Virus record (IMG/VR): IMGVR_UViG_3300035137_000026
Location: 1-64,000 of that record
Source of the DNA: a virus
Strand: one strand, 5' to 3'
Length of the DNA: 64,000 nucleotides
Under the pieces are notes generated by a model. The model ran no database searches. It was not told where the DNA came from and saw nothing but the letters and a program-made list of their open reading frames with translations. Shown here piece after piece: positions 1 through 64,000 of the stretch (position 1 is the first letter of the stretch; each line of letters begins with the position of its first letter). The translations under genes were made by a program, and so were the position numbers.

Positions 1-16
1 ATTCATACACTGTCTT

Positions 17-692
17 CTAATGTAAATCGTCTACAAAACCACGCTTATATTTATCAAACTTCATCTTATTATTTGTACGGTGGTCTTTAACCTGATTATC
101 GAAGACACGTATGGTTCTAATCTTATCGCCCCTCATACCAGAACCAATCTGTCCTTTTCTCTTCTTGTTTTCCTTGTTTTGAAGCTCAGCTTCTTTGGCC
201 TCAAGTAGTTTTGCTTTTAGAAGAGAAAGTGCTGATTCTTTATTCTGATGCTGGCTTCTTTCTGATTCACAGCGAACAATTATGTCCCCATATTTTATTT
301 GGACGGCTGAATCAGTGACGTTTCGATGTTGTCCACCCGTACCTGATCCCCTGCATTTGGAGATCTCTAGCCTGCTGTGGTCTAATAATATTTCAGTGTT
401 AGTAGGTTCTCTTAGAACTGCAATTGTGATGGTGGATGTATGGCGCCGGCCTCGTCGTTCGGTGGGAGGTATACGCTGCCATCTATGTCCTCCAGCTTCA
501 TGTCTAAAGGCATCGTAGGCATCCTTACCTGTTACTTGAAAGCATATAAAACCCGGACGGGTCTCGAGAAGTAGGAGGCTAAAGCCCCCTCCGGTAACAG
601 TACCTAGAGTAGATAGCTAGCTGATCGTTGACGAGGAGCTTAGCATCCTCTCCACCTTCAGCTGCACGTAGTTCTACAATAATGTTAGACAT
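17..692 (-). CDS. RF1-like peptide chain release factor, +1 frameshift needed
   Basis: Class I release factor that hydrolyses peptidyl-tRNA at stop codons. Translation from the ATG at 692 gives 37 codons of release-factor domain 2 and stops at TAG 579-581. Shifting +1 at CTT-TAG opens a frame to the stop at 17-19. The shifted frame holds a GTGGQH catalytic motif, then ERSQHQNKESA and a RIRTIRVFDNQVKDHR-like tail. The codon-recognition segment reads IPPTE, matching the PxT tripeptide of RF1 rather than SPF of RF2. Domain 1 is missing and the product is about 224 aa, so it is also PrfH-sized; PrfH is genetically linked to RtcB2 in bacteria. Total length is 3n+1, as a single +1 shift requires. 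Confidence 0.85.
576..592 (-). promoter_or_regulatory. Programmed +1 frameshift site (CTT TAG C) of the release factor
   Basis: On the minus strand the order is a Shine-Dalgarno-like GGAGG, three bases GGG, then CTT TAG C. This is the layout of the E. coli prfB (RF2) autoregulatory site, where SD, a 3-nt spacer and CTT TGA C promote a +1 slip. Here the stop is TAG, which fits the RF1-type PxT motif of the protein. Confidence 0.8.
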
Positions 693-705
693 AATGTCCT
701 CCTTG

Positions 706-779
706 AGCCGGCGGCTGGATTCGAACCAGCGACCTGATGCTTACGAGGCAACTGCTCTAGCCTACTGAGCTACACCGGC
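706..779 (-). tRNA. tRNA-Thr(CGT)
   Basis: Full cloverleaf: 7-bp acceptor (GCCGGTG/CGCCGGC), D-stem GCTC/GAGC, T-arm GCTGG-TTCGAAT-CCAGC. Anticodon loop CTCGTAA gives CGT. One T-T mismatch in the anticodon stem. Confidence 0.92.
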
Positions 780-795
780 CTAACAAGCTACTATT

Positions 796-2235
796 TTACT
801 TGTATATATCAGAGATATCAACAGTATCGTTTCTTGTGGCCATGTCGTATAGTATATCTATATTAGTGTGGCCAAACTCTATCTGGTAGTTGTATGCTTT
901 CTCAAGGATCGGACCAAACTTCACCCCAGGTTTCATGCCCCGCTCAATTAGGTGTCGTACCATAAGGATGGGCTTGATCTCTGAAGCTGGGCTGCCTAGT
1001 TCTCTATGGACTTCCATCGTTTTGATAAAGACTGGGTCCTCTTTGCCAAGTCTCTCTGCCTTTCTACCACGTCCATCACCGTCAGCAATAGAAACATAAG
1101 CAAGAATATTAAGAGGGCATACATTCTGCAGCCGTCTCCATGTAGCCCTTCGGGGACTGCTCTTCAATAATAGCCGGGGCCTCATGTGTACCTTGACTAT
1201 GGCACACACCTTATTTATTAGGTCCTGGTTTGTAGTTAGCCGCTTCATGAAGGCTCGAGCTAAAGGCTCGCCTTCCTTGTCGTGGTTAATGCTGGTAAGA
1301 TGGCCCTTCTCCTTATCGAATCTGGTGGCCACAGCCTTACCTACATCATGTAGGAGCATACCCCACATGAATGGTAGCCTCCACTCCTCAGGCAACTCAT
1401 CTCTGTATCTAGCAGCCTTGTCTACTACCATGAGGGTGTGAACCCAGGCATCGCCTTCAGGATGCCACTTCTCCCACTGCTTGCAGCCAATTAGGGTTTC
1501 TAGCTCGGGAAATAGTCTTATCATGCAGGGGTTGTCGTATATGTCCTCAGACTCTGTTCTGCCCATCTGCTTGAGGCCAATAGATGGCTGGTCTGCTAGC
1601 ATGAGGAGCTTGTTCATCTCACCTAGGATTACGTCTCCTGTGAGATGCTTTAGGCTCTCATGCATGCTACAGACTAGCCGGTGCAGTCCAATAGTCCAAG
1701 ACCTAGCCTTACGTGCCACTAGTTGGACAGCTCTGAATGCTCTGAGTGGGTCCTCTGTGAAGGTGGTTTTGTCTACTGGGTGTAACTTGCCAAAACGTAG
1801 GTTGTCCATTCCATCGAAGGGGTCAAGGAATATACCAGTCTCAATGTCATAAGAGATAGCATTGATCGTAAAGTCTCTTCGTCTGGCAGCCTCTTTGACT
1901 GACATATCAGGGACTAGCTCAATGTCAAAGTCTTTATGCTTAGGGCCTGTATGGTTGTCCCAGCGGGGCACAGAAAGCTCAATGTCTATGCCGTTGTGTA
2001 CAACCTTCACGACTCCAAACTTCTGACCGATGAGGTCTGCCTTACCGGCGATCTCTTCGGCTGATTCCAGAAGTTTTTGGTAGCTTAGGCCGAATACCTC
2101 AAGGTCCCAGTCCTTGATATCTCTGCCCTGGATGAGGTCTACCACGCCTCCACCTACTAGGTAGGCCTTCCCGCCTTGGTCTCTGATATCATAGACTAGG
2201 CTGAATACTTCCTCTGGTATATTATAAGCCGTCAT
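796..2235 (-). CDS. cca: tRNA nucleotidyltransferase (CCA-adding enzyme) with HD domain
   Basis: Adds or repairs the 3' CCA of tRNAs. The N-terminal polymerase-beta-type domain has GGGVVD followed by DWDLEV (metal-binding carboxylates) near residues 28-45, and the class II signature RRRDFTINAI near residue 120. The C-terminal half has the HD phosphohydrolase motif LLHDVGK. About 479 aa, normal for long bacterial Cca. The start at 2235 overlaps the upstream stop (ATGA) and has GAGG in front. The encoded tRNAs lack CCA in the DNA, so this enzyme would be needed to mature them. Confidence 0.93.
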   Translation of the reverse strand: MTAYNIPEEVFSLVYDIRDQGGKAYLVGGGVVDLIQGRDIKDWDLEVFGLSYQKLLESAEEIAGKADLIGQKFGVVKVVHNGIDIELSVPRWDNHTGPKHKDFDIELVPDMSVKEAARRRDFTINAISYDIETGIFLDPFDGMDNLRFGKLHPVDKTTFTEDPLRAFRAVQLVARKARSWTIGLHRLVCSMHESLKHLTGDVILGEMNKLLMLADQPSIGLKQMGRTESEDIYDNPCMIRLFPELETLIGCKQWEKWHPEGDAWVHTLMVVDKAARYRDELPEEWRLPFMWGMLLHDVGKAVATRFDKEKGHLTSINHDKEGEPLARAFMKRLTTNQDLINKVCAIVKVHMRPRLLLKSSPRRATWRRLQNVCPLNILAYVSIADGDGRGRKAERLGKEDPVFIKTMEVHRELGSPASEIKPILMVRHLIERGMKPGVKFGPILEKAYNYQIEFGHTNIDILYDMATRNDTVDISDIYK

Positions 2236-2468
2236 GTCCTCAGCTGGCTTCCGATAGCCTCGGTAACCTGGTTTACCTTGCGAGCATCTCCCCAAACAGT
2301 GACGGTAAATACGGTCATAATCAGGAAGTTGTCTTCCTTATACTCAATCTTGAGTATATTGGGGGATCTCTTAGGCTCATCTAGCCAGCTGTCCAGCATT
2401 TGCTTGGCCTTCTTGGCGGCCCAGATTGGCACGGTAAATTGGGTTTCTTTTCCTACTGGTGACTTCAT
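2232..2468 (-). CDS. Hypothetical protein, 78 aa
   Basis: Small soluble protein with an alternating beta pattern in the C-terminal half (IEYKEDNFLIMTVFTVTVWG). Coupled by 4-bp overlaps to the lipoprotein upstream and to cca downstream. No family recognised. Confidence 0.7.
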   Translation of the reverse strand: MKSPVGKETQFTVPIWAAKKAKQMLDSWLDEPKRSPNILKIEYKEDNFLIMTVFTVTVWGDARKVNQVTEAIGSQLRT

Positions 2469-2698
2469 TTTAACTGGTCCTCAACTGCTGAGCAGGGGAC
2501 TCTACTCATTCCTATACCACTCTGGCTTACATTGGCAGTCTTTCTGCTTGCAACTATGGCAAAGCATAGACCTGTTCTGTGGTCCTGAGTGTAAGTAATC
2601 TTGCTGGCAAAGCTGGCAGCTTCTTCTTTGCCGAATTTGCTGGGGTTTATATCGCAGCTGGCTAAAAGTAATGTAGCTATTAGTAATACTTTCTTCAT
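2465..2698 (-). CDS. Small lipoprotein
   Basis: Starts MKKVLLIATLLLASC, a clear signal peptide with lipobox LLASC, followed by a short Cys-containing domain. Likely attached to a host membrane. Function unknown. Confidence 0.75.
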   Translation of the reverse strand: MKKVLLIATLLLASCDINPSKFGKEEAASFASKITYTQDHRTGLCFAIVASRKTANVSQSGIGMSRVPCSAVEDQLK

Positions 2699-3180
2699 TA
2701 TCCTCGCTCCATTGCAATGTTGTAGTTTTGGAATGCTGGGTCGTAGGTGACCTCTGCCTCTATGGGCAACCCTAGGCAGTTAGGATCGAAGGCTAGTGCT
2801 TGCTCCACAGAAGTGAACTCTATCTCTAGTAGCTCGATGTCAAGGCCATGGAAGTGATCCAGGTCAAACTTTAATCCGTCCTTAATCCAGGACGTCCTGC
2901 GTTTCCGGATTCCTCGAGACTCGTTGTGTTCAGCGATCTTATTGAATACCCATTCGGGGACTTCTGCTTTCCATTCGTGGCGAGAGAACTTACTCCTGGT
3001 GGCAGCCTTAAGGTTTACCATGAAGGTAGTTCTTACGCCGGGGATAGTGTCACGGCGCACACGGATGCTATTAGGGAGATAATACTGGATTATCTCGTGG
3101 TGATCGGGGCAGATGCCAAGCTCCTTGAGCTTGTGGCGGTCGATCTCCCATTTGAGTACAAACTTCCTTTCGATTTTCAT
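2698..3180 (-). CDS. CYTH-domain protein (triphosphate tunnel metalloenzyme fold)
   Basis: 160 aa beginning MKIERKFVLK, close to the ExExK start of CYTH proteins, with later basic strands (SIRVRRD, RKRRTSWIKDGLKFDLDHF) and acidic strands (IELLEIEF, EAEVTYD). Family members hydrolyse inorganic or thiamine triphosphate. The first glutamate of ExExK is Lys here, so activity is uncertain. A 5'-RNA triphosphatase role is possible but unsupported. Confidence 0.6.
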   Translation of the reverse strand: MKIERKFVLKWEIDRHKLKELGICPDHHEIIQYYLPNSIRVRRDTIPGVRTTFMVNLKAATRSKFSRHEWKAEVPEWVFNKIAEHNESRGIRKRRTSWIKDGLKFDLDHFHGLDIELLEIEFTSVEQALAFDPNCLGLPIEAEVTYDPAFQNYNIAMERG

Positions 3181-3193
3181 ACTGTTCTCCTAG

Positions 3194-3280
3194 AGGAGGA
3201 GGAGAGATTCGAACTCTCGGGCCGGTTTCCCGACCACTCCCTTAGCAAGAGAGCACCTTAAACCACTCGGTCACTCCTTC
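3194..3280 (-). tRNA. tRNA-Ser(GCT)
   Basis: Class II tRNA with D-arm CCGAGTGGTTTAAGG, anticodon stem CTCTC/GGGAG with loop TTGCTAA (anticodon GCT), long variable arm and T-arm GAGAG-TTCGAAT-CTCTC. Acceptor GAAGGAG/CTCCTCC has one A-C mismatch at the second pair. Confidence 0.9.
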
Positions 3281-3462
3281 AAATTTCCTTCCTTATCTGT
3301 TACAATCAGGAAGAGATTGTGTACCACAACTAGTGACCAAATGATGAAGTTGAATACTAACTTACTCTTTATAGCCTTTGGGTCTGCCTACTTGCAGAGA
3401 GTACAACAATAGTAGCCGCCAAGTATAAAGAATATTACACACAAACTGATGAGGATTATCAT
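3271..3462 (-). CDS. Two-TM membrane protein with in-frame TAG
   Basis: The ATG at 3462 overlaps the stop of the upstream Nudix gene. 24 codons encode a hydrophobic segment ending YYCCTLCK, then TAG (3388-3390), then ADPKAIKSK, a second hydrophobic segment (FIIWSLVVVHNLFLIV) and a stop inside tRNA-Ser. Frame and composition continue across the TAG. Confidence 0.55.
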
Positions 3463-4013
3463 AGATTACCTCGTAGCATCATGGTGTGAACATATGGATC
3501 CTTGCAAGCCAACATAATCTTACGGTTCACCCAGGCTGCATACTCCTTCTTCTCGTGGTTATTGCCGTCGCCCTTGGCTGTCTGTTGCTTATCCCTGCTA
3601 TAGATCCTTACTGCATATAAATGCAGTTGTGTGCATGAGGCTTTCATTGGATTGACTACACCTAGGAACCGGAACCTGTCTTCGGGGATGTTATATCCTC
3701 CTTCTTCCAGCAGCTCCATCTTAGCATGGTACCTAGGCTTACCAGTCTCACATGCTCCTGTGATGACAGATGCCTGGTGTAGCAAGTCCGTCATATGTGC
3801 TGGATTCAGCTCGAATCTTGACAGAAACTCTGGCTTAAAGGCAACGGGCATACCTGCTGCCTGCTCTGTCTCATGATCCCTCCTGAGACGGTAGGGTAAG
3901 ACAGCTACGGCCAGGTTATCCTTGGACTGCGATGGCTCACTAGCGTGGAACCATCCGTTAAGCTCTACGATTCTAAGCCAGCCTGTATCATGTAGGACTT
4001 TACGCTTTGGCAT
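3459..4013 (-). CDS. Nudix hydrolase-like protein
   Basis: 184 aa from the ATG at 4013 (14-bp overlap with the upstream gene). A Nudix-box-like stretch, GACETG...AKMELLEEGGY, lies near residue 90; the family box is Gx5Ex7REUxEExGU. The usual Arg of REU is Met, so the box is degenerate. Nudix enzymes often cleave ADP-ribose or NAD+; that would fit the KptA, macro and NAD genes in the window, but the substrate is inferred. Confidence 0.6.
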   Translation of the reverse strand: MPKRKVLHDTGWLRIVELNGWFHASEPSQSKDNLAVAVLPYRLRRDHETEQAAGMPVAFKPEFLSRFELNPAHMTDLLHQASVITGACETGKPRYHAKMELLEEGGYNIPEDRFRFLGVVNPMKASCTQLHLYAVRIYSRDKQQTAKGDGNNHEKKEYAAWVNRKIMLACKDPYVHTMMLRGNL

Positions 4014-4425
4014 TGCAAACTGCCTCTCTGATGTCTGGATGTACCTGCCAGTCGGGCCAACCATTTCTCTTAAGTGCTCGTTGGATCCCGAGTGCTGTCT
4101 TAAGGTGCCGTGGGCTTCTCCAGTAGCAGTAGCTGCCTTGGTTCCCACGGGTGGGCTTGATTGTAACGGGCTCGTGCCCGTTATGGAACTGTGTAGCGGT
4201 AATGTCCACTATCCTGCCCTGGCACTTGATGTAGGCATGATTATTCGTGAGACAGTACGTTGGCTGTAGGCCAGCCCGCTCTAGCCTTTTGAACAACTCA
4301 TATGAGGCAAGCCCACACATTCCGGCAAGGGTCTCGCTGAACCCCATCCGGTGCTTTAGTCTGTATTTTTCAGCCCACTTTCTGGTATTGTCGGCAATAC
4401 GTTTTACTCTAAAGACTGGATCCAT
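4000..4425 (-). CDS. Cys-His hydrolase-like protein (transglutaminase-like fold)
   Basis: 141 aa. MCGLASYELFKRL supplies a candidate nucleophilic Cys at the start of a helix. NNHAYIKCQGRIVDITATQF supplies the following His and Asp, the order seen in transglutaminase and NlpC-like cysteine hydrolases. Substrate unknown. Sits between tRNA-Asp and the Nudix gene. Confidence 0.5.
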   Translation of the reverse strand: MDPVFRVKRIADNTRKWAEKYRLKHRMGFSETLAGMCGLASYELFKRLERAGLQPTYCLTNNHAYIKCQGRIVDITATQFHNGHEPVTIKPTRGNQGSYCYWRSPRHLKTALGIQRALKRNGWPDWQVHPDIREAVCNAKA

Positions 4426-4444
4426 TACTTGTCCTTTACTTTAG

Positions 4445-4515
4445 CGGGGTAAATGAGAATCGAACTCGCCTTTCTGGATCGACAGTCCGGGGCCTTCCCA
4501 GATGACTACTACCTC
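4445..4515 (-). tRNA. tRNA-Asp(GTC), mismatched
   Basis: 71 nt. Acceptor GAGGTAG/TTACCCC, anticodon loop CTGTCGA (GTC), T-loop TTCGATT, discriminator G as usual for Asp. There are three A-C mismatches, one each in the acceptor, anticodon and T stems. Confidence 0.7.
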
Positions 4516-4706
4516 ATACGGGCTAGTTCTCTTAATAATGCTGCTAGGTACTCCCTGCTTCTACTATCAGTTGGGATGATTGGCTGCTCAAAGTAGTTTG
4601 CAGCCTCGACTTCATGTGCTAGCTCCTTGGCAGCCTCCTCTATTGTTTTGTGTTTGGAGGCCCACAGGTTAAGTATACTCTCAATTTTAGTCTTGGATGG
4701 TGCCAA
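4509..4706 (-). CDS. Hypothetical protein, 65 aa
   Basis: Helical, charged protein; its stop codon overlaps the 5' end of tRNA-Asp by 7 nt. No family recognised. Confidence 0.6.
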   Translation of the reverse strand: MAPSKTKIESILNLWASKHKTIEEAAKELAHEVEAANYFEQPIIPTDSRSREYLAALLRELARMR

Positions 4707-4718
4707 TGTACAAGCTCC

Positions 4719-4874
4719 CTAGATATCGGCGGCTGAGATTTCCCTGCATGTCTCGTATATCCAGTGCTTGGTCTCGTCTTCAGCAAGTTCCTCTGAAGCT
4801 GAGTCCAGTCCATATGTCACCGGGCATAGCTCGGAGTCTTCTACCCCACACCATTCACACTTCTTCCTTAGCAT
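4719..4874 (-). CDS. Small zinc-ribbon-like protein, 51 aa
   Basis: Begins MLRKKCEWCGVEDSELCPVTYG with a C-x2-C...C pattern and ends ETCREISAADI. Typical of small phage metal-binding proteins. Function unknown. Confidence 0.6.
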   Translation of the reverse strand: MLRKKCEWCGVEDSELCPVTYGLDSASEELAEDETKHWIYETCREISAADI

Positions 4875-4898
4875 TGTTGTCCCCTTACTTCTATTCTG

Positions 4899-4970
4899 CT
4901 AAGGTAGGTGGATTTGAACCACCGATGCCGGATTCAGAGTCCGGTGCTCTGTCATGTGAGCTACGGCCCA
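4899..4970 (-). tRNA. tRNA-Gln(CTG), poor acceptor stem
   Basis: Strong D-, anticodon (CCGGA-CTCTGAA-TCCGG) and T-arms, discriminator G. The acceptor TGGGCCG/TACCTTA pairs weakly: three G-U pairs, a C-C and a C-A mismatch. The neighbouring gene's stop codon lies in its 5' strand. Confidence 0.75.
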
Positions 4971-5245
4971 ATAAACTCTTTCCTAAACCTGTTTATAGCA
5001 TCAATCTGTTTTTGATGCTCGGCTACCCACCCGTCTAGCATTTCATTTGTAACTAGCTGGCAATATGGAATGTCACATTCACTCTTGCCTCTACGCCTTT
5101 TCATGTTGCTTGTGCAAATCTGCTCAAGGACGGTAAGTCCGTTACTGGATAGGCCTGGTATAGTGTCTATCTTAGTAATACGGTGAAGGCCAGCCTTGTA
5201 CCCGGTTACGATGTCTCCGACCTGGAGGTCCTTGTAGTGTTTCAT
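4961..5245 (-). CDS. Hypothetical protein, 94 aa
   Basis: Basic protein beginning MKHYKDLQVGDIVTGYKAG, resembling an SH3-like or beta-barrel N-terminus. ATG at 5245 overlaps the upstream TGA. No family assigned. Confidence 0.65.
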   Translation of the reverse strand: MKHYKDLQVGDIVTGYKAGLHRITKIDTIPGLSSNGLTVLEQICTSNMKRRRGKSECDIPYCQLVTNEMLDGWVAEHQKQIDAINRFRKEFIGP

Positions 5246-5826
5246 TCCCAAGCCTTAATCCTCTCTCTAAGCTTCTTGGATATGACAAACCATCGCCAGC
5301 CACTTAAAATATTACTCTGCTTTACTGCGGTACGGAGCGACTCTACCATATTCTCATGGTTGTGGGTGAATTTAGCACCTTCATCCACAAGAGCCCACGT
5401 CTCTGGCTGGGTAAGATACCTACCGAAGTGCTCATGGTGACGACTTACGGAGAGCCGATTGGAGTGTGCTTGCTACCGTTATGCCTTGGTATACATAGCA
5501 TGGATGTTCTTAAAGCTGGCGGTCCAGCTCCACTCATCTTGGATGAGATTTCTGAACTCTGTTTCTGTAAGGCCTATCTCTTCCTTAATCTCCCACTCAA
5601 ACATCTTGATATACCTGTCATAGTCATCCAGGTTATGGGCCGGGCGGTTGATCCTAACGTCTAACTCGAACTCTTCATCCTGTGGAGTTATTGTCAGCCT
5701 GGTAAGGTTTTCTTGCAGCTTGTCTATCATTGCTGACTTATAGCCTCCCAGTGCTTCGAGGTACTCTCTCTCATGGGCAGCACGGTTCTCTCTAAGAGCC
5801 TCAAGTAGCTTGTCCTTCTTAACCAT
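5242..5826 (-). CDS. Phage protein interrupted by TAA and TAG
   Basis: The first part (115 codons, to TAA 5479-5481) is a helical protein ending HAMYTKA. The same frame continues through TAA-CGG-TAG into 73 codons of coding-like sequence (HHEHFGRYL, ESLRTAVKQSNILSGWRWFVISKKLRERIKAWE) ending in TGA that overlaps the next ATG. No start codon with a ribosome site exists for the second part, so it reads as one gene with two stops. Confidence 0.55.
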
Positions 5827-5839
5827 AATTATTCTCTCG

Positions 5840-6082
5840 TTATACATGGTGTTGTTCCTTCCCTAATGCCTTAAGTATACGTCCTATTGACTTCATAGAC
5901 ATAATGAATGTTGTTGCTTGCATGTTTGTACCTTTCTTGGATAACTGCTCAGCATCTCGTACAAAGTTAATAAACTTTATGAATGTAGAGTTGTCGCCGC
6001 CACCAAACGTGTCCAGTATCCGAACTAATGCGTCAGTAAGAGCGGCGTCTTCCATCTCTATGAACCTAGTATCAGAGTTCAT
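5840..6082 (-). CDS. Hypothetical protein, 80 aa
   Basis: Helical, no recognised motif; overlaps both neighbours by a few bases. Confidence 0.65.
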   Translation of the reverse strand: MNSDTRFIEMEDAALTDALVRILDTFGGGDNSTFIKFINFVRDAEQLSKKGTNMQATTFIMSMKSIGRILKALGKEQHHV

Positions 6083-6756
6083 TTAATGCCTGCTGATCGC
6101 ATAATATTGTGCTGCTCAGTAGTGCTCAGTGTCTTATAAGTGGCAGAGAGTGCTACATGAGCGAGTTCATGATAAGTCAGGCTGAGCGTGCGGCTCTCGC
6201 CTAGTATTGGGTTGAGTGATCCCCATTCCCATTCTATCTCACACCATTGGCTACGGGTAATACCTCTGCATCGTTGAACTATGTTGTGCCACACCCGCTT
6301 GATCGTGCCGGGTCTACAGAATGTTACGAACGTGATTGGCTGCCATGCTCCTCTTGATACTACAATCCCTTGCTTAAGTAGTGAGTTCCTGATCGAGTCA
6401 GTAACTGCAGTTGGTGGACACAAGAGCATACGCATCCAATGCTCAGCTGCTTGGGAGAGTGGAATTCTATCAAACCGGATTGCAATAGGAGCTTGGAACC
6501 ATACTACCTTGCGGAGCACTGTGCACCGCTGCCATAACTGTATGCCGCACCCAGCAAAGCAGATTATGGCAAGAGTAGAGGTAGTAACTAGGGAGATGGC
6601 TATGCCGGTATCTGTGTTCTGTGATGCATTGATTCCGATAAGCACAGCCAATACTATGGCTGTCAAGCCGGGAAGTATCCAGCCAAGGAAGCCCCACCGC
6701 CAGATCGGATAACGTTTACGTACTAAATCCTGGGCATGTGAGCGTGAGTCTGGCAT
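6079..6756 (-). CDS. Membrane protein with HELAH metalloprotease-type motif
   Basis: 225 aa from ATG 6756, chosen to stay clear of the upstream tRNA. Two hydrophobic segments in the first 80 residues (ILPGLTAIVLAVLIGI, LATIICFAGCGIQL type). HELAHVALS near the C-terminus matches HExxH zinc peptidases. Substrate unknown. Confidence 0.6.
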   Translation of the reverse strand: MPDSRSHAQDLVRKRYPIWRWGFLGWILPGLTAIVLAVLIGINASQNTDTGIAISLVTTSTLAIICFAGCGIQLWQRCTVLRKVVWFQAPIAIRFDRIPLSQAAEHWMRMLLCPPTAVTDSIRNSLLKQGIVVSRGAWQPITFVTFCRPGTIKRVWHNIVQRCRGITRSQWCEIEWEWGSLNPILGESRTLSLTYHELAHVALSATYKTLSTTEQHNIMRSAGIK

Positions 6757-6780
6757 GGATCTGCTCCTGGTGTGGTTTAA

Positions 6781-6860
6781 TGATCCTGGCGGGATTTGAG
6801 CCCGCAATTACAAGATTGAAAGCACTGGTCTATTTTGCGTGGATTCCATGACGAAGGAGC
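6781..6860 (-). tRNA. tRNA-Glu(TTC)-like, enlarged D-loop
   Basis: T-arm GCGGG-CTCAAAT-CCCGC and anticodon loop CTTTCAA (TTC) are present, and D-stem GTC/GAC closes a 19-nt loop instead of the usual 8-11. The acceptor has two mismatches. Low-quality but recognisable. Confidence 0.5.
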
Positions 6861-6916
6861 TAGTCAGAGGCTAATCCAAAAGCATGTCTCCTATGCATAT
6901 GGCAGACTTTTTGTAT

Positions 6917-7345
6917 CTAGTACAGCCCTGGCTTCGACTGCATACTGCTTTCAGTGACCCGTGGGAGAATTAAACTCCCGCCTTCAGCATGAAGATTACC
7001 GTGAACTTCTCTGTGACAACTAGAACATAGTAGTATACATTTATCTAACTCTTTTCTTAACTTATCCATAAACTTGTATCGTCTAAATTTAGCAAAGTTA
7101 AAGTCCTTCTGTGTGGGATCTTTATGATGAAAGTCTAGTGCACCTGAGTATTTATCATATCCACATAGCTTGCAGCTTCTACCAAGGTATTCAATACACT
7201 GTTCCTTTAGCTTTCTGCGCCGTTCTGTTATGGCTAGGTTCTGGCAGTCTTTGCAGTAGGAGGCTTGCTCCTTACCTCTCTTGCCATTTCTATAATAGAA
7301 ATCCGATAATGGCTTAGTCTTTTTGCATCTTCCACATTGTTTCAT
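6917..7345 (-). CDS. HNH endonuclease
   Basis: 142 aa. N-terminal zinc finger CGRCKKTK...YCKDC, then CKLCGYDK, LDFHHKDPTQKDFN and LLCSSCHREVHG, the standard HNH layout. Likely a homing-type nicking enzyme. It lies between two tRNA halves (7366-7407 and 6955-6990), and its C-terminus is translated from the tRNA T-arm. Confidence 0.88.
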   Translation of the reverse strand: MKQCGRCKKTKPLSDFYYRNGKRGKEQASYCKDCQNLAITERRRKLKEQCIEYLGRSCKLCGYDKYSGALDFHHKDPTQKDFNFAKFRRYKFMDKLRKELDKCILLCSSCHREVHGNLHAEGGSLILPRVTESSMQSKPGLY

Positions 7346-7407
7346 CTACTAAGTACATAATATCTTAGTGTTGAAATCAAGTGGCTTAGCCATTAGCCCA
7401 CGGGGCC
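6955..7407 (-). other. tRNA-like gene split by the HNH gene
   Basis: 5' half at 7407-7366: GCCCCGT acceptor strand, D-arm GGCT-AATGGCTA-AGCC and anticodon-stem strand CTTGA. 3' half at 6990-6955: CATGC TGAAG, T-arm GGGAG-TTTAATT-CTCCC, acceptor strand ACGGGTC plus A. Acceptor strands pair at 6 of 7 positions. Joining TT to CATGC would give loop TTCATGC with anticodon CAT. Whether the 380-nt middle is removed is unknown. Confidence 0.45.
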
Positions 7408-7413
7408 ATTATC

Positions 7414-7590
7414 TTATTTAGTGCGATTTGCTATCTCTAATCTAATTTTCTTCTCTACTCCGTAGACAATATATATGTCGCCTATCTCTGGGATCTCTAC
7501 TTCATTAAGCCATTGAGTTACTTCTTCTTCTGTATTTTTAATGGTGGTCTCATGTTCGTTCATATCGAAGATAAAATACTTCTTTTCCAT
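7414..7590 (-). CDS. Hypothetical protein, 58 aa
   Basis: Acidic protein MEKKYFIFDMNEHETTIKN..., ending just before the tRNA 5' half. No family recognised. Confidence 0.6.
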   Translation of the reverse strand: MEKKYFIFDMNEHETTIKNTEEEVTQWLNEVEIPEIGDIYIVYGVEKKIRLEIANRTK

Positions 7591-7613
7591 GACTGTCCTT
7601 CTGTATGGATTTG

Positions 7614-7686
7614 TGGCACCGACTGGAGTTGAACCAGTTACGCCCGCATTTTCAGTGCGGCGCTCTACCAGTTGAGCTACGGTGCC
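7614..7686 (-). tRNA. tRNA-Phe(GAA)
   Basis: Perfect 7-bp acceptor GGCACCG/CGGTGCC, anticodon stem CCGCA/TGCGG with loop CTGAAAA, T-arm ACTGG-TTCAACT-CCAGT, discriminator A. Confidence 0.96.
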
Positions 7687-7733
7687 AGGAAAGAACCATC
7701 ACGGCTTTCAGGTTCTTATGCTTCTTATTCTCA

Positions 7734-8135
7734 CTAGCATTTTTGTGAGCTGTCCGAACGATTGCTAATCGTAGAAGCTAAAGAGAGTACTGGGTCATAG
7801 GTTATGTGAATGTCTTCTCTTGGGTGCGGCCGAAACCTACCAAGAGCGAGTGATACAACCAGATCTAGATTCCCACCTGTAAAACTATCCAGATCCCTTT
7901 CGTCTCTTGTCGGCTTGGGTGGGCTTAAACCACCAATCTCAGATTTTATCATACAATCATCGCAAAGATCAAGTACTTTTGTGCTATCTGCCACGGGAAT
8001 TCCGAGTTGGTCAAGGAGATCTTGCTTGAGTGTTATTGCTGCACTTTTCTTAGAGCTAGTACCAGAGGAACCGAATACTCTACCGCACAGATCGCAAGAA
8101 ATTTCAATCCTTGCTGGTATATTCTTTCTTGTCAT
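7734..8135 (-). CDS. Zinc-ribbon protein
   Basis: 133 aa with CDLCGRVFG and CDDCMIKSE, a four-Cys zinc ribbon in the N-terminal half; the rest is unknown. Overlaps the upstream gene by 32 bp and has a purine-rich ribosome site. Confidence 0.65.
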   Translation of the reverse strand: MTRKNIPARIEISCDLCGRVFGSSGTSSKKSAAITLKQDLLDQLGIPVADSTKVLDLCDDCMIKSEIGGLSPPKPTRDERDLDSFTGGNLDLVVSLALGRFRPHPREDIHITYDPVLSLASTISNRSDSSQKC

Positions 8136-8442
8136 CTTCTACCTCTTCAATCCCTAGTTCTTGTACGCTCAGGGCCTTGCGGCGAATCATCTCGAGGAAC
8201 TCCCCTGTCCTGCTCTGCTTTGCCACCCGAGCGCCCCGCGCCACGGCTAGTTTCTGGCGCTTCTGGAGCTTCCGGCCAGCCTCGAGGGTCACCTGGAAGC
8301 TCTTCTTGGCCTCATCTATATCAACACCCAGCTCGGCGAGCTTGGTGCGTACTTCCTCATCGCTTCCGTCGCTGATGTCGTTCAAATCAGCGAACATGCG
8401 CTCCAAAAAGGTCTTCTCCTTGTCTCGCGTAATCTTGCTCAT
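8104..8442 (-). CDS. Hypothetical helical protein, 112 aa
   Basis: G+C-rich, charged, helical (FLERMFADLNDI, KLAELGVDIDEAKKSFQ). It and the next gene resemble a small regulatory pair, but no family was recognised. Confidence 0.65.
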   Translation of the reverse strand: MSKITRDKEKTFLERMFADLNDISDGSDEEVRTKLAELGVDIDEAKKSFQVTLEAGRKLQKRQKLAVARGARVAKQSRTGEFLEMIRRKALSVQELGIEEVEDDKKEYTSKD

Positions 8443-8609
8443 GCATCCCCTCCTATTGCCTCGTAGACCGCGTTCAGCAGGTCTGTAGGCAGATTACGCA
8501 GTATCGTCTCCAGTCTTTTTCGTGCTGCTCTATGTTGAGTCCTGGTGAGCCCCGTTGCGCTCAAGATGTCCCCTCGCTTTTCGTGTCCGTCCATATACGC
8601 CAACAACAT
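8439..8609 (-). CDS. HTH protein, sigma-region-4-like
   Basis: 56 aa from the ATG at 8609, chosen for AAGAGG 8 nt upstream. The segment RGDILSATGLTRTQHRAARKRLETIL is a typical sigma-4 or LuxR-type helix-turn-helix. Likely a DNA-binding regulator; it overlaps the next gene by 4 bp. Confidence 0.55.
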   Translation of the reverse strand: MLLAYMDGHEKRGDILSATGLTRTQHRAARKRLETILRNLPTDLLNAVYEAIGGDA

Positions 8610-8622
8610 CGACTCAACCTCT

Positions 8623-8937
8623 TCATCGTTCTTCTGGGTTGATTTTAGCATTGCATTTATAGCAAGACAAGAAACCATTAGAGGAGTAATCAATGTTAGG
8701 ATTCCATTCGTGGAGTTTTACTATAATTCCTCCACACTTAGGATAGTATGACTCTTTTATATTTCCATCACTGTCTTGTATCTTAATTGTACCATCTAGT
8801 TATATATCATCTGGTGCCCACTTTTCTGGAACGTTAAAGACAGGATGTTTCTTGGCATTACCTAGAGCCATCTCAAGTGCTTTTATTATAGGGCTAGGTT
8901 CCTCGTGTCCACTGAAAGTTATTGGACATGAAGACAT
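8623..8937 (-). CDS. Zinc-ribbon protein interrupted by TAA
   Basis: First part MSSCPITFSGHEEPSP...KWAPDDI stops at TAA 8800-8802. The same frame runs on as LDGTIKIQDSDG...YYPKCGGIIV...FLSCYKCNAKINPEER to TGA 8623, giving a C-x2-C...C-x2-C pattern. No start codon is available for the second part alone. Confidence 0.5.
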
Positions 8938-8962
8938 CGCCCAGGCCTGGATTGGTTCACTC

Positions 8963-9020
8963 GGGGTTGCGACCTCAAGCATCGGAGCGATTTCGCTCGG
9001 TGCCTCGGACCTGCAACCCC
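8963..9020 (-). ncRNA. Y-RNA-like hairpin (candidate)
   Basis: Terminal stem GGGGTTGC/GCAACCCC, then GGTCCGAGG on the 5' side and GCTTGAGG on the 3' side, and an upper hairpin GAGCG-AAAT-CGCTC. The 5' GGTCCGA and 3' CTTGA blocks match the Ro60-binding part of Y RNAs. Much more G+C-rich than the cluster at 28-29.5 kb. Confidence 0.4.
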
Positions 9021-9022
9021 TT

Positions 9023-9042
9023 CCCGGTCAGATCTGACCGGG
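9023..9042. repeat. 20-bp perfect palindrome
   Basis: CCCGGTCAGATCTGACCGGG is a perfect inverted repeat without a spacer. It overlaps the stop of the adjacent gene and could be a terminator stem or a protein-binding site; no T-run follows. Confidence 0.6.
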
Positions 9043-9375
9043 TGGATTGGAAAGAGCATGAAGCATCTCTGCTCGTGATTTTGGCTTGGGAGCAGCGCAG
9101 CGACTCAGGATGCGTTTCCATCCATTTCTGGCTTCCACTGCTTCGCCGAGGATATTCACCAGTTCGTCGTGGTCCACGCGGTCATCGGATTTGGGTACGT
9201 GATTCTCGGCATACTGGGCGTGGAGTCGTTTGCGGTCGGCGGGGCATTTAGATTGCTCCAGAATTCGGCCTTAGGCTTCACAGGCGTAGGCGAACTCCTC
9301 TCTTAGACTATAGAGAGTATATATCTTACCATTCTGCTCTATCTCTTCTTGTACTATACGATAGTTCCAGGTCAT
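9028..9375 (-). CDS. Phage protein interrupted by TAA
   Basis: Begins MTWNYRIV, the usual start of a common small phage protein family, and stops after 34 codons at TAA 9271-9273. The same frame then encodes 80 coding-like, G+C-richer codons (RILEQSKCPADRKRLHAQ, DHDELVNILGEAVEARNG). There is no separate start for the second part. Confidence 0.5.
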
Positions 9376-9605
9376 TGGTGTTCCACGCATTTCTTGGGGT
9401 GTCCGTTCTCGTCAAAGACTGGTGCCATACCCATATAGCCACGTTGTTGTCTCCATGATGTATAGGCAGAGACAATATATTCATGGCCTTCTATGCAAAC
9501 TATACCTATTGCATCTGGATCAGCAAGCACCTCTTCACTAAGTTTGTCTTTACTGGTTTTGCATCCTAATGTAATAGCAAGAAGGAGTATTAATAAATAT
9601 TGTAT
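9372..9605 (-). CDS. Small lipoprotein without canonical start codon
   Basis: The frame encodes QYLLILLLAITLGCKTSK, a signal peptide with lipobox, then a 60-aa domain; it ends in TGA overlapping the next ATG. The only codons in the start position are GTA and ATA; GAGGAAG lies 7 nt before the ATA at 9605. The start may be ATA, or a mutated ATG. Confidence 0.5.
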   Translation of the reverse strand: MQYLLILLLAITLGCKTSKDKLSEEVLADPDAIGIVCIEGHEYIVSAYTSWRQQRGYMGMAPVFDENGHPKKCVEHQ

Positions 9606-10726
9606 TACATATCTTCCTCAAGGCGGAATCCAAGACCAACTGGGAACTCTGGAATTCCGTCCTTGCTTAGGCTTTGATACTTTACTGTAATCATCTTGCC
9701 CATGTGTTCTTCTGCTGTCTCGAACCACTTTCTCTTCTGTTGGAGTGTGCCCTTCGGGACTACGTCCACTGTCTGGTCTTCTCCTACCCTACAGACCCAG
9801 ATTACACAGTTCTCGAACTTACCTTCACCATCCTTAAACCCTATGATTTCATACTCAGCGTCCTGGAAGTCCTTGTACTTAAGTAGTGCCCTAGATCTAT
9901 TAGCTAGCTCATATGTTCCTTCGGGTAGGCGGATGATGGTCCCCTCGAATCCATTCTGCGTTGTACCAGAGTGGAACATCTCAAAGTCTTTGTAACTTAA
10001 GAGTGAGGTGGTGATGACCGATCTGAGTATGGTGCCATCTACATTAAGATGTGCAAGATGCTGGACTCTCTCCTGGAATGGCTGATCTAGCTTGTCGAGC
10101 ATGAATGTATCGTAGATCCAGAATTCTAGATCTTTGCTACAGTATCCTGTGTCTTCATATTCTTCTTTTCTGTGTTTCTTGACCAGGGCGTTGATGTCCT
10201 GTCTCATTAGCCTATGGATGTAGATCTCGCCGTCTAGTACTTGGCCTGGCAGGAGGACTGCCTCTAGTGCTTCAGATAGGTGGGCTACGTGGTATTCTTT
10301 GCCGCCTCGAGAGAGAAGCTGAACCTTGTCTCCATTCCAGCGGGCTAGACAACGTATCCCATCTAGCTTTGGTTGGGCATACACATGGCCATCCAGCATA
10401 TGCTCCCGCTTTGCTCTTGCCATCTTTGTCATGTCATGTGCTAGCATTGGGAGGAAGACTAGTTCATTCTCTGCCTCTTGGATGGACTCGAAGTATCCCT
10501 TGTCCTTCTTCTTGGTCCACATTGACTGGGCTGTCAGCTTAGCCTGCTCTTCAGGTGTAGTCTCATTCTTTTTTCCGATGCTTTTGCCTTTAGCAGTCTT
10601 GCTACTGGTCTGCATCTTGCCGTCTACTTTGCCATGTTCAGTAATGATTTCAGCGTCTTCGGTACGGAGCGACCACTGCTGGAAGCTGCCGTTCTTGTTC
10701 TTCTTATAGAGTGTAGGAAACTGCAT
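9605..10726 (-). CDS. ATP-dependent DNA ligase
   Basis: 373 aa. Residues 1-45 form a WGR-like domain (LRTEDAEIITEHGKVDGKMQ). The nucleotidyltransferase core follows with motif I AQPKLDGIRC (Lys nucleophile), motif III FWIYDTF, motif IV FEGTIIR and motif V LLKYKDF, then an OB-fold end with IGFKDGEGKF. Seals DNA nicks during replication or repair. Confidence 0.9.
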   Translation of the reverse strand: MQFPTLYKKNKNGSFQQWSLRTEDAEIITEHGKVDGKMQTSSKTAKGKSIGKKNETTPEEQAKLTAQSMWTKKKDKGYFESIQEAENELVFLPMLAHDMTKMARAKREHMLDGHVYAQPKLDGIRCLARWNGDKVQLLSRGGKEYHVAHLSEALEAVLLPGQVLDGEIYIHRLMRQDINALVKKHRKEEYEDTGYCSKDLEFWIYDTFMLDKLDQPFQERVQHLAHLNVDGTILRSVITTSLLSYKDFEMFHSGTTQNGFEGTIIRLPEGTYELANRSRALLKYKDFQDAEYEIIGFKDGEGKFENCVIWVCRVGEDQTVDVVPKGTLQQKRKWFETAEEHMGKMITVKYQSLSKDGIPEFPVGLGFRLEEDM

Positions 10727-11494
10727 TTATATCTCCTCAGTATGGACTATAGCGCCTCGTCTGTGCTCTGTTAGATAGCCTGGCTGATTGGACACTAGCT
10801 TAGTTTTGCTTAGCTCATGGGTCGCTGTCACATGGTCATGCCCGTATATCCATAACTTAGGACCATGGTCAATTACTAAGTTAGAAAGGTCAGAGTGGAA
10901 ACCATACTTTATACGGCTATACCTGTAGTGCGGTGAGCATGTTATAGATGACGGGCTGTGATGCGTGACTACTACGGTTTTGCCCTCGAACGGTTTCTTC
11001 AGCTCTTCCTCGAGCCAGTCACGACAGGCCTCAAATTCTGCATGGTAGTCTGTGTGGTTAAAGGTAACCAAGATTGGCCTCTTCTTCCTCATGGGCAAGC
11101 CTTTTACTCTTATCTTAACAAAGTCGTTAAGGCCATGCTGCACAGACATTGCATGCATAGGATTAGATAGGTCTGACCATAGTGTAGTACCTAGAAATCT
11201 GACCCCATCTATTATATGGGACTGCCTCTCTAGCAGTACAGCATCTGGCACTTTGGCTACCTGATTTCTATAATTCTCCCTTATGTCTGGAAATGTGTGC
11301 CCATAGTATTCATGGTTCCCCATGACATAGATGAACTTGGCCTTGCTACTAGCTCGAAGACAGAGTAGATAGCTTTTCAGAAGCTTAGGACACACATGAA
11401 TGTCGCCGGCTAGTATAAGAACGTCCACATCTGGAACTGGAATGATGTCGTCACACATCTCACAGTGTAAGTCACTTATATATCCTACTAGCAT
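10727..11494 (-). CDS. Calcineurin-like metallophosphoesterase
   Basis: 255 aa from ATG 11494, preceded by AAGGAGAG. Metal-binding motifs in order: SDLHCE, LAGDIHV, VMGNHEYYG, VTHHSPSS and YGHDHV. Phosphodiesterase or phosphatase; substrate unknown. A 2',3'-cyclic phosphate substrate would suit the RNA-repair context, but this is speculation. Confidence 0.88.
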   Translation of the reverse strand: MLVGYISDLHCEMCDDIIPVPDVDVLILAGDIHVCPKLLKSYLLCLRASSKAKFIYVMGNHEYYGHTFPDIRENYRNQVAKVPDAVLLERQSHIIDGVRFLGTTLWSDLSNPMHAMSVQHGLNDFVKIRVKGLPMRKKRPILVTFNHTDYHAEFEACRDWLEEELKKPFEGKTVVVTHHSPSSITCSPHYRYSRIKYGFHSDLSNLVIDHGPKLWIYGHDHVTATHELSKTKLVSNQPGYLTEHRRGAIVHTEEI

Positions 11495-11633
11495 CCTGTC
11501 TCTCCTTCTTAAGGTACTCGGTGGCTTTGACTGGAGGATTACTACAGCTTTCACAGTACCAGTTGAACTGGTATCCGTCGAATTCTCCATGGAATGTGTT
11601 GCCGCTACATTTGAGGCATTCTGCGTTGCTCAT
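11472..11633 (-). CDS. Zinc-ribbon protein, 53 aa
   Basis: CLKCSGN...YCESCSNP forms a four-Cys ribbon. Overlaps the phosphoesterase start by 23 bp. Confidence 0.65.
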   Translation of the reverse strand: MSNAECLKCSGNTFHGEFDGYQFNWYCESCSNPPVKATEYLKKERQDASRIYK

Positions 11634-11830
11634 ACTTTGTGTTCCCGTAACTGGGTCTCTAATTCGGCTGCCCGTCGCCGGAGTTGACTTCCCTCAGACT
11701 TGTAAACCCGGCGGCCACATTCTATGCAGTAGTAAAGTCCAACAGCTGGTTCGCCGAGTTCGACGATCTTACAGCAGTCAGGACACCAACCAGTCCGTGG
11801 TGGCAATGTTTCTGTTTTGGTAGTGTTCAT
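11630..11830 (-). CDS. Zinc-ribbon protein, 66 aa
   Basis: WCPDCCKIVE...YYCIECGRRV ribbon followed by a short coiled-coil tail. 4-bp overlaps with both neighbours. Confidence 0.7.
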   Translation of the reverse strand: MNTTKTETLPPRTGWCPDCCKIVELGEPAVGLYYCIECGRRVYKSEGSQLRRRAAELETQLREHKV

Positions 11831-12198
11831 GCGATCTCCTTGACTAATGGGATATTCTTAAGCTCTTCTTTGATCCAACTCAGCTGTTGCTTGTGCCATG
11901 ACTCGTTCTTATTAGTAAGCGATACTTCACGCTCTATCTCTTCTATCCACTCTCGTTTTTGCTGTCTTCTCTGTGCTCTTAGCTGTGCTTGGATGGGTCT
12001 TTTGTAGTGCAGTCTCTTAGCAGGCTTAGGATGAGGAGTAATATTGCCGCTGCCGTCGATATAGTATAGCTCAGCCAACTGCTTGGCTATATCATCTTCG
12101 GCTTGCATGTATCTAGTCTTATTTTTGGGAGCCCACCTCATCTTGTGGGGTTTGCATATTTTGCAGCTACGCTTCTTAGTTTTATATATCTTGCCCAC
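11827..12198 (-). CDS. Basic hypothetical protein, 123 aa
   Basis: Starts MGKIYKTKKRSCKICKPHKMRW (C-x2-C) followed by Lys/Arg-rich helices; likely nucleic-acid binding. Family unknown. Confidence 0.6.
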   Translation of the reverse strand: MGKIYKTKKRSCKICKPHKMRWAPKNKTRYMQAEDDIAKQLAELYYIDGSGNITPHPKPAKRLHYKRPIQAQLRAQRRQQKREWIEEIEREVSLTNKNESWHKQQLSWIKEELKNIPLVKEIA

Positions 12199-12289
12199 TA
12201 TGGAGGTGCCTCCGAAAGTAATGTCTTGGGCTTATTATATCATCAAGTAGGATCAGAGGACCTTGATAGTACTAAGAGCCCAGGACCGG

Positions 12290-12374
12290 GAGCGGGATAT
12301 GGAGTCGAACCATCGCAATGTGTTAGACGTCTCCAGCTTATGAGACTGGCATGTTACCATTATACTATCTCGCT
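12290..12374 (-). tRNA. tRNA with CAT anticodon and long variable region
   Basis: Acceptor AGCGAGA/TCCCGCT, anticodon stem CCAGT/GCTGG with loop CTCATAA, T-arm GATGG-TTCGACT-CCATA. The variable region is 18 nt, unusual for Met or Ile2. An A-C mismatch lies in the acceptor. Confidence 0.75.
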
Positions 12375-12376
12375 AG

Positions 12377-12449
12377 TACCAGGGGATGGATTCGAACCAT
12401 CGTATAGAGGTTTATGAGACCACTGCGTTAGCCTCTTCGCCACCCTGGC
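12377..12449 (-). tRNA. tRNA-Met(CAT)
   Basis: Acceptor GCCAGGG/CCCTGGT, D-arm GCG...CGC, loop CTCATAA, T-arm GATGG-TTCGAAT-CCATC, discriminator A. Elongator Met or lysidine-modified Ile2 cannot be told apart. Confidence 0.88.
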
Positions 12450-13070
12450 TCAGCTGTTGATTATCTTCTCTGCTTCTCCTGCTGAGTATCTAGCCTTGAC
12501 TTGTGTTACCCATGCAGCAGTCTTTGCCTTAGCCATTACTAGTTTGTGCCTTGAACCTGCTTTGGCCACTATGCCTTCGAAGCTGGCACCTTCTAGTCTA
12601 CCCTCCCAGACCTGTTTTATTAACCCAGGATCATAATTCATAATACCTAAGTAATTAGGTACACCACCATACTGACGGAATAGTTGTAGGAATTCTGCTG
12701 GGCCTAAAATACCTTGTCTATGGGGTGCTACATCGATAAGGGTGAGATACTTCTCATCCTCTGGCTCGTGTAAGCCAGCAAACGAGTGCTTGCCCCAAAA
12801 CTCAAAGAAGCAGGTAGCCTCCTCATACTTCTGCTTTTGGAGTATCTTACTGATCTCCTTAAACCGGAGGTCTTGTGTCTTCATGACGGTAAAGACTTCA
12901 TGAAACACTGGGTCTGTGTGGTCCAAGAGCCTTCTGCGGGTGCCGAACTTATGTCACCCATTCTTCTTGGACCACTCCATTCTGATGTTGGAGCTATCTA
13001 TCTTCTTAAAGATGTGTGCCTTGAAATACGGTGCTCTGCCTGCTCCAGGTATGCTTGGGTATGACTTCAT
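12450..13070 (-). CDS. RNA ligase (PF09414-type) interrupted by TGA
   Basis: ATG 13070 opens MKSYPSIPGAGRAPYF, then FKKIDSSNIRMEW containing the candidate nucleophile (KxDG-like; G is S), then TGA 12954-12956, then HKFGTRRRLLDHTDPVF in the same frame. The rest carries FEGIVAK (motif IV) and MAKAKTAAW (motif V). In related ligases an aromatic residue stands just before YKFG/HKFG, so TGA probably replaces Trp. It ends 2 bp before the kptA start side, suggesting one transcript. Confidence 0.65.
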
Positions 13071-13072
13071 TT

Positions 13073-13678
13073 CTAAACCTTAATGTACATGTTTGGTACT
13101 TCATCTACAAGCCAGACACCATTTTCTGAGAGATAAAATCTATACCCGTTTTGTACCATTGGCAAGGTATTAATTTTTAGGACTACCGTTTGTCCTCCAT
13201 GCCGGCGACCAACCTCTTGTGCTGTCTCGAGGTCTGCTGATAGGTGAACATGGTGTCTCTTCATCTTGTTGAGGCCACCAGTCATCTTTATCTGCTTGAA
13301 TCTCTCCGCTGTTGTACCATGATATAGTACTGGAGGTGGCATCTTGTCCTCAAAGGTCATACCAACATCAATACTATGTCCTTGATTCGCACGAATCTTC
13401 CTCTTGTCATCATTATAGGAGAACCGTTGCTTGTTATTCTTTTCTACTACACGATCTAAATCGTTATGTGAGATGGCTAGGCCATACTTGGATAGTTGGT
13501 TGAGTAGTGTTTCCACATCTGCCCAGCCACCCTTCTCTAAAGTTATTCCTATCTTCTCAGGCTTGTGGCGTAGGAGAAGAGAGAGAAACTTACTTGTCCT
13601 TTTATCCTTATGAAACTGCTCAGACTTAACTTGCTTCTCATGTCTGTAGCGCTTCATATATTCTTCATTCAGATCCAT
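13073..13678 (-). CDS. kptA: RNA 2'-phosphotransferase (KptA/Tpt1)
   Basis: 201 aa. Removes a 2'-phosphate at an RNA splice junction using NAD+, giving nicotinamide and ADP-ribose 1'',2''-cyclic phosphate. Seen: SKFLSLLLRHKPEKIGI (N-terminal winged helix with the RHxP motif), IRANQGHS, VLYHGT, HHVHLSAD and the final GVWLVDEVP. Length and motif order match the family. Adjacent to the RNA ligase; its NAD+ demand links it to the NAD genes at 33-38 kb. Confidence 0.95.
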   Translation of the reverse strand: MDLNEEYMKRYRHEKQVKSEQFHKDKRTSKFLSLLLRHKPEKIGITLEKGGWADVETLLNQLSKYGLAISHNDLDRVVEKNNKQRFSYNDDKRKIRANQGHSIDVGMTFEDKMPPPVLYHGTTAERFKQIKMTGGLNKMKRHHVHLSADLETAQEVGRRHGGQTVVLKINTLPMVQNGYRFYLSENGVWLVDEVPNMYIKV

Positions 13679-13706
13679 CTTTGCTCTCTGATTCTGAAAA
13701 TAGGCT

Positions 13707-13892
13707 TTAGAGCCAATCTATAAGTGAGAATCTTTTCTTCCAGAATGGGCATATTTTAGGATATGCACGTCTCATTGTTGCACAATCGGCGTAGCTACCT
13801 AGGACATTGGTTTGTGCTTTGCATTGCATAAGGAGTGTCTACTCGACGCTACCTTTCCTACACTTACAATTTCCACATGAGTTTGTTTTCTA
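13707..13892 (-). pseudogene. Zinc-finger protein remnant with in-frame TAG
   Basis: One frame reads NSCGNCKCRKGSVE, TAG 13839-13841, then TLLMQCKAQTNVLG...KICPFWKKRFSLIDWL and TAA. The Cys pattern spans the stop. No start codon seen. Confidence 0.4.
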
Positions 13893-13921
13893 TATCCATG
13901 GTAAAATCCTGAGAAAAATTT

Positions 13922-14462
13922 TTATTGATTTGGGTTTTGTAAGGCAGATTCTTTAAGTATCTTAAGGGACTTCACTATCTCATTGTTTGTATCTGCGTGT
14001 ATATAATCATTGCCGACAGTAACATGTACTTTTGGAAATAGTTTTCTACCTATTGTTTTTATTACTGTTTCTTTCCAAGAGATATTAACAACCCTTCTTC
14101 TAGGACCAATTGTAATGTGTCCAATTTCAGATGTTATTCTGAACTATGGTTTATCTAGGCAGCATGCTTCAGAGCAATATTCATTTGGAATTTCTTCTAT
14201 ATAGATTGGAGTGAGGCCAGCTTGGATAAATGACGACTTGAAAAAGACGAGATTTCTCTTTGTTCTCTTTAAATTGAGGATTTAATTTAACAGTTGCTTT
14301 TCGTAGTGCAGATGTAATGGAGTCTCTTGCTCTATTGAGTAAGCGATATAGGTCTGGGTCGTTCTTAATTGAATTATAATCTGGAGCATTAATTCATATT
14401 TTAACGCCATAAATGCCTGTGGTATCACTAGTCTCTGATTTTGTTGCTGTTGTGTATTCCAT
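13922..14462 (-). pseudogene. Broken phage gene: TGA, TAG and one frameshift
   Basis: From ATG 14462: YGVKI, TGA 14394-14396, INAPDYNSIKND... then a one-base shift near the TTTTT run at about 14255, SSFIQAGLTPIYIEEIP, DKP, TAG 14144-14146, FRITSEIGHITIGPRRR and onward to TAA 13922. Each segment looks coding. Function unknown. Confidence 0.5.
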
Positions 14463-14474
14463 TGATTTTCCTTA

Positions 14475-14549
14475 AGCCTCTAGCCGGACTCGAATCGAGC
14501 ACCTCGTGGTTGGAAGCCACGCATGCTAGCCATTAAACACCATAGAGGC
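14475..14549 (-). tRNA. tRNA-Gly(TCC)
   Basis: Perfect acceptor GCCTCTA/TAGAGGC, anticodon stem CGTGG/CCACG with loop CTTCCAA. The T-stem is poor (GCTCG/CCGGC around an 8-nt loop). Confidence 0.8.
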
Positions 14550-14554
14550 AAAAG

Positions 14555-14662
14555 AGATGTTGGGTTGAATTGGCAACCATATCCATATACAGACATGAAC
14601 TTACCACAACCCCCGGGTCGACAAGGACTCTCGTCCAAGCTGTATCGCTGCGGGGAACATCT
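14555..14662 (-). ncRNA. Structured RNA element E1, cloverleaf-like
   Basis: Closed by a 7-bp stem AGATGTT/AACATCT like an acceptor. Inside: CCCCG/CGGGG enclosing a GGAC-GAGA-GTCC tetraloop hairpin, ATGTC/GATAT, and GGTTG/CAACC. No TTCRA T-loop, so not a normal tRNA. Strand inferred from neighbours. Confidence 0.4.
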
Positions 14663-14666
14663 CTAG

Positions 14667-14777
14667 TACTCCAGACAGGATTTGATATCTGCAATATAGA
14701 GACACAACAAAGTTACTCTACCACTTAGAAAGCCTTAATAAGACAATGTGCTGCGTCTAACTTCCGCCACTGGAGTA
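14667..14777 (-). ncRNA. tRNA-Leu-like gene with enlarged anticodon region
   Basis: Acceptor TACTCCAG/CTGGAGTA, then TG-GCGG-AAGTTAGA-CGC (Leu/Ser-type D-arm). GCACA and TGTGT can form the anticodon stem but enclose about 40 nt rather than 7. T-arm GCAGA-TATCAAAT-CCTGT. It may contain an insertion of about 33 nt; the anticodon cannot be fixed. Confidence 0.4.
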
Positions 14778-14784
14778 TAAATAA

Positions 14785-15066
14785 CTAGTAGTGTGCTATT
14801 ACGCCAAATACTCTAACGGTCTCTAAAAGCATCTCCAGTTTTTCGTTCCTACACACTTGAACTGGATTAAGTCTATGGCTTAGCCCATGAACATTGCATA
14901 TCTGCATTACTTTTAGAATTGTACTTGTTTTTCCCGTAAGTAGTTACTACTAGGGTGTTGTAGTGGCTCCCGTTCGCTTTTCATAGATTAGCTATGCCTC
15001 TTACTATCACTAACTACTTTCGTAACTCTTTAAAGGATGGCCGCTTCTAAGTCCACCTCCTACTAG
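14785..15066 (-). ncRNA. 23S rRNA GTPase-associated-centre mimic with 220-nt insertion
   Basis: 5' part 15066-15026: closing strand CTAGTAG, GGAGGTGGACTTAGAAGC, GGCCATCCTTTAAAGAG, matching 23S helix 43 (E. coli 1051-1090) including the invariant loop with A1067. 3' part 14805-14785: GGCGTAATAGCACACTACTAG matches helix 44, including the GTAATAGC block with A1095, and its end pairs perfectly with the 5' CTAGTAG. 14806-15025 is an insertion with its own stems (CATAG/CTATG, TCTAAAAG/CTTTTAGA). Confidence 0.65.
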
Positions 15067-15070
15067 ATTG

Positions 15071-15197
15071 TACGGGTGGCAGGATTTGAACCTGCACGGT
15101 AGCTTGGTAATCACTCGTAAAGAGCGGACTCGAACTGCTAGAGCTACCTAACTCCTGCCACATACCAAGTTGTGTTTAACCATTCCACCACACCCGT
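15071..15197 (-). ncRNA. tRNA-like gene with about 50-nt insertion in the anticodon loop
   Basis: Acceptor ACGGGTG/CACCCGT, D-arm GTGG-AATGGTTAAA-CAC, T-arm GCAGG-TTCAAAT-CCTGC and discriminator A are all good. Anticodon-stem strands CTTGG and CCAAG (extended CTTGGTA/TACCAAG) enclose about 57 nt. A mature loop T+TGATTA would give GAT (Ile). The insert also contains GTGGCAGGA, complementary to TCCTGCCAC in the T-arm. Confidence 0.5.
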
Positions 15198-15206
15198 ATA
15201 ATAAAC

Positions 15207-15296
15207 GAGCTAGCACGTCTGACTAGAGAGGCCACCCCCGTACCAGACTGTATCCAAATTTGTGACCCGGTTAAAGGTAAGATTAGATGCTAGCTC
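15207..15296 (-). ncRNA. Structured element E3
   Basis: Perfect 9-bp terminal stem GAGCTAGCA/TGCTAGCTC. Contains CAGTCTGGTA and CTAGTCAGACG, which pair through GTCTG/CAGAC. The same two blocks occur in E4. Strand inferred. Confidence 0.4.
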
Positions 15297-15368
15297 AATG
15301 GGCATATTTATCTTGAGGGTTCCCTCTTGCACGTGCACTCAATTCCCTGCCCAGGGTGTTGATAAGTT

Positions 15369-15426
15369 AACTGGTGCGTCTGACTAGTCGACTTTTACCA
15401 GACTGCAGTCCACCTGGGCACCAGTT
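15369..15426 (-). ncRNA. Structured element E4, related to E3
   Basis: 9-bp stem AACTGGTGC/GCACCAGTT around CAGTCTGGTA...CTAGTCAGACG. An alternative fold pairs GCCCAGG with CCTGGGC (down to 15347) as a 72-nt tRNA-like shape with D-arm GACT/AGTC. Two exclusive folds are possible. Confidence 0.4.
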
Positions 15427-15428
15427 TA

Positions 15429-15501
15429 TGGGCGGTGAGAGACTCGAACTCTTGCTGTCTGCCTTGTAAGGGCAGCATTTTAGCCACTAAATTAACCACC
15501 C
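15429..15501 (-). tRNA. tRNA-Val(TAC)
   Basis: Acceptor GGGTGGT/ACCGCCC, anticodon stem CTGCC/GGCAG with loop CTTACAA, T-arm AAGAG-TTCGAGT-CTCTC, discriminator A. Confidence 0.95.
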
Positions 15502-15517
15502 TTTCCCAGAGATAGAT

Positions 15518-15646
15518 TTACTTCTTAAGCTTCTGGCGTGCTCTTCTCCTGCGATTCCTAATAGTGTTACTTTTACCTTGCCGGCCTCCATCGGGGGCTG
15601 CGGCCCCGTTTCGGCTAAGCAACCCATTCACGGCATCAATCACCAT
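15518..15646 (-). CDS. Hypothetical basic protein, 42 aa
   Basis: ATG at 15646 overlaps the upstream stop region. Ends in an Arg/Lys cluster (NRRRRARQKLKK). G+C-rich like its neighbour. Confidence 0.45.
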   Translation of the reverse strand: MVIDAVNGLLSRNGAAAPDGGRQGKSNTIRNRRRRARQKLKK

Positions 15647-16349
15647 TGGGACCACCGAATACGATTTCACCGTATGGGGTGTCGACCATCGCCCAGCCGA
15701 GTTCGTTCGGCCCGGTCGGTATAGCCACGGCCAGCCCGTGCAGGTATGCATCACGGAGCCCGCGGGACAAGATATTCTCAGGAAAATCAACCCACCCTCT
15801 CCGCGATGCATAATACACCGTGAGGGCGGACCTGGCGGACCAGGCGGACCTGGCGTCCGAAAACTTTTTCAGTTTCCACTCCAACTCGCGGGCCGTCAGG
15901 GCCTCGCGTAAACCCTCCTCCACGGCTGCCGCGTCATGGATCGGTCGCCCGAGTGCTGTGTGCCACGCGAGCTGCTCATCGACTAGCTCTTCAGAAAGAT
16001 CTCCCGCGCGAAAAACATTCCGCGTCAGATCCTCTATTGACGATCGTAAATCTGCGATCTCTCTCGTGACCACCCATGTCGCCGCACGGAGTTTGTTTCC
16101 GCGCTCAACAACCCCGTGACGTGGTGCCTCGACGGCAAATAGCCTCGAGGGCCAACCGTCCGGCCACAGCCCTGCGATGCGCAACGCATCGGACGCATGC
16201 GCGCATGCATTCCAACCTGCACCGCACTCTGCATCGCCACTATCTACCGGCACTACTGGCAGCTGGTACGGCGTGATCCCATCCCAGACTGGCCGCCCTC
16301 TCTGGATCGGTGATCGCAGATCATGCGTGAATACTTTGTGAGCTTTCAT
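15636..16349 (-). CDS. Phage cargo protein, MKAxKVF family
   Basis: 237 aa beginning MKAHKVFTHDLRSP with WNACAHASDAL, the pattern of a common phage family that starts MKAYKVFN and has an Asn/His-Ala-Cys segment. Much higher G+C and different codon use than flanking genes, so probably acquired recently. Function unknown. Confidence 0.7.
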   Translation of the reverse strand: MKAHKVFTHDLRSPIQRGRPVWDGITPYQLPVVPVDSGDAECGAGWNACAHASDALRIAGLWPDGWPSRLFAVEAPRHGVVERGNKLRAATWVVTREIADLRSSIEDLTRNVFRAGDLSEELVDEQLAWHTALGRPIHDAAAVEEGLREALTARELEWKLKKFSDARSAWSARSALTVYYASRRGWVDFPENILSRGLRDAYLHGLAVAIPTGPNELGWAMVDTPYGEIVFGGPNGD

Positions 16350-16373
16350 TCCTGTTTAATTAACCTCATTCTA

Positions 16374-16652
16374 TTACTTCTTACAGTCTGTTGTCTTCAT
16401 GGATACTCCACCATATTCATCGTAATTTTCACCTGTTGCTAGTAACGTTGGAGTTTGACTGGGCCACTCAAGCCATAGATGAGTAATTCTACAGACAACT
16501 GGATCCTCACTCTCTACGTAAGGAGACCAGACTTCATCTCCTACTTTCAACACTTTACCATTATGGTCTTTGAATAGAAGAGCTTTATCACCTTTTAGTT
16601 GCTGGAGTTCTAGCTCTAGCTCTTTGATCCGTTGTTCTTTATTTCTATTCAT
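16374..16652 (-). CDS. Hypothetical protein, 92 aa
   Basis: Starts MNRNKEQRIKELELELQQLKGDK (short coiled coil) followed by a beta-rich part (GKVLKVGDEVWSPYV). The start was chosen downstream of the tRNA-like element. Confidence 0.6.
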   Translation of the reverse strand: MNRNKEQRIKELELELQQLKGDKALLFKDHNGKVLKVGDEVWSPYVESEDPVVCRITHLWLEWPSQTPTLLATGENYDEYGGVSMKTTDCKK

Positions 16653-16655
16653 TTG

Positions 16656-16788
16656 TGTTCCTGCTAAAAGTTGAACTCGTTTCTTTGGGATTGAAAGCCC
16701 TAGTCTGTCCACACAGTCACGCTCTCATGTATTTCTGCGTGGCAGTTACACATAGTATCTATCAAGCCTTCCATTGAGCTACAGGAGC
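16656..16788 (-). ncRNA. tRNA-Glu(TTC)-like gene with extra segments
   Basis: Acceptor GCTCCTG/CAGGAAC (one C-A mismatch), D-stem GCTC/GAGC, anticodon-like arm TAGGG-CTTTCAA-TCCCA (TTC), T-loop TTCAACT. The D-loop is over 50 nt and a further 18 nt hairpin precedes the anticodon stem, giving 133 nt in all. An interrupted tRNA is likely. Confidence 0.4.
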
Positions 16789-17240
16789 TAAAGTCCTAGT
16801 TGTCTTGTAATCCTCTCTAGCTCCTCTAGGCCGGAGAGGTTTCTAATAGCATCCTCGAATCCCTCTGGCAGATTCAATTTGAACCCTTTGTCTAGCATGG
16901 CTCTCAGTGTGCTAATGAGGTTGTTGCCTATGCCTGACTCTTCGAAGACCGTAGTCTTTTCTGCATCATTGAGAGTTCCATCATTATGCTGGATGAGTAA
17001 CTCTATCCAGAGTTTGGCAAACTCTTCTGATGAGAGGCCCAGTGGTCCGGCTCCGAAGGTCATGGTTTTGCCCTGTGCCTCTAGCTTCACAGCCACGCCA
17101 GTTTTGCCTTCTTTATCTATGCACTGGACTACATAGATATCCTCGTAGTCAAAGCCTATCTTGCCTAGGAAGTAGTGTATGGCCAAGACTTCCCTTGCTG
17201 TTCTCTCGGCTGACTCTATTGGTGTTAGCTCCTTTGGCAT
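16788..17240 (-). CDS. Hypothetical protein, 150 aa
   Basis: Mixed alpha/beta acidic protein with no recognised motif. Directly follows the upstream TAG. Confidence 0.65.
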   Translation of the reverse strand: MPKELTPIESAERTAREVLAIHYFLGKIGFDYEDIYVVQCIDKEGKTGVAVKLEAQGKTMTFGAGPLGLSSEEFAKLWIELLIQHNDGTLNDAEKTTVFEESGIGNNLISTLRAMLDKGFKLNLPEGFEDAIRNLSGLEELERITRQLGL

Positions 17241-17555
17241 CTAGAACCTCGACACGCTGGGAGTATCCTGTGGATTTCCGGGACCGGGATCTTTTACCTT
17301 GGCTTTGTCGTTCTGGAGTTTGCCTTCTACTACCTTTTGTAGTTTCGGCGATGGATTGCCGGTTACCATAACTCTTGTGATGTCGAAGTACTGGGAGTCC
17401 TGAATTTTCCCATCCTTGTCTAGCTTGGTGGGCCTAATATCTACTTGGTCGCATCCTGTTAGCTACTCGAGCTTGCAGCATATAATGCCCTTAAAACCTG
17501 TCACTACATCATATGCTAGTGCGCCCATTGGAAAGTCGTCTAGCTTTGTGCCCAT
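17241..17555 (-). CDS. Phage protein interrupted by TAG
   Basis: MGTKLDDFPMGALAYDVVTGFKGI...CKLE, TAG 17463-17465, then LTGCDQVDIRPTKLDKDGKIQ...SVSRF to a stop abutting the next ATG. In related proteins an aromatic residue stands where the TAG is (E-Y/W-LTGC). Confidence 0.6.
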
Positions 17556-17580
17556 CTTGTACTTTACCTTTCTTTGCTAG

Positions 17581-17654
17581 CAGGAGCAGCAGAATTTGAA
17601 CCTGCAACACCCGGATTTGGAATCCGGTGCTCTACCAATTCGAGCTATACTCCT
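17581..17654 (-). tRNA. tRNA-Trp(CCA)
   Basis: Acceptor AGGAGTA/TGCTCCT, D-arm GCTC/GAGC, stem CCGGA/TCCGG with loop TTCCAAA, T-arm GCAGG-TTCAAAT-TCTGC, discriminator G. Confidence 0.95.
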
Positions 17655-17658
17655 AAAT

Positions 17659-17783
17659 GGGGAAGCAAGGACTTGTTGCGCCGATTATGAGTACAGGGCC
17701 TTGCATAATGCGACTCTGTCGGCATTGCCTGCTTATACCAACCCTGATGAGCAGGTTGCTTATTATTTCCACCTTGCTACCCC
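17659..17783 (-). ncRNA. Long structured RNA, 12-bp terminal stem
   Basis: GGGGTAGCAAGG pairs with CCTTGCTTCCCC (one mismatch). Inside are AACCTG-CTCAT-CAGGGTT, GCCGA/TCGGC and GAGT/ACTC stems. It lies between tRNA-Trp and tRNA-Gly and has no coding potential. Strand inferred. Confidence 0.45.
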
Positions 17784-17806
17784 TTAAGGGACTGATCAGG
17801 TCTCGA

Positions 17807-17879
17807 AGCATCCAATGAGATTTAAACTCATGTTTCCAGTGTGGCAAGCCAGCGCACTAACCAACTGTGCTATAGATAC
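17807..17879 (-). tRNA. tRNA-Gly(GCC)
   Basis: Acceptor GTATCTA/TGGATGC, D-arm GCAC/GTGC, loop TTGCCAC, T-arm ATGAG-TTTAAAT-CTCAT. The anticodon stem CTGGC/ACTGG contains a C-A mismatch. Confidence 0.85.
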
Positions 17880-18008
17880 TAAAACCTGGAGATCGTTGTG
17901 TTGTAATATAGAGCACATGATCTTGGGCGTCCCATGGCTGCCAGGTCAACCATACCGCCTTATTTTCCACTCTGCCTGGCGGCAAGCACAGAGTGTCCCT
18001 AGGGAGGG

Positions 18009-18224
18009 CTAAAAGTTATCCGACTGGATATAGCTGGTAATAAAGTGAGCTGGTTTCATAACCTGTAGGTCATACTGATTTCCTCTATTGGCAATGACGT
18101 AGTCTCCTCGTGAGATAGGAGTGCTACCATCAATAGTATAATTGCCGTCAGAAGCCTTAGTCGGTCCTTTGCTAATAGATAGAGCTTCTTGTTGTGTCGT
18201 TAGCTGGGATGTGAGTCAATCCAT
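18009..18224 (-). CDS. Phage protein with TGA at codon 3
   Basis: ATG GAT TGA then 68 intact codons (LTSQLTTQQEALSISKGP, STPISRGDYVIANRGNQYD) to TAG 18009. No other start suits the frame. Reads as MDWLTS... if TGA is Trp. Overlaps the upstream gene by 25 nt. Confidence 0.5.
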
Positions 18225-18523
18225 GCTGAGTCATCCAGACGCATAGCAAAAACTTTGTTTCCTTGCTGTGTCTCTAGCAGACGAAGAGTTTTTTCCTCTT
18301 CATCAGTTCTGTTAGGTTTCTTTCTCAGATCGAAAAGCTGCTTGGATACGTAGCATTGGGCCTGGCCAGCATGCTGAGCCATGGCGAAGATCTGTCTCAT
18401 GTCTGTTGCGTTAATATTCTTACTCATTCTATTTGGATCAAAGGCTAGATATACAGTTTTGTGCCCACCATAGTGTGTATTATTTGGTACTCTTATTTCT
18501 CTTGTGAATCTAGCTAAACGCAT
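18200..18523 (-). CDS. Hypothetical protein, 107 aa
   Basis: Soluble mixed protein, no recognised motif. Confidence 0.6.
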   Translation of the reverse strand: MRLARFTREIRVPNNTHYGGHKTVYLAFDPNRMSKNINATDMRQIFAMAQHAGQAQCYVSKQLFDLRKKPNRTDEEEKTLRLLETQQGNKVFAMRLDDSAWIDSHPS

Positions 18524-18545
18524 TACTCGGATGCTCCATTAGGTT

Positions 18546-18776
18546 TTAATCTGTGATATTAGTTGGTCGTAAGATGAGCCAGTCTCCAACAATAGCTGTG
18601 CTGTTTATTCCCTCTGCACGGTGTCCACAGTTCCGACACCAATCTGTCTTTGCTGGATTTTCTTTGCTTCTTTCCGCTGGATCCACATACTGAAGACATG
18701 AATAACAAAAGTGACCGCCGATAAGACTTCCGAATTTGCTTGTGTCACCGTAATGATGTTGTTTGGCACTGTTCAT
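18546..18776 (-). CDS. Zinc-ribbon protein, 76 aa
   Basis: HFCYSCLQYVD...DWCRNCGHRAEG four-Cys ribbon. Confidence 0.65.
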   Translation of the reverse strand: MNSAKQHHYGDTSKFGSLIGGHFCYSCLQYVDPAERSKENPAKTDWCRNCGHRAEGINSTAIVGDWLILRPTNITD

Positions 18777-18799
18777 TATTCTTCTTATACTATAAGTTA

Positions 18800-18884
18800 T
18801 GGGGCAGGGTGGACTTGAACCACCAGGACCACTAGGGCCACGGGTTTACAGCCCGTTCTGCTACCAATTACAGGTTACTGCCCC
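18800..18884 (-). tRNA. tRNA-Tyr(GTA)
   Basis: Class II: acceptor GGGGCAG/CTGCCCC, stem ACGGG/CCCGT with loop CTGTAAA, long variable arm, T-loop TTCAAGT, discriminator A. Confidence 0.95.
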
Positions 18885-19195
18885 TACTCTACCTTTATTA
18901 CTTTACCAAAAATATTTCTTCTACTTGTCCAGCTATTGATGCGTCCTCGATTGCTACCGATTTGGAATCTATCTTTGGTTACCTTAAGTATTTTATGTAG
19001 GTAATGTTTTCCGTTAACTTTGTAGAGTACTGCGTCACCAATAGACAGCGAGGTTATGTTTGTCACAGGGACCACTGTTACTAGATCACGATGGTTGATC
19101 ATTCCGGTCATACTAGTGCCACTTGGGCGAAACTTTACAACCTCGCCGTTCTTCAGTTGTTCTATTTGTTGCTTAAACATGTTTTCAAAGAGCAA
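18884..19195 (-). CDS. S24/S26 peptidase-like protein
   Basis: 103 aa. RPSGTSMTGMINHRDLVTVVPV has the SM serine of signal peptidase I and LexA-type folds, followed by GDAVLYKVNGKHYLHKIL. The general-base Lys is not obvious, so it may be a small regulator or an inactive form. Confidence 0.6.
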   Translation of the reverse strand: MLFENMFKQQIEQLKNGEVVKFRPSGTSMTGMINHRDLVTVVPVTNITSLSIGDAVLYKVNGKHYLHKILKVTKDRFQIGSNRGRINSWTSRRNIFGKVIKVE

Positions 19196-19234
19196 GTCTT
19201 TATAATAGACACAGTTCTATCGAAGATGCAAGAT

Positions 19235-19639
19235 CTATTTGTCTCGGTTAGGTCTACGTTTAACTACTCTAACTAAGGTTGCTTTTGTCGCGACGACGGA
19301 AGATAGCTTACAGAAGTCTCCGATGGCGACAATGTCCTCTGGCTGTATTTCAACTTCCCATACTTTTCCTGAGGGTCCTATTGCATTTTTTCTGTCATTG
19401 AAAGCATGGTCTTTGTTTAAGAAGAAGTGAAATCCCTTTTCTACTTCTTGAAGGATTCTCTCATGGTTACTTATCTTGGTGCTTATTCTATTAGATTTAT
19501 TCTCTCCTACTTCCCATTTTGAATGCAGATACAATGATCTCATATTATCTAGCAAAATTTTATAGGCCCTGATAGGTTTCGTTCTATTTTTAAGTCGCCT
19601 TGTTGCCTTAACATAGTCATCTTTTAGTACTAAACACAT
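19235..19639 (-). CDS. Hypothetical protein, 134 aa
   Basis: Contains WEVEIQPEDIVAIGDFCK, a segment common in small phage proteins of unknown role. Confidence 0.6.
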   Translation of the reverse strand: MCLVLKDDYVKATRRLKNRTKPIRAYKILLDNMRSLYLHSKWEVGENKSNRISTKISNHERILQEVEKGFHFFLNKDHAFNDRKNAIGPSGKVWEVEIQPEDIVAIGDFCKLSSVVATKATLVRVVKRRPNRDK

Positions 19640-19641
19640 CT

Positions 19642-20160
19642 TTATCTCCCGGCAAAAAATCCTATTAATACTCCACCAGCTAGCGCAACTATTCCTACGC
19701 TGCCTGACACAAATATAATCTTTAGTGTATTTTTTCTCTTTAGCTTTGGGATCTCTTTTCTCTCCTGGTTAAAGAGATCATATGCATGGTCCCTATCTTC
19801 CTTAAGATCGGCAATATTGTCATCCTTCAGGTTGAGGCGAAGTTGACAGCCCTCTAAGCGTACTTCGAAGGCAGCCTCTAGCTCTGACTCGGCTATATAG
19901 TTGTCGGCCCAGAGGGTGTAGCCTGTGAAGATCTTTAACAGGGTGCCATATCCTTCGATTGTAAACGCAAACAGGGTAGTACCCTGGCGGCTAATCTCCA
20001 GAGGTTTAGGCATCTCTAGGTCTAGTGGTGGTATCTTGAGGCTTAGCTCTTCTTTGGCTGGTGACATTAAGTTCTGAGCGGATGCGTTCAAGCTCGCTAG
20101 TGTTATTAGCAGCAACGGCAGCATTAATGCGGTTAACAGTCTTGGCAGCTTCTTGCTCAT
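19642..20160 (-). CDS. Secreted/membrane protein, candidate outer spanin partner
   Basis: 172 aa with an N-terminal signal (LMLPLLLITLASLNASA), a coiled-coil middle and a C-terminal TM (IIFVSGSVGIVALAGGVLIGFF). Its start lies 155 nt inside the preceding reading frame, an arrangement typical of embedded Rz1-like genes, although it has no lipobox. Confidence 0.5.
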   Translation of the reverse strand: MSKKLPRLLTALMLPLLLITLASLNASAQNLMSPAKEELSLKIPPLDLEMPKPLEISRQGTTLFAFTIEGYGTLLKIFTGYTLWADNYIAESELEAAFEVRLEGCQLRLNLKDDNIADLKEDRDHAYDLFNQERKEIPKLKRKNTLKIIFVSGSVGIVALAGGVLIGFFAGR

Positions 20161-20449
20161 GAGCTTCTATCTCTTCCTGGAGTCCCTTCTGGGTCTCTAC
20201 CAGTTGTTTGTCTCTCTTCTCGAGTAACTTATCAGTCTTCTCTCTCTTCTCAATCTGGCGGTCGACATAGTCTCGGTGATGCTTGACAGTACCCTCAAAC
20301 TTCTTAGAGTCAGACTTGGGTACAAACATAAACAGAACTAAAAGTACAATGCCAACTACTAGGGGTAGGAATAGAAGTGCTTTCTGCCACCATTTGAGGG
20401 CCTTAAACTTATTCCATAGGATCTTTAGGCGTTTCACCAGCTTCACCAA
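20006..20449 (-). CDS. Candidate inner-membrane spanin (Rz-like)
   Basis: 147 aa: one N-terminal TM (ALLFLPLVVGIVLLVLFMFV) followed by a long periplasmic coiled coil. That and the overlapped downstream gene fit an i-spanin, but family identity is not proven. Confidence 0.5.
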   Translation of the reverse strand: MVKLVKRLKILWNKFKALKWWQKALLFLPLVVGIVLLVLFMFVPKSDSKKFEGTVKHHRDYVDRQIEKREKTDKLLEKRDKQLVETQKGLQEEIEAHEQEAAKTVNRINAAVAANNTSELERIRSELNVTSQRRAKPQDTTTRPRDA

Positions 20450-20684
20450 TTCCCTTCAGTGTGGTAACACCCCCGATGAACTTATCTATGTCGCCTTGCT
20501 TACCAATATAGCTGACAGCAAGGAATGCAATGGCAAAGATGCCAATGCACATAAAGAGGGCAATGGCCCAACCGAAGACCTGTGTCTTGAGGGCAAAGAT
20601 TAGGACACTTGCCAGAACAAGCAAGGCAAAGAAGAATGCAATAAACTTCTTTGATTTCAATGGGGTTTTATTGAGTAGTGACAT
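20409..20684 (-). CDS. Membrane protein, candidate holin
   Basis: 91 aa with two to three hydrophobic helices (FIAFFFALLVLASVLIFAL, WAIALFMCIGIFAIAFLAVSYI). It precedes the spanin-like genes, as a holin would. Confidence 0.5.
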   Translation of the reverse strand: MSLLNKTPLKSKKFIAFFFALLVLASVLIFALKTQVFGWAIALFMCIGIFAIAFLAVSYIGKQGDIDKFIGGVTTLKGIGEAGETPKDPME

Positions 20685-20734
20685 ACACAACATCTCCTGT
20701 CTATATAGTACGATAGAAGGTATTGGTGATGCAA

Positions 20735-21064
20735 CTACAGGTACTGGATGTCCTGCTCTGACCTGGCGTCCATACCCGCTTTGTGCGCCCAGCCAAAGAA
20801 GATGAATTCCCCGTCTTCTAAGTCGAGGCAGCTGGCTGGCTCATCAACCGATCTAACACTCTCAAGCTCGAGTTGTTCTCTTGCCCAATCAAATGGATTT
20901 TTCTCTTTCACAGGAAATCTCACCATTCTGTATGCTGCCTTGTCTGCTATAGTTCCAGTTTTTCCGCTGACACTATGATCTGCTTGTGCCTGGCATACAG
21001 CTCTGTGGAATGCGTGGTCTGCATTATTACCGCATTCACTTACGATAAACGAAACTAAGCCCAT
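20735..21064 (-). CDS. Hypothetical protein, 109 aa
   Basis: Soluble, acidic C-terminal half; no recognised motif. Confidence 0.6.
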   Translation of the reverse strand: MGLVSFIVSECGNNADHAFHRAVCQAQADHSVSGKTGTIADKAAYRMVRFPVKEKNPFDWAREQLELESVRSVDEPASCLDLEDGEFIFFGWAHKAGMDARSEQDIQYL

Positions 21065-21199
21065 ACGAAACTCCCGGCTTACGTCACCTCTGTGAGGCAG
21101 CTCGAAATACAGCTAAATTGCAAAATTTGTACAAAAACCAAAAATCTGCAAATCTGCGCAAAAATTTCTTCCGATTTCGGCCTATATAGGAAATTTTGC

Positions 21200-21508
21200 T
21201 CAATCTAGCTTAATTGGCCCATTTCCCTCTTCAGCAGCCATTTCTGGCGTTATGAATGTAATGATAGTTTTGCGGGATTTATCGTATATGGCGATTGCGG
21301 TAATTCCGCTGGTTTTGACTTCAAAAACGGAAACACGATTTGACTGTTTTTCGATGAATTTGGCTCTTCCGCTCTGAATTTGTCTTACCAGCTCATCGTA
21401 TTCATGATTTGTGAGTTCTTTGGGGAATCTTTGTGCAAACCGGCGTATAGCATGCCTTCTTTCTGCTTTGGTTTTGCTACGCTGTCTAAAGAGGTTCCAC
21501 CTGTGCAT
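21200..21508 (-). CDS. Phage protein, 102 aa
   Basis: Starts MHRWNLFRQRSK with GGAAGG upstream; includes FIEKQSNRVSVFEV and IAIYDKSRKTIITFIT, a segment frequent in small phage proteins. A longer frame upstream is only translated tRNA. Confidence 0.65.
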   Translation of the reverse strand: MHRWNLFRQRSKTKAERRHAIRRFAQRFPKELTNHEYDELVRQIQSGRAKFIEKQSNRVSVFEVKTSGITAIAIYDKSRKTIITFITPEMAAEEGNGPIKLD

Positions 21509-21523
21509 CGCCCTGCCTTCCTG

Positions 21524-21607
21524 TAGCCGGAGAGGGAATCGAACCCTCATGCCCTTGCGGGCACCAAGTTTTAAGTCTGGCGTGTATACCAGTTCCACCA
21601 TCCGGCC
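21524..21607 (-). tRNA. tRNA-Leu(TAA)
   Basis: Class II: acceptor GGCCGGA/TCCGGCT, D-arm GTGG...CAC, loop CTTAAAA, long variable arm, T-arm GAGGG-TTCGATT-CCCTC, discriminator A. One A-C mismatch in the anticodon stem. Confidence 0.92.
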
Positions 21608-21610
21608 AAA

Positions 21611-22264
21611 TTATGTAGCTACTTGTTCCTCCTCTTCGGAGGTGCCACTTTGGTCAGCTATTACTGACAGCCGCTTCGGCGATATTATATCGTCGTCTTG
21701 AACCAGACGACCGCTGACTAAGCTACTAAGATGCAACCCCCACAATCGATCCCGACCGATTTGGCCCGCTAGCTTGTCAGAGAGCTTTTGGGGAATTTTG
21801 CCTACACAGCAGGGCATCATAACAAGCATTTCGGCTTTGGTGGTACTATACAGTTTTGCGATCCTCTCGGCTAGCCCCTGGCATGCATGGACTGCTGTAA
21901 GGATTACAGGCCCGTCTATCTGGTCAATGGATTTGCTAATACTCTTGTCGTATATATCGTGGTGTAGGTACGTAAACCTTCTAACTTCGTGCCACGGCCT
22001 GCTTCTGGGTCTCTTGTCAATGGCGTAGTTCCACTTCGATGGCAGCATAAATGCTGAAATCAGGGGAACTAAGGCATTTCCCGAGCAAAGGTCTATGACA
22101 GTGTAATCCATCGGTCGCTTAAGCAGCTTTGGTTTGATCCGGCGAATTACAGACATGGCCTCACTGATTTCTTTGGTAAATTTGTTTACAGGATGTGCAA
22201 CTTTAATAACATCAGCTGCACATCGGAATGATAGGAATTGGTCGATATATCTCAAGTGGGACAT
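21611..22264 (-). CDS. Class I SAM-dependent methyltransferase (TRM13/METTL25-like)
   Basis: 217 aa. VIDLCSGNALVPLISAF is the SAM-binding motif I, AIDKRPR the motif II acidic strand, and MMPCCVGKIP the PCC-type motif of TRM13/METTL25 relatives. TRM13 methylates tRNA acceptor stems, so a tRNA target is plausible but inferred. Confidence 0.65.
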   Translation of the reverse strand: MSHLRYIDQFLSFRCAADVIKVAHPVNKFTKEISEAMSVIRRIKPKLLKRPMDYTVIDLCSGNALVPLISAFMLPSKWNYAIDKRPRSRPWHEVRRFTYLHHDIYDKSISKSIDQIDGPVILTAVHACQGLAERIAKLYSTTKAEMLVMMPCCVGKIPQKLSDKLAGQIGRDRLWGLHLSSLVSGRLVQDDDIISPKRLSVIADQSGTSEEEEQVAT

Positions 22265-22361
22265 ACTATCTGCTTTCTGTATTTAGCAGGATGCTCAATA
22301 CTGCTACTGTAACTGCTACTAGAGCAATCCGGAGTTTCTGTACATTGGCGGCGGCTCCAAA

Positions 22362-22416
22362 GCCACGTGAGCAGTTTAGGCATTGAGGATGGCTGCTTCT
22401 AAGCCAACCTCCTGGT
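22362..22416 (-). ncRNA. 23S rRNA GTPase-associated-centre mimic, compact copy
   Basis: Begins ACCAGGAGGTTGGCTTAGAA and goes on GCAGCCATCC, identical (from memory) to a common bacterial 23S helix 42-43 sequence, including the invariant loop TTAGAAGC. The second hairpin is shorter, ending CTGCTCACGTGG against the rRNA GCTCACTGG. It starts 9 nt after tRNA-Leu(TAG), so may be processed from the same transcript. Confidence 0.7.
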
Positions 22417-22424
22417 TGTCTTAG

Positions 22425-22508
22425 TGCGACCGGAGAGATTCAAACTCTCAAGCCAATAAGGGCACTAGGTTCTAAGCCTAGTGTGTATACCAGCTCCACT
22501 ACGGTCGC
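22425..22508 (-). tRNA. tRNA-Leu(TAG)
   Basis: Class II: acceptor GCGACCG/CGGTCGC, stem CTAGG/CCTAG with loop CTTAGAA, T-arm GAGAG-TTTGAAT-CTCTC, discriminator A. Confidence 0.95.
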
Positions 22509-22738
22509 TTATTTGCCGTAAAGCTCTAGTACTTGGCTCTTACATTTGGAAATAGACTGAGAGATTACGCATTTATTAAAGTAGGTCTTGCATTCTATAG
22601 GCTTTGCTTCATGTACTTGATAATAGCTGCTTCCCTATTCAGCCTAAAAGTACGTAGGGTGTTGAATGTAAGGATACAGACTCCTATTATTATGGCTAAC
22701 TAAACAAAGACATAGATGATTATTGTTGACCTTGTCAT
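22509..22738 (-). pseudogene. Small membrane protein with TAG and frameshift
   Basis: MTRSTIIIYVFV, TAG 22700-22702, LAIIIGVCILTFNTLRTFRL..., then a one-base shift near 22612 into EAKPIECKTYFNKCVISQSI and a stop at 22509. Looks like one TM anchor plus a Cys-containing domain. Confidence 0.45.
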
Positions 22739-22749
22739 CTTTGCTTTTG

Positions 22750-22820
22750 TAGGCCCGCTCGGAATCGAACCGAGACCACCGATTTATGAGAACGGCGCTC
22801 GACCGTCGAGCCACGGGCCT
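22750..22820 (-). tRNA. tRNA-Met(CAT), third CAT tRNA
   Basis: Acceptor AGGCCCG/CGGGCCT, D-arm GCTC-GACGGTC-GAGC, loop CTCATAA, T-arm CTCGG-TTCGATT-CCGAG, discriminator A. Initiator, elongator and Ile2 cannot be separated. Confidence 0.9.
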
Positions 22821-22995
22821 ATCTCTTATCGTTGTATTTCCAGACCTGAGGGTTGTTCTTAAGGTTAAATTTGTAGAGGATGCCGCCACACATTGGGCAG
22901 AAATGCTCTAGCATCTTAGGAGGCTCATCATCAAAGAGATCCTCTTCCTCATAAGGGCAATCCTCATTATCACACTTAAAATTCACTAGCTTCAT
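22819..22995 (-). CDS. Zinc-ribbon protein, 58 aa
   Basis: KCDNEDCPYEEE...EHFCPMCGGILYKF, four-Cys ribbon. 4-bp overlap with the kinase-like gene. Confidence 0.65.
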   Translation of the reverse strand: MKLVNFKCDNEDCPYEEEDLFDDEPPKMLEHFCPMCGGILYKFNLKNNPQVWKYNDKR

Positions 22996-23402
22996 TGTGG
23001 GCACCATTGAGTATCAACAATGTAGATGTTGCCTTTGGTATCCTTCCGTAGGTTTTTGTCCCACAGGTCCCACAGTATATGACCTTTGAGTCTTTTCCTC
23101 AAGACTTTTGCATCCCTGTGGTCTGCTTTAATTGGGATATATCGCTTTAGTAGGCCCTTGGTCTTCTTAAGATGACCATCCTTCCAATACTCTACGTCTA
23201 CTACCTTGAGAACTGGGAGGCAGAGTTCGTGCTTACTGCTGCCCGTGATCTCATCTCTAATTATATATTCTTGATCCCACTCAGCATGGAAGACTTTAAC
23301 TACCCTGCGAGGTGAAATCCTATAGACGGTACCGAATGATCCGACTCCGATTATTTGTCGTGCTTTTAGACGAATAGGTTTTGGCATGGTTACATACTTC
23401 AT
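22992..23402 (-). CDS. Miniature protein-kinase-like protein
   Basis: 136 aa. IIGVGSFGTVYRISPRRVVKVFH gives a glycine-rich loop and the VxK-like ATP-binding lysine. ILWDLWDKNLRKDTKGNIYIVDTQ gives an HxDxHxxN...VD-like catalytic and metal region. The rest of a kinase is missing, so it is either a minimal phage kinase or a degenerate one. Confidence 0.55.
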   Translation of the reverse strand: MKYVTMPKPIRLKARQIIGVGSFGTVYRISPRRVVKVFHAEWDQEYIIRDEITGSSKHELCLPVLKVVDVEYWKDGHLKKTKGLLKRYIPIKADHRDAKVLRKRLKGHILWDLWDKNLRKDTKGNIYIVDTQWCPQ

Positions 23403-23734
23403 TGTTCATTCTCTTCCGGTACTGTTTCGATTACGATACCTAGTTTATCTGCAATAGTCTGACAATTAGGGCAAGGGTCTATGGGTCTTAGTGCTCCGCC
23501 GGCTCCAATGCGGCAAATCAGGATACGGACGATTCCTTTCTTGCGGGCGTCCTTCATGACCAAGGCTTCGGCATGCTCGCTCCCACCGTGCCTATTGAAC
23601 CTAGGCCTGTTGGTACTAGTAGCAACACATACACCAGCTTTATTAAAGCCTAGGGCGGCCACCCTCAATTTGCATATGGACTGCTCAGCCTTTTTCTTAA
23701 TCCTATCTATAGTCCTGCTATCTAGGTTCCCCAT
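23399..23734 (-). CDS. CDA-fold deaminase (HAE...PCxxC)
   Basis: 111 aa with SEHAEALVM (zinc His and catalytic Glu) and DPCPNCQTIADKLGI (PCxxC), the signature of cytidine/dCMP/TadA-type deaminases. It is of the small phage type; substrate (free base, DNA or RNA) cannot be told. Overlaps the kinase-like gene by 4 bp. Confidence 0.75.
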   Translation of the reverse strand: MGNLDSRTIDRIKKKAEQSICKLRVAALGFNKAGVCVATSTNRPRFNRHGGSEHAEALVMKDARKKGIVRILICRIGAGGALRPIDPCPNCQTIADKLGIVIETVPEENEQ

Positions 23735-24150
23735 TGGTTATAATATCCTTGATCTGCTCTTCCGAGATTGGTGTAAAATACAGCACTCTGACATCTACTC
23801 CGACATCGATTACGAATATTCCGTTTTTAGCCTACATAAGTTGAAGAGGTTGCTGTGCTGATGGCCACAGATTAAAACCTGTCCGGAATGGAGCACATTG
23901 GATAGTGTTGGATCGTGAGCTACCATCCAGCCGTTAAGTAGAAATGTAGCCGGCTAGTGAACTGAGGCAATGCCGATATGGCCATAGTCAATAGGTAGCA
24001 TGCAGTCATGGTTGCCGATGATCAAGTGTTTCTCACCGTGAAGCTGAAGTTCAAGTCATCTTTGCAGAGGATGGACAGCTTCTCTGTCTTCTTCATGTCC
24101 TGCTTCTCGACTAAGATTAGCCTGCTTATTAGTCCGACTCAGTGCTTACT
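23718..24150 (-). pseudogene. Decayed metallophosphoesterase
   Basis: Segments GEKHLIIGNHDCMLPIDYGHI, VAHDPTLSN and VLICGHQHSN are the GNHD, H and GHxH motifs of the calcineurin-like fold. TAG 23954-23956 interrupts the frame and a shift near 23832 leads to NGIFVIDVGVDVR. The N-terminal half is not intact. Confidence 0.55.
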
Positions 24151-24230
24151 TAGCTAGAGAACCTCTCCCGTGAAGCCACTGGGCTCCATGATTATGCCGA
24201 CGTAGCTTGGCTGGACATACTCGCCACATC

Positions 24231-24347
24231 CTAATCTGAGTCTTTTTGCTTTCCGAGGCGCTTCTCTATTGCCTGCTGCGATGGAGTTTCCCACTCTTCG
24301 GCTTCTGCCTCAAGCTCTTCTTTGGTCGGGGTATCAGGTCCAGCCAT
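24231..24347 (-). CDS. Small acidic protein, 38 aa
   Basis: MAGPDTPTKEELEAEAEEWETPSQQ..., an intact short frame. Unknown role. Confidence 0.5.
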   Translation of the reverse strand: MAGPDTPTKEELEAEAEEWETPSQQAIEKRLGKQKDSD

Positions 24348-24372
24348 GGTGGTCTGGTAGGCTCCATCCTCC

Positions 24373-24558
24373 TTAGCCAGTGTGGTGTAGTGGCTTAAAC
24401 CTTGGCTTCCGCTGGAACTCTTCTGAGCTAATAACTTGGATAGTTTTGTAGATTGACCAACCGATGAGAAGCATGAAGAGTATCAGTCCCAGCCACATTG
24501 TCCAGAAGTGGGCGCTACCGATAACCAGCGGCCCATCGAGGCTGTTCTCTTGCCCCAA
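24373..24558 (-). CDS. Single-TM protein, 61 aa
   Basis: Hydrophobic segment MWLGLILFMLLIGWSIYKTI with a basic C-terminus. Confidence 0.5.
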   Translation of the reverse strand: MGQENSLDGPLVIGSAHFWTMWLGLILFMLLIGWSIYKTIQVISSEEFQRKPRFKPLHHTG

Positions 24559-24890
24559 ACTTCTGTCCTCCCTTCATGACGACCATACCCATATCTAAGC
24601 ACAACCGTGTACACAACCTTATCAGTTTTCAAATCGCAAATCCTGAAGTCGTCGTACAGCTCCCCACCCAAAGGACAGTTATTTTTGAAGAACACGTACT
24701 GCTTCTCTGGATTGACCTTCGGAGAGCCCACCACCTCCTTCACCAATCCAAACAACACCTTGATCTTTTCTCTCAACTCCGAATCCCTACAAAACCAATC
24801 CCAAAATGGCTCGTACACCCCTTCATAGTAGAACTCTCCGGCATCGAAGGCCCTCAACTACTCAATCAAATCCCGTTTCTTTTTCATCAT
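24483..24890 (-). CDS. Phage protein with TAG at codon 11
   Basis: ATG 24890 with AAAGGAG upstream reads MMKKKRDLIE, TAG 24858-24860, LRAFDAGEFYYEGVYEPFWDWF... and continues to PLGGELYDDFRICDLKTD and YGRHEGRTEVWGK, a widespread phage segment. The context E-stop-LRAF strongly suggests Trp at the stop. Confidence 0.6.
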
Positions 24891-24915
24891 TTTCTCCTTT
24901 GGTCCTTGGACCCCG

Positions 24916-25119
24916 TTAAAAAATGTTCCTGCTGACTACTGACCGAACCGTATCAGTCAACTCCCTACAGGATAGTTCCTCTTCTGTATGCTTCCCTCCA
25001 CATCGACACCCTAACCTATGAGCCCTGGTCCCCATCTTCTTCTCTACCCCAACCAACAACCTGACCAAGTGCCCATTCTCCATCTCTAACCTCTTTATCT
25101 TTTCCTTCTGAGTTTCCAT
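24916..25119 (-). CDS. Coiled-coil protein with CRCGGKH
   Basis: Starts METQKEKIKRLEMENGHLVRLL (heptad pattern), then GCRCGGKHTEEE. Unknown role. Confidence 0.6.
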   Translation of the reverse strand: METQKEKIKRLEMENGHLVRLLVGVEKKMGTRAHRLGCRCGGKHTEEELSCRELTDTVRSVVSRNIF

Positions 25120-25173
25120 TGTCTTCCTCCTTCCCATTGCTTTACTACTACAATACACAATATCTGGATACAG

Positions 25174-25246
25174 TACTCCCAGAAGGACTCAAACCTCCAG
25201 TCCATGGTTCGTAGCCGTGTGTCTTATTCGGTTTGGCTATGAGAGC
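25174..25246 (-). tRNA. tRNA-Arg(ACG)
   Basis: Acceptor GCTCTCA/TGGGAGT, loop CTACGAA (ACG, the classical TadA A-to-I substrate), T-arm GGAGG-TTTGAGT-CCTTC. The D-loop lacks the usual GG and there are A-C mismatches in the D and anticodon stems. Confidence 0.75.
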
Positions 25247-25251
25247 TTATC

Positions 25252-26592
25252 TTACTGAGTGACGAGAAATGCGCCTACTGAGTCGGTGACCCAATTACCA
25301 GAAGCTGGATATGAGTGTGTGGCTGCATTTGTATTAAATCTAACGTCTGCTGTTGTGCCAGTTAGGCCCATGGAGGTCTCTCTTGTCACCGCACTACCTG
25401 CATATATATTCATAACATATGTAACGTTTGATGAGTTTCCATCTACGTTACCAAAGGTAACCTGGTTGGCTGGACCGATACTAAATGCAATTAGTGCGGC
25501 CTCTACATATGTGACGGATATGCTAAGGCAGGCAGCGTCGTCGGATGTTATACATCTCTTGCCTGCACAGTCAAAGTACATCCCTCCCATTGCAAATTTA
25601 CTTGCGCTACCTACGTAGATGCCCTCGTTATTTACTGGGTCTACAACATGGCAGCCTTCCATGTAAAGGCTTTCTTTTGCGACTGCGTAGACCGAGGGTG
25701 CGCCAATAATGGATGTATAATACAGTAGGAACCTCTCGGCTGTTATCTTCTGTGTAACAATTCCACAGCCTTCCCAATCGACTAGCCATCCAGTGGCATC
25801 GACTGATCCAGCTGGGATACCGTTGGCATATCCTAGGAGTTGTCCTCCCTGGCCATGTACTTTAACATCAAATATGCTTCCCATATGTCGTACGGTTGGT
25901 TTGTTACCACCAACACGGAAAGTTTTACTGTCACCGCCGGTGAACTTGATCCCAAAGAATCCGTATGGTGATAGTGTTCTGCCGCCATATACATCTAAAG
26001 AGCTGCTGATAGCAATCTCTGCACCTGGTTCTACTATCTTAAATGTGTCACCATCTGTCGGTGTTGCTAGTCCCCAGTTAGCAATTCGTATCATGGTGGC
26101 GGTATTACTTAGAATGCCTGTAATCATTCCGGCTCTTGAGCCGGTCAAGAACTGTATAAACTTTCCTTGGAAGTCGTTTGGTGTCAGACCTCCACCTGAT
26201 ACTATAATCTCTCCAACAAAGTATGCCACAACAATACTAAATCCACCACTAGCGATGGTATATGGACCAGCGTCATAGTCTGCCATGGCTGCTGAGCCAT
26301 CATAATGCAGGTAGCCCTGTACATCAAAGTTGATTATATCTGGCTGGTCATATGTTCCCGCTGCTAGGTGGATATGGACGATGTGATCTGGTGCAATTTC
26401 ATGTGGAATTACACTATGTGCTTTGTTTAGAGTAGCATATGGTGACCCTTCGGACCCATCGCCTATTTCATCACTACCAGATGGAGATACATAGATCTCC
26501 ATGTTTGATGTTGTAGACCCGTAGATATCCGAGATAAATGGATCATTATGGTAGTCAAGACGGCCTGTAAATGGATTATATTTATATGGCAT
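25252..26592 (-). CDS. Tail-fibre-like beta-helix protein
   Basis: 446 aa from ATG 26592 (GGAGAAG upstream). N-terminal MPYKYNPFTGRLDYHND is a common phage structural start, then MEIYVSPSGSDEIGDGSEGSPYATLNKA, the entry of right-handed beta-helix surface proteins, followed by Gly-rich repeats. Likely host binding or depolymerase. A short related fragment lies at 60,926. Confidence 0.7.
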   Translation of the reverse strand: MPYKYNPFTGRLDYHNDPFISDIYGSTTSNMEIYVSPSGSDEIGDGSEGSPYATLNKAHSVIPHEIAPDHIVHIHLAAGTYDQPDIINFDVQGYLHYDGSAAMADYDAGPYTIASGGFSIVVAYFVGEIIVSGGGLTPNDFQGKFIQFLTGSRAGMITGILSNTATMIRIANWGLATPTDGDTFKIVEPGAEIAISSSLDVYGGRTLSPYGFFGIKFTGGDSKTFRVGGNKPTVRHMGSIFDVKVHGQGGQLLGYANGIPAGSVDATGWLVDWEGCGIVTQKITAERFLLYYTSIIGAPSVYAVAKESLYMEGCHVVDPVNNEGIYVGSASKFAMGGMYFDCAGKRCITSDDAACLSISVTYVEAALIAFSIGPANQVTFGNVDGNSSNVTYVMNIYAGSAVTRETSMGLTGTTADVRFNTNAATHSYPASGNWVTDSVGAFLVTQ

Positions 26593-26664
26593 TATTGGAC
26601 TTCTCCAGCAGGCCACTAACTTGTGCTAGTGGAGTCTAGTCCAATACTACCAGATCTGGTGTTT

Positions 26665-27141
26665 CTACTCTACATTTGGACACTGCTCTAGGTGGAAGAG
26701 TAGTATCTGGTTGTTAGCAAGTTTGCGGAATAATGAGAATGTTGTTGGGTGGAACAGAAAGTATTCTGCATACTTAACCTCGTTATCTACGAAAAGGGCT
26801 ATGTCATTGAGAAGGCATATTTCCGATTTGGAAGTCCACCAGGCTTCTTCTCTAAACCAATGGTTGCCATTCTTCTCAACCTTGGTCGGTTTATGGCCTG
26901 TCTCAATGAGGTAGGACACAACCCCCACGACTTTGTTGTAATGCACACCTTTTTAAAATCCTAGGCTTTGCAACTCTCCTATGACCTGTTCGGTTGGTAG
27001 GCCTGAGATTATCCAGACTTCATCTCCATTCTTTCTGATCTTCTCAAAGAGGGTCTTGAATCGTTCTGGCTCGGCATCGACTGTTCCGTGGAGGTTGTAT
27101 CCTATTCTGACTATATTAGTCTTGATTGTGGTCGTCATCAC
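26665..27141 (-). CDS. HAD-like phosphatase interrupted by TAA
   Basis: VRIGYNLHGTVDAEPERF aligns with the DxDGT loop of small phage HAD proteins (first Asp is Asn), then VWIISGLPTEQVIGELQSLGF, TAA 26953-26955, KGVHYNKVVGVVSYLIETGHKP...WWTSKSEICLLNDIALFVDN. The two parts form one continuous HAD layout in one frame. Confidence 0.6.
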
Positions 27142-27171
27142 GGTATGTCTCGGCTGCGTCGATAGCGCCGT

Positions 27172-27963
27172 CTAGGTCTCTGCTGGTCCAGCAAGTGGGT
27201 TTCCTGTAGCAACAGCTTCTTTCTGGTTGATTATGTTGATGCCTTGTCGGATTGTTTCCTTATCGTCTCCATTCAGAGTAAGGGACTCCTTTATCTTCTG
27301 GCGGGCTAGGTCCCATTCTTCTGTATCACATGCAGCCTGAGCTTCGTTCATGGCCTTAACGGCGATACCTTTGTTCTTGAACTTCTTCTGGAGGCTGCCG
27401 AACATCACATTAAGTACACGCTGAGGAACTTCCGGGGCTAGCAGAAGAATCCGGGACTTAATAATATTCTCTACGGCCTCCTTCACCATGTTTTGTGCGG
27501 ACTCCCACATCATGGTTGGGACGGGTATTGTGGCTGTCCACTTGGTCATATCTCGTAGTCTGAGGCCTATAAGGCCTGCCGCTATGTAATTGTCCCATTT
27601 ATCAGTGGGGGCCTTAATAGCGTAGCAGGACCGACACATGTAGAAGCCTTCTGGGGCTCCATCTTGTTTGTCCAGCTTCATGATGGCATAGGCGATGTCG
27701 AACCCGTCGTCAAGTCTGAGCTTGCCGCTGAGGATGTTGGCCCGGTTCTTTTTATAGAATAGGGCTCCCTCATCGATCAGCTTGCGGAATGCCTGGCGTT
27801 TCTTATGGCGTTCCTTGCGTTTCTGCTTGCAAATGGCTGCCTGTGTGTCCTGCTTGGCCTTACGGGCTTTGTACTTCGCTGTGCTGGCGAGGATTCTCGC
27901 TTTGACCTCTTCCAGCTTGTCCTCCGGCACCCCCGCCGGAACTACTACGTCTTGCTCTGACAT
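27172..27963 (-). CDS. Hypothetical protein, 263 aa
   Basis: Highly charged N-terminal coiled coil (KARKAKQDTQAAICKQKRKE) and a helical C-terminal half with MCRSCYA. Family unknown. Confidence 0.7.
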   Translation of the reverse strand: MSEQDVVVPAGVPEDKLEEVKARILASTAKYKARKAKQDTQAAICKQKRKERHKKRQAFRKLIDEGALFYKKNRANILSGKLRLDDGFDIAYAIMKLDKQDGAPEGFYMCRSCYAIKAPTDKWDNYIAAGLIGLRLRDMTKWTATIPVPTMMWESAQNMVKEAVENIIKSRILLLAPEVPQRVLNVMFGSLQKKFKNKGIAVKAMNEAQAACDTEEWDLARQKIKESLTLNGDDKETIRQGINIINQKEAVATGNPLAGPAET

Positions 27964-27978
27964 GATGTCCTCTGTTAG

Positions 27979-28320
27979 TTAGCTAAGGATTCCCTGCATG
28001 GTTGCCTTGGCAATCCAGTCTCCGTACTCCTCAAGAAGCATTTCATATAGCTTCTCGTCGCTGATGTTGTTGATGTTCTTGATTTGGATGAAGCTGGCGT
28101 TGTCTACTTGATGTCTGGGCATATCATCCAGCTTCTCCAGGAAGCTCATTTGAGCAGAACCAACACCTACAAACTTCCAGAGGATGTTGTATTCTGCTGC
28201 CTGTGTGATGGCTCTTTCGGCCTCGGGCTTGTCGAAGTTATCACCGTTAACTTGATGAGTTTATTGGGGTCCATTCAGTCAATCTCCTGTGGATTGACGA
28301 TTGGTTGCTCTGCAACATAA
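27979..28320 (-). pseudogene. vWA (TerF-like) protein remnant
   Basis: Intact C-terminal part GDNFDKPEAERAITQAAEYNI...FVGVGSAQMSFLEKLDDMP...YEMLLEEYGDWIAKA, typical of tellurium-resistance vWA proteins. Upstream: AEQPIVNPQEID, TGA 28275-28277, MDPNKLIKLT, then a shift. The N-terminal half of the domain is absent. Confidence 0.55.
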
Positions 28321-28325
28321 CGGGT

Positions 28326-28400
28326 GCCAGCCCCTAGAATTGAACCAAGGCCTCTCCGGTATACGTGGATAGCCGTTACTATCTTCGGCCTGACGGCAAG
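28326..28400 (-). ncRNA. tRNA-like element beginning with Y-RNA motif
   Basis: About 73 nt: GCCGTCAGGCCGAAGATAG..., then T-arm CTTGG-TTCAATT-CTAGG and acceptor strand GGCTGGC plus A. The 5' GGCCGAAG block is shared with the Y-like units; the 3' half is tRNA-like. This recalls tRNA-like modules of bacterial YrlA RNAs. Confidence 0.35.
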
Positions 28401-28451
28401 TTGCTGGGTAACGATGTTTTAGTGTGCTGTCATTACACTAAGCTGGTAGAG

Positions 28452-28552
28452 ACCATGGCAAGTTTTGAGGTTGGAGTCACACGTTTTTGGCACGTGCAGC
28501 CGTCTTTTGTTCAAAATACAAATGATAACCCAACTACTCTTCGGCCATTGGT
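28452..28552 (-). ncRNA. Y-RNA-like unit G
   Basis: 5' ACCAATGGCCGAAGAG, second stem TAGTTGG, then GGGTTATC, a variable loop region, CCAACCTC and 3' AAAACTTGCCATGGT. Outer stem ACCA(A)TGG/CCATGGT and inner stem GAG..GTTGG/CCAAC..CTC. Confidence 0.55.
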
Positions 28553-28560
28553 CATAAATT

Positions 28561-28638
28561 ATCGGGATAAGTTATCCTACAAGGGACATGGTTTCAAACT
28601 TCAAGTTTGATGATAACCCTCGTAGGTTCGACCCCGAT
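28561..28638 (-). ncRNA. Y-RNA-like unit A
   Basis: Outer stem ATCGGG/CCCGAT, internal loop GTCGAA opposite ATAACTTAT, 10-bp inner stem CCTACGAGGG/CCCTTGTAGG, TTATC, and hairpin TCAAACT-TGA-AGTTTGA. The clearest two-dimensional fold of the cluster. Confidence 0.65.
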
Positions 28639-28704
28639 GAATTTTTATTTCTTGCTTTCTCCTGCGACGATTTCGCTTACCTTGGAGACTGTTGCTGCAT
28701 CAGT

Positions 28705-28872
28705 CTATGTTCTGAGGGCACTCTGTGCCATCTTAGAGACCTTCTGGTTCGCAGCCTGCACAAACTTCTCTGCCTGTTCGAGGCGGGCTCTTAGGTTGTG
28801 CATCTGGTCCTTGAGGCTCTTAATCTTAGTGTCCTGGATGGATACCTCTGCCTTGTAGGACTTCTTATCCAT
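28705..28872 (-). CDS. Coiled-coil protein, 55 aa
   Basis: MDKKSYKAEVSIQDTKIKSLKDQ... heptad pattern, intact. The same frame is open upstream through TAG 28897-28899 (VTIAKEKA, stop, QSTNIGKA), so the gene may have been longer. Confidence 0.5.
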   Translation of the reverse strand: MDKKSYKAEVSIQDTKIKSLKDQMHNLRARLEQAEKFVQAANQKVSKMAQSALRT

Positions 28873-29026
28873 AGCTTTGCCAATGTTAGTACTCTGCTAT
28901 GCCTTCTCCTTGGCTATAGTCACTGTGTTGTGGATTCTTATAGGGACACCCGATCTTACAACGGTAACCTTTAGCTATTGGCCTAGCGGCAAGTTGGACC
29001 AAAGGCATTAATCCTACGGTCCCAGA

Positions 29027-29306
29027 TTGTTATTGGACAAGTTATTAAACAAAGGGTATTTCAGCATCTATAATTCTTTGATGCCTAGTCCTGATTCATC
29101 TCGGATACCTATGAGCTGTCAGAACATACTCTATAGGTCCCAGCCACTATAAATTTTCTACGAAGACTGTCCTGTGACCTGATAGTCTCCTCACCAGTTT
29201 GGTACAAACTTCGAACAGTTGCAGTTGATATTTTGTGGCGCTGGCGGACCACCGACCCGTTATCATCAGTAATGTAAGATAACCCTTCCTCGTCGGCCCA
29301 ACAAAT
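29027..29306 (-). ncRNA. Y-RNA-like unit E, about 280 nt
   Basis: 5' TTGTTGGGCCGACGAGGAAGGGTTATC and 3' ACCCTTTG...AATAACTTGTCCAATAACAA. Outer and inner stems match unit B, but the middle is much longer and contains a T-loop-like TTCGAA. Confidence 0.45.
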
Positions 29307-29311
29307 TTGAA

Positions 29312-29380
29312 TTGCAGACAAGTTAACTCTCGCCAGGGGGAAATCTTAAAAGGATAACCCTAGCAGATTTCGGCCTGCAA
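29312..29380 (-). ncRNA. Y-RNA-like unit B
   Basis: Outer stem TTGCAG/CTGCAA, 5' GGCCGAAATCT, inner stem GCTAGGG/CCCTGGC, TTATC, hairpin ATCCT/AGAT-type, 3' AGTTAACTTGT. 69 nt. Confidence 0.6.
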
Positions 29381-29387
29381 ATATTTT

Positions 29388-29487
29388 AACCCAGACAAGT
29401 TATGGATGTGGAAGATGTTAGGGGCGGCTACTAACCGCTTCCCAGCATAGATGATAGCTGATAATCCACTTTCCTTCGGCCTGGATT
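29388..29487 (-). ncRNA. Y-RNA-like unit C
   Basis: Outer stem AATCCAG/CTGGGTT, 5' GCCGAAGG, GTGG followed by ATTATC, variable region, CCAC, 3' ATAACTTGT. It is the unit closest to the Ro60 stop codon. Confidence 0.6.
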
Positions 29488-29554
29488 TTTTCTTACTAAG
29501 TTATCAAAGAGCCTTTAACTTCTAACTCAGACTTGTTAGCTTGTCAATGACTAG

Positions 29555-31195
29555 CTAGATACGAGCACTAACAAAATCGCTGATGATGTTAGGTGTCGCC
29601 GAGTCAAAGCCTGCGATGTCCATTGAGTTTGCATCCTGAGGATCACAAACTGTGTAGTGTGTTGCTGTGGTTGCACAAACAACCAGCTTGGAGTCAATTC
29701 CTATCTTCTGACGGTACTGCTCCAATGCCACACACGGATGGACACGGCCACTATGGGTATCGTTGTCTGTGTAGATTACGAACCCATCGGCCTGGATCTT
29801 ATTCTTCATGGCCCAAAGCATCGGCATGGCACAATTTGTACCACCCCAACCGGTGCTGTTAGCCTTATGCATGGCCTGCTTTAAGGTATCCTTCCGACTG
29901 ATTTTCAGGTCCTTGAACTGGTGCGTGAAGCCCATTGTGTAGCAGTCATGCTTCTCGGTACGTGCTGTTACCATAGACATTGCACATGCAACCATGCGTG
30001 GGGTTAGGCCACTGATGCCCATCACACCGCCACCTAGGCTGCTTCCCATAGATGGTGATACGTCTAGACCGAGAATCATTCTCTTGCCTGTTGGTTCTAC
30101 GTTCCCGAAGGATGTGTAGAATGCATCGTCTAGGGCATCTAGAATGGAGCGTACTGGTTTCCAGCTTAGACTGCCTCTAAGGCCATGACCCTCTTCATAT
30201 TGCTTGAGAGCAATGAGTACCGAGATTGGGTGGATTCTGGAATGCTGGATTGCCTCCTCATTCCCGAGCTTTTGGCAGACCATGCGGGCAGCTGAGCTGT
30301 TCTGCTTAAGCAGCCCAATGCTAGTCATCTTACCCAAGTTCCGCACCATAGCCATTATTGGCATACCCTCGAGCATAGCTTCCCAGACATTTGCACTGTT
30401 CAGCATCTTAGTTGGTACAACCTCACGTGGTAGGTTGTTAGCCTTGATTAGCTCAATGGCTTTCTTCTCACTAGCATTCTTGATTGCATTGCATGCCTTC
30501 AGGAATGGCGGGAGGATAAGTCCCTTATACTTATGGTTCCTGTCAGCTACGTTGCCTTCCTTGTCGGGGCGTACATCACCACAAACCCATTCGTAGATGG
30601 CCTCATGCTTAGCTGATTCTGGAACTACGTGAGCCTTGCGGAGAGCATCTCTTGCGCTCCAGCCTTCACGCTGCTTGTACTTTGCAACCTGGTAAGCTAG
30701 CTTCTCGGCTGGCTTCTTGTTAAACCAGTTTGCCACGGCGTTACGCATGTTTGTACCCCAACCACCACCTAGACTCTTACGGAACTCTAGGAACTGGTAG
30801 AGGTGCGTACCAATGCGGCACACCTTATGCAAGTTGGCGAATGCAGCCTTCCTGGTCTTCAGGTCTGGGCTGCAGCTTGCCATTGCTAGTACGTATACTG
30901 CCTGGTCATTCTTAGGAGCCCGACCATTGGTGGAGATCTCTACGACCTCATTGACCACTCTGACTCCGTCTTCTTTGAGGCAAGCCTCGACGTTTGTCAG
31001 GTTCTTTGTGGTAAGCTTACGCTCATTCACGTAGTAGGTCCCGCCTTCGGAACCTAGGATCAGGAACCTACGAAGCCTGTTCCACCTGTCTACTGAGAAG
31101 ACGTAGGCACCTTCAGAGTTTTTGATCTGACTGTCTCTCAGCTTTTCATGCTGGGGGACTCTCGTTTTGTCTGTCGCTCTCTTAAGGTAACTCAT
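29555..31195 (-). CDS. rsr: Ro60/TROVE-domain RNA-binding protein
   Basis: 546 aa. N-terminal TROVE part ([29 protein letters not shown]-type start, [15 protein letters not shown] HEAT-like repeats) forming a ring that binds Y RNA and misfolded RNA ends. The C-terminal vWA domain has the MIDAS motif [10 protein letters not shown] and later TDNDTHSG. Full length for the family. In bacteria the orthologue works with Y RNA and PNPase in RNA surveillance. Its downstream region carries the Y-like units. Confidence 0.95.
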   Translation of the reverse strand: [546 protein letters not shown]

Positions 31196-31220
31196 TGCTC
31201 TTACTCCTTGCTCGGCCCGA

Positions 31221-31412
31221 TTAAGGCAAACTAGCTTTTCTGCTATCTCTATTATGGCCTAGATGAAAACCGTTACAGAACAAGCACTTATAGCTACTAT
31301 AATAATAGCCGGTCTTCTCCTGCATTTTTGCAGCCGATCTCTTAGCTGTCTTCTTGCTACCGTAGGCAACCTTCGGTTTACCATTTGAGCACCCGGTGGG
31401 ACTCGAACCCAC
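31221..31412 (-). CDS. Small zinc protein, CLFCNGFHLGH
   Basis: The frame ends YYYSSYKCLFCNGFHLGHNRDSR, a family common in phages (CPxCxxxHLGH). It is open into tRNA-Lys through a GTG at 31412, so the true start is unclear. Confidence 0.55.
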   Translation of the reverse strand: MGSSPTGCSNGKPKVAYGSKKTAKRSAAKMQEKTGYYYSSYKCLFCNGFHLGHNRDSRKASLP

Positions 31413-31469
31413 GAAGCCTTTCGGCGAGGGATTAAAAGTCCCTTGATCTTGCCGCTGATCGACGGGTGC
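31388..31469 (-). tRNA. tRNA-Lys(TTT) with long variable arm
   Basis: Acceptor GCACCCG/CGGGTGC, D-arm GATC-AGCGGCAA-GATC, stem AGGGA/TCCCT with loop CTTTTAA, T-arm GTGGG-TTCGAGT-CCCAC. The variable region contains a GCC-GAAA-GGC hairpin, not expected for Lys. Confidence 0.88.
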
Positions 31470-31493
31470 TAGTTACCTAGCTTGTAATCCGCC

Positions 31494-31670
31494 CTATTTC
31501 TTGTATTTGGAGCCTAGTAATGTCAGAATGACATCGTGTGCTTGGTTGGTATTGAAACCATGCAGGCAGAGTTCACGCCGAAGACTCCCTAGCATTCGAG
31601 CATAGAACTCAATGCCTGTCTCACAGACATGGAGTACTTTCTCGATCAATGCTAGCTTCAAGAGTTCCAT
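31494..31670 (-). CDS. Hypothetical protein, 58 aa
   Basis: MELLKLALIEKVLHVCETGIEFYARML..., intact helical protein. Confidence 0.55.
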   Translation of the reverse strand: MELLKLALIEKVLHVCETGIEFYARMLGSLRRELCLHGFNTNQAHDVILTLLGSKYKK

Positions 31671-31688
31671 GGTATTCTCCTTCTTGTT

Positions 31689-31886
31689 TTAGTCCATTTG
31701 GACCAAAATCTCCTGCGCAATTGGATGTGTACCATGGAATGAGTTGGTATTGCAAGCTAAAATTTCACTTTTACACTCAGGGCACTCGAATTTATCCCCT
31801 GCATAACAGTGGCTTTCTCCCCAGCGGGCTATCATGCCAGTCTTCTTACAGACCATCTCCTGTTTACATTTCACGCAAATATACAA
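31689..31886 (-). CDS. Zinc-ribbon protein, 65 aa
   Basis: CVKCKQEMVC...FECPECKSEI, two Cys pairs. Confidence 0.65.
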   Translation of the reverse strand: MYICVKCKQEMVCKKTGMIARWGESHCYAGDKFECPECKSEILACNTNSFHGTHPIAQEILVQMD

Positions 31887-31971
31887 CTTAGGACCTCCTA
31901 CTACTATAGCACAGAAGTACTATTAGAGAAATCACAGAAAATTTTTAGGGGAATTAGTGACTAGGAAGGAC

Positions 31972-32171
31972 CTACTCGTAGGGGATTTGGCCGGCGATGG
32001 CGGCAATCAGGTTATCGGTCTTGCTGTTAATACCACCGTCTAGTCTGTCTGGAGTAGGCTCTGCTTGTATAGTCCTTTTACTACGCAAACCAGACCTTTG
32101 GTCTTGTCTTTGTGGAATGTGGATTCATTCGGAGCTAGAGCTAATTCAGCCTTTCGTGCATGCTCATTCAT
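31972..32171 (-). pseudogene. Small phage gene with one frameshift
   Basis: MNEHARKAELALAPNESTFHKDKTK continues one frame over as SGLRSKRTIQAEPTPDRLDGG...AGQIPYE to TAG 31972. A one-base shift near 32086 joins them. Confidence 0.5.
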
Positions 32172-32181
32172 AATCTTCTCC

Positions 32182-32424
32182 TTATCTTTCTTTGGTTCTC
32201 CAGGCCTCCCACCTAGATTGAGCTTGGTCTGACTCGTAGCCAGATGGTTCGTTGTTCATTCTTGCTTCATATCTATCTGTCTCTGCTTCTCCTCGGGCGT
32301 CCAGCATCTCATCTAGCTCATCATCGTCTAGCTCTTCGCACTGGCAGCCCTCGCAGAGGTGGTAGCTATCTCCACACCTGCTACAGGTTCCTCTGGCGTC
32401 TGCTGGGTGGGGTTCTCTGAACAT
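32182..32424 (-). CDS. Acidic zinc protein, 80 aa
   Basis: CSRCGDSYHLCEGCQCEELDDDELDEML, three Cys pairs then an acidic helix. Confidence 0.65.
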   Translation of the reverse strand: MFREPHPADARGTCSRCGDSYHLCEGCQCEELDDDELDEMLDARGEAETDRYEARMNNEPSGYESDQAQSRWEAWRTKER

Positions 32425-32449
32425 TTCTTCTTCTTCGGGCGAATATCCT

Positions 32450-32671
32450 CTATGTGGCTACTGGTAGCAAGGTCTCATTGTCCTTACCTCCAAAGAGTCT
32501 CTTCCATATGCAAGTAAGGAGTGACTTCTTACGGAGGATTGGTTGCTTGGTGGCTATTAGTCTATCAGTAGCGGCATGATCTGTTGTCCCCTAGTCGGCT
32601 AGGTGCTCAATCATCCTATGAGCACTTTTGGTGCAGGTCTCATCCATCTGTTGGTCTGTTAATGTATACAT
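32450..32671 (-). CDS. Small protein interrupted by TAG
   Basis: ATG 32671 (GGAG upstream): MYTLTDQQMDETCTKSAHRM...LAD, TAG 32591-32593, GTTDHAATDRLIATKQPILRKK...LFGGKDNETLLPVAT, stop. One frame, coding-like on both sides. Confidence 0.55.
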
Positions 32672-32685
32672 ATAGTATCTCCTTG

Positions 32686-32716
32686 AGTCGGCGGCCGGAA
32701 TTGAACCGGAATCTCA
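32686..32716 (-). other. tRNA 3'-half-like sequence
   Basis: T-arm TCCGG-TTCAATT-CCGGC and acceptor strand CGCCGAC plus T. No matching 5' acceptor strand was found within the next 180 nt upstream. Confidence 0.35.
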
Positions 32717-32899
32717 GAATTATTGTATTCTTGTGCTGCCAAAGATAGATCGGTGTAGTAATTCTAGTGGCCAAGTCCACCATGGGACATAGAGTTCGGT
32801 AATATAATTATTTGCCTTAGCTCTAAGCCACCACTTACATAAAATCTTTGGTCATCCTTTGCCTATAATATAGTTGTTACCCATTTATTATCCTTCTAG

Positions 32900-32972
32900 A
32901 GTCTGTGACTGGATTTGAACCAGTGTCCATCTTGATTTGCAATCAAGTGCCTTGCCGCTCGGCCACACAGAC
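32900..32972 (-). tRNA. tRNA-Cys(GCA)
   Basis: Perfect acceptor GTCTGTG/CACAGAC, D-arm GCC/GGC, stem CTTGA/TCAAG with loop TTGCAAA, T-arm ACTGG-TTCAAAT-CCAGT, discriminator T as usual for Cys. Confidence 0.96.
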
Positions 32973-33416
32973 TTGATATCTATGTGTATTTTGCTCTTTG
33001 GCAGTTACTTTCCTGTGACAGTTTGCACATAGGCAGATGCATTTGTTTATCTCTTTCTCGATTATATACCACGATTTTCGGCTGCTAATTATTTCACTAA
33101 TATTCCCCACTTTAGTGTTAGGGTCTATATGGTGAAAGTCTAGAACTAATGGATTAGTTTCTCCGCATTGAGCGCAAGGATTATGTTTAAAGAGCTGTAG
33201 TAGTTGTCGTTGTACATATAGAAGGTATTTGTGTCTGTTAGATTTAGCTCTCTTAATATACTTTGTACGATTCTTTTCGTAGTGTTGTTTGTAGGTCTTC
33301 TTGCGTAATTGCTTATAGCAGTTCTTACAGTATGAGCTACGTCTAATACCCTTTTGTTTCCAGAAAAACTCAGTTTCTGGTTTTACTTGATTGCATTTTG
33401 TACACTGTTTGTCCAT
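32943..33416 (-). CDS. HNH endonuclease
   Basis: 157 aa: CTKCNQVKPETEFF...YCKNC, CAQCGETNPLVLDFHHIDPN and CLCANCHRKV, the same architecture as the HNH protein at 6917. Its last 10 codons and stop lie inside tRNA-Cys, suggesting insertion next to a tRNA. Confidence 0.88.
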   Translation of the reverse strand: MDKQCTKCNQVKPETEFFWKQKGIRRSSYCKNCYKQLRKKTYKQHYEKNRTKYIKRAKSNRHKYLLYVQRQLLQLFKHNPCAQCGETNPLVLDFHHIDPNTKVGNISEIISSRKSWYIIEKEINKCICLCANCHRKVTAKEQNTHRYQVCVAERQGT

Positions 33417-33472
33417 ATGCTAATTTTAGCGATATGGACTGCAAATAGCAAATCAGTTTTGGATCTGCTCAG

Positions 33473-34033
33473 CTATGCCGACGGGTAAAGTTTGTGTTCT
33501 AGAATATATTTGAATACCTCGGGAGCCAGTAGTCTACTTATTTGTTCAATGGTAAGTGCGCTGTTTATTAGCTGTCGGACCTCCGTTGAACTGGCATCAT
33601 GCTGGTGCTGAATTATTTCTCCTGGTGGGTCTTCCACTCCTGGCCGGGTAACCCAAATTGGTGGAGCTAAACTAAGTACTTCCTCTGAAGTTTTCCAATC
33701 CTTCATTTTCCAATAGTTATCAGCTCCTAGTATAAGATTGAACTCCTTGCCCTGGTTGCCAGCCTTGAGGTACTTTAAGATTTCTACTGAGTAGGTGGAC
33801 TTGATTTCAGCTTCAGCTGTGGAGACGAGCATTTGTGGGTTCTCTTTGATCATTAAATAGCACATGGCTGCACGGTGATGGAATGAGGTGGGTTCTTTAC
33901 CGAAGGCATGTTTCCAGCATGGAAGGAACCAAACTGCATCGACAAGCTTTCGGCCAAGGACTGCTTCTGCAATCGCATAGTGTCCTAGATGTGGAGGATC
34001 GAAGGTTCCGCCGAGAATTCCTACCTTTGTCAT
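33473..34033 (-). CDS. nadD: Nicotinate-nucleotide adenylyltransferase
   Basis: 186 aa. GILGGTFDPPHLGHYAIAEA is the nucleotidyltransferase (T/H)xGH signature region, and SSTEVR the C-terminal ISSTxIR motif. Converts nicotinate mononucleotide plus ATP to NaAD. Directly downstream of nadE. Confidence 0.93.
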   Translation of the reverse strand: MTKVGILGGTFDPPHLGHYAIAEAVLGRKLVDAVWFLPCWKHAFGKEPTSFHHRAAMCYLMIKENPQMLVSTAEAEIKSTYSVEILKYLKAGNQGKEFNLILGADNYWKMKDWKTSEEVLSLAPPIWVTRPGVEDPPGEIIQHQHDASSTEVRQLINSALTIEQISRLLAPEVFKYILEHKLYPSA

Positions 34034-34046
34034 CGATTACTCCTTA

Positions 34047-34817
34047 TTATACCCTTAAGTAGTGAGGGATGCCAAGGTTCTTATGTCTATTGGCTGTGAT
34101 TAGCTTCTCGATGTATATGCGTGTTTTGGAATTATCGGTTGAGCCGCTTTCTATTACCTTGAGCCACCTATCAATCTCGTCGTATGTTATTCCGAGTTCG
34201 TTCTCGTCTGTTTGTCCAAGCCAGAGGCCTGCTGAGGGAGCCTTCTCTATTACGAATTGTGGTAGCTCAAGGATTTTAGCCATCTCGAAGACTTCTGTCT
34301 TATAGAATCCCATGATGGGCTCTATGTCACAGCCACCATCTCCAAACTTGGTGGCATATCCTAGCAAGGCCTCTGTCTTGTTGGTCGTGCCGGCTACGAG
34401 TCCATTGCATTGCCCGGCTGCTGCGTATAGAGTTAGCATGCGGAATCTTGCTTTGGTGTTTGCAGGCATTAGAGCATTTAGGTCTTCAAGTGCTCCTATA
34501 GCGTGACCGAGGCAGGCAATATCTTCTCGATAATCAGCCCACCAAGAGTTGAAGGTATTTTCGAGATCCATGGTAAAGGTCCGGATGCCTAGGCAGCTTC
34601 CAATGCTTTCTGCATCTATGGCATCTTGTAACTGGGAGTAACACGGCATAATAAGGCCAATGACATTGAGTGGCCCTAGCGCCTCTGCGCAGATTCTTGC
34701 TGTCAGGGCTGAATCAATGCCACCAGAGAGGCCGACGACGGCTTTAGTCATTCCTGCTGTTAGGAAGTATTTCTTTGTCCACTGGACTACTTTCTGTATT
34801 TCTTTTCTTAAGCTCAT
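34047..34817 (-). CDS. nadE: NH3-dependent NAD+ synthetase
   Basis: 256 aa. VVGLSGGIDSALTARI is the PP-loop; NKTEALLGYATKFGDGGCD and the C-terminal IPHYLRV-like end match NadE. No glutaminase domain, so ammonia is used. Amidates NaAD to NAD+. Confidence 0.94.
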   Translation of the reverse strand: MSLRKEIQKVVQWTKKYFLTAGMTKAVVGLSGGIDSALTARICAEALGPLNVIGLIMPCYSQLQDAIDAESIGSCLGIRTFTMDLENTFNSWWADYREDIACLGHAIGALEDLNALMPANTKARFRMLTLYAAAGQCNGLVAGTTNKTEALLGYATKFGDGGCDIEPIMGFYKTEVFEMAKILELPQFVIEKAPSAGLWLGQTDENELGITYDEIDRWLKVIESGSTDNSKTRIYIEKLITANRHKNLGIPHYLRV

Positions 34818-35076
34818 TCTTCATTTCGCTTTCTACGCTATTGAAAGCGTCCTTAATTGTGGTCTCTACGGTTCCAGCCATTGAGTCTAGGATAAAGTTC
34901 CAGTTATGGACAAAGACTGGATCAGAGTCATTCTCTACTGGTAGTCTGTTTCCTTTGAGTTGAGTGCAGACGAGCTGCATGCCGTCAAATAGGCCTTGAA
35001 GATACAGAGCGATCTGGTCGTGACTGAAACCTTGGCCTGACAGCTTCCTTAGGAGATTCGCAATGATTTCTTGCAT
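34744..35076 (-). CDS. Hypothetical protein, 110 aa
   Basis: Helical protein (LLRKLSGQGFSHDQIALYLQGLF). The C-terminus overlaps nadE by 74 nt in another frame and pncB overlaps its start by 28 nt. Confidence 0.6.
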   Translation of the reverse strand: MQEIIANLLRKLSGQGFSHDQIALYLQGLFDGMQLVCTQLKGNRLPVENDSDPVFVHNWNFILDSMAGTVETTIKDAFNSVESEMKNELKKRNTESSPVDKEILPNSRND

Positions 35077-36245
35077 AGTGCTATCTCTTCTTCTGTGCCA
35101 GTATGCTTGCCTTCAGTATCAGATAGCTTAACAACAGGTAGCCACTTACTCTCTCCATATGGCTTGCAATGGCTCATCTTAATAACCATATTAAGTGGCT
35201 TAACGCCTTTAATGTCATTGGTAAGGTTGGTGCCAATGCCAAATGAGCACTTGATCCCTATGTTATCACATTCTTTCTTGAGTTTTGTGGCTACTAGTGG
35301 GCTCAGACTGTCTGAGAATACAATTGTTTTGGATTCAGGGCTGATTCCTAGCTCTATATAATGGTCTTTGACTCTGTGTGCAAAGGCGAATGGGTCGCCT
35401 GAGTCATGCCGTACACCGTCGAATAGCTTGGCGTACTTGGAGCCAAATACCCTAAAGAATGACCTGCTGGTGAATGTATCAGGTAAGGTAATTCCTAGGT
35501 TTCCGTGATATACGTCAACCCAGTGCTTGAGTGCCATATGGTTTGCTTCTTGGTATCCGTACTTGGCTCCATGAAACATGAACCATTCATGTGCCTGCGT
35601 TCCAATAGGTTTGGTAGCATATTCTTGAGCTAGGTGTAGGTTGCTGGTGCCAACAAAGTTGTCTGGTGCAGTAATGGAGTGAACATGCACAATACCGGCA
35701 TGGTGTTTGGCTGAGAACCTCCTGCGAGTGCCAAAGTCAGCATATGCTATGCCAGCCTTGGTAAGATCTTGTGCCTTCATTGCGGTACGGACCACTGCTT
35801 CTTGGATTGAATCTTCATCTGCTTTGGCTGTCATCCTGAAGTACAGCTCGGAGATGACTGCCATCAGCTTCACTTCCCATAGAATTGTGCGGTACCATGG
35901 ACCTTTGATCATAACCCACAATCTACCATCTGGCATGCAGGTGGCGTTCACATCTTTGTAGTTGTATTGATAACCTCTCAGGAAATCGATGAAAACTGGG
36001 GTTAGGAACGGGCAGGCTACTTGAAGCCAAGCTGCCTCATCATATGTGAGGTGCAAGTCTCCCATCATCTCTATCTCTTCCTTTAGCCGGTTAATAAACC
36101 CTTTTGGGAATTTTGTGTTCCCCCTATTGGTAAAGTTATAAATAGCTTGAGCATGTGGATAGCACTGGCATACAGCTTGGCACATGGTCAGCTTGTAGAG
36201 GTCGTCATCCAGCATGCTTTTAATGATTGGAGTGGCCGAGCCCAT
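35049..36245 (-). CDS. pncB: Nicotinate phosphoribosyltransferase
   Basis: 398 aa. MLDDDLYKLTMCQAV N-terminus, YADFGTRRRFS, HDSGDPFAFAHRV and FGIGTNLTND phosphate-binding end are NAPRT motifs. Converts nicotinic acid and PRPP to nicotinate mononucleotide. Because a nicotinamidase and NadE are present, NAPRT fits better than NAMPT. Confidence 0.9.
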   Translation of the reverse strand: MGSATPIIKSMLDDDLYKLTMCQAVCQCYPHAQAIYNFTNRGNTKFPKGFINRLKEEIEMMGDLHLTYDEAAWLQVACPFLTPVFIDFLRGYQYNYKDVNATCMPDGRLWVMIKGPWYRTILWEVKLMAVISELYFRMTAKADEDSIQEAVVRTAMKAQDLTKAGIAYADFGTRRRFSAKHHAGIVHVHSITAPDNFVGTSNLHLAQEYATKPIGTQAHEWFMFHGAKYGYQEANHMALKHWVDVYHGNLGITLPDTFTSRSFFRVFGSKYAKLFDGVRHDSGDPFAFAHRVKDHYIELGISPESKTIVFSDSLSPLVATKLKKECDNIGIKCSFGIGTNLTNDIKGVKPLNMVIKMSHCKPYGESKWLPVVKLSDTEGKHTGTEEEIALCKKSLRIS

Positions 36246-36254
36246 TCTTTCCTC

Positions 36255-36368
36255 CTAGTCGGCGAAGATGTTAAAAGTTGCCTTGCAAATATCGCCGATG
36301 ATTGGTGCTTTGAATGCAGTGCACAGAATAAGGACTACTGCTACAATTCCTATGATCCGCTATATCAT
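36255..36368 (-). CDS. Small TM protein with TAG at codon 3
   Basis: ATG ATA TAG then RIIGIVAVVLILCTAFKAPIIGDICKATFNIFAD and TAG. A single hydrophobic helix. Reads MIWRIIG... if the stop is Trp. Confidence 0.5.
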
Positions 36369-36370
36369 GT

Positions 36371-36688
36371 CTACCTCTTCGTCGTAATCTTATATGTCTT
36401 GTTATCCTTAGTAAATATGAGCTGTGCTCTGTCCGCCTAGAGCTGCATGTCGTGGCTAAGGTTCGGGTCTCGGATTTTCTTTATCTCAATGGGATAGATC
36501 TCTGATAAGTCTTGTGAGGCAAGGGCATTCATCTCATTGAGGTCTACTACTAAGATGCCGGCCGTGTGGATATCTATTATGCACTGCTGGAGGCTCTGGG
36601 CTATAGTTAGCACTGTAAGTTTGTTGTGTTGTTTGAAGGCTTTTGAGAACAGTTGGCAGAATACATGAGTGTTCTTAACGTGCCTCAT
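36371..36688 (-). CDS. Small protein interrupted by TAG
   Basis: From ATG 36688: MRHVKNTHVFCQLFSKAFKQ...LSHDMQL, TAG 36437-36439, ADRAQLIFTKDNKTYKITTKR, stop. The frame also extends 12 codons upstream to ATA 36724 with AGGA in front, a possible mutated start. Confidence 0.5.
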
Positions 36689-36720
36689 GCTATAGCCAAC
36701 AGGTTTTCTGCTCTTGAGGA

Positions 36721-36921
36721 TTATGTCTTCCTGAGAACGGCCTTCATCCTTCTTTGGACGAATGCTCCTTTGTAATTCTTGAAGCTCATCAGCTCCTGAA
36801 TCACTACCAGTGCGGGTATAGGCTCGCCACAGCTGTCTACGAATGATGATATACCGTTAGAGAATACTGTAGCTAGGACTGTGGGCTTCATGGTGTTGAG
36901 GAAGTATGAGTCTTCAAGCAT
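36721..36921 (-). CDS. Hypothetical protein, 66 aa
   Basis: MLEDSYFLNTMKPTVLATVF..., intact and unclassified. Confidence 0.6.
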   Translation of the reverse strand: MLEDSYFLNTMKPTVLATVFSNGISSFVDSCGEPIPALVVIQELMSFKNYKGAFVQRRMKAVLRKT

Positions 36922-36966
36922 TCTGCTGTTTTCTGTTATGCTGTTTGGTCGTTGAGCTTGGGCATA

Positions 36967-37773
36967 TTACACCAGTACTTTCGTGGTTGTGGACAGCTTC
37001 ATCCCCTTGGCTGTCATTTCTTTAATGAAGTCGTCTTGGAGGTTCTCGAAGCCTTGGACTGGAGAAGTCCCGTCAGCCAAGAGAACCAGCTTCTCGATCA
37101 CCTTGGGGTCGCTGAATCCATCAGCGACATCCCTTACGGTGTTGGCTAGGCAATGAGAGCCGGCCTCTCCTGCGATGAGGACCATGTCGGTCTTCTCGAG
37201 AGTCTGGATGAGCCTGGTGTTCAGCTGTGTTGTAGGGTCGTTGGGATCTGGCACTTCTGCCTTGACGCCGCTGTAGTGTTCGGTGAAGATATTGCTGCCC
37301 TTGGAGACGAAATCGATGGTTTTGAACTTTTTGTCGGCCCACTTGTTGAGTGCGTCCAGCACTTCAGGAACCACGGTGGCTCCAGGGCTGCCAATGAGAC
37401 AGTGGGGAGGCCAGATGCACAGTGGGTACCGCCCACTTGCTTCCAGAGCCTCAGTATAAGCTATCATCCTGGGTGTCAGGTCTGGCTGGGTGGTGTACCA
37501 GACGGCATTTTTGATGTCGTTGGATGTGATGATGGTGAAGGGGTCGGGCTGCTGGCTGCTGGCATTCTTCCACATGGCAGGGTGCGCAACGTCGATCAGG
37601 TGGTGCTGGTCCAACGTGACGTGGATATCTTCTAGCTTGCCCCCTAGCCTAGCGATCATGTCTGCTATCCGGAGCATGTCATTCTCTGCCCCTGTGACGT
37701 AAAGATTGCCTTGTGGGTTACAGAAGTCATGCTGCGGATCGATCAGCAGCAGGTGTACTTTGGCGAATGACAT
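36967..37773 (-). CDS. pncA: Nicotinamidase (isochorismatase family)
   Basis: 268 aa. LLLIDPQHDFCNP supplies the catalytic Asp, DQHHLIDVAHPAMW the metal-binding His pair, and AGEAGSHCLANTV the catalytic Cys. Deamidates nicotinamide to nicotinic acid, the first step of the NAD route here and the way to reuse the nicotinamide released by KptA. Confidence 0.88.
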   Translation of the reverse strand: MSFAKVHLLLIDPQHDFCNPQGNLYVTGAENDMLRIADMIARLGGKLEDIHVTLDQHHLIDVAHPAMWKNASSQQPDPFTIITSNDIKNAVWYTTQPDLTPRMIAYTEALEASGRYPLCIWPPHCLIGSPGATVVPEVLDALNKWADKKFKTIDFVSKGSNIFTEHYSGVKAEVPDPNDPTTQLNTRLIQTLEKTDMVLIAGEAGSHCLANTVRDVADGFSDPKVIEKLVLLADGTSPVQGFENLQDDFIKEMTAKGMKLSTTTKVLV

Positions 37774-37782
37774 TTCTTTCTC

Positions 37783-39162
37783 TTATTTTGCTTTCATATT
37801 CATGATTGGTTTTATCTGCTCAACCAGCCCGACTGTTGGAATAATAGCTTGCTGGATCTCTTCTGGGTTTTTGTATGCTTCCGGCGCTTCATCCAGTGGG
37901 ATGGCTGAGGTATAGATGCCGTTCATTGCTTTCTCGGCATCTTCTTGCTTTAGTATCTGCTTAGCTTTGGTGCGGCTCATAGCTCTACCAGCACCATGCG
38001 GAGCCGAGAAGTTCCAGGACTTTTCTGCCCATCCTGTACAGATCCAAGTACCGTCCTTCATATTGAACGGAATGATGACTTTCTCTCTGTAGGCAGCAAC
38101 GGCCCCCTTTCGGATTATGAGGTCCTTTGGGCTAATGTAGTTATGTACTGTCTCTACCTGCTCAAGTATTGATCTGCTAACCCTTTCGGTTGCAAGAAGT
38201 CTTGGTCTTAGCCTGTTCTGAACTGCTGGCTTAGGAACAATGTTGCTCAGGACATCCTGCATAATGGCAGCTCTGTTATGGGTAGCATAGCACTGGGCAA
38301 ATGCCATGTCGTATAAATAGTCATACATAGCCTTGCCCATAAGTGGTTCCAAGCCCTTCTGGCTAATGCCGCTAGTGATTCCAAGCTGTGCTCGTAGCTC
38401 TTGGATCTTCCTCTGGGTGTCTTTGGGTGATGTAGTCTTCTTGATTTGCTCAATCTGCTGCTGGTAGTTACCTTCCGTTGACTGCTTCTGCATTGCGGCG
38501 GCGAGTCTTTGGTGGTATTCGCAGACATTTTTGCCTAGCTGTCTTGAGCCGCTATGAACTATTACCCATAGAAGATCTTCGTTGGTTGATGAGATCCCTA
38601 TCTCGATGAAGTGATTCCCACCACCAAGAGTGCCAATTCCATTGAGTGCTCTTTGGAAGTCCTGTCCTATCTTGGCGCAAAGTGCTTGAAACCAAGTATG
38701 GTTGATCCTAGGTGGTTTTGGAGTGCTTGTACCAAACTTTTCACGCAACCTAATCCACAGTTGGTCCAAGCTTGATTGTGCCTCGGTGTAGAACTTGTGA
38801 CCGTCTTCGAGAGCATAGGTTCCGGTTGTATGATAATGTACTTCGAAACCGAATGGGATTCTGTCTCTGATTTGTTTATCTAGAGCGGCTAGATCCATGC
38901 CCTTCGGCTTCTGTATCTGGATACCGAGCATTCCACAGCCGATATCTACTCCAACCACGTTGGGGATAACCATCTCTGTCAGTGGCATAGTGAATCCAAT
39001 TACGGATCCTTTGCCAGTGTGGCAGTCTGGCATAATTCTGACTGGCTCAGTGAATGCCGGGTGGTTAAGCATGGTATAGATCTGACTAATACACTCTTGC
39101 TCTACATTCTCTTGCTTGGCAAAAATAATTGCCTTTGAGTATCGTCCCTGGATCTCGAACAT
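37783..39162 (-). CDS. rtcB: RNA-splicing ligase RtcB
   Basis: 459 aa from ATG 39162. Motifs: MPDCHTGKGSVIG, VGVDIGCGM (Mn2+-binding Asp/Cys), LGGGNHFIE, VHSGSRQLG and APHGAGRAMSR containing the His that is guanylylated. Joins 2',3'-cyclic-phosphate and 5'-OH RNA ends using GTP. Sits directly before thg1 and the NAD genes. Confidence 0.96.
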   Translation of the reverse strand: MFEIQGRYSKAIIFAKQENVEQECISQIYTMLNHPAFTEPVRIMPDCHTGKGSVIGFTMPLTEMVIPNVVGVDIGCGMLGIQIQKPKGMDLAALDKQIRDRIPFGFEVHYHTTGTYALEDGHKFYTEAQSSLDQLWIRLREKFGTSTPKPPRINHTWFQALCAKIGQDFQRALNGIGTLGGGNHFIEIGISSTNEDLLWVIVHSGSRQLGKNVCEYHQRLAAAMQKQSTEGNYQQQIEQIKKTTSPKDTQRKIQELRAQLGITSGISQKGLEPLMGKAMYDYLYDMAFAQCYATHNRAAIMQDVLSNIVPKPAVQNRLRPRLLATERVSRSILEQVETVHNYISPKDLIIRKGAVAAYREKVIIPFNMKDGTWICTGWAEKSWNFSAPHGAGRAMSRTKAKQILKQEDAEKAMNGIYTSAIPLDEAPEAYKNPEEIQQAIIPTVGLVEQIKPIMNMKAK

Positions 39163-39182
39163 TGCTTTATATCTCAACAGAG

Positions 39183-40028
39183 CTAAAACTCGAAGGCTGG
39201 TGGTAATGGTTCTGCGCCCTCGAAGATACACTCTACCCGGTTAGGGATACTAGTTAGCTTAGGAAACACGACCATCTCAACATCAGTTCGTTCGATTGTC
39301 ATGTTGGGGTTCTTTCGTGCATAGTGTTTGGGTGGAAGTTGTTCTATCTCTTCAGCTATGAATGGTCTTTTCCTCTTGACTCTCCTGAAGTAGGAGCCTC
39401 TCTTCTCCTGTGGAGAGTAATGGTTCCAGTTAATCCCATATTTTTGGAAGAGCATTTCCTGAAGCTCTGGTGTCTGCTTCCCTTGCATCTCCTGATGGGA
39501 GAACTTGCTTTGTGCCACTGCTAGGATGCTGTTTCTGGTGGCATCCAGCTCCCTCCAGATTAGACAGTTTACAGCCTCTGTGAGTGATGGTACCTGAAAT
39601 ACACGGCAATCGAAGGTAGCTGGCGGCTTGTGGAAGAATAGCTGTGCACGTTCGTTCATATCTGCTTTAACAGTTTTCTGTACTTCTATATTGAAGTAGG
39701 CTGTGCACATGCTTGCTAGCACACTATTCATCTTCTGGAGCTTGCCATCGAAGAAGATTTGGCTCTCTATATCGTCGCTGTAGAATATAAGGGTGATTTC
39801 ATCAGATTGGGTGTATCCAATAACAGCGCATGTCTCTTGTACGAGTCTCTTTGTGGTGATCTGCATCATCTCCATGAACTTGCTATCGAATGGGCGGTCT
39901 AGGCCTTTAGTCCATGTGTGGAATGCTCTCCCGTCGAGGCGGGCAATTATAGGCAGAAGTGGAATTGCTTTCATTGCCCAGTTCTTCTCGTAGAGCTTTA
40001 TTCTATCGCTAAGTGTTATCTTATCCAT
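39183..40028 (-). CDS. thg1: tRNA-His guanylyltransferase-like 3'-5' polymerase
   Basis: 281 aa from ATG 40028. IIARLDGRAFHTWTKGLDRPFD and IGYTQSDEITLIF carry the metal-binding carboxylates; FDCRVFQVPSLTEAVN and ATRNSI follow as in Thg1. Adds nucleotides to 5' ends; Thg1-like enzymes can also repair truncated or mispaired tRNA 5' ends. Confidence 0.94.
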   Translation of the reverse strand: MDKITLSDRIKLYEKNWAMKAIPLLPIIARLDGRAFHTWTKGLDRPFDSKFMEMMQITTKRLVQETCAVIGYTQSDEITLIFYSDDIESQIFFDGKLQKMNSVLASMCTAYFNIEVQKTVKADMNERAQLFFHKPPATFDCRVFQVPSLTEAVNCLIWRELDATRNSILAVAQSKFSHQEMQGKQTPELQEMLFQKYGINWNHYSPQEKRGSYFRRVKRKRPFIAEEIEQLPPKHYARKNPNMTIERTDVEMVVFPKLTSIPNRVECIFEGAEPLPPAFEF

Positions 40029-40212
40029 TTGATTTATCTTTGCAGGTGTGTTGGGTTGCATCTTCTTCGAATAGTCGCCAGACTGGTCTATATCTACTAC
40101 CAATATTTCTCCAGTGTGGTGCGGTTTGCTGGCAGTGCCGGCATGTCTTAGTTCCGTTGGGGCCATATAGCATTTCTTCTATCATGCTGTTGTCATTTAT
40201 TCAGTCGGCCAT
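40021..40212 (-). CDS. Zinc-finger protein with TGA at codon 4
   Basis: ATG GCC GAC TGA, then INDNSMIEEMLYGPNGTKTCRHCQQTAPHWRNIG...EEDATQHTCKDKSNG and TAA. Cys pair plus a His/Cys tail. The stop overlaps the thg1 start. Confidence 0.55.
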
Positions 40213-40226
40213 ATCTTCTATTGGAG

Positions 40227-40721
40227 TTACCTCCAACTGGTGTCGCCCTCTAGGGTATAGACGACAACCTCTACATCTTGGGCAAGGAGGGTTTCTTTGA
40301 TAAGGCCCTCTATGACCTGCCATGTGCCGCCTGCTAGCCCGCAACCAATACGGGGAATATGTACACTGGCTTCTTGTTGCTTAGCATGTGTGGCTAGCTT
40401 GTTAAGGCACTGGCGGACCCTGTCGTATCTGATTGGAGGGATGTTTCCGTAGGGCTTGGTGTCGTGTTGTCCGATCATGTTGCAGACGTAAGTGTCGTCC
40501 TCAACCTGGACAAGTTGTGTCATGCCGAGAGTAAAATCTGGCATGTCATCTGCACCTTTTGCCCAGTGGCGATAACTCTTCTCGGGAAGCTCCCACTTGT
40601 TTGAAAGGGCAACCACGAAGCCACGACCCCATCTGCCTTTGTTGTTGCAGATGTGTGCAATAATTTTGTTTCCGTCGCCTTGTGGCTCGAGAGTATCACC
40701 TGTTACGTACTTGATCGTCAT
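40227..40721 (-). CDS. Macro-domain protein (ADP-ribose 1''-phosphate phosphatase type)
   Basis: 164 aa. MTIKYVTGDTLEP...NKIIAHICNNKGRWGRGFVVALSNKW is the ADP-ribose-binding start, and VHIPRIGCGLAGGTWQVIEGLI the second loop, as in Poa1-like macro proteins. These remove the 1''-phosphate from ADP-ribose 1''-phosphate, the product downstream of Tpt1. Confidence 0.9.
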   Translation of the reverse strand: MTIKYVTGDTLEPQGDGNKIIAHICNNKGRWGRGFVVALSNKWELPEKSYRHWAKGADDMPDFTLGMTQLVQVEDDTYVCNMIGQHDTKPYGNIPPIRYDRVRQCLNKLATHAKQQEASVHIPRIGCGLAGGTWQVIEGLIKETLLAQDVEVVVYTLEGDTSWR

Positions 40722-42028
40722 TAACTGATCTCTTCTGGGTCGACGTATTCGTCGTTATTCTTAGCAATACCTTCTAGCTCACAGAACCAGAAGCTCTTAT
40801 ATTTGTAGTGAGTCTCTACATTAGGAGCTTCTACTCTGAGAACGATACCTTCTCTGATATGGTCAGTATCGAGTAGAGAATTCCCTTGGGATAGTTCCTC
40901 ACATAGTTCTAGTAACTTACTACTATCACCATCATAAATGAATGGTTCTTTAATCTGTGGAACTGTGTCTAGTCCTAGCTCTCTACAACGTGTAACCATC
41001 TGTGTCCATGGTAATTCAGTTACCTCTCTACCTGGACCAGTTCTGGTGATTCTGTAGACTGCAATCTTGTATGTTCCTGGGTCGCAACCATATTTGTACA
41101 CCATCTTGGTTCCATACTTCTTCTTGAGTTTGGAGTCTTTGATGTTGTGCGCACCCATAATCAGGGCACCATCTTCAGAGTACCCTACAATTTCGTAGTA
41201 TAGGGTTTCTCCATCTTGAAGTCCTATATCCCTGATTTTATTATGGATAGTTGCTCTGAATTGTTTACCAGAGTAGTATCCTCCGTCGTCCACTTGTTTA
41301 GGGTCCAGGACCACACGTCGGGAACCAGTGACGTACTTGTACTCGCTGGTCTTAAATTTCTCTCCAAATATTTTATTCCAGGTTCTCTTGAACCAACCGA
41401 GTTCCTTAACCTGACGAAGCTTTCCTGTGCGTGCAGAAGTACCATGTATCTTCTCAGAGATTGAGAGTATTGCTCCAGCTGGGATGAGGTCTACCATCAT
41501 CCTAAGCTTCTGTGTATTGAAGTGCTCACGGAAGTCTGGGAATGATTCCTTTAGGATTCTCTTTGAGCTGCGGCGATCCTTATTTGTCCCACTCCCCATC
41601 ATCTTTCTAGTAGCTGGGGTGTAGTACTTATTACAGATTGGCTTACCATTTAGCTCATCGATTAGGTCACCTTTGGTGAGCCTCTCTATATCAAAGCCAG
41701 TCCACTTGAGCATCTTTAAAGGAACCCAGTAGCCCATAGACATTTCTTTACGAAACCTTTGTGCTCTCACACGTCGGTTGTCATCAAAGAATCCAGCCTT
41801 AGCTTCTGGGTTGGCATTTAGGTGTGTGTGCCTATGTAAGTTATTTCGCTGGCACATCTCCAAGCTTAGCTGTCCGTCTTCAGGAAAGAAGATGCCTAGC
41901 GTGCCTTCTACTATATCTGTAGAGATGATAACTTGATGCCCAGCGGCAGTACCCAGCATAAGCCTATCGGCATTAGAGTGAGATCTTATGTTCACGATAG
42001 GTGTAATAATTGCTTTATAGTTACTCAT
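40721..42028 (-). CDS. RNA ligase, Rnl5/DRB0094 type
   Basis: 435 aa. The N-terminal OB-like domain resembles that of DraRnl (HSNADRLMLGTAAGHQVI). Motif I is SEKIHGTSAR with the Lys nucleophile, YYEIVGYS motif III, IREGIVLRVE motif IV and HYKYKSFWF motif V. DraRnl seals nicks with a 3'-OH RNA strand. Its stop overlaps the macro-domain start by 1 nt. Confidence 0.9.
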   Translation of the reverse strand: MSNYKAIITPIVNIRSHSNADRLMLGTAAGHQVIISTDIVEGTLGIFFPEDGQLSLEMCQRNNLHRHTHLNANPEAKAGFFDDNRRVRAQRFRKEMSMGYWVPLKMLKWTGFDIERLTKGDLIDELNGKPICNKYYTPATRKMMGSGTNKDRRSSKRILKESFPDFREHFNTQKLRMMVDLIPAGAILSISEKIHGTSARTGKLRQVKELGWFKRTWNKIFGEKFKTSEYKYVTGSRRVVLDPKQVDDGGYYSGKQFRATIHNKIRDIGLQDGETLYYEIVGYSEDGALIMGAHNIKDSKLKKKYGTKMVYKYGCDPGTYKIAVYRITRTGPGREVTELPWTQMVTRCRELGLDTVPQIKEPFIYDGDSSKLLELCEELSQGNSLLDTDHIREGIVLRVEAPNVETHYKYKSFWFCELEGIAKNNDEYVDPEEIS

Positions 42029-42073
42029 CTGTAAGTACCTCTAGTAGTTATTAGATCTTGCCATACGAACCTC

Positions 42074-42346
42074 TTAGTCTTCTACTGGCATCCACTTTCT
42101 AATGGTGACCTCTTTTTCTTCTACCTCTACGATTTCACTATCGTATTGGTACTCATAGTCCGTGAAGTAACTTCCTGATCTACTGGCCGATACTTTCCAG
42201 CAAGTACCATCTGCGTCTCTGAAAATTTTGGTACCAAATGAGTATTTTCCCTCATCAGTGAAACCGATATCCTTGACTAATTTATAATCAGAATGCTCTT
42301 CGTCAAAGATGCTTTCTACTTCTTCTTCTGTAAGTTTCTTCTTCAT
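42074..42346 (-). CDS. Hypothetical acidic protein, 90 aa
   Basis: MKKKLTEEEVESIFDEEHSD... beta-rich C-terminal half. Confidence 0.6.
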   Translation of the reverse strand: MKKKLTEEEVESIFDEEHSDYKLVKDIGFTDEGKYSFGTKIFRDADGTCWKVSASRSGSYFTDYEYQYDSEIVEVEEKEVTIRKWMPVED

Positions 42347-42361
42347 TCTATTGCTCCTTGG

Positions 42362-42444
42362 CACATCCGGCAGGACTCGAACCTGCAGTGCTTTTCAGCG
42401 CCGGATTAGAAGTCCGGTGGGTTATCCGGTTACCCTACGGATGC
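42362..42444 (-). tRNA. tRNA-Arg(TCT) with long variable arm
   Basis: Acceptor GCATCCG/CGGATGT, D-arm GGGT/ACCC, stem CCGGA/TCCGG with loop CTTCTAA, 14-nt variable region forming GC-TGAAAA-GC, T-arm GCAGG-TTCGAGT-CCTGC, discriminator G. Confidence 0.9.
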
Positions 42445-42453
42445 ATTATCTGA

Positions 42454-42552
42454 TTACTTTGATCTGTGAGCTTTCTCTTTCTTTACATTTCCTCCAGCTT
42501 CAAACTTGTCTGTATTGATGTCGAACTTTAGTTCTACTTTTGGATCAGACAT
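42454..42552 (-). CDS. Basic peptide, 32 aa
   Basis: MSDPKVELKFDINTDKFEAG..., overlaps the upstream TGA. Confidence 0.4.
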   Translation of the reverse strand: MSDPKVELKFDINTDKFEAGGNVKKEKAHRSK

Positions 42553-42688
42553 TCTGTCCTCTATGTGATGTAAGCATATCTAACAGATTCATCTTGCTAG
42601 GTAACTCGAATAGGTCCCAGTTACCAGACACCTTACAGGTGGCAAGAAACATACCAGTGTTTCTGTCTTAGAATAAGTATAGATGCAT
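42545..42688 (-). CDS. Small protein with TAA at codon 7
   Basis: MHLYLF, TAA 42668-42670, DRNTGMFLATCKVSGNWDLFELPSKM..., TGA. The second part is plainly coding and lacks its own early start. Confidence 0.5.
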
Positions 42689-43119
42689 CACTTACCTAAT
42701 ATCTTTCCTAAGCATGGTATACAGAAATACCAACTATGCCATTTACCTTCAAAGATTGCTTTATCTACTCATGCTTTTTCTCCAGGATGGATTAAATGTC
42801 TTACCTTTCCTATCTTAGAGAGATGACGGATATGATTCTTCTTTACTCTTACAATGCGACTAGACTTTAGCCTTAGGTCTGTATCATAGTCGCCATCAAA
42901 CAGATCTACTGTCAGTAGGTCTTTATAGTATTCGAGTTTTAGCTCTCTGGATTCCTTGTTAACTTTATACCAGCTATTATCTTCATATGCTCTTTCAGCC
43001 AGTTCTGCATAAGGAGCTAGCCTTTTACGAACATATGGCTCATGTATCATAAGGGTATGTTCTGGAGGAATTCCATGAATATATGTGAAGAGTTCTCTTA
43101 TCAGGTTGGTAAAGCTCAT
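42688..43119 (-). CDS. Hypothetical protein continued past TGA
   Basis: MSFTNLIRELFTYIHGIPPE...IHPGEKA, TGA 42769-42771, VDKAIFEGKWHSWYFCIPCLGKILGK, TGA overlapping the next ATG. The first part alone is a normal 116-aa gene. Confidence 0.5.
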
Positions 43120-43132
43120 TATCTTACCTTGG

Positions 43133-43157
43133 TGGACCCATGTGGCATCGAACCGCA
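43133..43157 (-). other. tRNA T-arm/acceptor-like fragment
   Basis: TGCGG-TTCGATG-CCACA followed by TGGGTCC plus A. No complementary 5' strand seen nearby; the upstream 43,210-43,290 stretch is not a cloverleaf. Confidence 0.3.
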
Positions 43158-43282
43158 GTCCAAACACTATCCATGTATAGATCGTTACATGCTTAGTCTA
43201 CTCTATCCAACCATCTACCAGTGGATATCATAAATGGAGGTTTTGTCTTTTGTGTTTCGCCGCTGATATAAAGACAAACTCT

Positions 43283-43348
43283 GGCGGCTAGTTACATTAA
43301 ATTGCGCCTCGTCCAAATATGTAATCTCATTGGATTTGGCGGCTAGTT
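43283..43348. repeat. Two copies of GGCGGCTAGTT in a non-coding stretch
   Basis: The 11-mer occurs at 43283 and 43338. The whole 43158-43479 stretch has no clear gene. Just before 43480 a hairpin ATAGCTTC/GAAGCT(T)AT inside GGGC/GCCC follows the upstream gene's stop and may be a terminator or small RNA. Confidence 0.4.
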
Positions 43349-43479
43349 TGCTTACGCAGTGGCTAGCATAGGTTGTACATCGTTGCCGATTGTACTTTGG
43401 TTACTTTCTAATCTGGTACAACCATCCAGGGCATGCACTATAAGCTTCATTAGTACCCGTCGAAGCTATGTCAAGCCCA

Positions 43480-43743
43480 TTATTGGTGTACTTTGACCAA
43501 CCTTAGATCATTATCATGTTCTACCCTATCGTGCAACGTTTTTACGTTTTGGAATAGTTGCCGAAGGTGTTCCATGCAGTGTTTCGCCCATTTGTCTGAC
43601 TCGGAGAGATATTTGTCTTCTGTGTTTGGGATAGGCTGTGGATACATATTCAAACTACTCTGGGCACTAATGATTTCACACATTATGCCTTGGAGAGCAG
43701 TTGCTAAGGTATCATCCTTATTTATTGTTAGCGGCTTTGACAT
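43480..43743 (-). CDS. Hypothetical helical protein, 87 aa
   Basis: MSKPLTINKDDTLATALQGI...; no recognised motif. Confidence 0.6.
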   Translation of the reverse strand: MSKPLTINKDDTLATALQGIMCEIISAQSSLNMYPQPIPNTEDKYLSESDKWAKHCMEHLRQLFQNVKTLHDRVEHDNDLRLVKVHQ

Positions 43744-43745
43744 TA

Positions 43746-44153
43746 CTATTCTTTCCCATTGACTTTTAGCCATATCTCAGCATTACTAGGAATGGGCGTA
43801 ACTCCTTGTTTCCTCAGGCGAAACTCCCATCCTTTGCCACTAGCACATCTAAGTGGATAATGGTGTGGCTACTTGTCTTCTAGAACCTTTGGGATTATGT
43901 ATACTGTGATGTCTTTTCCATGCTTCTCCCATGTTCTGAACTCGAACTTGATGGTATTCTGGCGGCTATTCAGATTAGTCGTGGTACATCCGTGGGCGAT
44001 TCCATTGCTGTAGAGTATGGCTCCACCACCAAGGAGGGGATCGCCATAATTATTTCGCATGTGGAGCTAACCGCAAATGTAGTCATTGTTGGCTGTTGTA
44101 GTCAAGCTAACTGTTGATAATACCAACAGAATTGTGGCAATTGTTCTCTTCAT
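43746..44153 (-). CDS. Secreted protein interrupted by two TAG codons
   Basis: ATG 44153 starts a signal peptide (MKRTIATILLVLSTVSLTTTA). TAG 44067-44069 follows NDYICG; then LHMRNNYGDPLLGGGAILYSN...PKVLEDK, TAG 43869-43871, PHHYPLRCASGKGWEFRLRK...LKVNGKE, stop. All in one frame. Confidence 0.6.
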
Positions 44154-44681
44154 GGTGTCTTCTGTTTTGTGGGAAATATTACCCTGTTTTTCCCACAAGA
44201 CTGTGGGAAGGGTAAAGGTGCTGGTTTTTGTCCCTAACACGTTCCCTGGTCATCTTTGGAGGGTGGCCGAGTGGAAAGCACCCTGTGACCTGTATGGGGG
44301 TTGTTAACCTCACCGTCCGTGCTCCGCAACTGGATTTGCTAGGGTCGCTAGGATAAACCAGCAAACCTAATTAGTCTGCAGTTTTAGGTCGTACAGTGGA
44401 CCGGGAGCAACACCAGAATGGTAATATGGCCCTCTACCATGGCAGCTATTTAGCGTCAGCTCCGAGACATGGAGGAATAGGCCTGCCCTTAGAGTACTGT
44501 GTGTTGTGCTCCAGGCTTGTCAGTGTGTCAGGATTCCATTACTCTTCTAAGGTCCCAAACCAACGGCGGACCAACGTGAGAAGAGGTAAGATCCTGAATG
44601 GGTTAGCGTATTCCTCCGTCTGTGAATCTGTTCTTAACCATGTATTCCGACCTATGTGGTCTTATGAACTAGCAGACAGAT
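44154..44681. other. 528-bp stretch without a convincing gene
   Basis: No frame looks coding on either strand. On the plus strand 44,260-44,280 reads GGAGGGTGGCCGAGTGG, like the 5' end of a class II tRNA, followed by GGTTGTTAACC, but no T-arm or pairing acceptor follows. Possibly a tRNA remnant. Confidence 0.4.
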
Positions 44682-44756
44682 TGAAAGGGGTTGGATTTGA
44701 ACCAACGTTTCCGGGCATCACACCGTGGGTGTCTTAGGCCGCTAGATGACCCTTTC
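44682..44756 (-). tRNA. tRNA, anticodon uncertain (possibly His GTG)
   Basis: Perfect acceptor GAAAGGG/CCCTTTC, D-arm ATCTAGCGGCCTAAGAC, T-arm GTTGG-TTCAAAT-CCAAC. The anticodon stem CCCAC/CCCGG pairs badly around GGTGTGATG; T-GTG would give His. Confidence 0.55.
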
Positions 44757-44868
44757 AGTTAGGCCAGTTTGACCCCTGACCCAAGGGTTCTCCAAGGAGT
44801 TGGTGGGATGGCTGGGGGCAAGCCGTTTGTCTCCCACTAACTAGAAACATTCTAGTTATAACTAATAA

Positions 44869-45396
44869 CTAATAGTACTCTCCGTCTTCATTGGAGTTGT
44901 GGAAGTACCTATCCTCTAGGTTAAGGTCATCTATAAGTCCGGTGGTCTCGCTTAACTGCAACATTGCCTCTGTAATAAATTTGGTCGTGGCTTCATGGTT
45001 CGGTTCTACTATATATTCTTCTGGTTCAGGTTTATCTGTCCATGTTCTGACTATGACTGGCCAGAATGTATTGTTTGCGAGTCCTTCTTGAGTCTTCTTG
45101 ACTGTTACTTCTCTCCCTTGTGCTTTCCTTAGGTGTGGGACTAGCACACATTTTGGTGTAAGCTTGGCTACAACTGCGTAGCCCGAGCTGAGGTCGTACC
45201 TCCTCTTACCAATGCTGTATGATACGCCAGTTACTAGGACATCTTCGCCTTCTACGTCATCGGCTGGGTGTCCCTGTATCCAGGGGAACCATTTTTTACC
45301 CTTTGGTAGGTATTCTTTACCTTTACAGATAGCACTGACGGGCAGTGATCTGCCTGGGGTTACTTTCCTATCCTTCAGGAAGATACTAATCTCCAT
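44869..45396 (-). CDS. Hypothetical protein, 175 aa
   Basis: Starts MEISIFLKDRKVTPGRSLPV, beta-rich, with GDVEGEDVLVTGVSYSIGKRR-type strands. Overlaps the large upstream gene by 11 bp. Unknown. Confidence 0.65.
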   Translation of the reverse strand: MEISIFLKDRKVTPGRSLPVSAICKGKEYLPKGKKWFPWIQGHPADDVEGEDVLVTGVSYSIGKRRYDLSSGYAVVAKLTPKCVLVPHLRKAQGREVTVKKTQEGLANNTFWPVIVRTWTDKPEPEEYIVEPNHEATTKFITEAMLQLSETTGLIDDLNLEDRYFHNSNEDGEYY

Positions 45397-47539
45397 TGGT
45401 AGCCTCCTCGTATGTCCTGAGGGTTGGTATTTCTGTGTGTCCGAGCTGCCAGATAATCCGGCCGCACTGTTCACATTCCAGCCCCAGCAACCCTTTACCA
45501 GGGATGTGGGCTCCGCTCTGGTTACTGCCTGACTGCGTAATCTCGTACCATTTGAGTTTGCCAATGGCTTGAGCTGGTATTGCCTGTACATGTAGTGCTG
45601 GTACTCTCTTGGCCTCGTCGGCTGAAAGGCACTTGACATGAGTACATGGCAGTGAGGCCTCGATGTTAGTTTCCCTAGAGCTTGTAACCTGCTCTCGGAG
45701 CTGCTCGTACAGGACCTCTCGTCCGAGCAAATGACGCCTAAGCCTTGCGCAGCTTTTGCTCCATCTGGCTTCGTCAGTTATGGAGATTCTGTCTATCAGG
45801 CTAGGGTGGAAGTCGAAAGTCTTGACGAACCTCCACTTGGGAACCAGTTCACCACTCTTATCCCGGAAGAAGCCTCCATCCTTATGCATTGTATAGCGTG
45901 GTGGGTCGTATAGCCTAGCTTCACGCTTCCACTTACGATGTTGCGCCCATGCCATATAGGCCTTCAGGTCGTAGAGGTTATCAATACGGCTGAAGTGCTT
46001 AGCCAGTAGGTCAAGTACCTTGCGGCGCTCTTCGCTAGACTCCCGATTCAGCTTGAGCCTAGCTTTGATGATGTCTACCATCTTATAGATGGAGTCCCAT
46101 TGCTTCTTAGTCAGGAATTCTTCGGTGAATGCCTGCGCTCTGCGTTGTAGCCATATGCTATCTTTGTGTGAGCTGAAGTGGCTGACTACCTGACCATTGT
46201 TGTTGCGCTCGCCAAGGTTGACTTTCTTTCGTCGGTCGAACCATACCCAGACGGCTATTCGTAGCTGTTCTTCGTCTCCCTTCTTATTTTCTCTCCACTC
46301 ACGGATAAATTCTTCTCGGGCGATACTCAGAGCTGAACGGTGAATAACATCTCCGGTTTTGCGGTCAATATGGTCATTAATAGACCAGTTAGCCCACAAT
46401 ACTTTGTCCGAATGGTACATGCCACGAATCTTGCCGAGGAATCCACCAGAACGGCTACGCTGGCCTGTCATTGGGTCAGTAATCCAGGGTCCATAGAGGT
46501 CCCGTTCACTATCACAGCTTGCTGCTTCGCCAAGTAGCTGGTAGAAAAACTCTACCCTGTTTTCTGCTGCTACTTCTGTGTTGAACACTTCTGGCAACCT
46601 AATGCCTTTGTGGATTCTCCTTGGCTGTGAGTAGCCATAGCCACAGTATGGTGAATTTATACATGTGGTTATGTTGCGCCCGACCTCTCGGTCTAGAGCT
46701 TGTTCATATTGAAGCGTTAGTAGTGTCTGCTCTTGGTCAGTTGTAGCTTTGCTAATTAGCTCCCTGAATGTGTCAGTGATAGTTCTGATAGCGGCTTTGG
46801 TCTCGTCGTCTAGCTCTGGCAGTACTGTTGCTGTTGTGCGGGGGTCGTACCGCATTACGACCTCATCGTCGGACTGTTGAAAAGCTGTCTCAGTGTCATC
46901 GTCAGTGTATTCGTCACCCAGGACTGGGTTCTCAGAGCCGCTGGCTACTGCCGAGACGTCGGTTTCTACTCTAGTAGCAAATGGGCTGTGGTATACGTTG
47001 TGGTCTTGGCCTTTGCTATCGTAGGCGATAGCTCCGAGGATGTCGCTGACTCTCTCGGACTCTGTTTCTGGTAATACTATTCCCAGGGCTTCGAGATACA
47101 ATCTGCTGGCAGATGGCCTCTCGTTGAAAGTCTCTATATCGGCCTCTGATCTATCCGAGCCCCACTCGTTGTATTCGTAGACTTGCGTGATTGGGTCAAC
47201 AACGGCGAATAGTGCAGAATTGCTACGGTTAATGAACCATTTATCTGGATCGCCGAGGACGAACTTCAATGACTGTGGAAGCTCGTCTGTTTTGGTGCGG
47301 GCATCGCCGTAGATAATCTCGTCGTTTGCTTCCTGTAGGAGCATAAGCTCAGGAGTGTATGACCTCCTGTCGCCAGCTACATGTTCTGGTGGGGTTTTTG
47401 TCTTGGTTATATGCCAAGCTTTAACATCTTCTGGCGATGCTTCTACTCTCAGCCAGCCATGACGAGTCCAGACCAGCTTGGATGGCTGAGATGCCTTATG
47501 ACGGTTTCGTGCTCCATTGGAGATAGAATGCCTGTTCAT
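45386..47539 (-). CDS. Large protein of unknown function, 717 aa
   Basis: Contains LEALGIVLPETESE, a Cys cluster CINSPYCGYGYSQP near residue 310, many charged helices and a C-terminal zinc ribbon (LECEQCGRIIW). Position next to an SSB-like gene suggests a replication or nucleic-acid role, but no polymerase, helicase or nuclease motif was recognised. Confidence 0.75.
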   Translation of the reverse strand: MNRHSISNGARNRHKASQPSKLVWTRHGWLRVEASPEDVKAWHITKTKTPPEHVAGDRRSYTPELMLLQEANDEIIYGDARTKTDELPQSLKFVLGDPDKWFINRSNSALFAVVDPITQVYEYNEWGSDRSEADIETFNERPSASRLYLEALGIVLPETESERVSDILGAIAYDSKGQDHNVYHSPFATRVETDVSAVASGSENPVLGDEYTDDDTETAFQQSDDEVVMRYDPRTTATVLPELDDETKAAIRTITDTFRELISKATTDQEQTLLTLQYEQALDREVGRNITTCINSPYCGYGYSQPRRIHKGIRLPEVFNTEVAAENRVEFFYQLLGEAASCDSERDLYGPWITDPMTGQRSRSGGFLGKIRGMYHSDKVLWANWSINDHIDRKTGDVIHRSALSIAREEFIREWRENKKGDEEQLRIAVWVWFDRRKKVNLGERNNNGQVVSHFSSHKDSIWLQRRAQAFTEEFLTKKQWDSIYKMVDIIKARLKLNRESSEERRKVLDLLAKHFSRIDNLYDLKAYMAWAQHRKWKREARLYDPPRYTMHKDGGFFRDKSGELVPKWRFVKTFDFHPSLIDRISITDEARWSKSCARLRRHLLGREVLYEQLREQVTSSRETNIEASLPCTHVKCLSADEAKRVPALHVQAIPAQAIGKLKWYEITQSGSNQSGAHIPGKGLLGLECEQCGRIIWQLGHTEIPTLRTYEEATNGD

Positions 47540-47737
47540 ATGCCCTCCTTACTTACAGGCTAACAGCTGCTACTTTAGATTGAAGTAGAATGCAACAATT
47601 AAGCAAAATACTCTATCTGCATATCAGCTGTGTGTTGGTGTTCTGATTATATTACTCCTTTCAGTGGGAAAGGCATCCCGACCGGCTCTCGGGTGGGTTT
47701 GAGAGCCGGCCAGGACACCCATTGGGGGAGATGGGAA

Positions 47738-48379
47738 CTACTGGTTAAAGTCGGCCTCGTTGGGATCGAGGCTCTCGGGGGCCTCGTTGTTACTTGCAAG
47801 CTCGTCGACTTTTGTACGGTCGATGATTTCCCTGACGGGTCCGTATGGCTCCTGCTGGGTAGCGAGATGGGCGAGGATGCCGTCTTTGATGGCCGCCCCG
47901 GTTTCGTCGCTGATGACTGAGCCGTTGACTTCTACCTTGGCGTCCTTCATGAGGCTCACAAGTCGGTCGATCTGGCGGTCGATGGGGGAATCCATGAACG
48001 TCAGTTCTCTCATGTAGACCTTGGTGTTGGCATACAACACCTGCTCGCCTTGGCTGTTCTTGCCAACGCTCGGCTGATGGGTCAGGCGGCCGTCGACCTG
48101 AACCAGACGTCCGGGGGCCAAGCTCTGGAAGAGTTTCAGCCCTCTGTCGTTTTCGGGAAGAATAACCTGGACGATTTCCCTGGGCCGTTGTTCACGCCCA
48201 GTGGCTGGGTTGAACTTGGGCTCCTTGGTAGTATCCTCGCATAGCATGGAGAACCGGATGAAGGGGACACGCTTGCGCTCCATCTGTCCGTTCTGTCGGT
48301 TGCGGCGTTCTTTCCAGTCCCATGTTATCATGGGCTTCATTCCGCCGTTGCCGATGATTCCTTGCACAGTAGTTTGCAT
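47738..48379 (-). CDS. ssb: Single-stranded DNA-binding-like protein
   Basis: 213 aa with CAAGGAG before the start. An OB-fold-like N-terminal region (VPFIRFSMLCEDTT, REIVQVILPENDRGLKLFQSLAPGRLVQVDGRL) and an acidic C-terminal tail (SLDPNEADFNQ) resemble phage SSBs. Confidence 0.7.
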   Translation of the reverse strand: MQTTVQGIIGNGGMKPMITWDWKERRNRQNGQMERKRVPFIRFSMLCEDTTKEPKFNPATGREQRPREIVQVILPENDRGLKLFQSLAPGRLVQVDGRLTHQPSVGKNSQGEQVLYANTKVYMRELTFMDSPIDRQIDRLVSLMKDAKVEVNGSVISDETGAAIKDGILAHLATQQEPYGPVREIIDRTKVDELASNNEAPESLDPNEADFNQ

Positions 48380-48480
48380 TTCTTACTCCTTGGGCGTAAA
48401 GCCACTCTGTTACCGGTTTATTCAAGGAGGATGGTGGTAACATTCACCCTCCTATTGAGATTCGCCTTAAACCCTTACAA

Positions 48481-48714
48481 CTAATAATAGAAGTATTTCT
48501 TGGGATAATGTTTTCTTTCCTTTTTCTGTTTTTTCCTCTCTAGCAGTAGTATGATCATGACGCTGATGGCTATTGGCCAGGCAACTGTTGTGAGGATAAA
48601 TGCAGGGGGCTTGAATCCGAGTGGTCTCTTTCCTCCTTCTGTGATGAGAACTATGAGTAATAGAGTCATGATGCATCCGCATTCGAGCCATATTATAGTA
48701 ATTATCTCAGTCAT
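48481..48714 (-). CDS. Membrane protein, 77 aa
   Basis: Two hydrophobic helices (ECGCIMTLLLIVLIT, TVAWPIAISVMIILLL) and a basic tail. Confidence 0.65.
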   Translation of the reverse strand: MTEIITIIWLECGCIMTLLLIVLITEGGKRPLGFKPPAFILTTVAWPIAISVMIILLLERKKQKKERKHYPKKYFYY

Positions 48715-49033
48715 TTGTTGTTCCTGCCTTCTTTACGCCATGCTCAGCATAGATTACAGTGAGCATGAGGGCTTCGTCCAAGTTAACTAATGCCAGCGTG
48801 CCGAAGACGATTGCTGCCCACAGCATGATTGGAAAGTCCATGCCTGCGATGAATAGTCCTGCTGGGATGCCCAGGGCGAATATCCAAACGGCTGAGGATA
48901 GCTGTGTGCTGTCGTATTTTCCATCTTTCTTGGCACGGATGCCAAAGAGCCGAGCCATGATGGTGACAATGCCCTTAGTGGCATTTGATAGCCGGCTGAT
49001 GCCATGCTTGAAGAATTTAACTATACGTTGCAT
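48707..49033 (-). CDS. Membrane protein, 108 aa
   Basis: Starts MQRIVKFFKHGISR; two TM segments (SSAVWIFALGIPAGLFIAG, LWAAIVFGTLALVNL). Confidence 0.65.
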   Translation of the reverse strand: MQRIVKFFKHGISRLSNATKGIVTIMARLFGIRAKKDGKYDSTQLSSAVWIFALGIPAGLFIAGMDFPIMLWAAIVFGTLALVNLDEALMLTVIYAEHGVKKAGTTND

Positions 49034-49253
49034 TGGCTGCCTCCTTGGATGTCTGTGCTGACAGCACGGCAAACCAGATGAGTGCGGGGACAGCAAAGAT
49101 GAGGAACACGATAGGACTTAGTGTGTTGAATGCGAGTGCTATACCACCACCAAGGTAGTAGCAACTGACCACTGTTCCAACAAGTGGTAGTGCTTCTGGA
49201 TGGTGGGTGGCCCGCTTGAATAAGCTTTTAATCTTTGTCCACAGCTTCTTCAT
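49017..49253 (-). CDS. Membrane protein, 78 aa
   Basis: Two TM segments (LPLVGTVVSCYYLGGGIALA, IVFLIFAVPALIWFAVL). Confidence 0.65.
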   Translation of the reverse strand: MKKLWTKIKSLFKRATHHPEALPLVGTVVSCYYLGGGIALAFNTLSPIVFLIFAVPALIWFAVLSAQTSKEAANATYS

Positions 49254-49632
49254 TGCCTCCTCCCTCCTTGCTGTCCAGTGGTTTGCAGTCGGGACAGATC
49301 AGCCTGCCATTGACCTCCTTTAACTCGGTATCGATCTGTCCACAGCTGAAGCAATGCTTGTCCTTGACTTCGTTGAATTCGGCGTCAATGGCATCAGGGT
49401 CAGTTGTGGCTGGAATGTCTCTGGTGGCGGCGAATGCACCGTATGGGATGGCTACCATACCGATGACAATAAGTACTACAAACATAGCAATGACCGCCAG
49501 TCCGGTTCCTACGATGCTACCCACCGTCCTTACGGCAATTCCGGTGCCTTTGGTTGCACGGCTCATTACGCCTGAGCACAGGCGCCTCAAGCCAGACCAT
49601 ATACGACCGAGTTGGTTTAACAGTCTCTTCAT
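49228..49632 (-). CDS. TM plus zinc-ribbon protein
   Basis: Start at 49632 with AAAGGAG. One strong TM (TGLAVIAMFVVLIVIGMVAI) then a cytosolic CFSCGQ...ICPDC ribbon. Confidence 0.65.
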   Translation of the reverse strand: MKRLLNQLGRIWSGLRRLCSGVMSRATKGTGIAVRTVGSIVGTGLAVIAMFVVLIVIGMVAIPYGAFAATRDIPATTDPDAIDAEFNEVKDKHCFSCGQIDTELKEVNGRLICPDCKPLDSKEGGGNEEAVDKD

Positions 49633-49721
49633 GTCTTCTCCTTTATCTCCTCTATCTCTTTGTTGAACAATCTCTTGTGCTCCTCTTCTAATAGTCTGGC
49701 GCACGTCTTGTAATACTTCAT
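49629..49721 (-). CDS. Coiled-coil peptide, 30 aa
   Basis: MKYYKTCARLLEEEHKRLFN...KEKT, overlapping the next start by ATGA. Confidence 0.45.
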   Translation of the reverse strand: MKYYKTCARLLEEEHKRLFNKEIEEIKEKT

Positions 49722-49815
49722 GGGACGTCATTTACTGAAGCTAATGTAGACCCTTACGTCTCGGAATATCTTAGTATTCTTTTGGTGAGTCTTCTGTTAC
49801 ACAGTGGGCACTGCA

Positions 49816-49944
49816 TTAGTCTTCTTCTTCGGTAAGTTTGTCGTAGCAGTCCTTACAGATAAGCTCCAGCAGGTTGTCTGGGTCCTCGTAGTGTGGACTG
49901 TAGTCACTGTCTATGTAGTTGTCGCAACGCTGGCAGTAAAACAT
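49816..49944 (-). CDS. Zinc-ribbon protein, 42 aa
   Basis: MFYCQRCDNYIDSDYSPHYE...LICKDCYDKLTEEED. Confidence 0.6.
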   Translation of the reverse strand: MFYCQRCDNYIDSDYSPHYEDPDNLLELICKDCYDKLTEEED

Positions 49945-49962
49945 ACTCACTGGTTTTCCTCC

Positions 49963-50190
49963 CTAATCTACCACCAGCCTGAGTATCTCGCTTAGGATGG
50001 TTCTGAGGTTCAGGTCGTCTAGCTGGTGGATGGCCTTGCGGATATTGTTTATCTTGACAATCCGTATGGCCTGTTGGAACGAGCAGCCCCGTTCTTGGAC
50101 TATCTTCTTGGCTTCCTCTAGGTTTAGGGTCCTTGGGTCAGGGGTAGGTTCTATGCGACCAAGGGTGAAGTCTTCTTTATCCTGGGGCAT
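49963..50190 (-). CDS. Hypothetical protein, 75 aa
   Basis: Helical; LNLEEAKKIVQERGCSFQQAIRIV resembles a DNA-binding helix pair, not assigned. Confidence 0.6.
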   Translation of the reverse strand: MPQDKEDFTLGRIEPTPDPRTLNLEEAKKIVQERGCSFQQAIRIVKINNIRKAIHQLDDLNLRTILSEILRLVVD

Positions 50191-50473
50191 TTAGCTCTCC
50201 TTCGCAGATATTCTTTCCAATCTCTTGGTAGCCTATTGGTGCATGCCTTTCGCAATATACCAATGGGCTGCCGGGGTTTGCCTCGTGTGTGGCTGCCCTG
50301 CGGCAATCCCACTTTGTGCAGTAGCATTGGAGCTTCTTGCCTACTGTTGGGAGATGCTTGAGCTTTGCTAGCTCGTCGGCTATGGTTTGCGTTACTGGGG
50401 TGGCGAAGTCCCTCTTGGTTCTGAGTCTTTCTACCTTCTCTGGTAGGGACTCTTCCTTTGTCCTGCTGAGCAT
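50177..50473 (-). CDS. Cys/His-rich protein, 98 aa
   Basis: LQCYCTKWDCRRAATHEANP...YCERHAP, a likely zinc site. Confidence 0.6.
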   Translation of the reverse strand: MLSRTKEESLPEKVERLRTKRDFATPVTQTIADELAKLKHLPTVGKKLQCYCTKWDCRRAATHEANPGSPLVYCERHAPIGYQEIGKNICEGELNAPG

Positions 50474-50506
50474 TGTTTAGCTCCGGGTGTCTGGTTTGTT
50501 ACTCTC

Positions 50507-50887
50507 TTAATATCTTGCCCTTGCTGCAATGGCTCTGATTCTTACGATATTCATAGCCTCGTTGTGCTGTTCAGTCCAGCTCATAGTGTGCCTACCGCTG
50601 TGCCACTCGGCAGCAAGGTCAGCACGTACCTGATCATAGAGCAGTCTGGCCCGACCGCCTCCACCCCAGTCGGTGGAGCGACCCTCATACTTGGGTAGCT
50701 GGTCTGCCATGAGGTCGTTGCGGTCGGATTTGACGGATTCTTGTAGGTCGACGACTTGGTCGGGGTCACATAGGTTGTATGAGTCTCCATTAGCATGGAG
50801 CATGAAGGGCTTCTCTGGAATGGCAGCCCCGTACTCGTCCTCTTGTTCAGTATCCTCGAGAATGTCTTGGGCTGCCTCCAGGTCCAT
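50507..50887 (-). CDS. Hypothetical protein, 126 aa
   Basis: Acidic N-terminus and a helical C-terminal half; unclassified. Confidence 0.6.
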   Translation of the reverse strand: MDLEAAQDILEDTEQEDEYGAAIPEKPFMLHANGDSYNLCDPDQVVDLQESVKSDRNDLMADQLPKYEGRSTDWGGGGRARLLYDQVRADLAAEWHSGRHTMSWTEQHNEAMNIVRIRAIAARARY

Positions 50888-50902
50888 TAGGTCCTCCTTC
50901 CA

Positions 50903-51397
50903 TTACTCGCATTCGTCGTCTGCATCAGGAATGACGATACACCCGCCGCCTCCATCAGTGCAGTCGGACTCAGTGTAGTCTTCTTCGCAGTAGGCATCGC
51001 CATACTCGTCGACTTCGCACCATATGCCACCATAGATTTTGATGACTGTATCTGAGATGCACTCATCGTCTGGCATCTTACAGGTGACGCCGTCACACGG
51101 GTCGTGACATGCATCGTCGCCGGGTAGGATGACACAGCCCCAGTCACACTCCTCTAGTGTCTGGTCATAGATGCATTCTCCATCTATGCAGTTGTATGTC
51201 TCGTGGTAGATGATTAGTGTGTCCTCGTTCACGCAGTAATCGTTGGGTGAACTATCGCAGACACCATTGTCCAAACAGTCAGTATCTGGTTCGGGGCTGG
51301 CGTCTCCTAGGTCGGTATCGTTGCTGAAGTGTGGGGTGGGGTCCTCTGCACATGCCGCTATAGCCAGCACCATTGAAGCGATTGTCAGGTATTTCAT
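50903..51397 (-). CDS. Cys-rich lipoprotein
   Basis: 164 aa with signal and lipobox (MKYLTIASMVLAIAACAED), then repeated Cys motifs (DNGVCDSSPNDYCVN, CDGVTCKMPDDECISD, GGGGCIVIPD). Similar to surface lipoproteins common in Myxococcota and relatives, so probably host-derived and possibly involved in surface exclusion. Confidence 0.7.
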   Translation of the reverse strand: MKYLTIASMVLAIAACAEDPTPHFSNDTDLGDASPEPDTDCLDNGVCDSSPNDYCVNEDTLIIYHETYNCIDGECIYDQTLEECDWGCVILPGDDACHDPCDGVTCKMPDDECISDTVIKIYGGIWCEVDEYGDAYCEEDYTESDCTDGGGGCIVIPDADDECE

Positions 51398-51410
51398 TGT
51401 ATCTTTCTCC

Positions 51411-51644
51411 TTAGTTAGGATAAGCAGATATCAGATCGCACAGTACCTGCCATCCGTCGGGTCCGTATTCTTTCTCTGAACTACGGAACCATGTCTCGTG
51501 CAGGATTCGGTGTATCTCACCGTCCTGTTTGTTTCTGCATGCTTGGTGGAAGTCTGCCTCTGCGTCTGGGTAGAACTCCTGGATACAGCCGGCTAGCCTG
51601 TTTTCGAAGGTCAACAACATTTCCCACCACTCGCCAATATTCAT
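51411..51644 (-). CDS. Hypothetical protein, 77 aa
   Basis: Trp-rich helical protein; overlaps the upstream gene by 4 bp. Confidence 0.6.
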   Translation of the reverse strand: MNIGEWWEMLLTFENRLAGCIQEFYPDAEADFHQACRNKQDGEIHRILHETWFRSSEKEYGPDGWQVLCDLISAYPN

Positions 51645-51874
51645 GCTTTCACTCCTGCCTGTTGTTCAATATCACTGAAGATATCATAGTTTGGATTCTT
51701 GGCTCTCTCTTCAGCCGACGGAGTCTTCTTCCTTGAATGCCAGCTGAAGAGCTTCTTAACTGCATGGAGGCCAATACTCAAGCCAACACCAGAGATGGCA
51801 GATGTCAGCAGTATAATGATGGCTGTGAGTAGTGTCTTGCCTCCTGCAAACAGAACGAATGAGATGAGTTCCAT
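51641..51874 (-). CDS. Membrane protein, 77 aa
   Basis: N-terminal TM (KTLLTAIIILLTSAISGVGLSIGL) and a charged tail. Confidence 0.6.
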   Translation of the reverse strand: MELISFVLFAGGKTLLTAIIILLTSAISGVGLSIGLHAVKKLFSWHSRKKTPSAEERAKNPNYDIFSDIEQQAGVKA

Positions 51875-51878
51875 GGGC

Positions 51879-52040
51879 TTACTCCTGGTCTAGTGGGCCG
51901 TGCAATTTGAATGCCCTAGCCAAATCCAACTTATTGACTTCATGCTCTGAGTTGGTGTTGTTGTCCTTGTTGCAGTAGATGTCGTTATGAGTAAGGATCC
52001 TGACTGGTTGTCCATTGACGTTTAGGGTTTTCGGTTCCAT
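51879..52040 (-). CDS. Hypothetical protein, 53 aa
   Basis: MEPKTLNVNGQPVRILTHND..., start chosen at the overlap with the upstream stop. Confidence 0.55.
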   Translation of the reverse strand: MEPKTLNVNGQPVRILTHNDIYCNKDNNTNSEHEVNKLDLARAFKLHGPLDQE

Positions 52041-52252
52041 TGTTCCTCCTTGTCTGTAGGCCAATAGCCAGTCTCTTGTAGCTGTTTTACTTCCTCGTCG
52101 AGCCACTCGTCGGCTGACATGGTATGTCCACAGTGGCCGCAAGCGATGTGCTTTCCGTCTGGCCACTTGTATGTGACTTTGCCTTTATTCTTCTCGGCAC
52201 ACGACTTGCAGCCACAGAGGTGGCCACCCTCACACTTTGGGCAATGCATCAC
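52022..52252 (-). CDS. Zinc protein with three Cys pairs, 76 aa
   Basis: CPKCEGGHLCGCKSCAEK...IACGHCGHTMSADEW. Confidence 0.65.
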   Translation of the reverse strand: MMHCPKCEGGHLCGCKSCAEKNKGKVTYKWPDGKHIACGHCGHTMSADEWLDEEVKQLQETGYWPTDKEEQWNRKP

Positions 52253-52610
52253 TTACCTTCTCGCCGATGATGATGACTTCGGTCTGGTCGTCGAGCAGTT
52301 TCTTGTACTGTTTCTCCCAGCGTGGCTTGAGTACCTTCTTAGTGAAGACTACTCCCATGCTGAGGCCGATGCCGGTTACAACGTTGTAGATCATCATGCC
52401 GATGCCTGTGATGGTGGTAAGCCCCACCCAACCGCCAGTCACCAGCATGATTGTGACGACCACGTCCAGAGGTCCGAGGGTCTTGCACATGAGCAACCTT
52501 GGGCTCCAGGGCCGGCCGAAGAAGGTACTCATGAGCGGAACGTAGTTGATGAGCCAGCATACTGCGAAGGCTCCTCCGAATCCTACCAGCAGAAGTGATG
52601 TAATACTCAT
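52230..52610 (-). CDS. Membrane protein, 126 aa
   Basis: Three hydrophobic segments (LLLVGFGGAFAVCWLINYV, VVVTIMLVTGGWVGLTTI, MIYNVVTGIGLSMGVVF). Confidence 0.65.
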   Translation of the reverse strand: MSITSLLLVGFGGAFAVCWLINYVPLMSTFFGRPWSPRLLMCKTLGPLDVVVTIMLVTGGWVGLTTITGIGMMIYNVVTGIGLSMGVVFTKKVLKPRWEKQYKKLLDDQTEVIIIGEKVSDALPKV

Positions 52611-52613
52611 AGC

Positions 52614-53201
52614 TTACTTCCCTACATGTATTTCGGTACATGCACCTTCTTCGATGATTTCTCTGTGCCATGGATTGAAGAATGTCTCGTCTATGAAGTC
52701 GAGCTTGCCTTCTTCATCCAGTTTGTATTCCTCGCCTTCGATTATGAGGTGAGTGGGAACTCCTTCCTTGTAGTAGTAATAACACTGAGCGTCGATGGCA
52801 GTCCTATCCGCCATACGGCTCAGCATGAACATGAGCGCCAGCCCACCAATGATGGACCAGATGGTGATGAACCATAGTATCTGGTAGATTGGATTAGGCT
52901 TGGGTTTTATGACAGCAGTGGTGTAGGTATATGTAATCTCTGCCACCACGTCGATGTTGTGCTCTTTGAGGTGTTCGGGTGTAGCCAGCTCTGCGATCTT
53001 AATCTTGGGAACGCCGAGGAGCTGGTCTTCCTTCTTGACCTGATAGGCATAGCGCTTGGGCTTGGCCTTCATGTCCTCGAGGGTTGCTCTGGTCTGTGTC
53101 GGCGGAGCGGAGATGATTGAATCATTCATCCTCACGTCGTCATAGACCTTGATTATCCGGATGCCATGTTTCTTTCCCTTAAAGAAATCTGTGAGGGACA
53201 C
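52614..53201 (-). CDS. Single-TM protein, 195 aa
   Basis: N-terminal soluble part and one TM (ILWFITIWSIIGGLALMFML) near residue 115, then an acidic tail. Confidence 0.65.
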   Translation of the reverse strand: MSLTDFFKGKKHGIRIIKVYDDVRMNDSIISAPPTQTRATLEDMKAKPKRYAYQVKKEDQLLGVPKIKIAELATPEHLKEHNIDVVAEITYTYTTAVIKPKPNPIYQILWFITIWSIIGGLALMFMLSRMADRTAIDAQCYYYYKEGVPTHLIIEGEEYKLDEEGKLDFIDETFFNPWHREIIEEGACTEIHVGK

Positions 53202-53215
53202 GGTGTCTTCCGTTT

Positions 53216-54238
53216 CTACAGCTCCCTTAGCGGCACATGGAGTTTCACTAGAGCTGTGCAGTGATTCCAGGTATGAGCTGTGCCACTCTCCTTCTTTGGC
53301 TTGTCACCATCACCCCATGTAAAGGCAAGCAGGGCCTCTGCATCTCTAGCAATCTTTAGGTCTCTTGGCTTGAAACCCGGGGTGACCACTGCTTCAGCCC
53401 CCTGGGCAATGGCTTTGTTGAGACCGTTAATTGTTGATAGGCTGTTCTTACCCATAGCCATGCCGAACTCTTGGTGGTACTTGTTGGTGGCTCGGGCTGT
53501 GGAAGTGGAGCCAACGTATCCACCTTCGTCCAGCGGCGCAGGCAGGTGCAGCCTCAGCTGGTGTGCTCTGCTAGCTAGGTATAGGCTGACTGCTAAGTGG
53601 TCTGACCATGCAGCGCCACCGCTAACTAGCCGGAAATCTTGTGGATTTAGCTGGAGCTTGTTGATATACCCTTGGGCATATCTATACATGTCACCGTATA
53701 GTGTCTTGCTCATCTCGTTGCCATCGACGCCACGTCCGGCGGTGCCGATGATACCGAAGTTCAGGCCGTCGAGTTTGGCTTTAATGGTTGCTCGTGCTTC
53801 CTCTGTAGACAGTGCGGACTGTTGCTGTGTAGCGTGCCTCCTGAGGTACATATTCCTGAATTCGATGACTCGCTTGGGATCCGTCTCTCTTTCCTTAGCT
53901 CGGGCACGAAGTGTCATCTCATCCGGTACATGTAACTCAATGGTTGTCACGTCAGTCCATTGCGAGAGGATGCGGTTGATGGTGGTGTTAGTGCCTGACT
54001 CTACGAATGCTGTGAGATTCTTTTTGTTACAGTCCTCCAGAAATGCTGTGAGGGCATTGGGGATTTTGCGTTTAACGACCTCCCATTTGTCCCAGTCCAT
54101 CTGGTTGTTGACGATACATCCATATTCCTTGTAGAACTCTAGGACATCCCAGTAGTCGATGTCTGACCTATCCAGGAATGGCTGTATTATGTAGGTCTTG
54201 CCACTACACTGTGTACCTTTGATGTGAAGAATCTTCAT
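53216..54238 (-). CDS. P-loop kinase fused to SLOG-like domain
   Basis: 340 aa. Residues 1-150: MKILHIKGTQCSGKTYIIQ (Walker A GxxCSGKT), an adenylate-kinase-like NTPase. Residues 160-340: IIGTAGRGVD...DFRLVSGGAAWSDHLAV, LPAPLDEGG, AVVTPGFKPRDLKIARDAE and FTWGDG, resembling SLOG (YspA/LOG-like) nucleotide-sensing folds. The fusion may couple a nucleotide signal to phosphorylation. Confidence 0.7.
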   Translation of the reverse strand: MKILHIKGTQCSGKTYIIQPFLDRSDIDYWDVLEFYKEYGCIVNNQMDWDKWEVVKRKIPNALTAFLEDCNKKNLTAFVESGTNTTINRILSQWTDVTTIELHVPDEMTLRARAKERETDPKRVIEFRNMYLRRHATQQQSALSTEEARATIKAKLDGLNFGIIGTAGRGVDGNEMSKTLYGDMYRYAQGYINKLQLNPQDFRLVSGGAAWSDHLAVSLYLASRAHQLRLHLPAPLDEGGYVGSTSTARATNKYHQEFGMAMGKNSLSTINGLNKAIAQGAEAVVTPGFKPRDLKIARDAEALLAFTWGDGDKPKKESGTAHTWNHCTALVKLHVPLREL

Positions 54239-54249
54239 AGCGGGGCTCC

Positions 54250-54669
54250 TTAGATGTCTTCTCTGTTGCTACTGGGGATACACGCTTGCCTGAGAACCAG
54301 ACCTGCTCTGCTCCTTGCAATATCTCTGATGGCTTGGGCCTGGGCCTCGAGGTTATCTGCGGCCTCTAGTAGGTCAGCTCTGTCTGCTGCTTCTTTGAGG
54401 CACAGGCTGACCTGATCTATCTCCTCGGCGATTTGTTCACCGAGTTTGATGCTAGCCATCAGCTCAAGGTACTTAGGTCTGATGGACTTGAAGAAGCTAG
54501 CCGCTTTTCGGATGCCTGCTTGGGCGGAGTTGACGAGTTGGCTCGCCTTGCTTCCCTGACTGGGAGTTGCTGGCTTCGACTCTTGCTTCTTCCTCTTTTT
54601 GTTCTTGGCTTTCCTCCGCTTTCTGCTTCCTTGGCGTGTCACTATCCCCTCGCTTTCTGGCGATTTCAT
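54250..54669 (-). CDS. Helical protein with basic N-terminus
   Basis: Lys/Arg-rich start then regular helices (IAEEIDQVSLCLKEAADRADLL). Overlaps the next entry widely in another frame, so its start is uncertain. Confidence 0.5.
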   Translation of the reverse strand: MKSPESEGIVTRQGSRKRRKAKNKKRKKQESKPATPSQGSKASQLVNSAQAGIRKAASFFKSIRPKYLELMASIKLGEQIAEEIDQVSLCLKEAADRADLLEAADNLEAQAQAIRDIARSRAGLVLRQACIPSSNREDI

Positions 54670-54811
54670 TTGCCTGTTGTAGGAACTCCTCGTCAGTGAT
54701 GTCATCACTGTACAAAATGAGGTGATGTGTGTCTGTTGAGCCTTTCCAGTCACCTGACTGCTTGCAGAGTGCTGCCAGGTAACGGTAGGCTTGGGGTTTG
54801 TCCGTGAACAT
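54497..54811 (-). CDS. Hypothetical protein, 104 aa
   Basis: MFTDKPQAYRYLAALCKQSG...DDITDEEFLQQANEIARKRG; low-complexity charged C-terminus where it overlaps the downstream gene. Confidence 0.55.
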   Translation of the reverse strand: MFTDKPQAYRYLAALCKQSGDWKGSTDTHHLILYSDDITDEEFLQQANEIARKRGDSDTPRKQKAEESQEQKEEEARVEASNSQSGKQGEPTRQLRPSRHPKSG

Positions 54812-54846
54812 TGTGTTCCTCTCTAGTGGACTATTTGTCCTTTCTT

Positions 54847-55110
54847 CTATTGTGTGGCTGTGTTCATGTGGTAATTATGCCACATGAGGTCGATTTCGTT
54901 GGCTATTTTGAGTGCTTGGCCTATGGCATGCAGCTTGATGCTGGCTAGGTTGACGATGGTATGGGTTGGGTCCATCTCTTGTATTTCCATTGCCTTGGCC
55001 ATGACTTCAAGGTCATCCTCTATCTGAAGTATGAGGATGCTGTATGTCCTTTCGCCTGCTGCGGTCTTAAAACTTGGGGCAATAGCTTTCTTGTCTGTCT
55101 GCTTCGGCAT
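54847..55110 (-). CDS. Hypothetical helical protein, 87 aa
   Basis: No motif recognised; overlaps the upstream zinc protein. Confidence 0.6.
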   Translation of the reverse strand: MPKQTDKKAIAPSFKTAAGERTYSILILQIEDDLEVMAKAMEIQEMDPTHTIVNLASIKLHAIGQALKIANEIDLMWHNYHMNTATQ

Positions 55111-55261
55111 GGCGTCTCAACTCCTCGTTCTTCGCTCGCTGGGCATCCTCAGCCACTCCTAGAGGGCAGTACCTTGTGCATTCGGGGCACATGTTCTTGC
55201 GTTCTAGGAATGCCTTAACTAGGAAGCCCGGTATTTTGTGAAAACAGTGTGGACACTTCAT
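55067..55261 (-). CDS. Zinc protein, 64 aa
   Basis: MKCPHCFHKIPGF...NMCPECTRYCPLG. Confidence 0.6.
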   Translation of the reverse strand: MKCPHCFHKIPGFLVKAFLERKNMCPECTRYCPLGVAEDAQRAKNEELRRHAEADRQESYCPKF

Positions 55262-55440
55262 TTCCACCCTCCATCTCACAGAAATGTACACATTTCCGGG
55301 ATACCTCGGATAGCACTACCATTAAATAGTTGAAATAACTATAGAAGGCGGTACTACCTAGAGGTATTCTAGATGTATTGAAGTACATTCTGGTTGTGGT
55401 TTTTTGTGTTTACGTGTAGAAGAGAATATCTGAGGTCTGG

Positions 55441-55875
55441 CTAGGCAGCTGTTTGCTTGTGGAATCTCTTCATGGCAGAGCCAATGCCGGCTACACGGAC
55501 TGGGGTTTTGGGGGCGATGTCGCTGACTTTCTTGTTGGCTTTCTCGGTGACGACGTATAGGCTGCCATCACGGATACACCCCATTAGTTTGAGGGTGTAG
55601 AAGTCCTTGCCTTGAGTAAATCCTCCCGTACGAAGACGGACGATGACTCCGTCGCCTCTGCGCTGGCGGTATGCCCAAGCATCCAGAGTGACGATAACAT
55701 CGTCCTCCTTCAGTTCCTCGGCGGGCAACTCACCACTCCATGTGTAGGCCACCTTATCCAGGCGGCTATCACTATGGAGGTACTTACGTGGGATTGAGGT
55801 GTAGAGTTCTGCTGGCTTGGGTACGTCTTCCATGTACAGGTCCATGAGATTAGCTGATTCTTTATTATCTGACAT
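55441..55875 (-). CDS. Hypothetical protein, 144 aa
   Basis: Starts MSDNKESANLMDLYMEDVP with AAAGGCAG upstream; beta-rich middle. Confidence 0.6.
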   Translation of the reverse strand: MSDNKESANLMDLYMEDVPKPAELYTSIPRKYLHSDSRLDKVAYTWSGELPAEELKEDDVIVTLDAWAYRQRRGDGVIVRLRTGGFTQGKDFYTLKLMGCIRDGSLYVVTEKANKKVSDIAPKTPVRVAGIGSAMKRFHKQTAA

Positions 55876-55948
55876 GGCTTCTGCCTTTCTGTTGACTTCC
55901 GGCCAACGGTTGAATCCAATGAAATACATAAACTGTTGCTCATGTGTA

Positions 55949-56500
55949 TTAGTCCTCCTCTTCCTCCTCTTCATTCCCCCATGGCGCAGCTACCAACCAT
56001 GCCGCCGCCAGCTCGATGTACTGGCGATACTCCACGATCTGGGCCGCAGAATATCCATACTTTCGTCCTACTCCGCGATGATGTTCGCGCCACCACGCGA
56101 CGGGATGTTTTTCGCATCCGATCGCCAGCTCGACACGACTACAGGTGGTCAGCTGGTGCGCGGTCCCGCGAATCTGTAGAGGAGATACGCCCCAATAGTC
56201 GCCGGAGACCCTGGCGTCGTCGGTGACCCTGGCGTTGTCGGTGATACAAGCGTCGCCGGAGATCCTGGCGGAGCCGGTGACCCTGGCGGAGCCACAGACA
56301 CAGGCGGAGCCGGAGTGACTCAAATTTTCCTCTGACTCAATCCACCCACCGAGATCGCCAGCGGTAATCCCATGGAGATCTATGTCACGTAGATACTGCA
56401 CGCGATGCAGAGTGTGACCACGTTTGGTCATTTCGCCGGTCAGTCTGTATTTCGGCTGACTCGATTCTCCATTTCTCAATTTTTGTGGTGTGGCTGTCAT
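55949..56500 (-). CDS. Hexapeptide-repeat phage protein
   Basis: DIDLHGITAGDLGGWIESEENLSHSGSA followed by stepwise repeats (SARVTGSARISGDACITDNARVTDDARVSGDY) of the left-handed beta-helix type found in many phage accessory proteins. Strongly G+C-rich, so likely recently acquired. Confidence 0.75.
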   Translation of the reverse strand: MTATPQKLRNGESSQPKYRLTGEMTKRGHTLHRVQYLRDIDLHGITAGDLGGWIESEENLSHSGSACVCGSARVTGSARISGDACITDNARVTDDARVSGDYWGVSPLQIRGTAHQLTTCSRVELAIGCEKHPVAWWREHHRGVGRKYGYSAAQIVEYRQYIELAAAWLVAAPWGNEEEEEED

Positions 56501-56685
56501 CTTCTTTGCCTCTCGTTGTGGGCTTTCATCCACCTCTCGACCTCGTGCTTAATGTCTTTGTGTGGTGCTTGGTCGCATGGGCCTTGGAGCTGTGCTATTT
56601 GCAGCTGCCCGTTGCTGGAGTTATACACCTCCAGTATTCCTTGGTACTTATCCTTACGTACTCTGTTCTTGAAACTGGCGCTCAC
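56497..56685 (-). CDS. Hypothetical protein, 62 aa
   Basis: Basic, starts MSASFKNRVRKDKYQG. Confidence 0.5.
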   Translation of the reverse strand: MSASFKNRVRKDKYQGILEVYNSSNGQLQIAQLQGPCDQAPHKDIKHEVERWMKAHNERQRR

Positions 56686-56739
56686 TTTCTTTCACTCCCA
56701 TGCTCCAGCCATGGTTATCTCCATGTGAGCTGTAGAAGG

Positions 56740-56928
56740 CTATTGCAGGATGCCAAAGCCTTCACATTCTGTGCATGGTGTACCGTCTATCTCCTGACAA
56801 CTACCTTTGCACTTGGGGCAGAGACCATCTTTGAGGTTCTGCTGTTCTGTTTCAATGATGTCACGGCAGTCGTCACATACTGCGGCTGGTCCCGTTGTAT
56901 GGGTCTGACAATACTTGCACTGACTCAT
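56740..56928 (-). CDS. Zinc protein with DnaJ-type CxxCxGxG-like repeats
   Basis: CKYCQTHTTG, CDDCRD, CPKCKGSC and CTECEGFG. Confidence 0.65.
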   Translation of the reverse strand: MSQCKYCQTHTTGPAAVCDDCRDIIETEQQNLKDGLCPKCKGSCQEIDGTPCTECEGFGILQ

Positions 56929-57036
56929 GTCTCCTCCTTTTCTGCAAGAAATTGCAGATTATCTGCCTTACAAGGGCTTAGTAGGTAGGATATTTCGGGT
57001 TGGCCGTTAAGAAAGTAATGGCCACCCCGTATACCT

Positions 57037-57492
57037 CTAGGTACTCATCGACTCTGACTTGCAACTGTAGTTACCATTACAGTATTTATTGAGTGCAGCT
57101 GTATACTCCTTGAGTGTCCAGCTCTTGGGGATTTGGCTTGGCATGCGGTGGTGTACAGTCAGTTCTCGTTGTGTTTTGGCTGGGCGGGTCAATATCTTTA
57201 ATTGCCCACTCTCCTCGTTGATGAGACATCCAATTCTACTTGAACTGAATGTATGTGTTGAGCCATCGTATCTACGATGCTCAGTGAACTGGCTTGTGTG
57301 GATGGCTGCTACCTTCCACTTGTCTGGTGGCCACTGCTCTGGGAGAGACTTGCTCCTGTTGCGAGCACCATCTGTCCTGGCAAAGCCATCCCAGTACTTG
57401 TCCTCCTTTGCTCCAGCAATATACCTACAAGGTATCTTAGAGCCATTGGGAGTGAAGTTCTTTTGTCCCTCCAGCTTCAGTGAACCACACAT
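57037..57492 (-). CDS. SRAP (YedK/HMCES-like) protein
   Basis: 151 aa starting MCGSLKLEG, with the catalytic Cys2 that in YedK/HMCES crosslinks abasic sites in single-stranded DNA. The HHRMPSQIPKSW segment matches the conserved H-RMP of the family. Shorter and diverged in the middle. Confidence 0.6.
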   Translation of the reverse strand: MCGSLKLEGQKNFTPNGSKIPCRYIAGAKEDKYWDGFARTDGARNRSKSLPEQWPPDKWKVAAIHTSQFTEHRRYDGSTHTFSSSRIGCLINEESGQLKILTRPAKTQRELTVHHRMPSQIPKSWTLKEYTAALNKYCNGNYSCKSESMST

Positions 57493-57635
57493 GGCTTACC
57501 TCGCTGTAACAGTAGGTGGGCTGCCTTGATTCGCTGATACTTAATTGGGTTGGCTCTTAACCTTCTCATGACTCGGGCAATCCTCAGCTCGGCACACAGC
57601 TGTGTCAGCCTTGCTGCCAGTCGTGCATTGGTCAT
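57477..57635 (-). CDS. Basic helical protein, 52 aa
   Basis: MTNARLAARLTQLCAELRIARV..., overlaps the SRAP start. Confidence 0.5.
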   Translation of the reverse strand: MTNARLAARLTQLCAELRIARVMRRLRANPIKYQRIKAAHLLLQRGKPCVVH

Positions 57636-57645
57636 TGTCTACCTC

Positions 57646-57729
57646 CTACCTGTTACTTGCGGCATCTGCTGCTTCCTTTATCTTCTGGCTGACAAGTCCC
57701 ATGTCCTCTTCCGTGAAGTAGGTGATCAT
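57646..57729 (-). CDS. Peptide, 27 aa
   Basis: MITYFTEEDMGLVSQKIKEA...; short but spaced like a gene. Confidence 0.35.
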   Translation of the reverse strand: MITYFTEEDMGLVSQKIKEAADAASNR

Positions 57730-57745
57730 TGTATGTTTCTCCTAT

Positions 57746-57922
57746 TTATTGGTAGAATGCTCTCGGTGGCTCCTCCTGAGAGTAGTACTCCACCTTGTCT
57801 GTGACGGCCTGGGTGATGAAGTTAATGAGCCATTCCTCCTCTTCATTAGGGCTATAGTAGCCATCGGGCATGACCTTGGCTGCCATTGCCATCAGTTTAG
57901 TGATCCATTCTTCTCTATTCAT
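57746..57922 (-). CDS. Hypothetical protein, 58 aa
   Basis: MNREEWITKLMAMAAKVMPDG..., acidic. Confidence 0.55.
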   Translation of the reverse strand: MNREEWITKLMAMAAKVMPDGYYSPNEEEEWLINFITQAVTDKVEYYSQEEPPRAFYQ

Positions 57923-57934
57923 GACTTCTCCTTT

Positions 57935-58039
57935 CTAGCAGAATGCTAACAATACACTTACCAGTGTGAGGTATGCTGATGATACACCAGCCAGTACCAT
58001 AACTTGGATAAGGTACTTTCTATCTTCGGGTGTCCACAT
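57935..58039 (-). CDS. Single-TM peptide, 34 aa
   Basis: MWTPEDRKYLIQVMVLAGVS followed by a hydrophobic tail. Confidence 0.45.
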   Translation of the reverse strand: MWTPEDRKYLIQVMVLAGVSSAYLTLVSVLLAFC

Positions 58040-58171
58040 CTTAGCCTCCTGTCTGATGGCTCAACTGCCTAAGATAGGCCATCATCTGTATGATAGCCTA
58101 GGTTTAGGGAGTGGAACTGGCAGGTTAGTGGACTTTATCTATTATATCTAGGTAAGCAGCTTTATGTCTTG

Positions 58172-58276
58172 CTACTCTGAACATCTTGCGTCTCTCGGTG
58201 CTTCCTGGAGCGGGGTACAACACGCATACTTCAGCCCACCAGGACCTATGTCCAGGCGCTTCTTGATGTCGTTCAT
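58172..58276 (-). CDS. Short protein, 34 aa, possibly truncated
   Basis: MNDIKKRLDIGPGGLKYACC...; a different frame after it reads RMFRVARHKAAYLDIIDKVH, suggesting a shift. Confidence 0.4.
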   Translation of the reverse strand: MNDIKKRLDIGPGGLKYACCTPLQEAPRDARCSE

Positions 58277-58278
58277 GA

Positions 58279-58695
58279 CTATTCCTCCAGTCCGGGGATG
58301 GAGACACGCAGCCTCTTGCCAGTGGCCTTGTCAATGATGATGAGGTACTTGTTGGTCTCGTGGTCGGCATACATGACCTCCACGTTGGTACCGATACCCG
58401 TTCCCATGTGGTAGCTGTCGTGCCAGTACGGGTTGCTGTCCTTGAGGAAGTCGGACATGGCCAACACCTTGAAACCGTTGACCTCTTTGCCGTAGTACCG
58501 CTCGATGTTGCCAGCCTCCAGCTGGTTGAACAGGTCATCGTCACCAAAGACGAACTCGGTGTTGTCATCCAGCCGGCGACAACCATACAGGCCCTCTCCG
58601 ATGTAGCCTGCTATGAACGTTGTCCCCTCGGGCAGGTCACATACCTTGTTACCTGCACTGTTCTCGACACCCTGGAAACCATTTTCACATATCAC
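58279..58695 (-). CDS. Hypothetical protein, 138 aa
   Basis: MICENGFQGVENSAGN..., mixed alpha/beta, no known motif; first gene after a long leader. Confidence 0.65.
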   Translation of the reverse strand: MICENGFQGVENSAGNKVCDLPEGTTFIAGYIGEGLYGCRRLDDNTEFVFGDDDLFNQLEAGNIERYYGKEVNGFKVLAMSDFLKDSNPYWHDSYHMGTGIGTNVEVMYADHETNKYLIIIDKATGKRLRVSIPGLEE

Positions 58696-58699
58696 AATG

Positions 58700-59110
58700 T
58701 AGCAACTTATTGCTTTCTCCTTCTATGTTGCTAGTTCTCCTGGCCTGTATCCAGGACTACTGAGGGTTGAATATATGGACCAGGTAGGGCGATGAATTTT
58801 GATTCACAGATCTCTTTAGGAGATGAGAATCATTCATGATTCAGCCTTACGTCATACCATGCCTCACAGTTAGAGGTATAGGGTATATATAGGGGATAGA
58901 CCTAGTTGAAGATGACAATATGTACTCCTTAGTGACTTGAAGGCGTGATTCTTGCGTAAGCAAGAAGCATGCCTTCAAGCGAGGGAGGGCCGAAGGCCCG
59001 ACCGAGAGCTAGAAGTGACGAAGTTAGATGAAGTTTGAGTCGAAGACGGTAGATTCCCCCGTCCGGAGCAATAAGTTAGATAGAAGTACCGTACGAAGAC
59101 GGCGAAAGTA
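58700..59110. other. 411-bp intergenic region with strong hairpins
   Basis: 58,938-58,981: outer stem CTTGAAGGC/GCCTTCAAG, internal loop, inner stem TTCTTGC/GCAAGAA with GTAA tetraloop. 58,986-59,001: GGGCC-GAA-GGCCC. 58,826-58,842: GAATCA-TTCA-TGATTC. It separates two minus-strand gene groups; likely a terminator plus promoter/leader, or a small RNA. Confidence 0.5.
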
Positions 59111-59947
59111 TTAGAGTTCTTCTAATGTAGGCACCCACATAGTGGGATCTGCTTCTTGTGCTTCCATGATAGAGTAGAATGTATCTTCTACATCCTGGTG
59201 GTTGTGGCTGGCGATATATCTGGCCTGGTCCATCAGGTCTATGGCTGCCTCCATAGAGAAGCTCATATCACCACAGTAGCGATCCTCATACGAGGCCACC
59301 TTGGTGTGATTAACATGGTTGTGATTCCGCAGATTTGTGAGAGTGGAGTGCCAATCTCCCTTGGGGCAGCGCTTAGCCAGTCTGTAGCATACAGCCAGAC
59401 CACACTGGATATAGTAGTACCAGCTGATAGTCTTGCTAGCGTGCATATCCTCAAGGACATCCATGGCTATGGCCAGCTCAGGGAGAGACATTCTGTCAAT
59501 GTACATCTCAAGATAGTTGTACATGGCCGCTCCAGGGGAGAGCGTATCACAGGCATCCTCTTCCTCAGCGAGGTAGGCCATATCCACAGAGTGGCAGTAC
59601 TCTTCCAGTTCCGCCTTAAGGCGAATGCCTCTCTGTATAGCACGATCTGCCTTTTTACTAGACAGATACTTACCATCACGGTAGTAGTTCTTTAGGCAGA
59701 ACTCCCTCAGTTCATCCAGCTCATCCAGCTGGTCCTGTATATCGGTCTCTGCATCTACCAGGGCAAGAGGCACTTCCCTATTGTAGAACCAGCCGAATAT
59801 GTCACCACAGGAGGAGCCGTCCACCAGGACCTGCTCGAACTCACGCTCTTGCAGGGTGGGCCATTCCTCATCCTCTACTACAGTCAGCCCATGTACTTCC
59901 TGCTCACACAGGGGGAGTACAATGTTGTTCCTTGTCTTGATAGTCAT
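59111..59947 (-). CDS. Acidic hypothetical protein, 278 aa
   Basis: Glu/Asp-rich helical protein with several Cys/His; family unknown. Confidence 0.7.
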   Translation of the reverse strand: MTIKTRNNIVLPLCEQEVHGLTVVEDEEWPTLQEREFEQVLVDGSSCGDIFGWFYNREVPLALVDAETDIQDQLDELDELREFCLKNYYRDGKYLSSKKADRAIQRGIRLKAELEEYCHSVDMAYLAEEEDACDTLSPGAAMYNYLEMYIDRMSLPELAIAMDVLEDMHASKTISWYYYIQCGLAVCYRLAKRCPKGDWHSTLTNLRNHNHVNHTKVASYEDRYCGDMSFSMEAAIDLMDQARYIASHNHQDVEDTFYSIMEAQEADPTMWVPTLEEL

Positions 59948-59992
59948 TGTGATCTACCTTTCTGCCCCAGATGTGGGGCTTGCTATATAGGA

Positions 59993-60412
59993 TTACCTAC
60001 ACTGGGCCATAGGCACACTGGCCTTGCCCCTCTCTACGAACATGGCCATACAGGCTACCATGGTAGGTATACCAGGCTTTACGTCATGCTGTACTGGATA
60101 GGTAGGTGCATCATGTTGTTGGGTGTAGGTGATAGGCTTACCCATGGGTGCGGGTGCCTTCTTCTTAGGCAGGGCGCTACATACCCTACCCTCTACCTGC
60201 TTGGCAGTACTAGCCTTCTCTACTACTGCCTCTACCATAGGCTTGTTCTTCTGCTTGACTACACTACTAGCCAAGCTAATACGACCATCTACTACCTCAT
60301 CCATGGTATGCTTACTACCACACATACCCATGATCTTAGCCTCTGCTACACTGGTAGCTTCTGTGTACTTAGATACTACATGGTTGAGAATACTCTTGAT
60401 GTTGATCTTCAT
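59993..60412 (-). CDS. Hypothetical protein, 139 aa
   Basis: Ala/Lys-rich, starts MKINIKSILNHVVSKYTEAT; unclassified. Confidence 0.65.
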   Translation of the reverse strand: MKINIKSILNHVVSKYTEATSVAEAKIMGMCGSKHTMDEVVDGRISLASSVVKQKNKPMVEAVVEKASTAKQVEGRVCSALPKKKAPAPMGKPITYTQQHDAPTYPVQHDVKPGIPTMVACMAMFVERGKASVPMAQCR

Positions 60413-60438
60413 TGTTCTTTCCTTTCTCTTGTTGATGA

Positions 60439-60612
60439 TTACTCGTCCAAGTGAACCATCTTGAATGCAGAGATAGAACGAATACGGTCTACCTCATCTG
60501 CTTTGAAGTGTAGGGCATCAATTGCCTGACCGATCTCATCTTCGCTAGGAAGACTAGCGTTGATAATCTCATCGATCCAGCTCATGATTTCTTCTTGTTT
60601 TTGCCTTGACAT
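60439..60612 (-). CDS. Small acidic protein, 57 aa
   Basis: MSRQKQEEIMSWIDEIINAS..., AAAGGA upstream; the first gene of the long minus-strand array. Confidence 0.6.
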   Translation of the reverse strand: MSRQKQEEIMSWIDEIINASLPSEDEIGQAIDALHFKADEVDRIRSISAFKMVHLDE

Positions 60613-60925
60613 GGCAATGTCCTTTCTGGGGATGAACCCCTTTGTTCCATAGAAGACCCGTGGGCTCCGAAAGATTAGTGGGACTCCTACTCATCATTAT
60701 CATTACTAGGTATCCAGCTATTTTTTCTTGATTCGTTTCCATATAGGAATCTTTATATCTCGGGCAGGTATATGTCATACTTTTATAAGGCGCACATCTA
60801 AAAAATATTTTTTATCGGAGGAGTTGATATATATGATTTTTAAAGGTGGAGTAATTGTCTATGGTAGAGTAGGGGAGGTTCTAGTGTCGGTATTCCTGCT
60901 CGAGCGGCGACAACACAATACAGTA
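60613..60925. promoter_or_regulatory. Divergent intergenic region
   Basis: Lies between the leftward array and the rightward genes, so should contain promoters for both. Near the leftward start is GGGG-TTCAT-CCCC. A+T-rich tracts occur around 60,780-60,850. No promoter could be assigned with confidence. Confidence 0.4.
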
Positions 60926-61196
60926 TGACAATCTACATTAATGCTACCAGTGGCGATGACACTACTGGAAACTAGCAGGGCCATATACTACTGTCAACAC
61001 AGCCACCACTAACACCTACTTCACTCGTGAGACGGATACGATATTGCCTTATGTGATGCAGGTATTTTACAAGACAAAGCAACAGCTTGAAGCCATGGGG
61101 ATTAACATCAGGAAGCGCCCGTTACGAGTTGCCAAGCCAAATCCATTTCCAGCAAACGATTACGGATGCACACCTCCTGCTGACTGGAATGGCTAA
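60926..61196 (+). pseudogene. Tail-protein fragment
   Basis: MTIYINATSGDDTTGN then a stop; the start resembles the beta-helix entry of the tail protein at 25,252. In another frame: GPYTTVNTATTNTYFTRETD...QLEAMGINIRKRP...PPADWNG, stop 61194. Looks like a deletion remnant. Confidence 0.5.
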
Positions 61197-61345
61197 GATC
61201 TTGAGTTTTTAGATATGCGAACCAGAGTACAAAATCACAACAAAATTTTTCTTAATTTGTCTATATAAAGACGAATACGATATTGTGCTATACTTGTAGT
61301 CATAACGGGCACAAAAATCCGTCTATACTACAGGAGGTTCAAAAT

Positions 61346-61729
61346 ATGGGAAATAGCGGCAAACAATCTATGCATTCTTCAATCCCCCGACAGACATCTG
61401 CATCCATTGCAGTTGACAGAGCCTTGTACAAGAGATTGTCGGATTGGCCTAAAGTTCTAGCAGTCTTTCTAACCATCGTTGGTATGGCTGTAGGTATGGC
61501 GGTATGGGCAAGTAACTCTCATGCAGAAATAAAAGGCTGGACAGCCGAACAGGACTATGTTACAAAGACAGAGTTGAAAGAGACAATGAAGGAACAGTAT
61601 GTTCCTCTACATGAGTTTACGAAGGTAAAGCAGAGTCTAGAAGATTTGAAGGAAGACTCAAGGCAGATCGAAAAGAAGCTTGACAAAGTTCTCGACAAGC
61701 TAAGCGAGATCAAGCGATACAGGAAATAG
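61346..61729 (+). CDS. TM plus coiled-coil protein
   Basis: 127 aa, AGGAGG upstream. TM VLAVFLTIVGMAVGMAVW at residues 38-55, then a long coiled coil (DLKEDSRQIEKKLDKVLDKL). Could be a holin-like or spanin-like protein; not decided. Confidence 0.65.
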   Translation: MGNSGKQSMHSSIPRQTSASIAVDRALYKRLSDWPKVLAVFLTIVGMAVGMAVWASNSHAEIKGWTAEQDYVTKTELKETMKEQYVPLHEFTKVKQSLEDLKEDSRQIEKKLDKVLDKLSEIKRYRK

Positions 61730-61731
61730 CC

Positions 61732-62019
61732 GTGACAACAGACCGCACCATGATGAACCTTTCTCAGTTCCGAGACAATCTAAGACAACTACTCAATCCT
61801 GAAGTCCTGAGACATATGGCTGACTTCTTAGAGGCCACAGGCTCGCAGGATGACAATAATATGCTAGCCCGCTACAAGTGGTTCTGTGAGAACGGAGAGA
61901 ACGGTCCTGACTGTAGGTATGCAGTAATGGCCAAGGAGTTCTTTCTTCGGGACCAGGCAAGCGATGCTGCCAAAGCCTTAAACTGGCTCTACCACAATTG
62001 GTCAAAACATTACGAATAA
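61732..62019 (+). CDS. Hypothetical protein, 95 aa
   Basis: GTG start; MMNLSQFRDNLRQLLNPEVL helical. Unknown structural-region protein. Confidence 0.6.
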   Translation: MTTDRTMMNLSQFRDNLRQLLNPEVLRHMADFLEATGSQDDNNMLARYKWFCENGENGPDCRYAVMAKEFFLRDQASDAAKALNWLYHNWSKHYE

Positions 62020-62033
62020 CACAGGAGTTTTAC

Positions 62034-62429
62034 ATGAAGGACATTAAAGTCATTGAGGAGTGGATTCTGGTCAAGCCTGAAGAAGAGGGTGAAAAGATCA
62101 CCAAGGGAGGTATTGTTATCCCAGAGAAGGCTAATAAGCCCCAAGTGAAGCGAGCCCAGGTTATTCAGATTAGTGATGATGTGCCTCGGCTTCTGAGAGA
62201 AGAAAAGGGACCTGATGCTAAGATGGAGTATGGTGTTGGTGACACAGTACTCTTCTATGGCAAGACGGGTATTCCTATCGAAGAAGGCAAAGATAAGTAC
62301 ATGTTCCTGAAATGGGACGGTATGTTGGCTATTAGTCTGGTTCCAGTCGATGAGCCGCATATGTTAATCCCAATCTCAGACGAGATAGACGATTTGCGTC
62401 CACCGGAGGAAGAGGATGAAGAGGATTAG
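62034..62429 (+). CDS. GroES-like co-chaperonin
   Basis: 131 aa, AGGAG upstream. WILVKPEEEGEKITKGGIVIPEKANKPQVKRAQVI, the GVGDTVLFYGKTG strand and KYMFLKWDGMLA follow the Cpn10 order, including the mobile-loop region. Probably supports capsid folding with host GroEL, as gp31 does in T4. The acidic C-terminal tail is an addition. Confidence 0.85.
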   Translation: MKDIKVIEEWILVKPEEEGEKITKGGIVIPEKANKPQVKRAQVIQISDDVPRLLREEKGPDAKMEYGVGDTVLFYGKTGIPIEEGKDKYMFLKWDGMLAISLVPVDEPHMLIPISDEIDDLRPPEEEDEED

Positions 62430-62835
62430 AATCGATCCCATGGAGTATCCCTTGAAGAAGGGGGAGTTGTGGTGGATAGTTCATCCGAACGTTGCCACAG
62501 CTGAGTTCCGTGTACCTCATGGTGGAATTACGCTCTGCACGAAAGATTTTCTTACCTTTAGGCAGAATGTAGTTTACTCTGTTGTGGGGGCTGACAATCA
62601 CAATGGTTGGGTGACAGTAGTTGAGGATGGCAATCTGTATGATATGCCACAGTACTTGTTTGCCAGGTACTTTGATGCTGAAGCATTCGTGGTTGGGATT
62701 ATGGATCAGGTCGAGTTTGAAAAGGCCAAGCCGTTCAATTATAGATCTACCATTCCTGGAAAACCTAAGGAAATGGAAGTCTTCACGGACGGGCCAGTGA
62801 AACAGTCTACGACTACTTTGGGAGATGATAGTTAA
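62416..62835 (+). CDS. Hypothetical protein, 139 aa
   Basis: Beta-rich, overlaps the GroES-like gene by 14 bp; position suggests a virion or packaging role. Confidence 0.6.
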   Translation: MKRIRIDPMEYPLKKGELWWIVHPNVATAEFRVPHGGITLCTKDFLTFRQNVVYSVVGADNHNGWVTVVEDGNLYDMPQYLFARYFDAEAFVVGIMDQVEFEKAKPFNYRSTIPGKPKEMEVFTDGPVKQSTTTLGDDS

Positions 62836-63656
62836 TGGGCGGTAAAGGTTCAGGTACACCGAAAGCTGCATTATTGAAGCTAGACGGTACACAGATTGAT
62901 AAGTATGGCCAGGTAAGCCAGTCTACCTTCTTTGAATTCCTTGATACTCCTGTGGAGCAGATGAGGAATCTAGAGAAGACGATGACTCCAGAGCAGGCCC
63001 TTAAGTTCCGCAATCATATTAACAGGATGGGTGTTGGAACCTCAGCAATCATGCCTATGCTCTGTGGTGGCAAGAAGTGTCCTATGAAGCTGTGTCCTTT
63101 CCACGAGGGTAGCGGCGGGTATCCGATAGGTGATCCGTGTCCTCTCGAGGCCAATCTTATTGCCAACTGGACAAAGAGCTATATCGAGGATTTATCTGTA
63201 GATATTGAGAGCCGTTCTGAGATGATCTTGGTGAATAAACTGGTAGAGTGTGACATAATTGATATGAGAGCCAATATTGGTCTTGGAGCCGACGAAGAAG
63301 GCTGGACCTTACTGAAGGTTGATATTACTGTCAGCGACAAGGGAACCGCCGAGATGACGAATGCTCATCCACTTCTTGAAGTAAAGGATAGAGTACAGCG
63401 ATCAAGGGAAAGAGTTCTTGAGTCATTAGCTGCTACACGTAAAGAGAAGTACAAGCGTGCTGCGGCTCTCAAGAAGCGTGAGGACGAGGATATTGGTACT
63501 CACTTCGACAACCTTAAAAAAGCCCTTGGTGTGGCCAGTAGTAGAGCTAAGGGAGCCTCTATCGAGCAGCTCAAGGCTGATGCCGATAAGATGACCAAAG
63601 AAGATAAAGAAAAGAATATTGAGGATGCTGACTGGACCACCGAAGAAGAATTGTAG
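62835..63656 (+). CDS. Cys-cluster protein, possible terminase-region gene
   Basis: 273 aa with CGGKKCPMKLCPFHE...DPCPLE, a metal or Fe-S site near residue 80, followed by charged coiled helices. In many phages a protein of this form precedes the terminase large subunit; not proven here. Confidence 0.55.
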   Translation: MGGKGSGTPKAALLKLDGTQIDKYGQVSQSTFFEFLDTPVEQMRNLEKTMTPEQALKFRNHINRMGVGTSAIMPMLCGGKKCPMKLCPFHEGSGGYPIGDPCPLEANLIANWTKSYIEDLSVDIESRSEMILVNKLVECDIIDMRANIGLGADEEGWTLLKVDITVSDKGTAEMTNAHPLLEVKDRVQRSRERVLESLAATRKEKYKRAAALKKREDEDIGTHFDNLKKALGVASSRAKGASIEQLKADADKMTKEDKEKNIEDADWTTEEEL

Positions 63657-63666
63657 GTGATCCCTT

Positions 63667-64000
63667 GTGGCTATTTCACAACTGGAGGAAAAACTTCTAG
63701 AGAAAGACTATCTTCGCTGGCAGGCTAGAGAAATTGAAGCCGGCCGGATGAAGCGACCTCCAGCCCCTCCCTATGACCCTTCTAAGAAGTACGTATCTCC
63801 TCTATTAGAGTCCAACCGTAGAAAGCTTGGAGTTCCCCTCGAGGAATTACAGGATGAACTTGACCAAATTAGGCGTGCTAGATCCACGGGTCAAACTGTC
63901 GATTATAGTAAAGCACTTCGGGTGGGCGATGAAATTGCTCGGCTAAAGCAGCAAGAGGCAGACATGGCCTGGGCTCTTCGAGAGCAGGCAGAATATGAAG
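63667..64000 (+). CDS. Structural-region protein, 3' end cut by window
   Basis: GTG start; reads VAISQLEEKLLEKDYLRWQAREIE... and runs off the window open. Coiled-coil rich; could be the N-terminus of a large terminase or portal-adjacent protein. Confidence 0.55.
   Translation, partial: MAISQLEEKLLEKDYLRWQAREIEAGRMKRPPAPPYDPSKKYVSPLLESNRRKLGVPLEELQDELDQIRRARSTGQTVDYSKALRVGDEIARLKQQEADMAWALREQAEYE

Follow-up and report, generated by a model that had tools for sequence, protein, structure and literature searches.

An RNA that folds as the GTPase-associated centre (GAC) of 23S rRNA is found next to the tRNA genes of many unrelated bacterial viruses. It is described here from a window of 64,000 nucleotides (the whole stretch of DNA that was analysed), which belongs to an IMG/VR virus record of 197.7 kb. 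On the minus strand of this window, positions 14785-15066 correspond to the 58-nt GAC (helices H42-H44, E. coli 1051-1108), split by 220 nt. No Rfam 15 family matches the RNA, in the window or in the other loci, and no published description of it was found in the open-access literature searched. To our knowledge, phages have not been described as carrying a functional domain of rRNA in a separate copy. With slightly less than even confidence, and jointly with the reading of partner capture and redirection given below, we regard these RNAs as a widespread and previously unnamed class.

A split GAC among phage tRNA genes

Read along the minus strand from C15066 to G14785, the RNA has the order CUAGUAG-GAGGUGGACUUAGAAGCGGCCAUCCUUUAAAGAGU-(216 nt)-UUUG-GCGUAAUAGCACA-CUACUAG, or, divided in another way, CUAGUAGGAGGUGGACUUAGAAGCGGCCAUCCUUUAAAGAGU, 216 nt, UUUG and GCGUAAUAGCACACUACUAG. 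In E. coli numbering, 15060 is equivalent to G1055, 15025 to U1090 and 14804 to G1091, and the outermost nucleotides 14785 and 15066 pair with each other. The first-pass annotation had proposed a phage-borne GAC mimic with both hairpins at exactly 14785-15066 and a 7-bp stem joining its ends; profile scores and comparison bear out the mimic, and the pairing of the stem is perfect. The same annotation placed the insertion between H43 and H44, and this has to be corrected, as the break lies inside the H44 stem, between U1090 and G1091. When the insert is left out, sequence comparison gives a junction, AAAGAGU-GCGUAAUAGCACACU, that is near the bacterial AAAGAGU-GCGUAAUAGCUCACU. A single A.C mismatch, 1063.1075, is found in H43.

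Family profiles scored the window at 50.1 bits for the 5' half and 33.2 bits for the 3' half, values slightly favoured because the window is one of about 100 profile sequences, whereas the maxima over 20 shuffles of the whole 64-kb window were 1.3 and 14.8 bits, respectively. The covariance search with the Rfam LSU model and the structure prediction, both suggested in the first-pass annotation, did not recover the domain: the LSU model had no match to 14785-15066, and RNAfold by itself gave no GAC in the window (z = -0.9). The evidence for the GAC is comparative, not energetic. Features of the RNA and of its surroundings are collected in Table 1.

Table 1. Coordinates of the GAC RNA, its parts and related genes in the 64-kb window
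Feature	Position	Strand	Remarks
tRNA nucleotidyltransferase (CCA enzyme)	796-2295	-	
Tpt1/KptA 2'-phosphotransferase	13073-13678	-	
H42 3' strand CUACUAG	14785..14791	-	pairs with 15060..15066
H44 hairpin GC-GUAAUA-GC-A-C, 1091-1102	14793..14804	-	A1095 = 14800; phage-type A1101 = 14794
UUUG linker	14805..14808	-	nearly invariant among phage copies; bacterial 23S rRNA lacks it
Inserted domain, 216 nt	14809..15024	-	hypervariable among phages; closing helix 15024-15022 / 14811-14809 (UAC/GUA)
Insert helix CUAAAAG, partner CUUUUAG 14823-14829	14910..14916	-	equivalent helix of other sequence in XacN1, L131 and Mimasvirus-type relatives (alignment)
Insert helix CGG, partner CCG 14817-14819	14934..14936	-	compensatory GGG/CCC in subfamily relatives (alignment)
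1082-1090, with H44 5' strand GAGU	15025..15033	-	lone tertiary pair 1082:1086 (15033:15029); A1088 = 15027
H43 hairpin, E. coli 1057-1081, loop UUAGAAGC	15034..15058	-	A1067 = 15048; 1058:1080 is the top covarying pair
H42 5' strand CUAGUAG	15060..15066	-	7 perfect pairs with 14785-14791
tRNA with about 50 extra nt in the anticodon arm	15071..15197	-	Rfam tRNA, 41.6 bits; missed by ARAGORN
Ro60 (TROVE + vWA)	29555-31195	-	
RtcB	37783-39231	-	
RNA ligase	40721-42028	-	
tmRNA	43130-43478	-	Rfam, 71.7 bits

The minus strand encodes the larger ORFs of the window and nearly all of its about 20 tRNAs, and the tRNA with the enlarged anticodon arm ends only 4 nt upstream of the RNA, in the same orientation. 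Across loci with a detectable tRNA, the median distance from the RNA to the nearest one was 14 nt, while random placement within these loci gave 390 nt. When the nearest tRNA lay within 1 kb, it was on the same strand in 79 cases and on the opposite strand in none. ORFs covered 25% of the RNA, as opposed to 69% for random placements. The RNA is not inside a 23S gene, its neighbours being tRNAs and phage genes, and no protein neighbour was shared among 52 neighbouring proteins. No other 23S piece was detected in the fetched viral loci, and 185 of 185 blastn hits were to the GAC portion. This closeness to tRNAs, together with the common strand, the avoidance of ORFs and the restriction to the GAC, is the pattern of a stand-alone RNA derived from tRNA transcripts.

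Several other elements were observed in the window, all on the minus strand. A tRNA-like element at 14667-14776 directly follows the GAC RNA; it has a T-arm-like 3' part, a long body and a perfect 7-bp stem of the acceptor type (ACUCCAG/CUGGAGU), and could be of the Y-RNA (YrlA) type since the phage encodes a Ro60 homologue. Two consecutive stem-closed RNA repeats with a common inner GUCUGGUA...CUAGUCAGACG hairpin lie between tRNAs at 15212-15430. A second, incomplete H43-like hairpin (GGAGGUUGGCUUAGAAGCAGCCAUCCUCAAUG..., 21.4 bits) extends from 22412 to about 22350, after a tRNA-Leu (22508-22424); it has no UUUG/H44 half and does not keep A1088. With Ro60, RtcB, an RNA ligase, Tpt1/KptA and a tRNA nucleotidyltransferase, the RNA repair set is unusually full for one phage. 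A nicotinate phosphoribosyltransferase gene (NAD salvage) is found at 35049-36245.

Covariation of the GAC fold and variability of the insert

Mutual information was calculated, without supervision, for 2850 column pairs in 104 non-redundant sequences, and the top 14 were all expected pairs: seven of H42, 1057:1081 and 1058:1080 of H43, the latter ranking first, the tertiary pair 1082:1086, and four pairs closing the insert. Among 34 diverse sequences, 93.9% of cells were paired and the covariation score was 0.689, compared with 0.158 for shuffled and 0.083-0.182 for slid controls; all seven H42 pairs change on both sides in some of these relatives. H42, H43 and 1082:1086 are supported by covariation, and the RNA has the GAC fold, with the pairing pattern of H42, H43 and H44, the U1060-A1088 combination and the lone pair 1082:1086. 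The hairpins, whose lack of conservation in related phages was among the refuting conditions named in the first-pass annotation, are strongly kept in other phages.

The phage RNA shares with the bacterial 23S GAC the order and sequence of H42-H43-H44, U1060 and A1088, the pair 1082:1086, and the loops UUAGAAGC and GUAAUA. It differs in lying outside an rRNA gene, in its UUUG linker and in having H44 split by a domain of 51-365 nt. Further differences emerged from a bacterial reference of 29 distinct GACs, collected by DNA query and representing three phyla. The pair 1082:1086, which was UA in 29/29 bacterial GACs, is free to covary in phages, where UA, CG or AU occur; therefore, the phage RNAs evolve independently while the tertiary fold is kept. 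Position 1101, U in all 29 bacterial GACs, is A in 98% of phage copies and is matched by U1090, so that a U1090:A1101 pair stands in place of the bacterial A/U:U.

Since several values of 100% in pattern-selected sets were imposed by the regular expression, a sample unconstrained on the 5' side was preferred for single positions. In this sample, U1060 and C1072 were each kept in 88/88 sequences and G1071 in 87/88. The loop tips (1067-1070 and 1095-1097), which face factors and thiostrepton, were freer than in rRNA (A1067 75/88, G1068 71/88, A1070 67/88, A1096 27/42), whereas the core was not. A1088 was present in 125/125 copies, a count partly imposed by the search pattern, and in 72/88 of the unconstrained sequences when compared without gaps, many of the misses plausibly being 1-nt shifts. 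RNAalifold also allowed another form of H44, with the UUUG linker paired to 1102-1103, and H44 may therefore switch between two forms.

The insert is highly variable. Its helix begins immediately after U1090, with the first three pairs formed in 100, 99 and 94% of 125 loci and with four pair types, and its 3' end consists of the closing helix followed by the near-invariant UUUG. Sequence clusters of the insert are small, except for one with 32 members, which have a 3' hairpin in common (GGCACCCCGUAACUGGUAAGGCU type); as a group, inserts fold slightly better than shuffles (median z = -0.7). The subfamily to which the window belongs includes XacN1, XaC1 and the Mimasvirus/Eneladusvirus jumbo phages, and the alignment reads as a compensatory change in an inner helix, with CGG/CCG in the window and GGG/CCC in the relatives.

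Distribution among bacterial viruses

At least 125 distinct copies were gathered from IMG/VR contigs, cultured jumbo and T4-size phages, and prophages, with two IMG/VR pattern scans returning at least 120 matches each. BLASTN searches of phage records identified pf16, UNO-G1W1, XaC1 and XacN1 with the 5' half, and Kaldavass and XbC2 with the 3' half, and the complementary half was found at the expected spacing in every one of them. Other cultured carriers are Aeromonas phage 4_4572, Pseudomonas phages Milchi and Astolliot, Cronobacter GAP32, Pectobacterium CBB, Serratia BF and several Erwinia jumbo phages. Among the matches listed, starting from the 3' half only recovered the 5' half upstream in 112 of 117 loci, with at least 23/36 matching positions (best shuffled value, 23), and starting from the 5' half only recovered the 3' half downstream in 111 of 118 loci, with at least 14/18 (best shuffled value, 13).

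A length-limited IMG/VR scan, which would catch 7 of 79 known members, gave 19 matches; combined, these figures suggest roughly 200 carrier contigs among 2.9 million, meaning that the RNA is widespread across phages and not common. A search of 84,980 bacterial and archaeal genomes with the two-half pattern gave five loci. Neighbouring genes were compared at four of them, L214 being the fifth: at three, those tested are phage structural genes or tail fibres, and at the fourth (L212) two proteins had no match.

Two further arrangements were encountered. In Pseudomonas phage Astolliot (L205) and in L021, a diverged 3' half (UUUGGUGUCAUAACACGCC / UUUGGUGUAGUAACACGCC) occurs in tandem just upstream of the intact copy, with a compensatory C-G to U-A change at 1092:1099. 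In two phage contigs, GAC-like hairpins were seen without a phage-type insert half (L130 at about 3720 and L150 at about 5134, 0-based), the GAC of L130 being uninterrupted and located just before a tRNA-Leu-like sequence; these hairpins are possibly a second class of mimic.

Candidate functions and related systems

The conserved phage unit coincides with the 58-nt L11 site, a domain that folds autonomously and is tightly bound by the C-terminal domain of L11 (PMC3592554, PMC4409310). We see about an even chance that this stand-alone RNA from tRNA transcripts, folded as a GAC, captures the L11 of the host, with the variable arm acting as effector. In such a scheme, the RNA would be transcribed together with the phage tRNAs and, as its position suggests, probably released by the enzymes that process these, and would adopt H42, H43, H44 and the GAC tertiary contacts, as covariation indicates. 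The GAC copy would most likely capture host uL11 through its C-terminal domain, and the arm in H44, connected by a three-way junction that includes the UUUG linker, possibly faces a second, host-specific partner. The likely result would be either the withdrawal of L11 or the presentation of a false L11 site, and, as the least certain step, L11-dependent functions such as RelA activation and translational GTPase control may be altered in the infected cell.

L11 capture is judged the most likely function because the strictly kept positions are those of the fold and the loop tips are freer. Judged from sequence, this freedom fits selection for binding of the L11 C-terminal domain or for the fold better than mimicry of the tips facing factors or thiostrepton. 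The L11 concerned would be that of the host, since no uL11 gene was present in 20 phage records. Simple titration of L11 may be weak, given that ribosomes far outnumber the usual regulatory RNAs and that E. coli can live without L11; a domain placed at 1090/1091 could also clash with L11, and the extreme variability of the arm goes beyond what L11 binding alone explains. A broader reading, to which we give somewhat less than an even chance, is that a trans-acting phage RNA captures L11 or another GAC recogniser and that its fast-evolving H44 arm redirects the captured partner, for example blocking RelA-dependent alarm signalling or reprogramming translation during infection.

Unlikely, but the best placed of the alternatives, is a GAC serving as a rigid tertiary module that orients the arm in an RNA-only or phage-protein complex with no ribosomal protein. 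The genomic niche common to GOLLD and ROOL (PMC12286853) would suit such a module, and the conserved nucleotides include the expected holders of the tertiary fold, with the exposed loop tips relaxed. However, any fold could serve a bare scaffold, and the near-identity to bacterial rRNA is maintained across diverse phages even at unpaired A1098, A1103 and G1071.

Less likely again, in our view, is a decoy role: much as phage tRNAs can evade anticodon nucleases, the RNA might serve as a substrate, sacrificial or variant, that draws off a host toxin or defence system acting on the 23S GAC by cleavage or modification. The window phage is rich in RtcB, RNA ligase, Tpt1/KptA and the CCA enzyme, and the loop tips, the likely site of attack, are more variable than in rRNA; yet an attacked loop would be expected to be kept, the large arm is left unexplained, and no consistent repair gene was found among the 52 neighbouring proteins. 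We know of no host defence directed at the GAC, which also weighs against a decoy. Its location in tRNA arrays would agree with one, such arrays having been linked to the evasion of tRNA-targeting defences (PMC10264068).

Competition for a translational GTPase or RelA at the GAC (EF-G, EF-Tu, IF2, RF3 or RelA), instead of for L11, appears improbable. The GAC is the working site of these factors, and RelA contacts the thiostrepton loop (PMC5829649). However, A1067, G1068, A1095 and A1096, which lie near the factors, are the positions least conserved relative to rRNA. Isolated GAC RNA binds factors weakly, which further argues against this role.

An intron-like reading, in which a 23S piece carries an intron and is perhaps spliced, had been raised in the first-pass annotation and is now barely credible. 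The last nucleotide is U in the upstream part and G in the insert, in keeping with group I splice sites, and the joined ends (AAAGAGU/GCGUAAUAGC) are bacterial-like, but the inserts have no common core and are closed by their own covarying helix. In the window region, the group I model RF00028 gave nothing even with E values up to 10 allowed, and in 20 loci nothing reached the gathering threshold. Group II and other intron families also gave no Rfam match, the window region yielding only tRNA at E up to 10, and an archaeal BHB intron was rejected from the pairing, as the insert helix follows U1090 directly with no 5' bulge. The interrupted copies in IMG/VR number more than 100, while phage-type copies lacking the interruption were sought there and not found, and the insert is therefore regarded as a permanent additional domain and not as an intron.

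That the RNA is contaminating host rRNA or a piece of a degenerate rRNA gene has a negligible probability: 23S sequence similarity and an INPHARED match in Paenibacillus phage Pd_22F would favour it, but the latter is a real, full 23S gene and was discarded as a family member, a true 23S motif occurs in a single IMG/VR contig, so that contamination from the host is excluded as an explanation in general, the sequence was not seen within a complete host rRNA operon, and the fixed phage-specific A1101, UUUG and insert, the compensatory changes and the lack of other 23S pieces in the fetched viral loci all speak against it.

Among known systems, the closest in kind to the proposed L11-capturing RNA are GOLLD and ROOL, for their niche, and the cis-acting ribosomal-protein leaders, for the principle of rRNA mimicry. 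GOLLD and ROOL, neither of which is known to us to contain an rRNA domain, are likewise large structured RNAs of phage and prophage tRNA islands, a location that the GAC RNA shares, but the loci studied here have no Rfam match to either. GOLLD has been reported to bind ribosomes, and nanocages have been described for GOLLD and ROOL from phage tRNA islands (PMC12286853). Leaders of the L10, L1 or S15 type also imitate the rRNA site of a ribosomal protein; these act in cis upstream of ribosomal protein genes, whereas the phage RNA stands alone in tRNA arrays, and a leader was rejected here, with no uL11 gene in the 20 records and no common neighbour. The T4 stable RNAs C and D (species 1 and 2) are comparable in being stable RNAs, other than tRNAs, located where a phage tRNA cluster ends, with unknown function (PMC3014915, PMC9697503); they were rejected as members, their best profile scores being within the random range with no GAC signal. 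OLE RNA, which binds bS21/RpsU, is another large RNA for which sequestration of a ribosomal protein has been proposed, but it is bacterial, membrane-associated and differently structured, with no copy of an rRNA domain.

Phages carry tRNAs, tmRNAs and some ribosomal proteins, and the present findings suggest that viruses also handle the ribosome by means of a decoy of its own part. Cultured carriers, including pf16, UNO-G1W1, Astolliot, GAP32, CBB, BF and XacN1, are at hand. If L11 is bound, the RNA would give viruses a new, RNA-only means of manipulating the ribosome or the stringent response, and would provide a testable function for some of the unexplained RNAs of phage tRNA islands.
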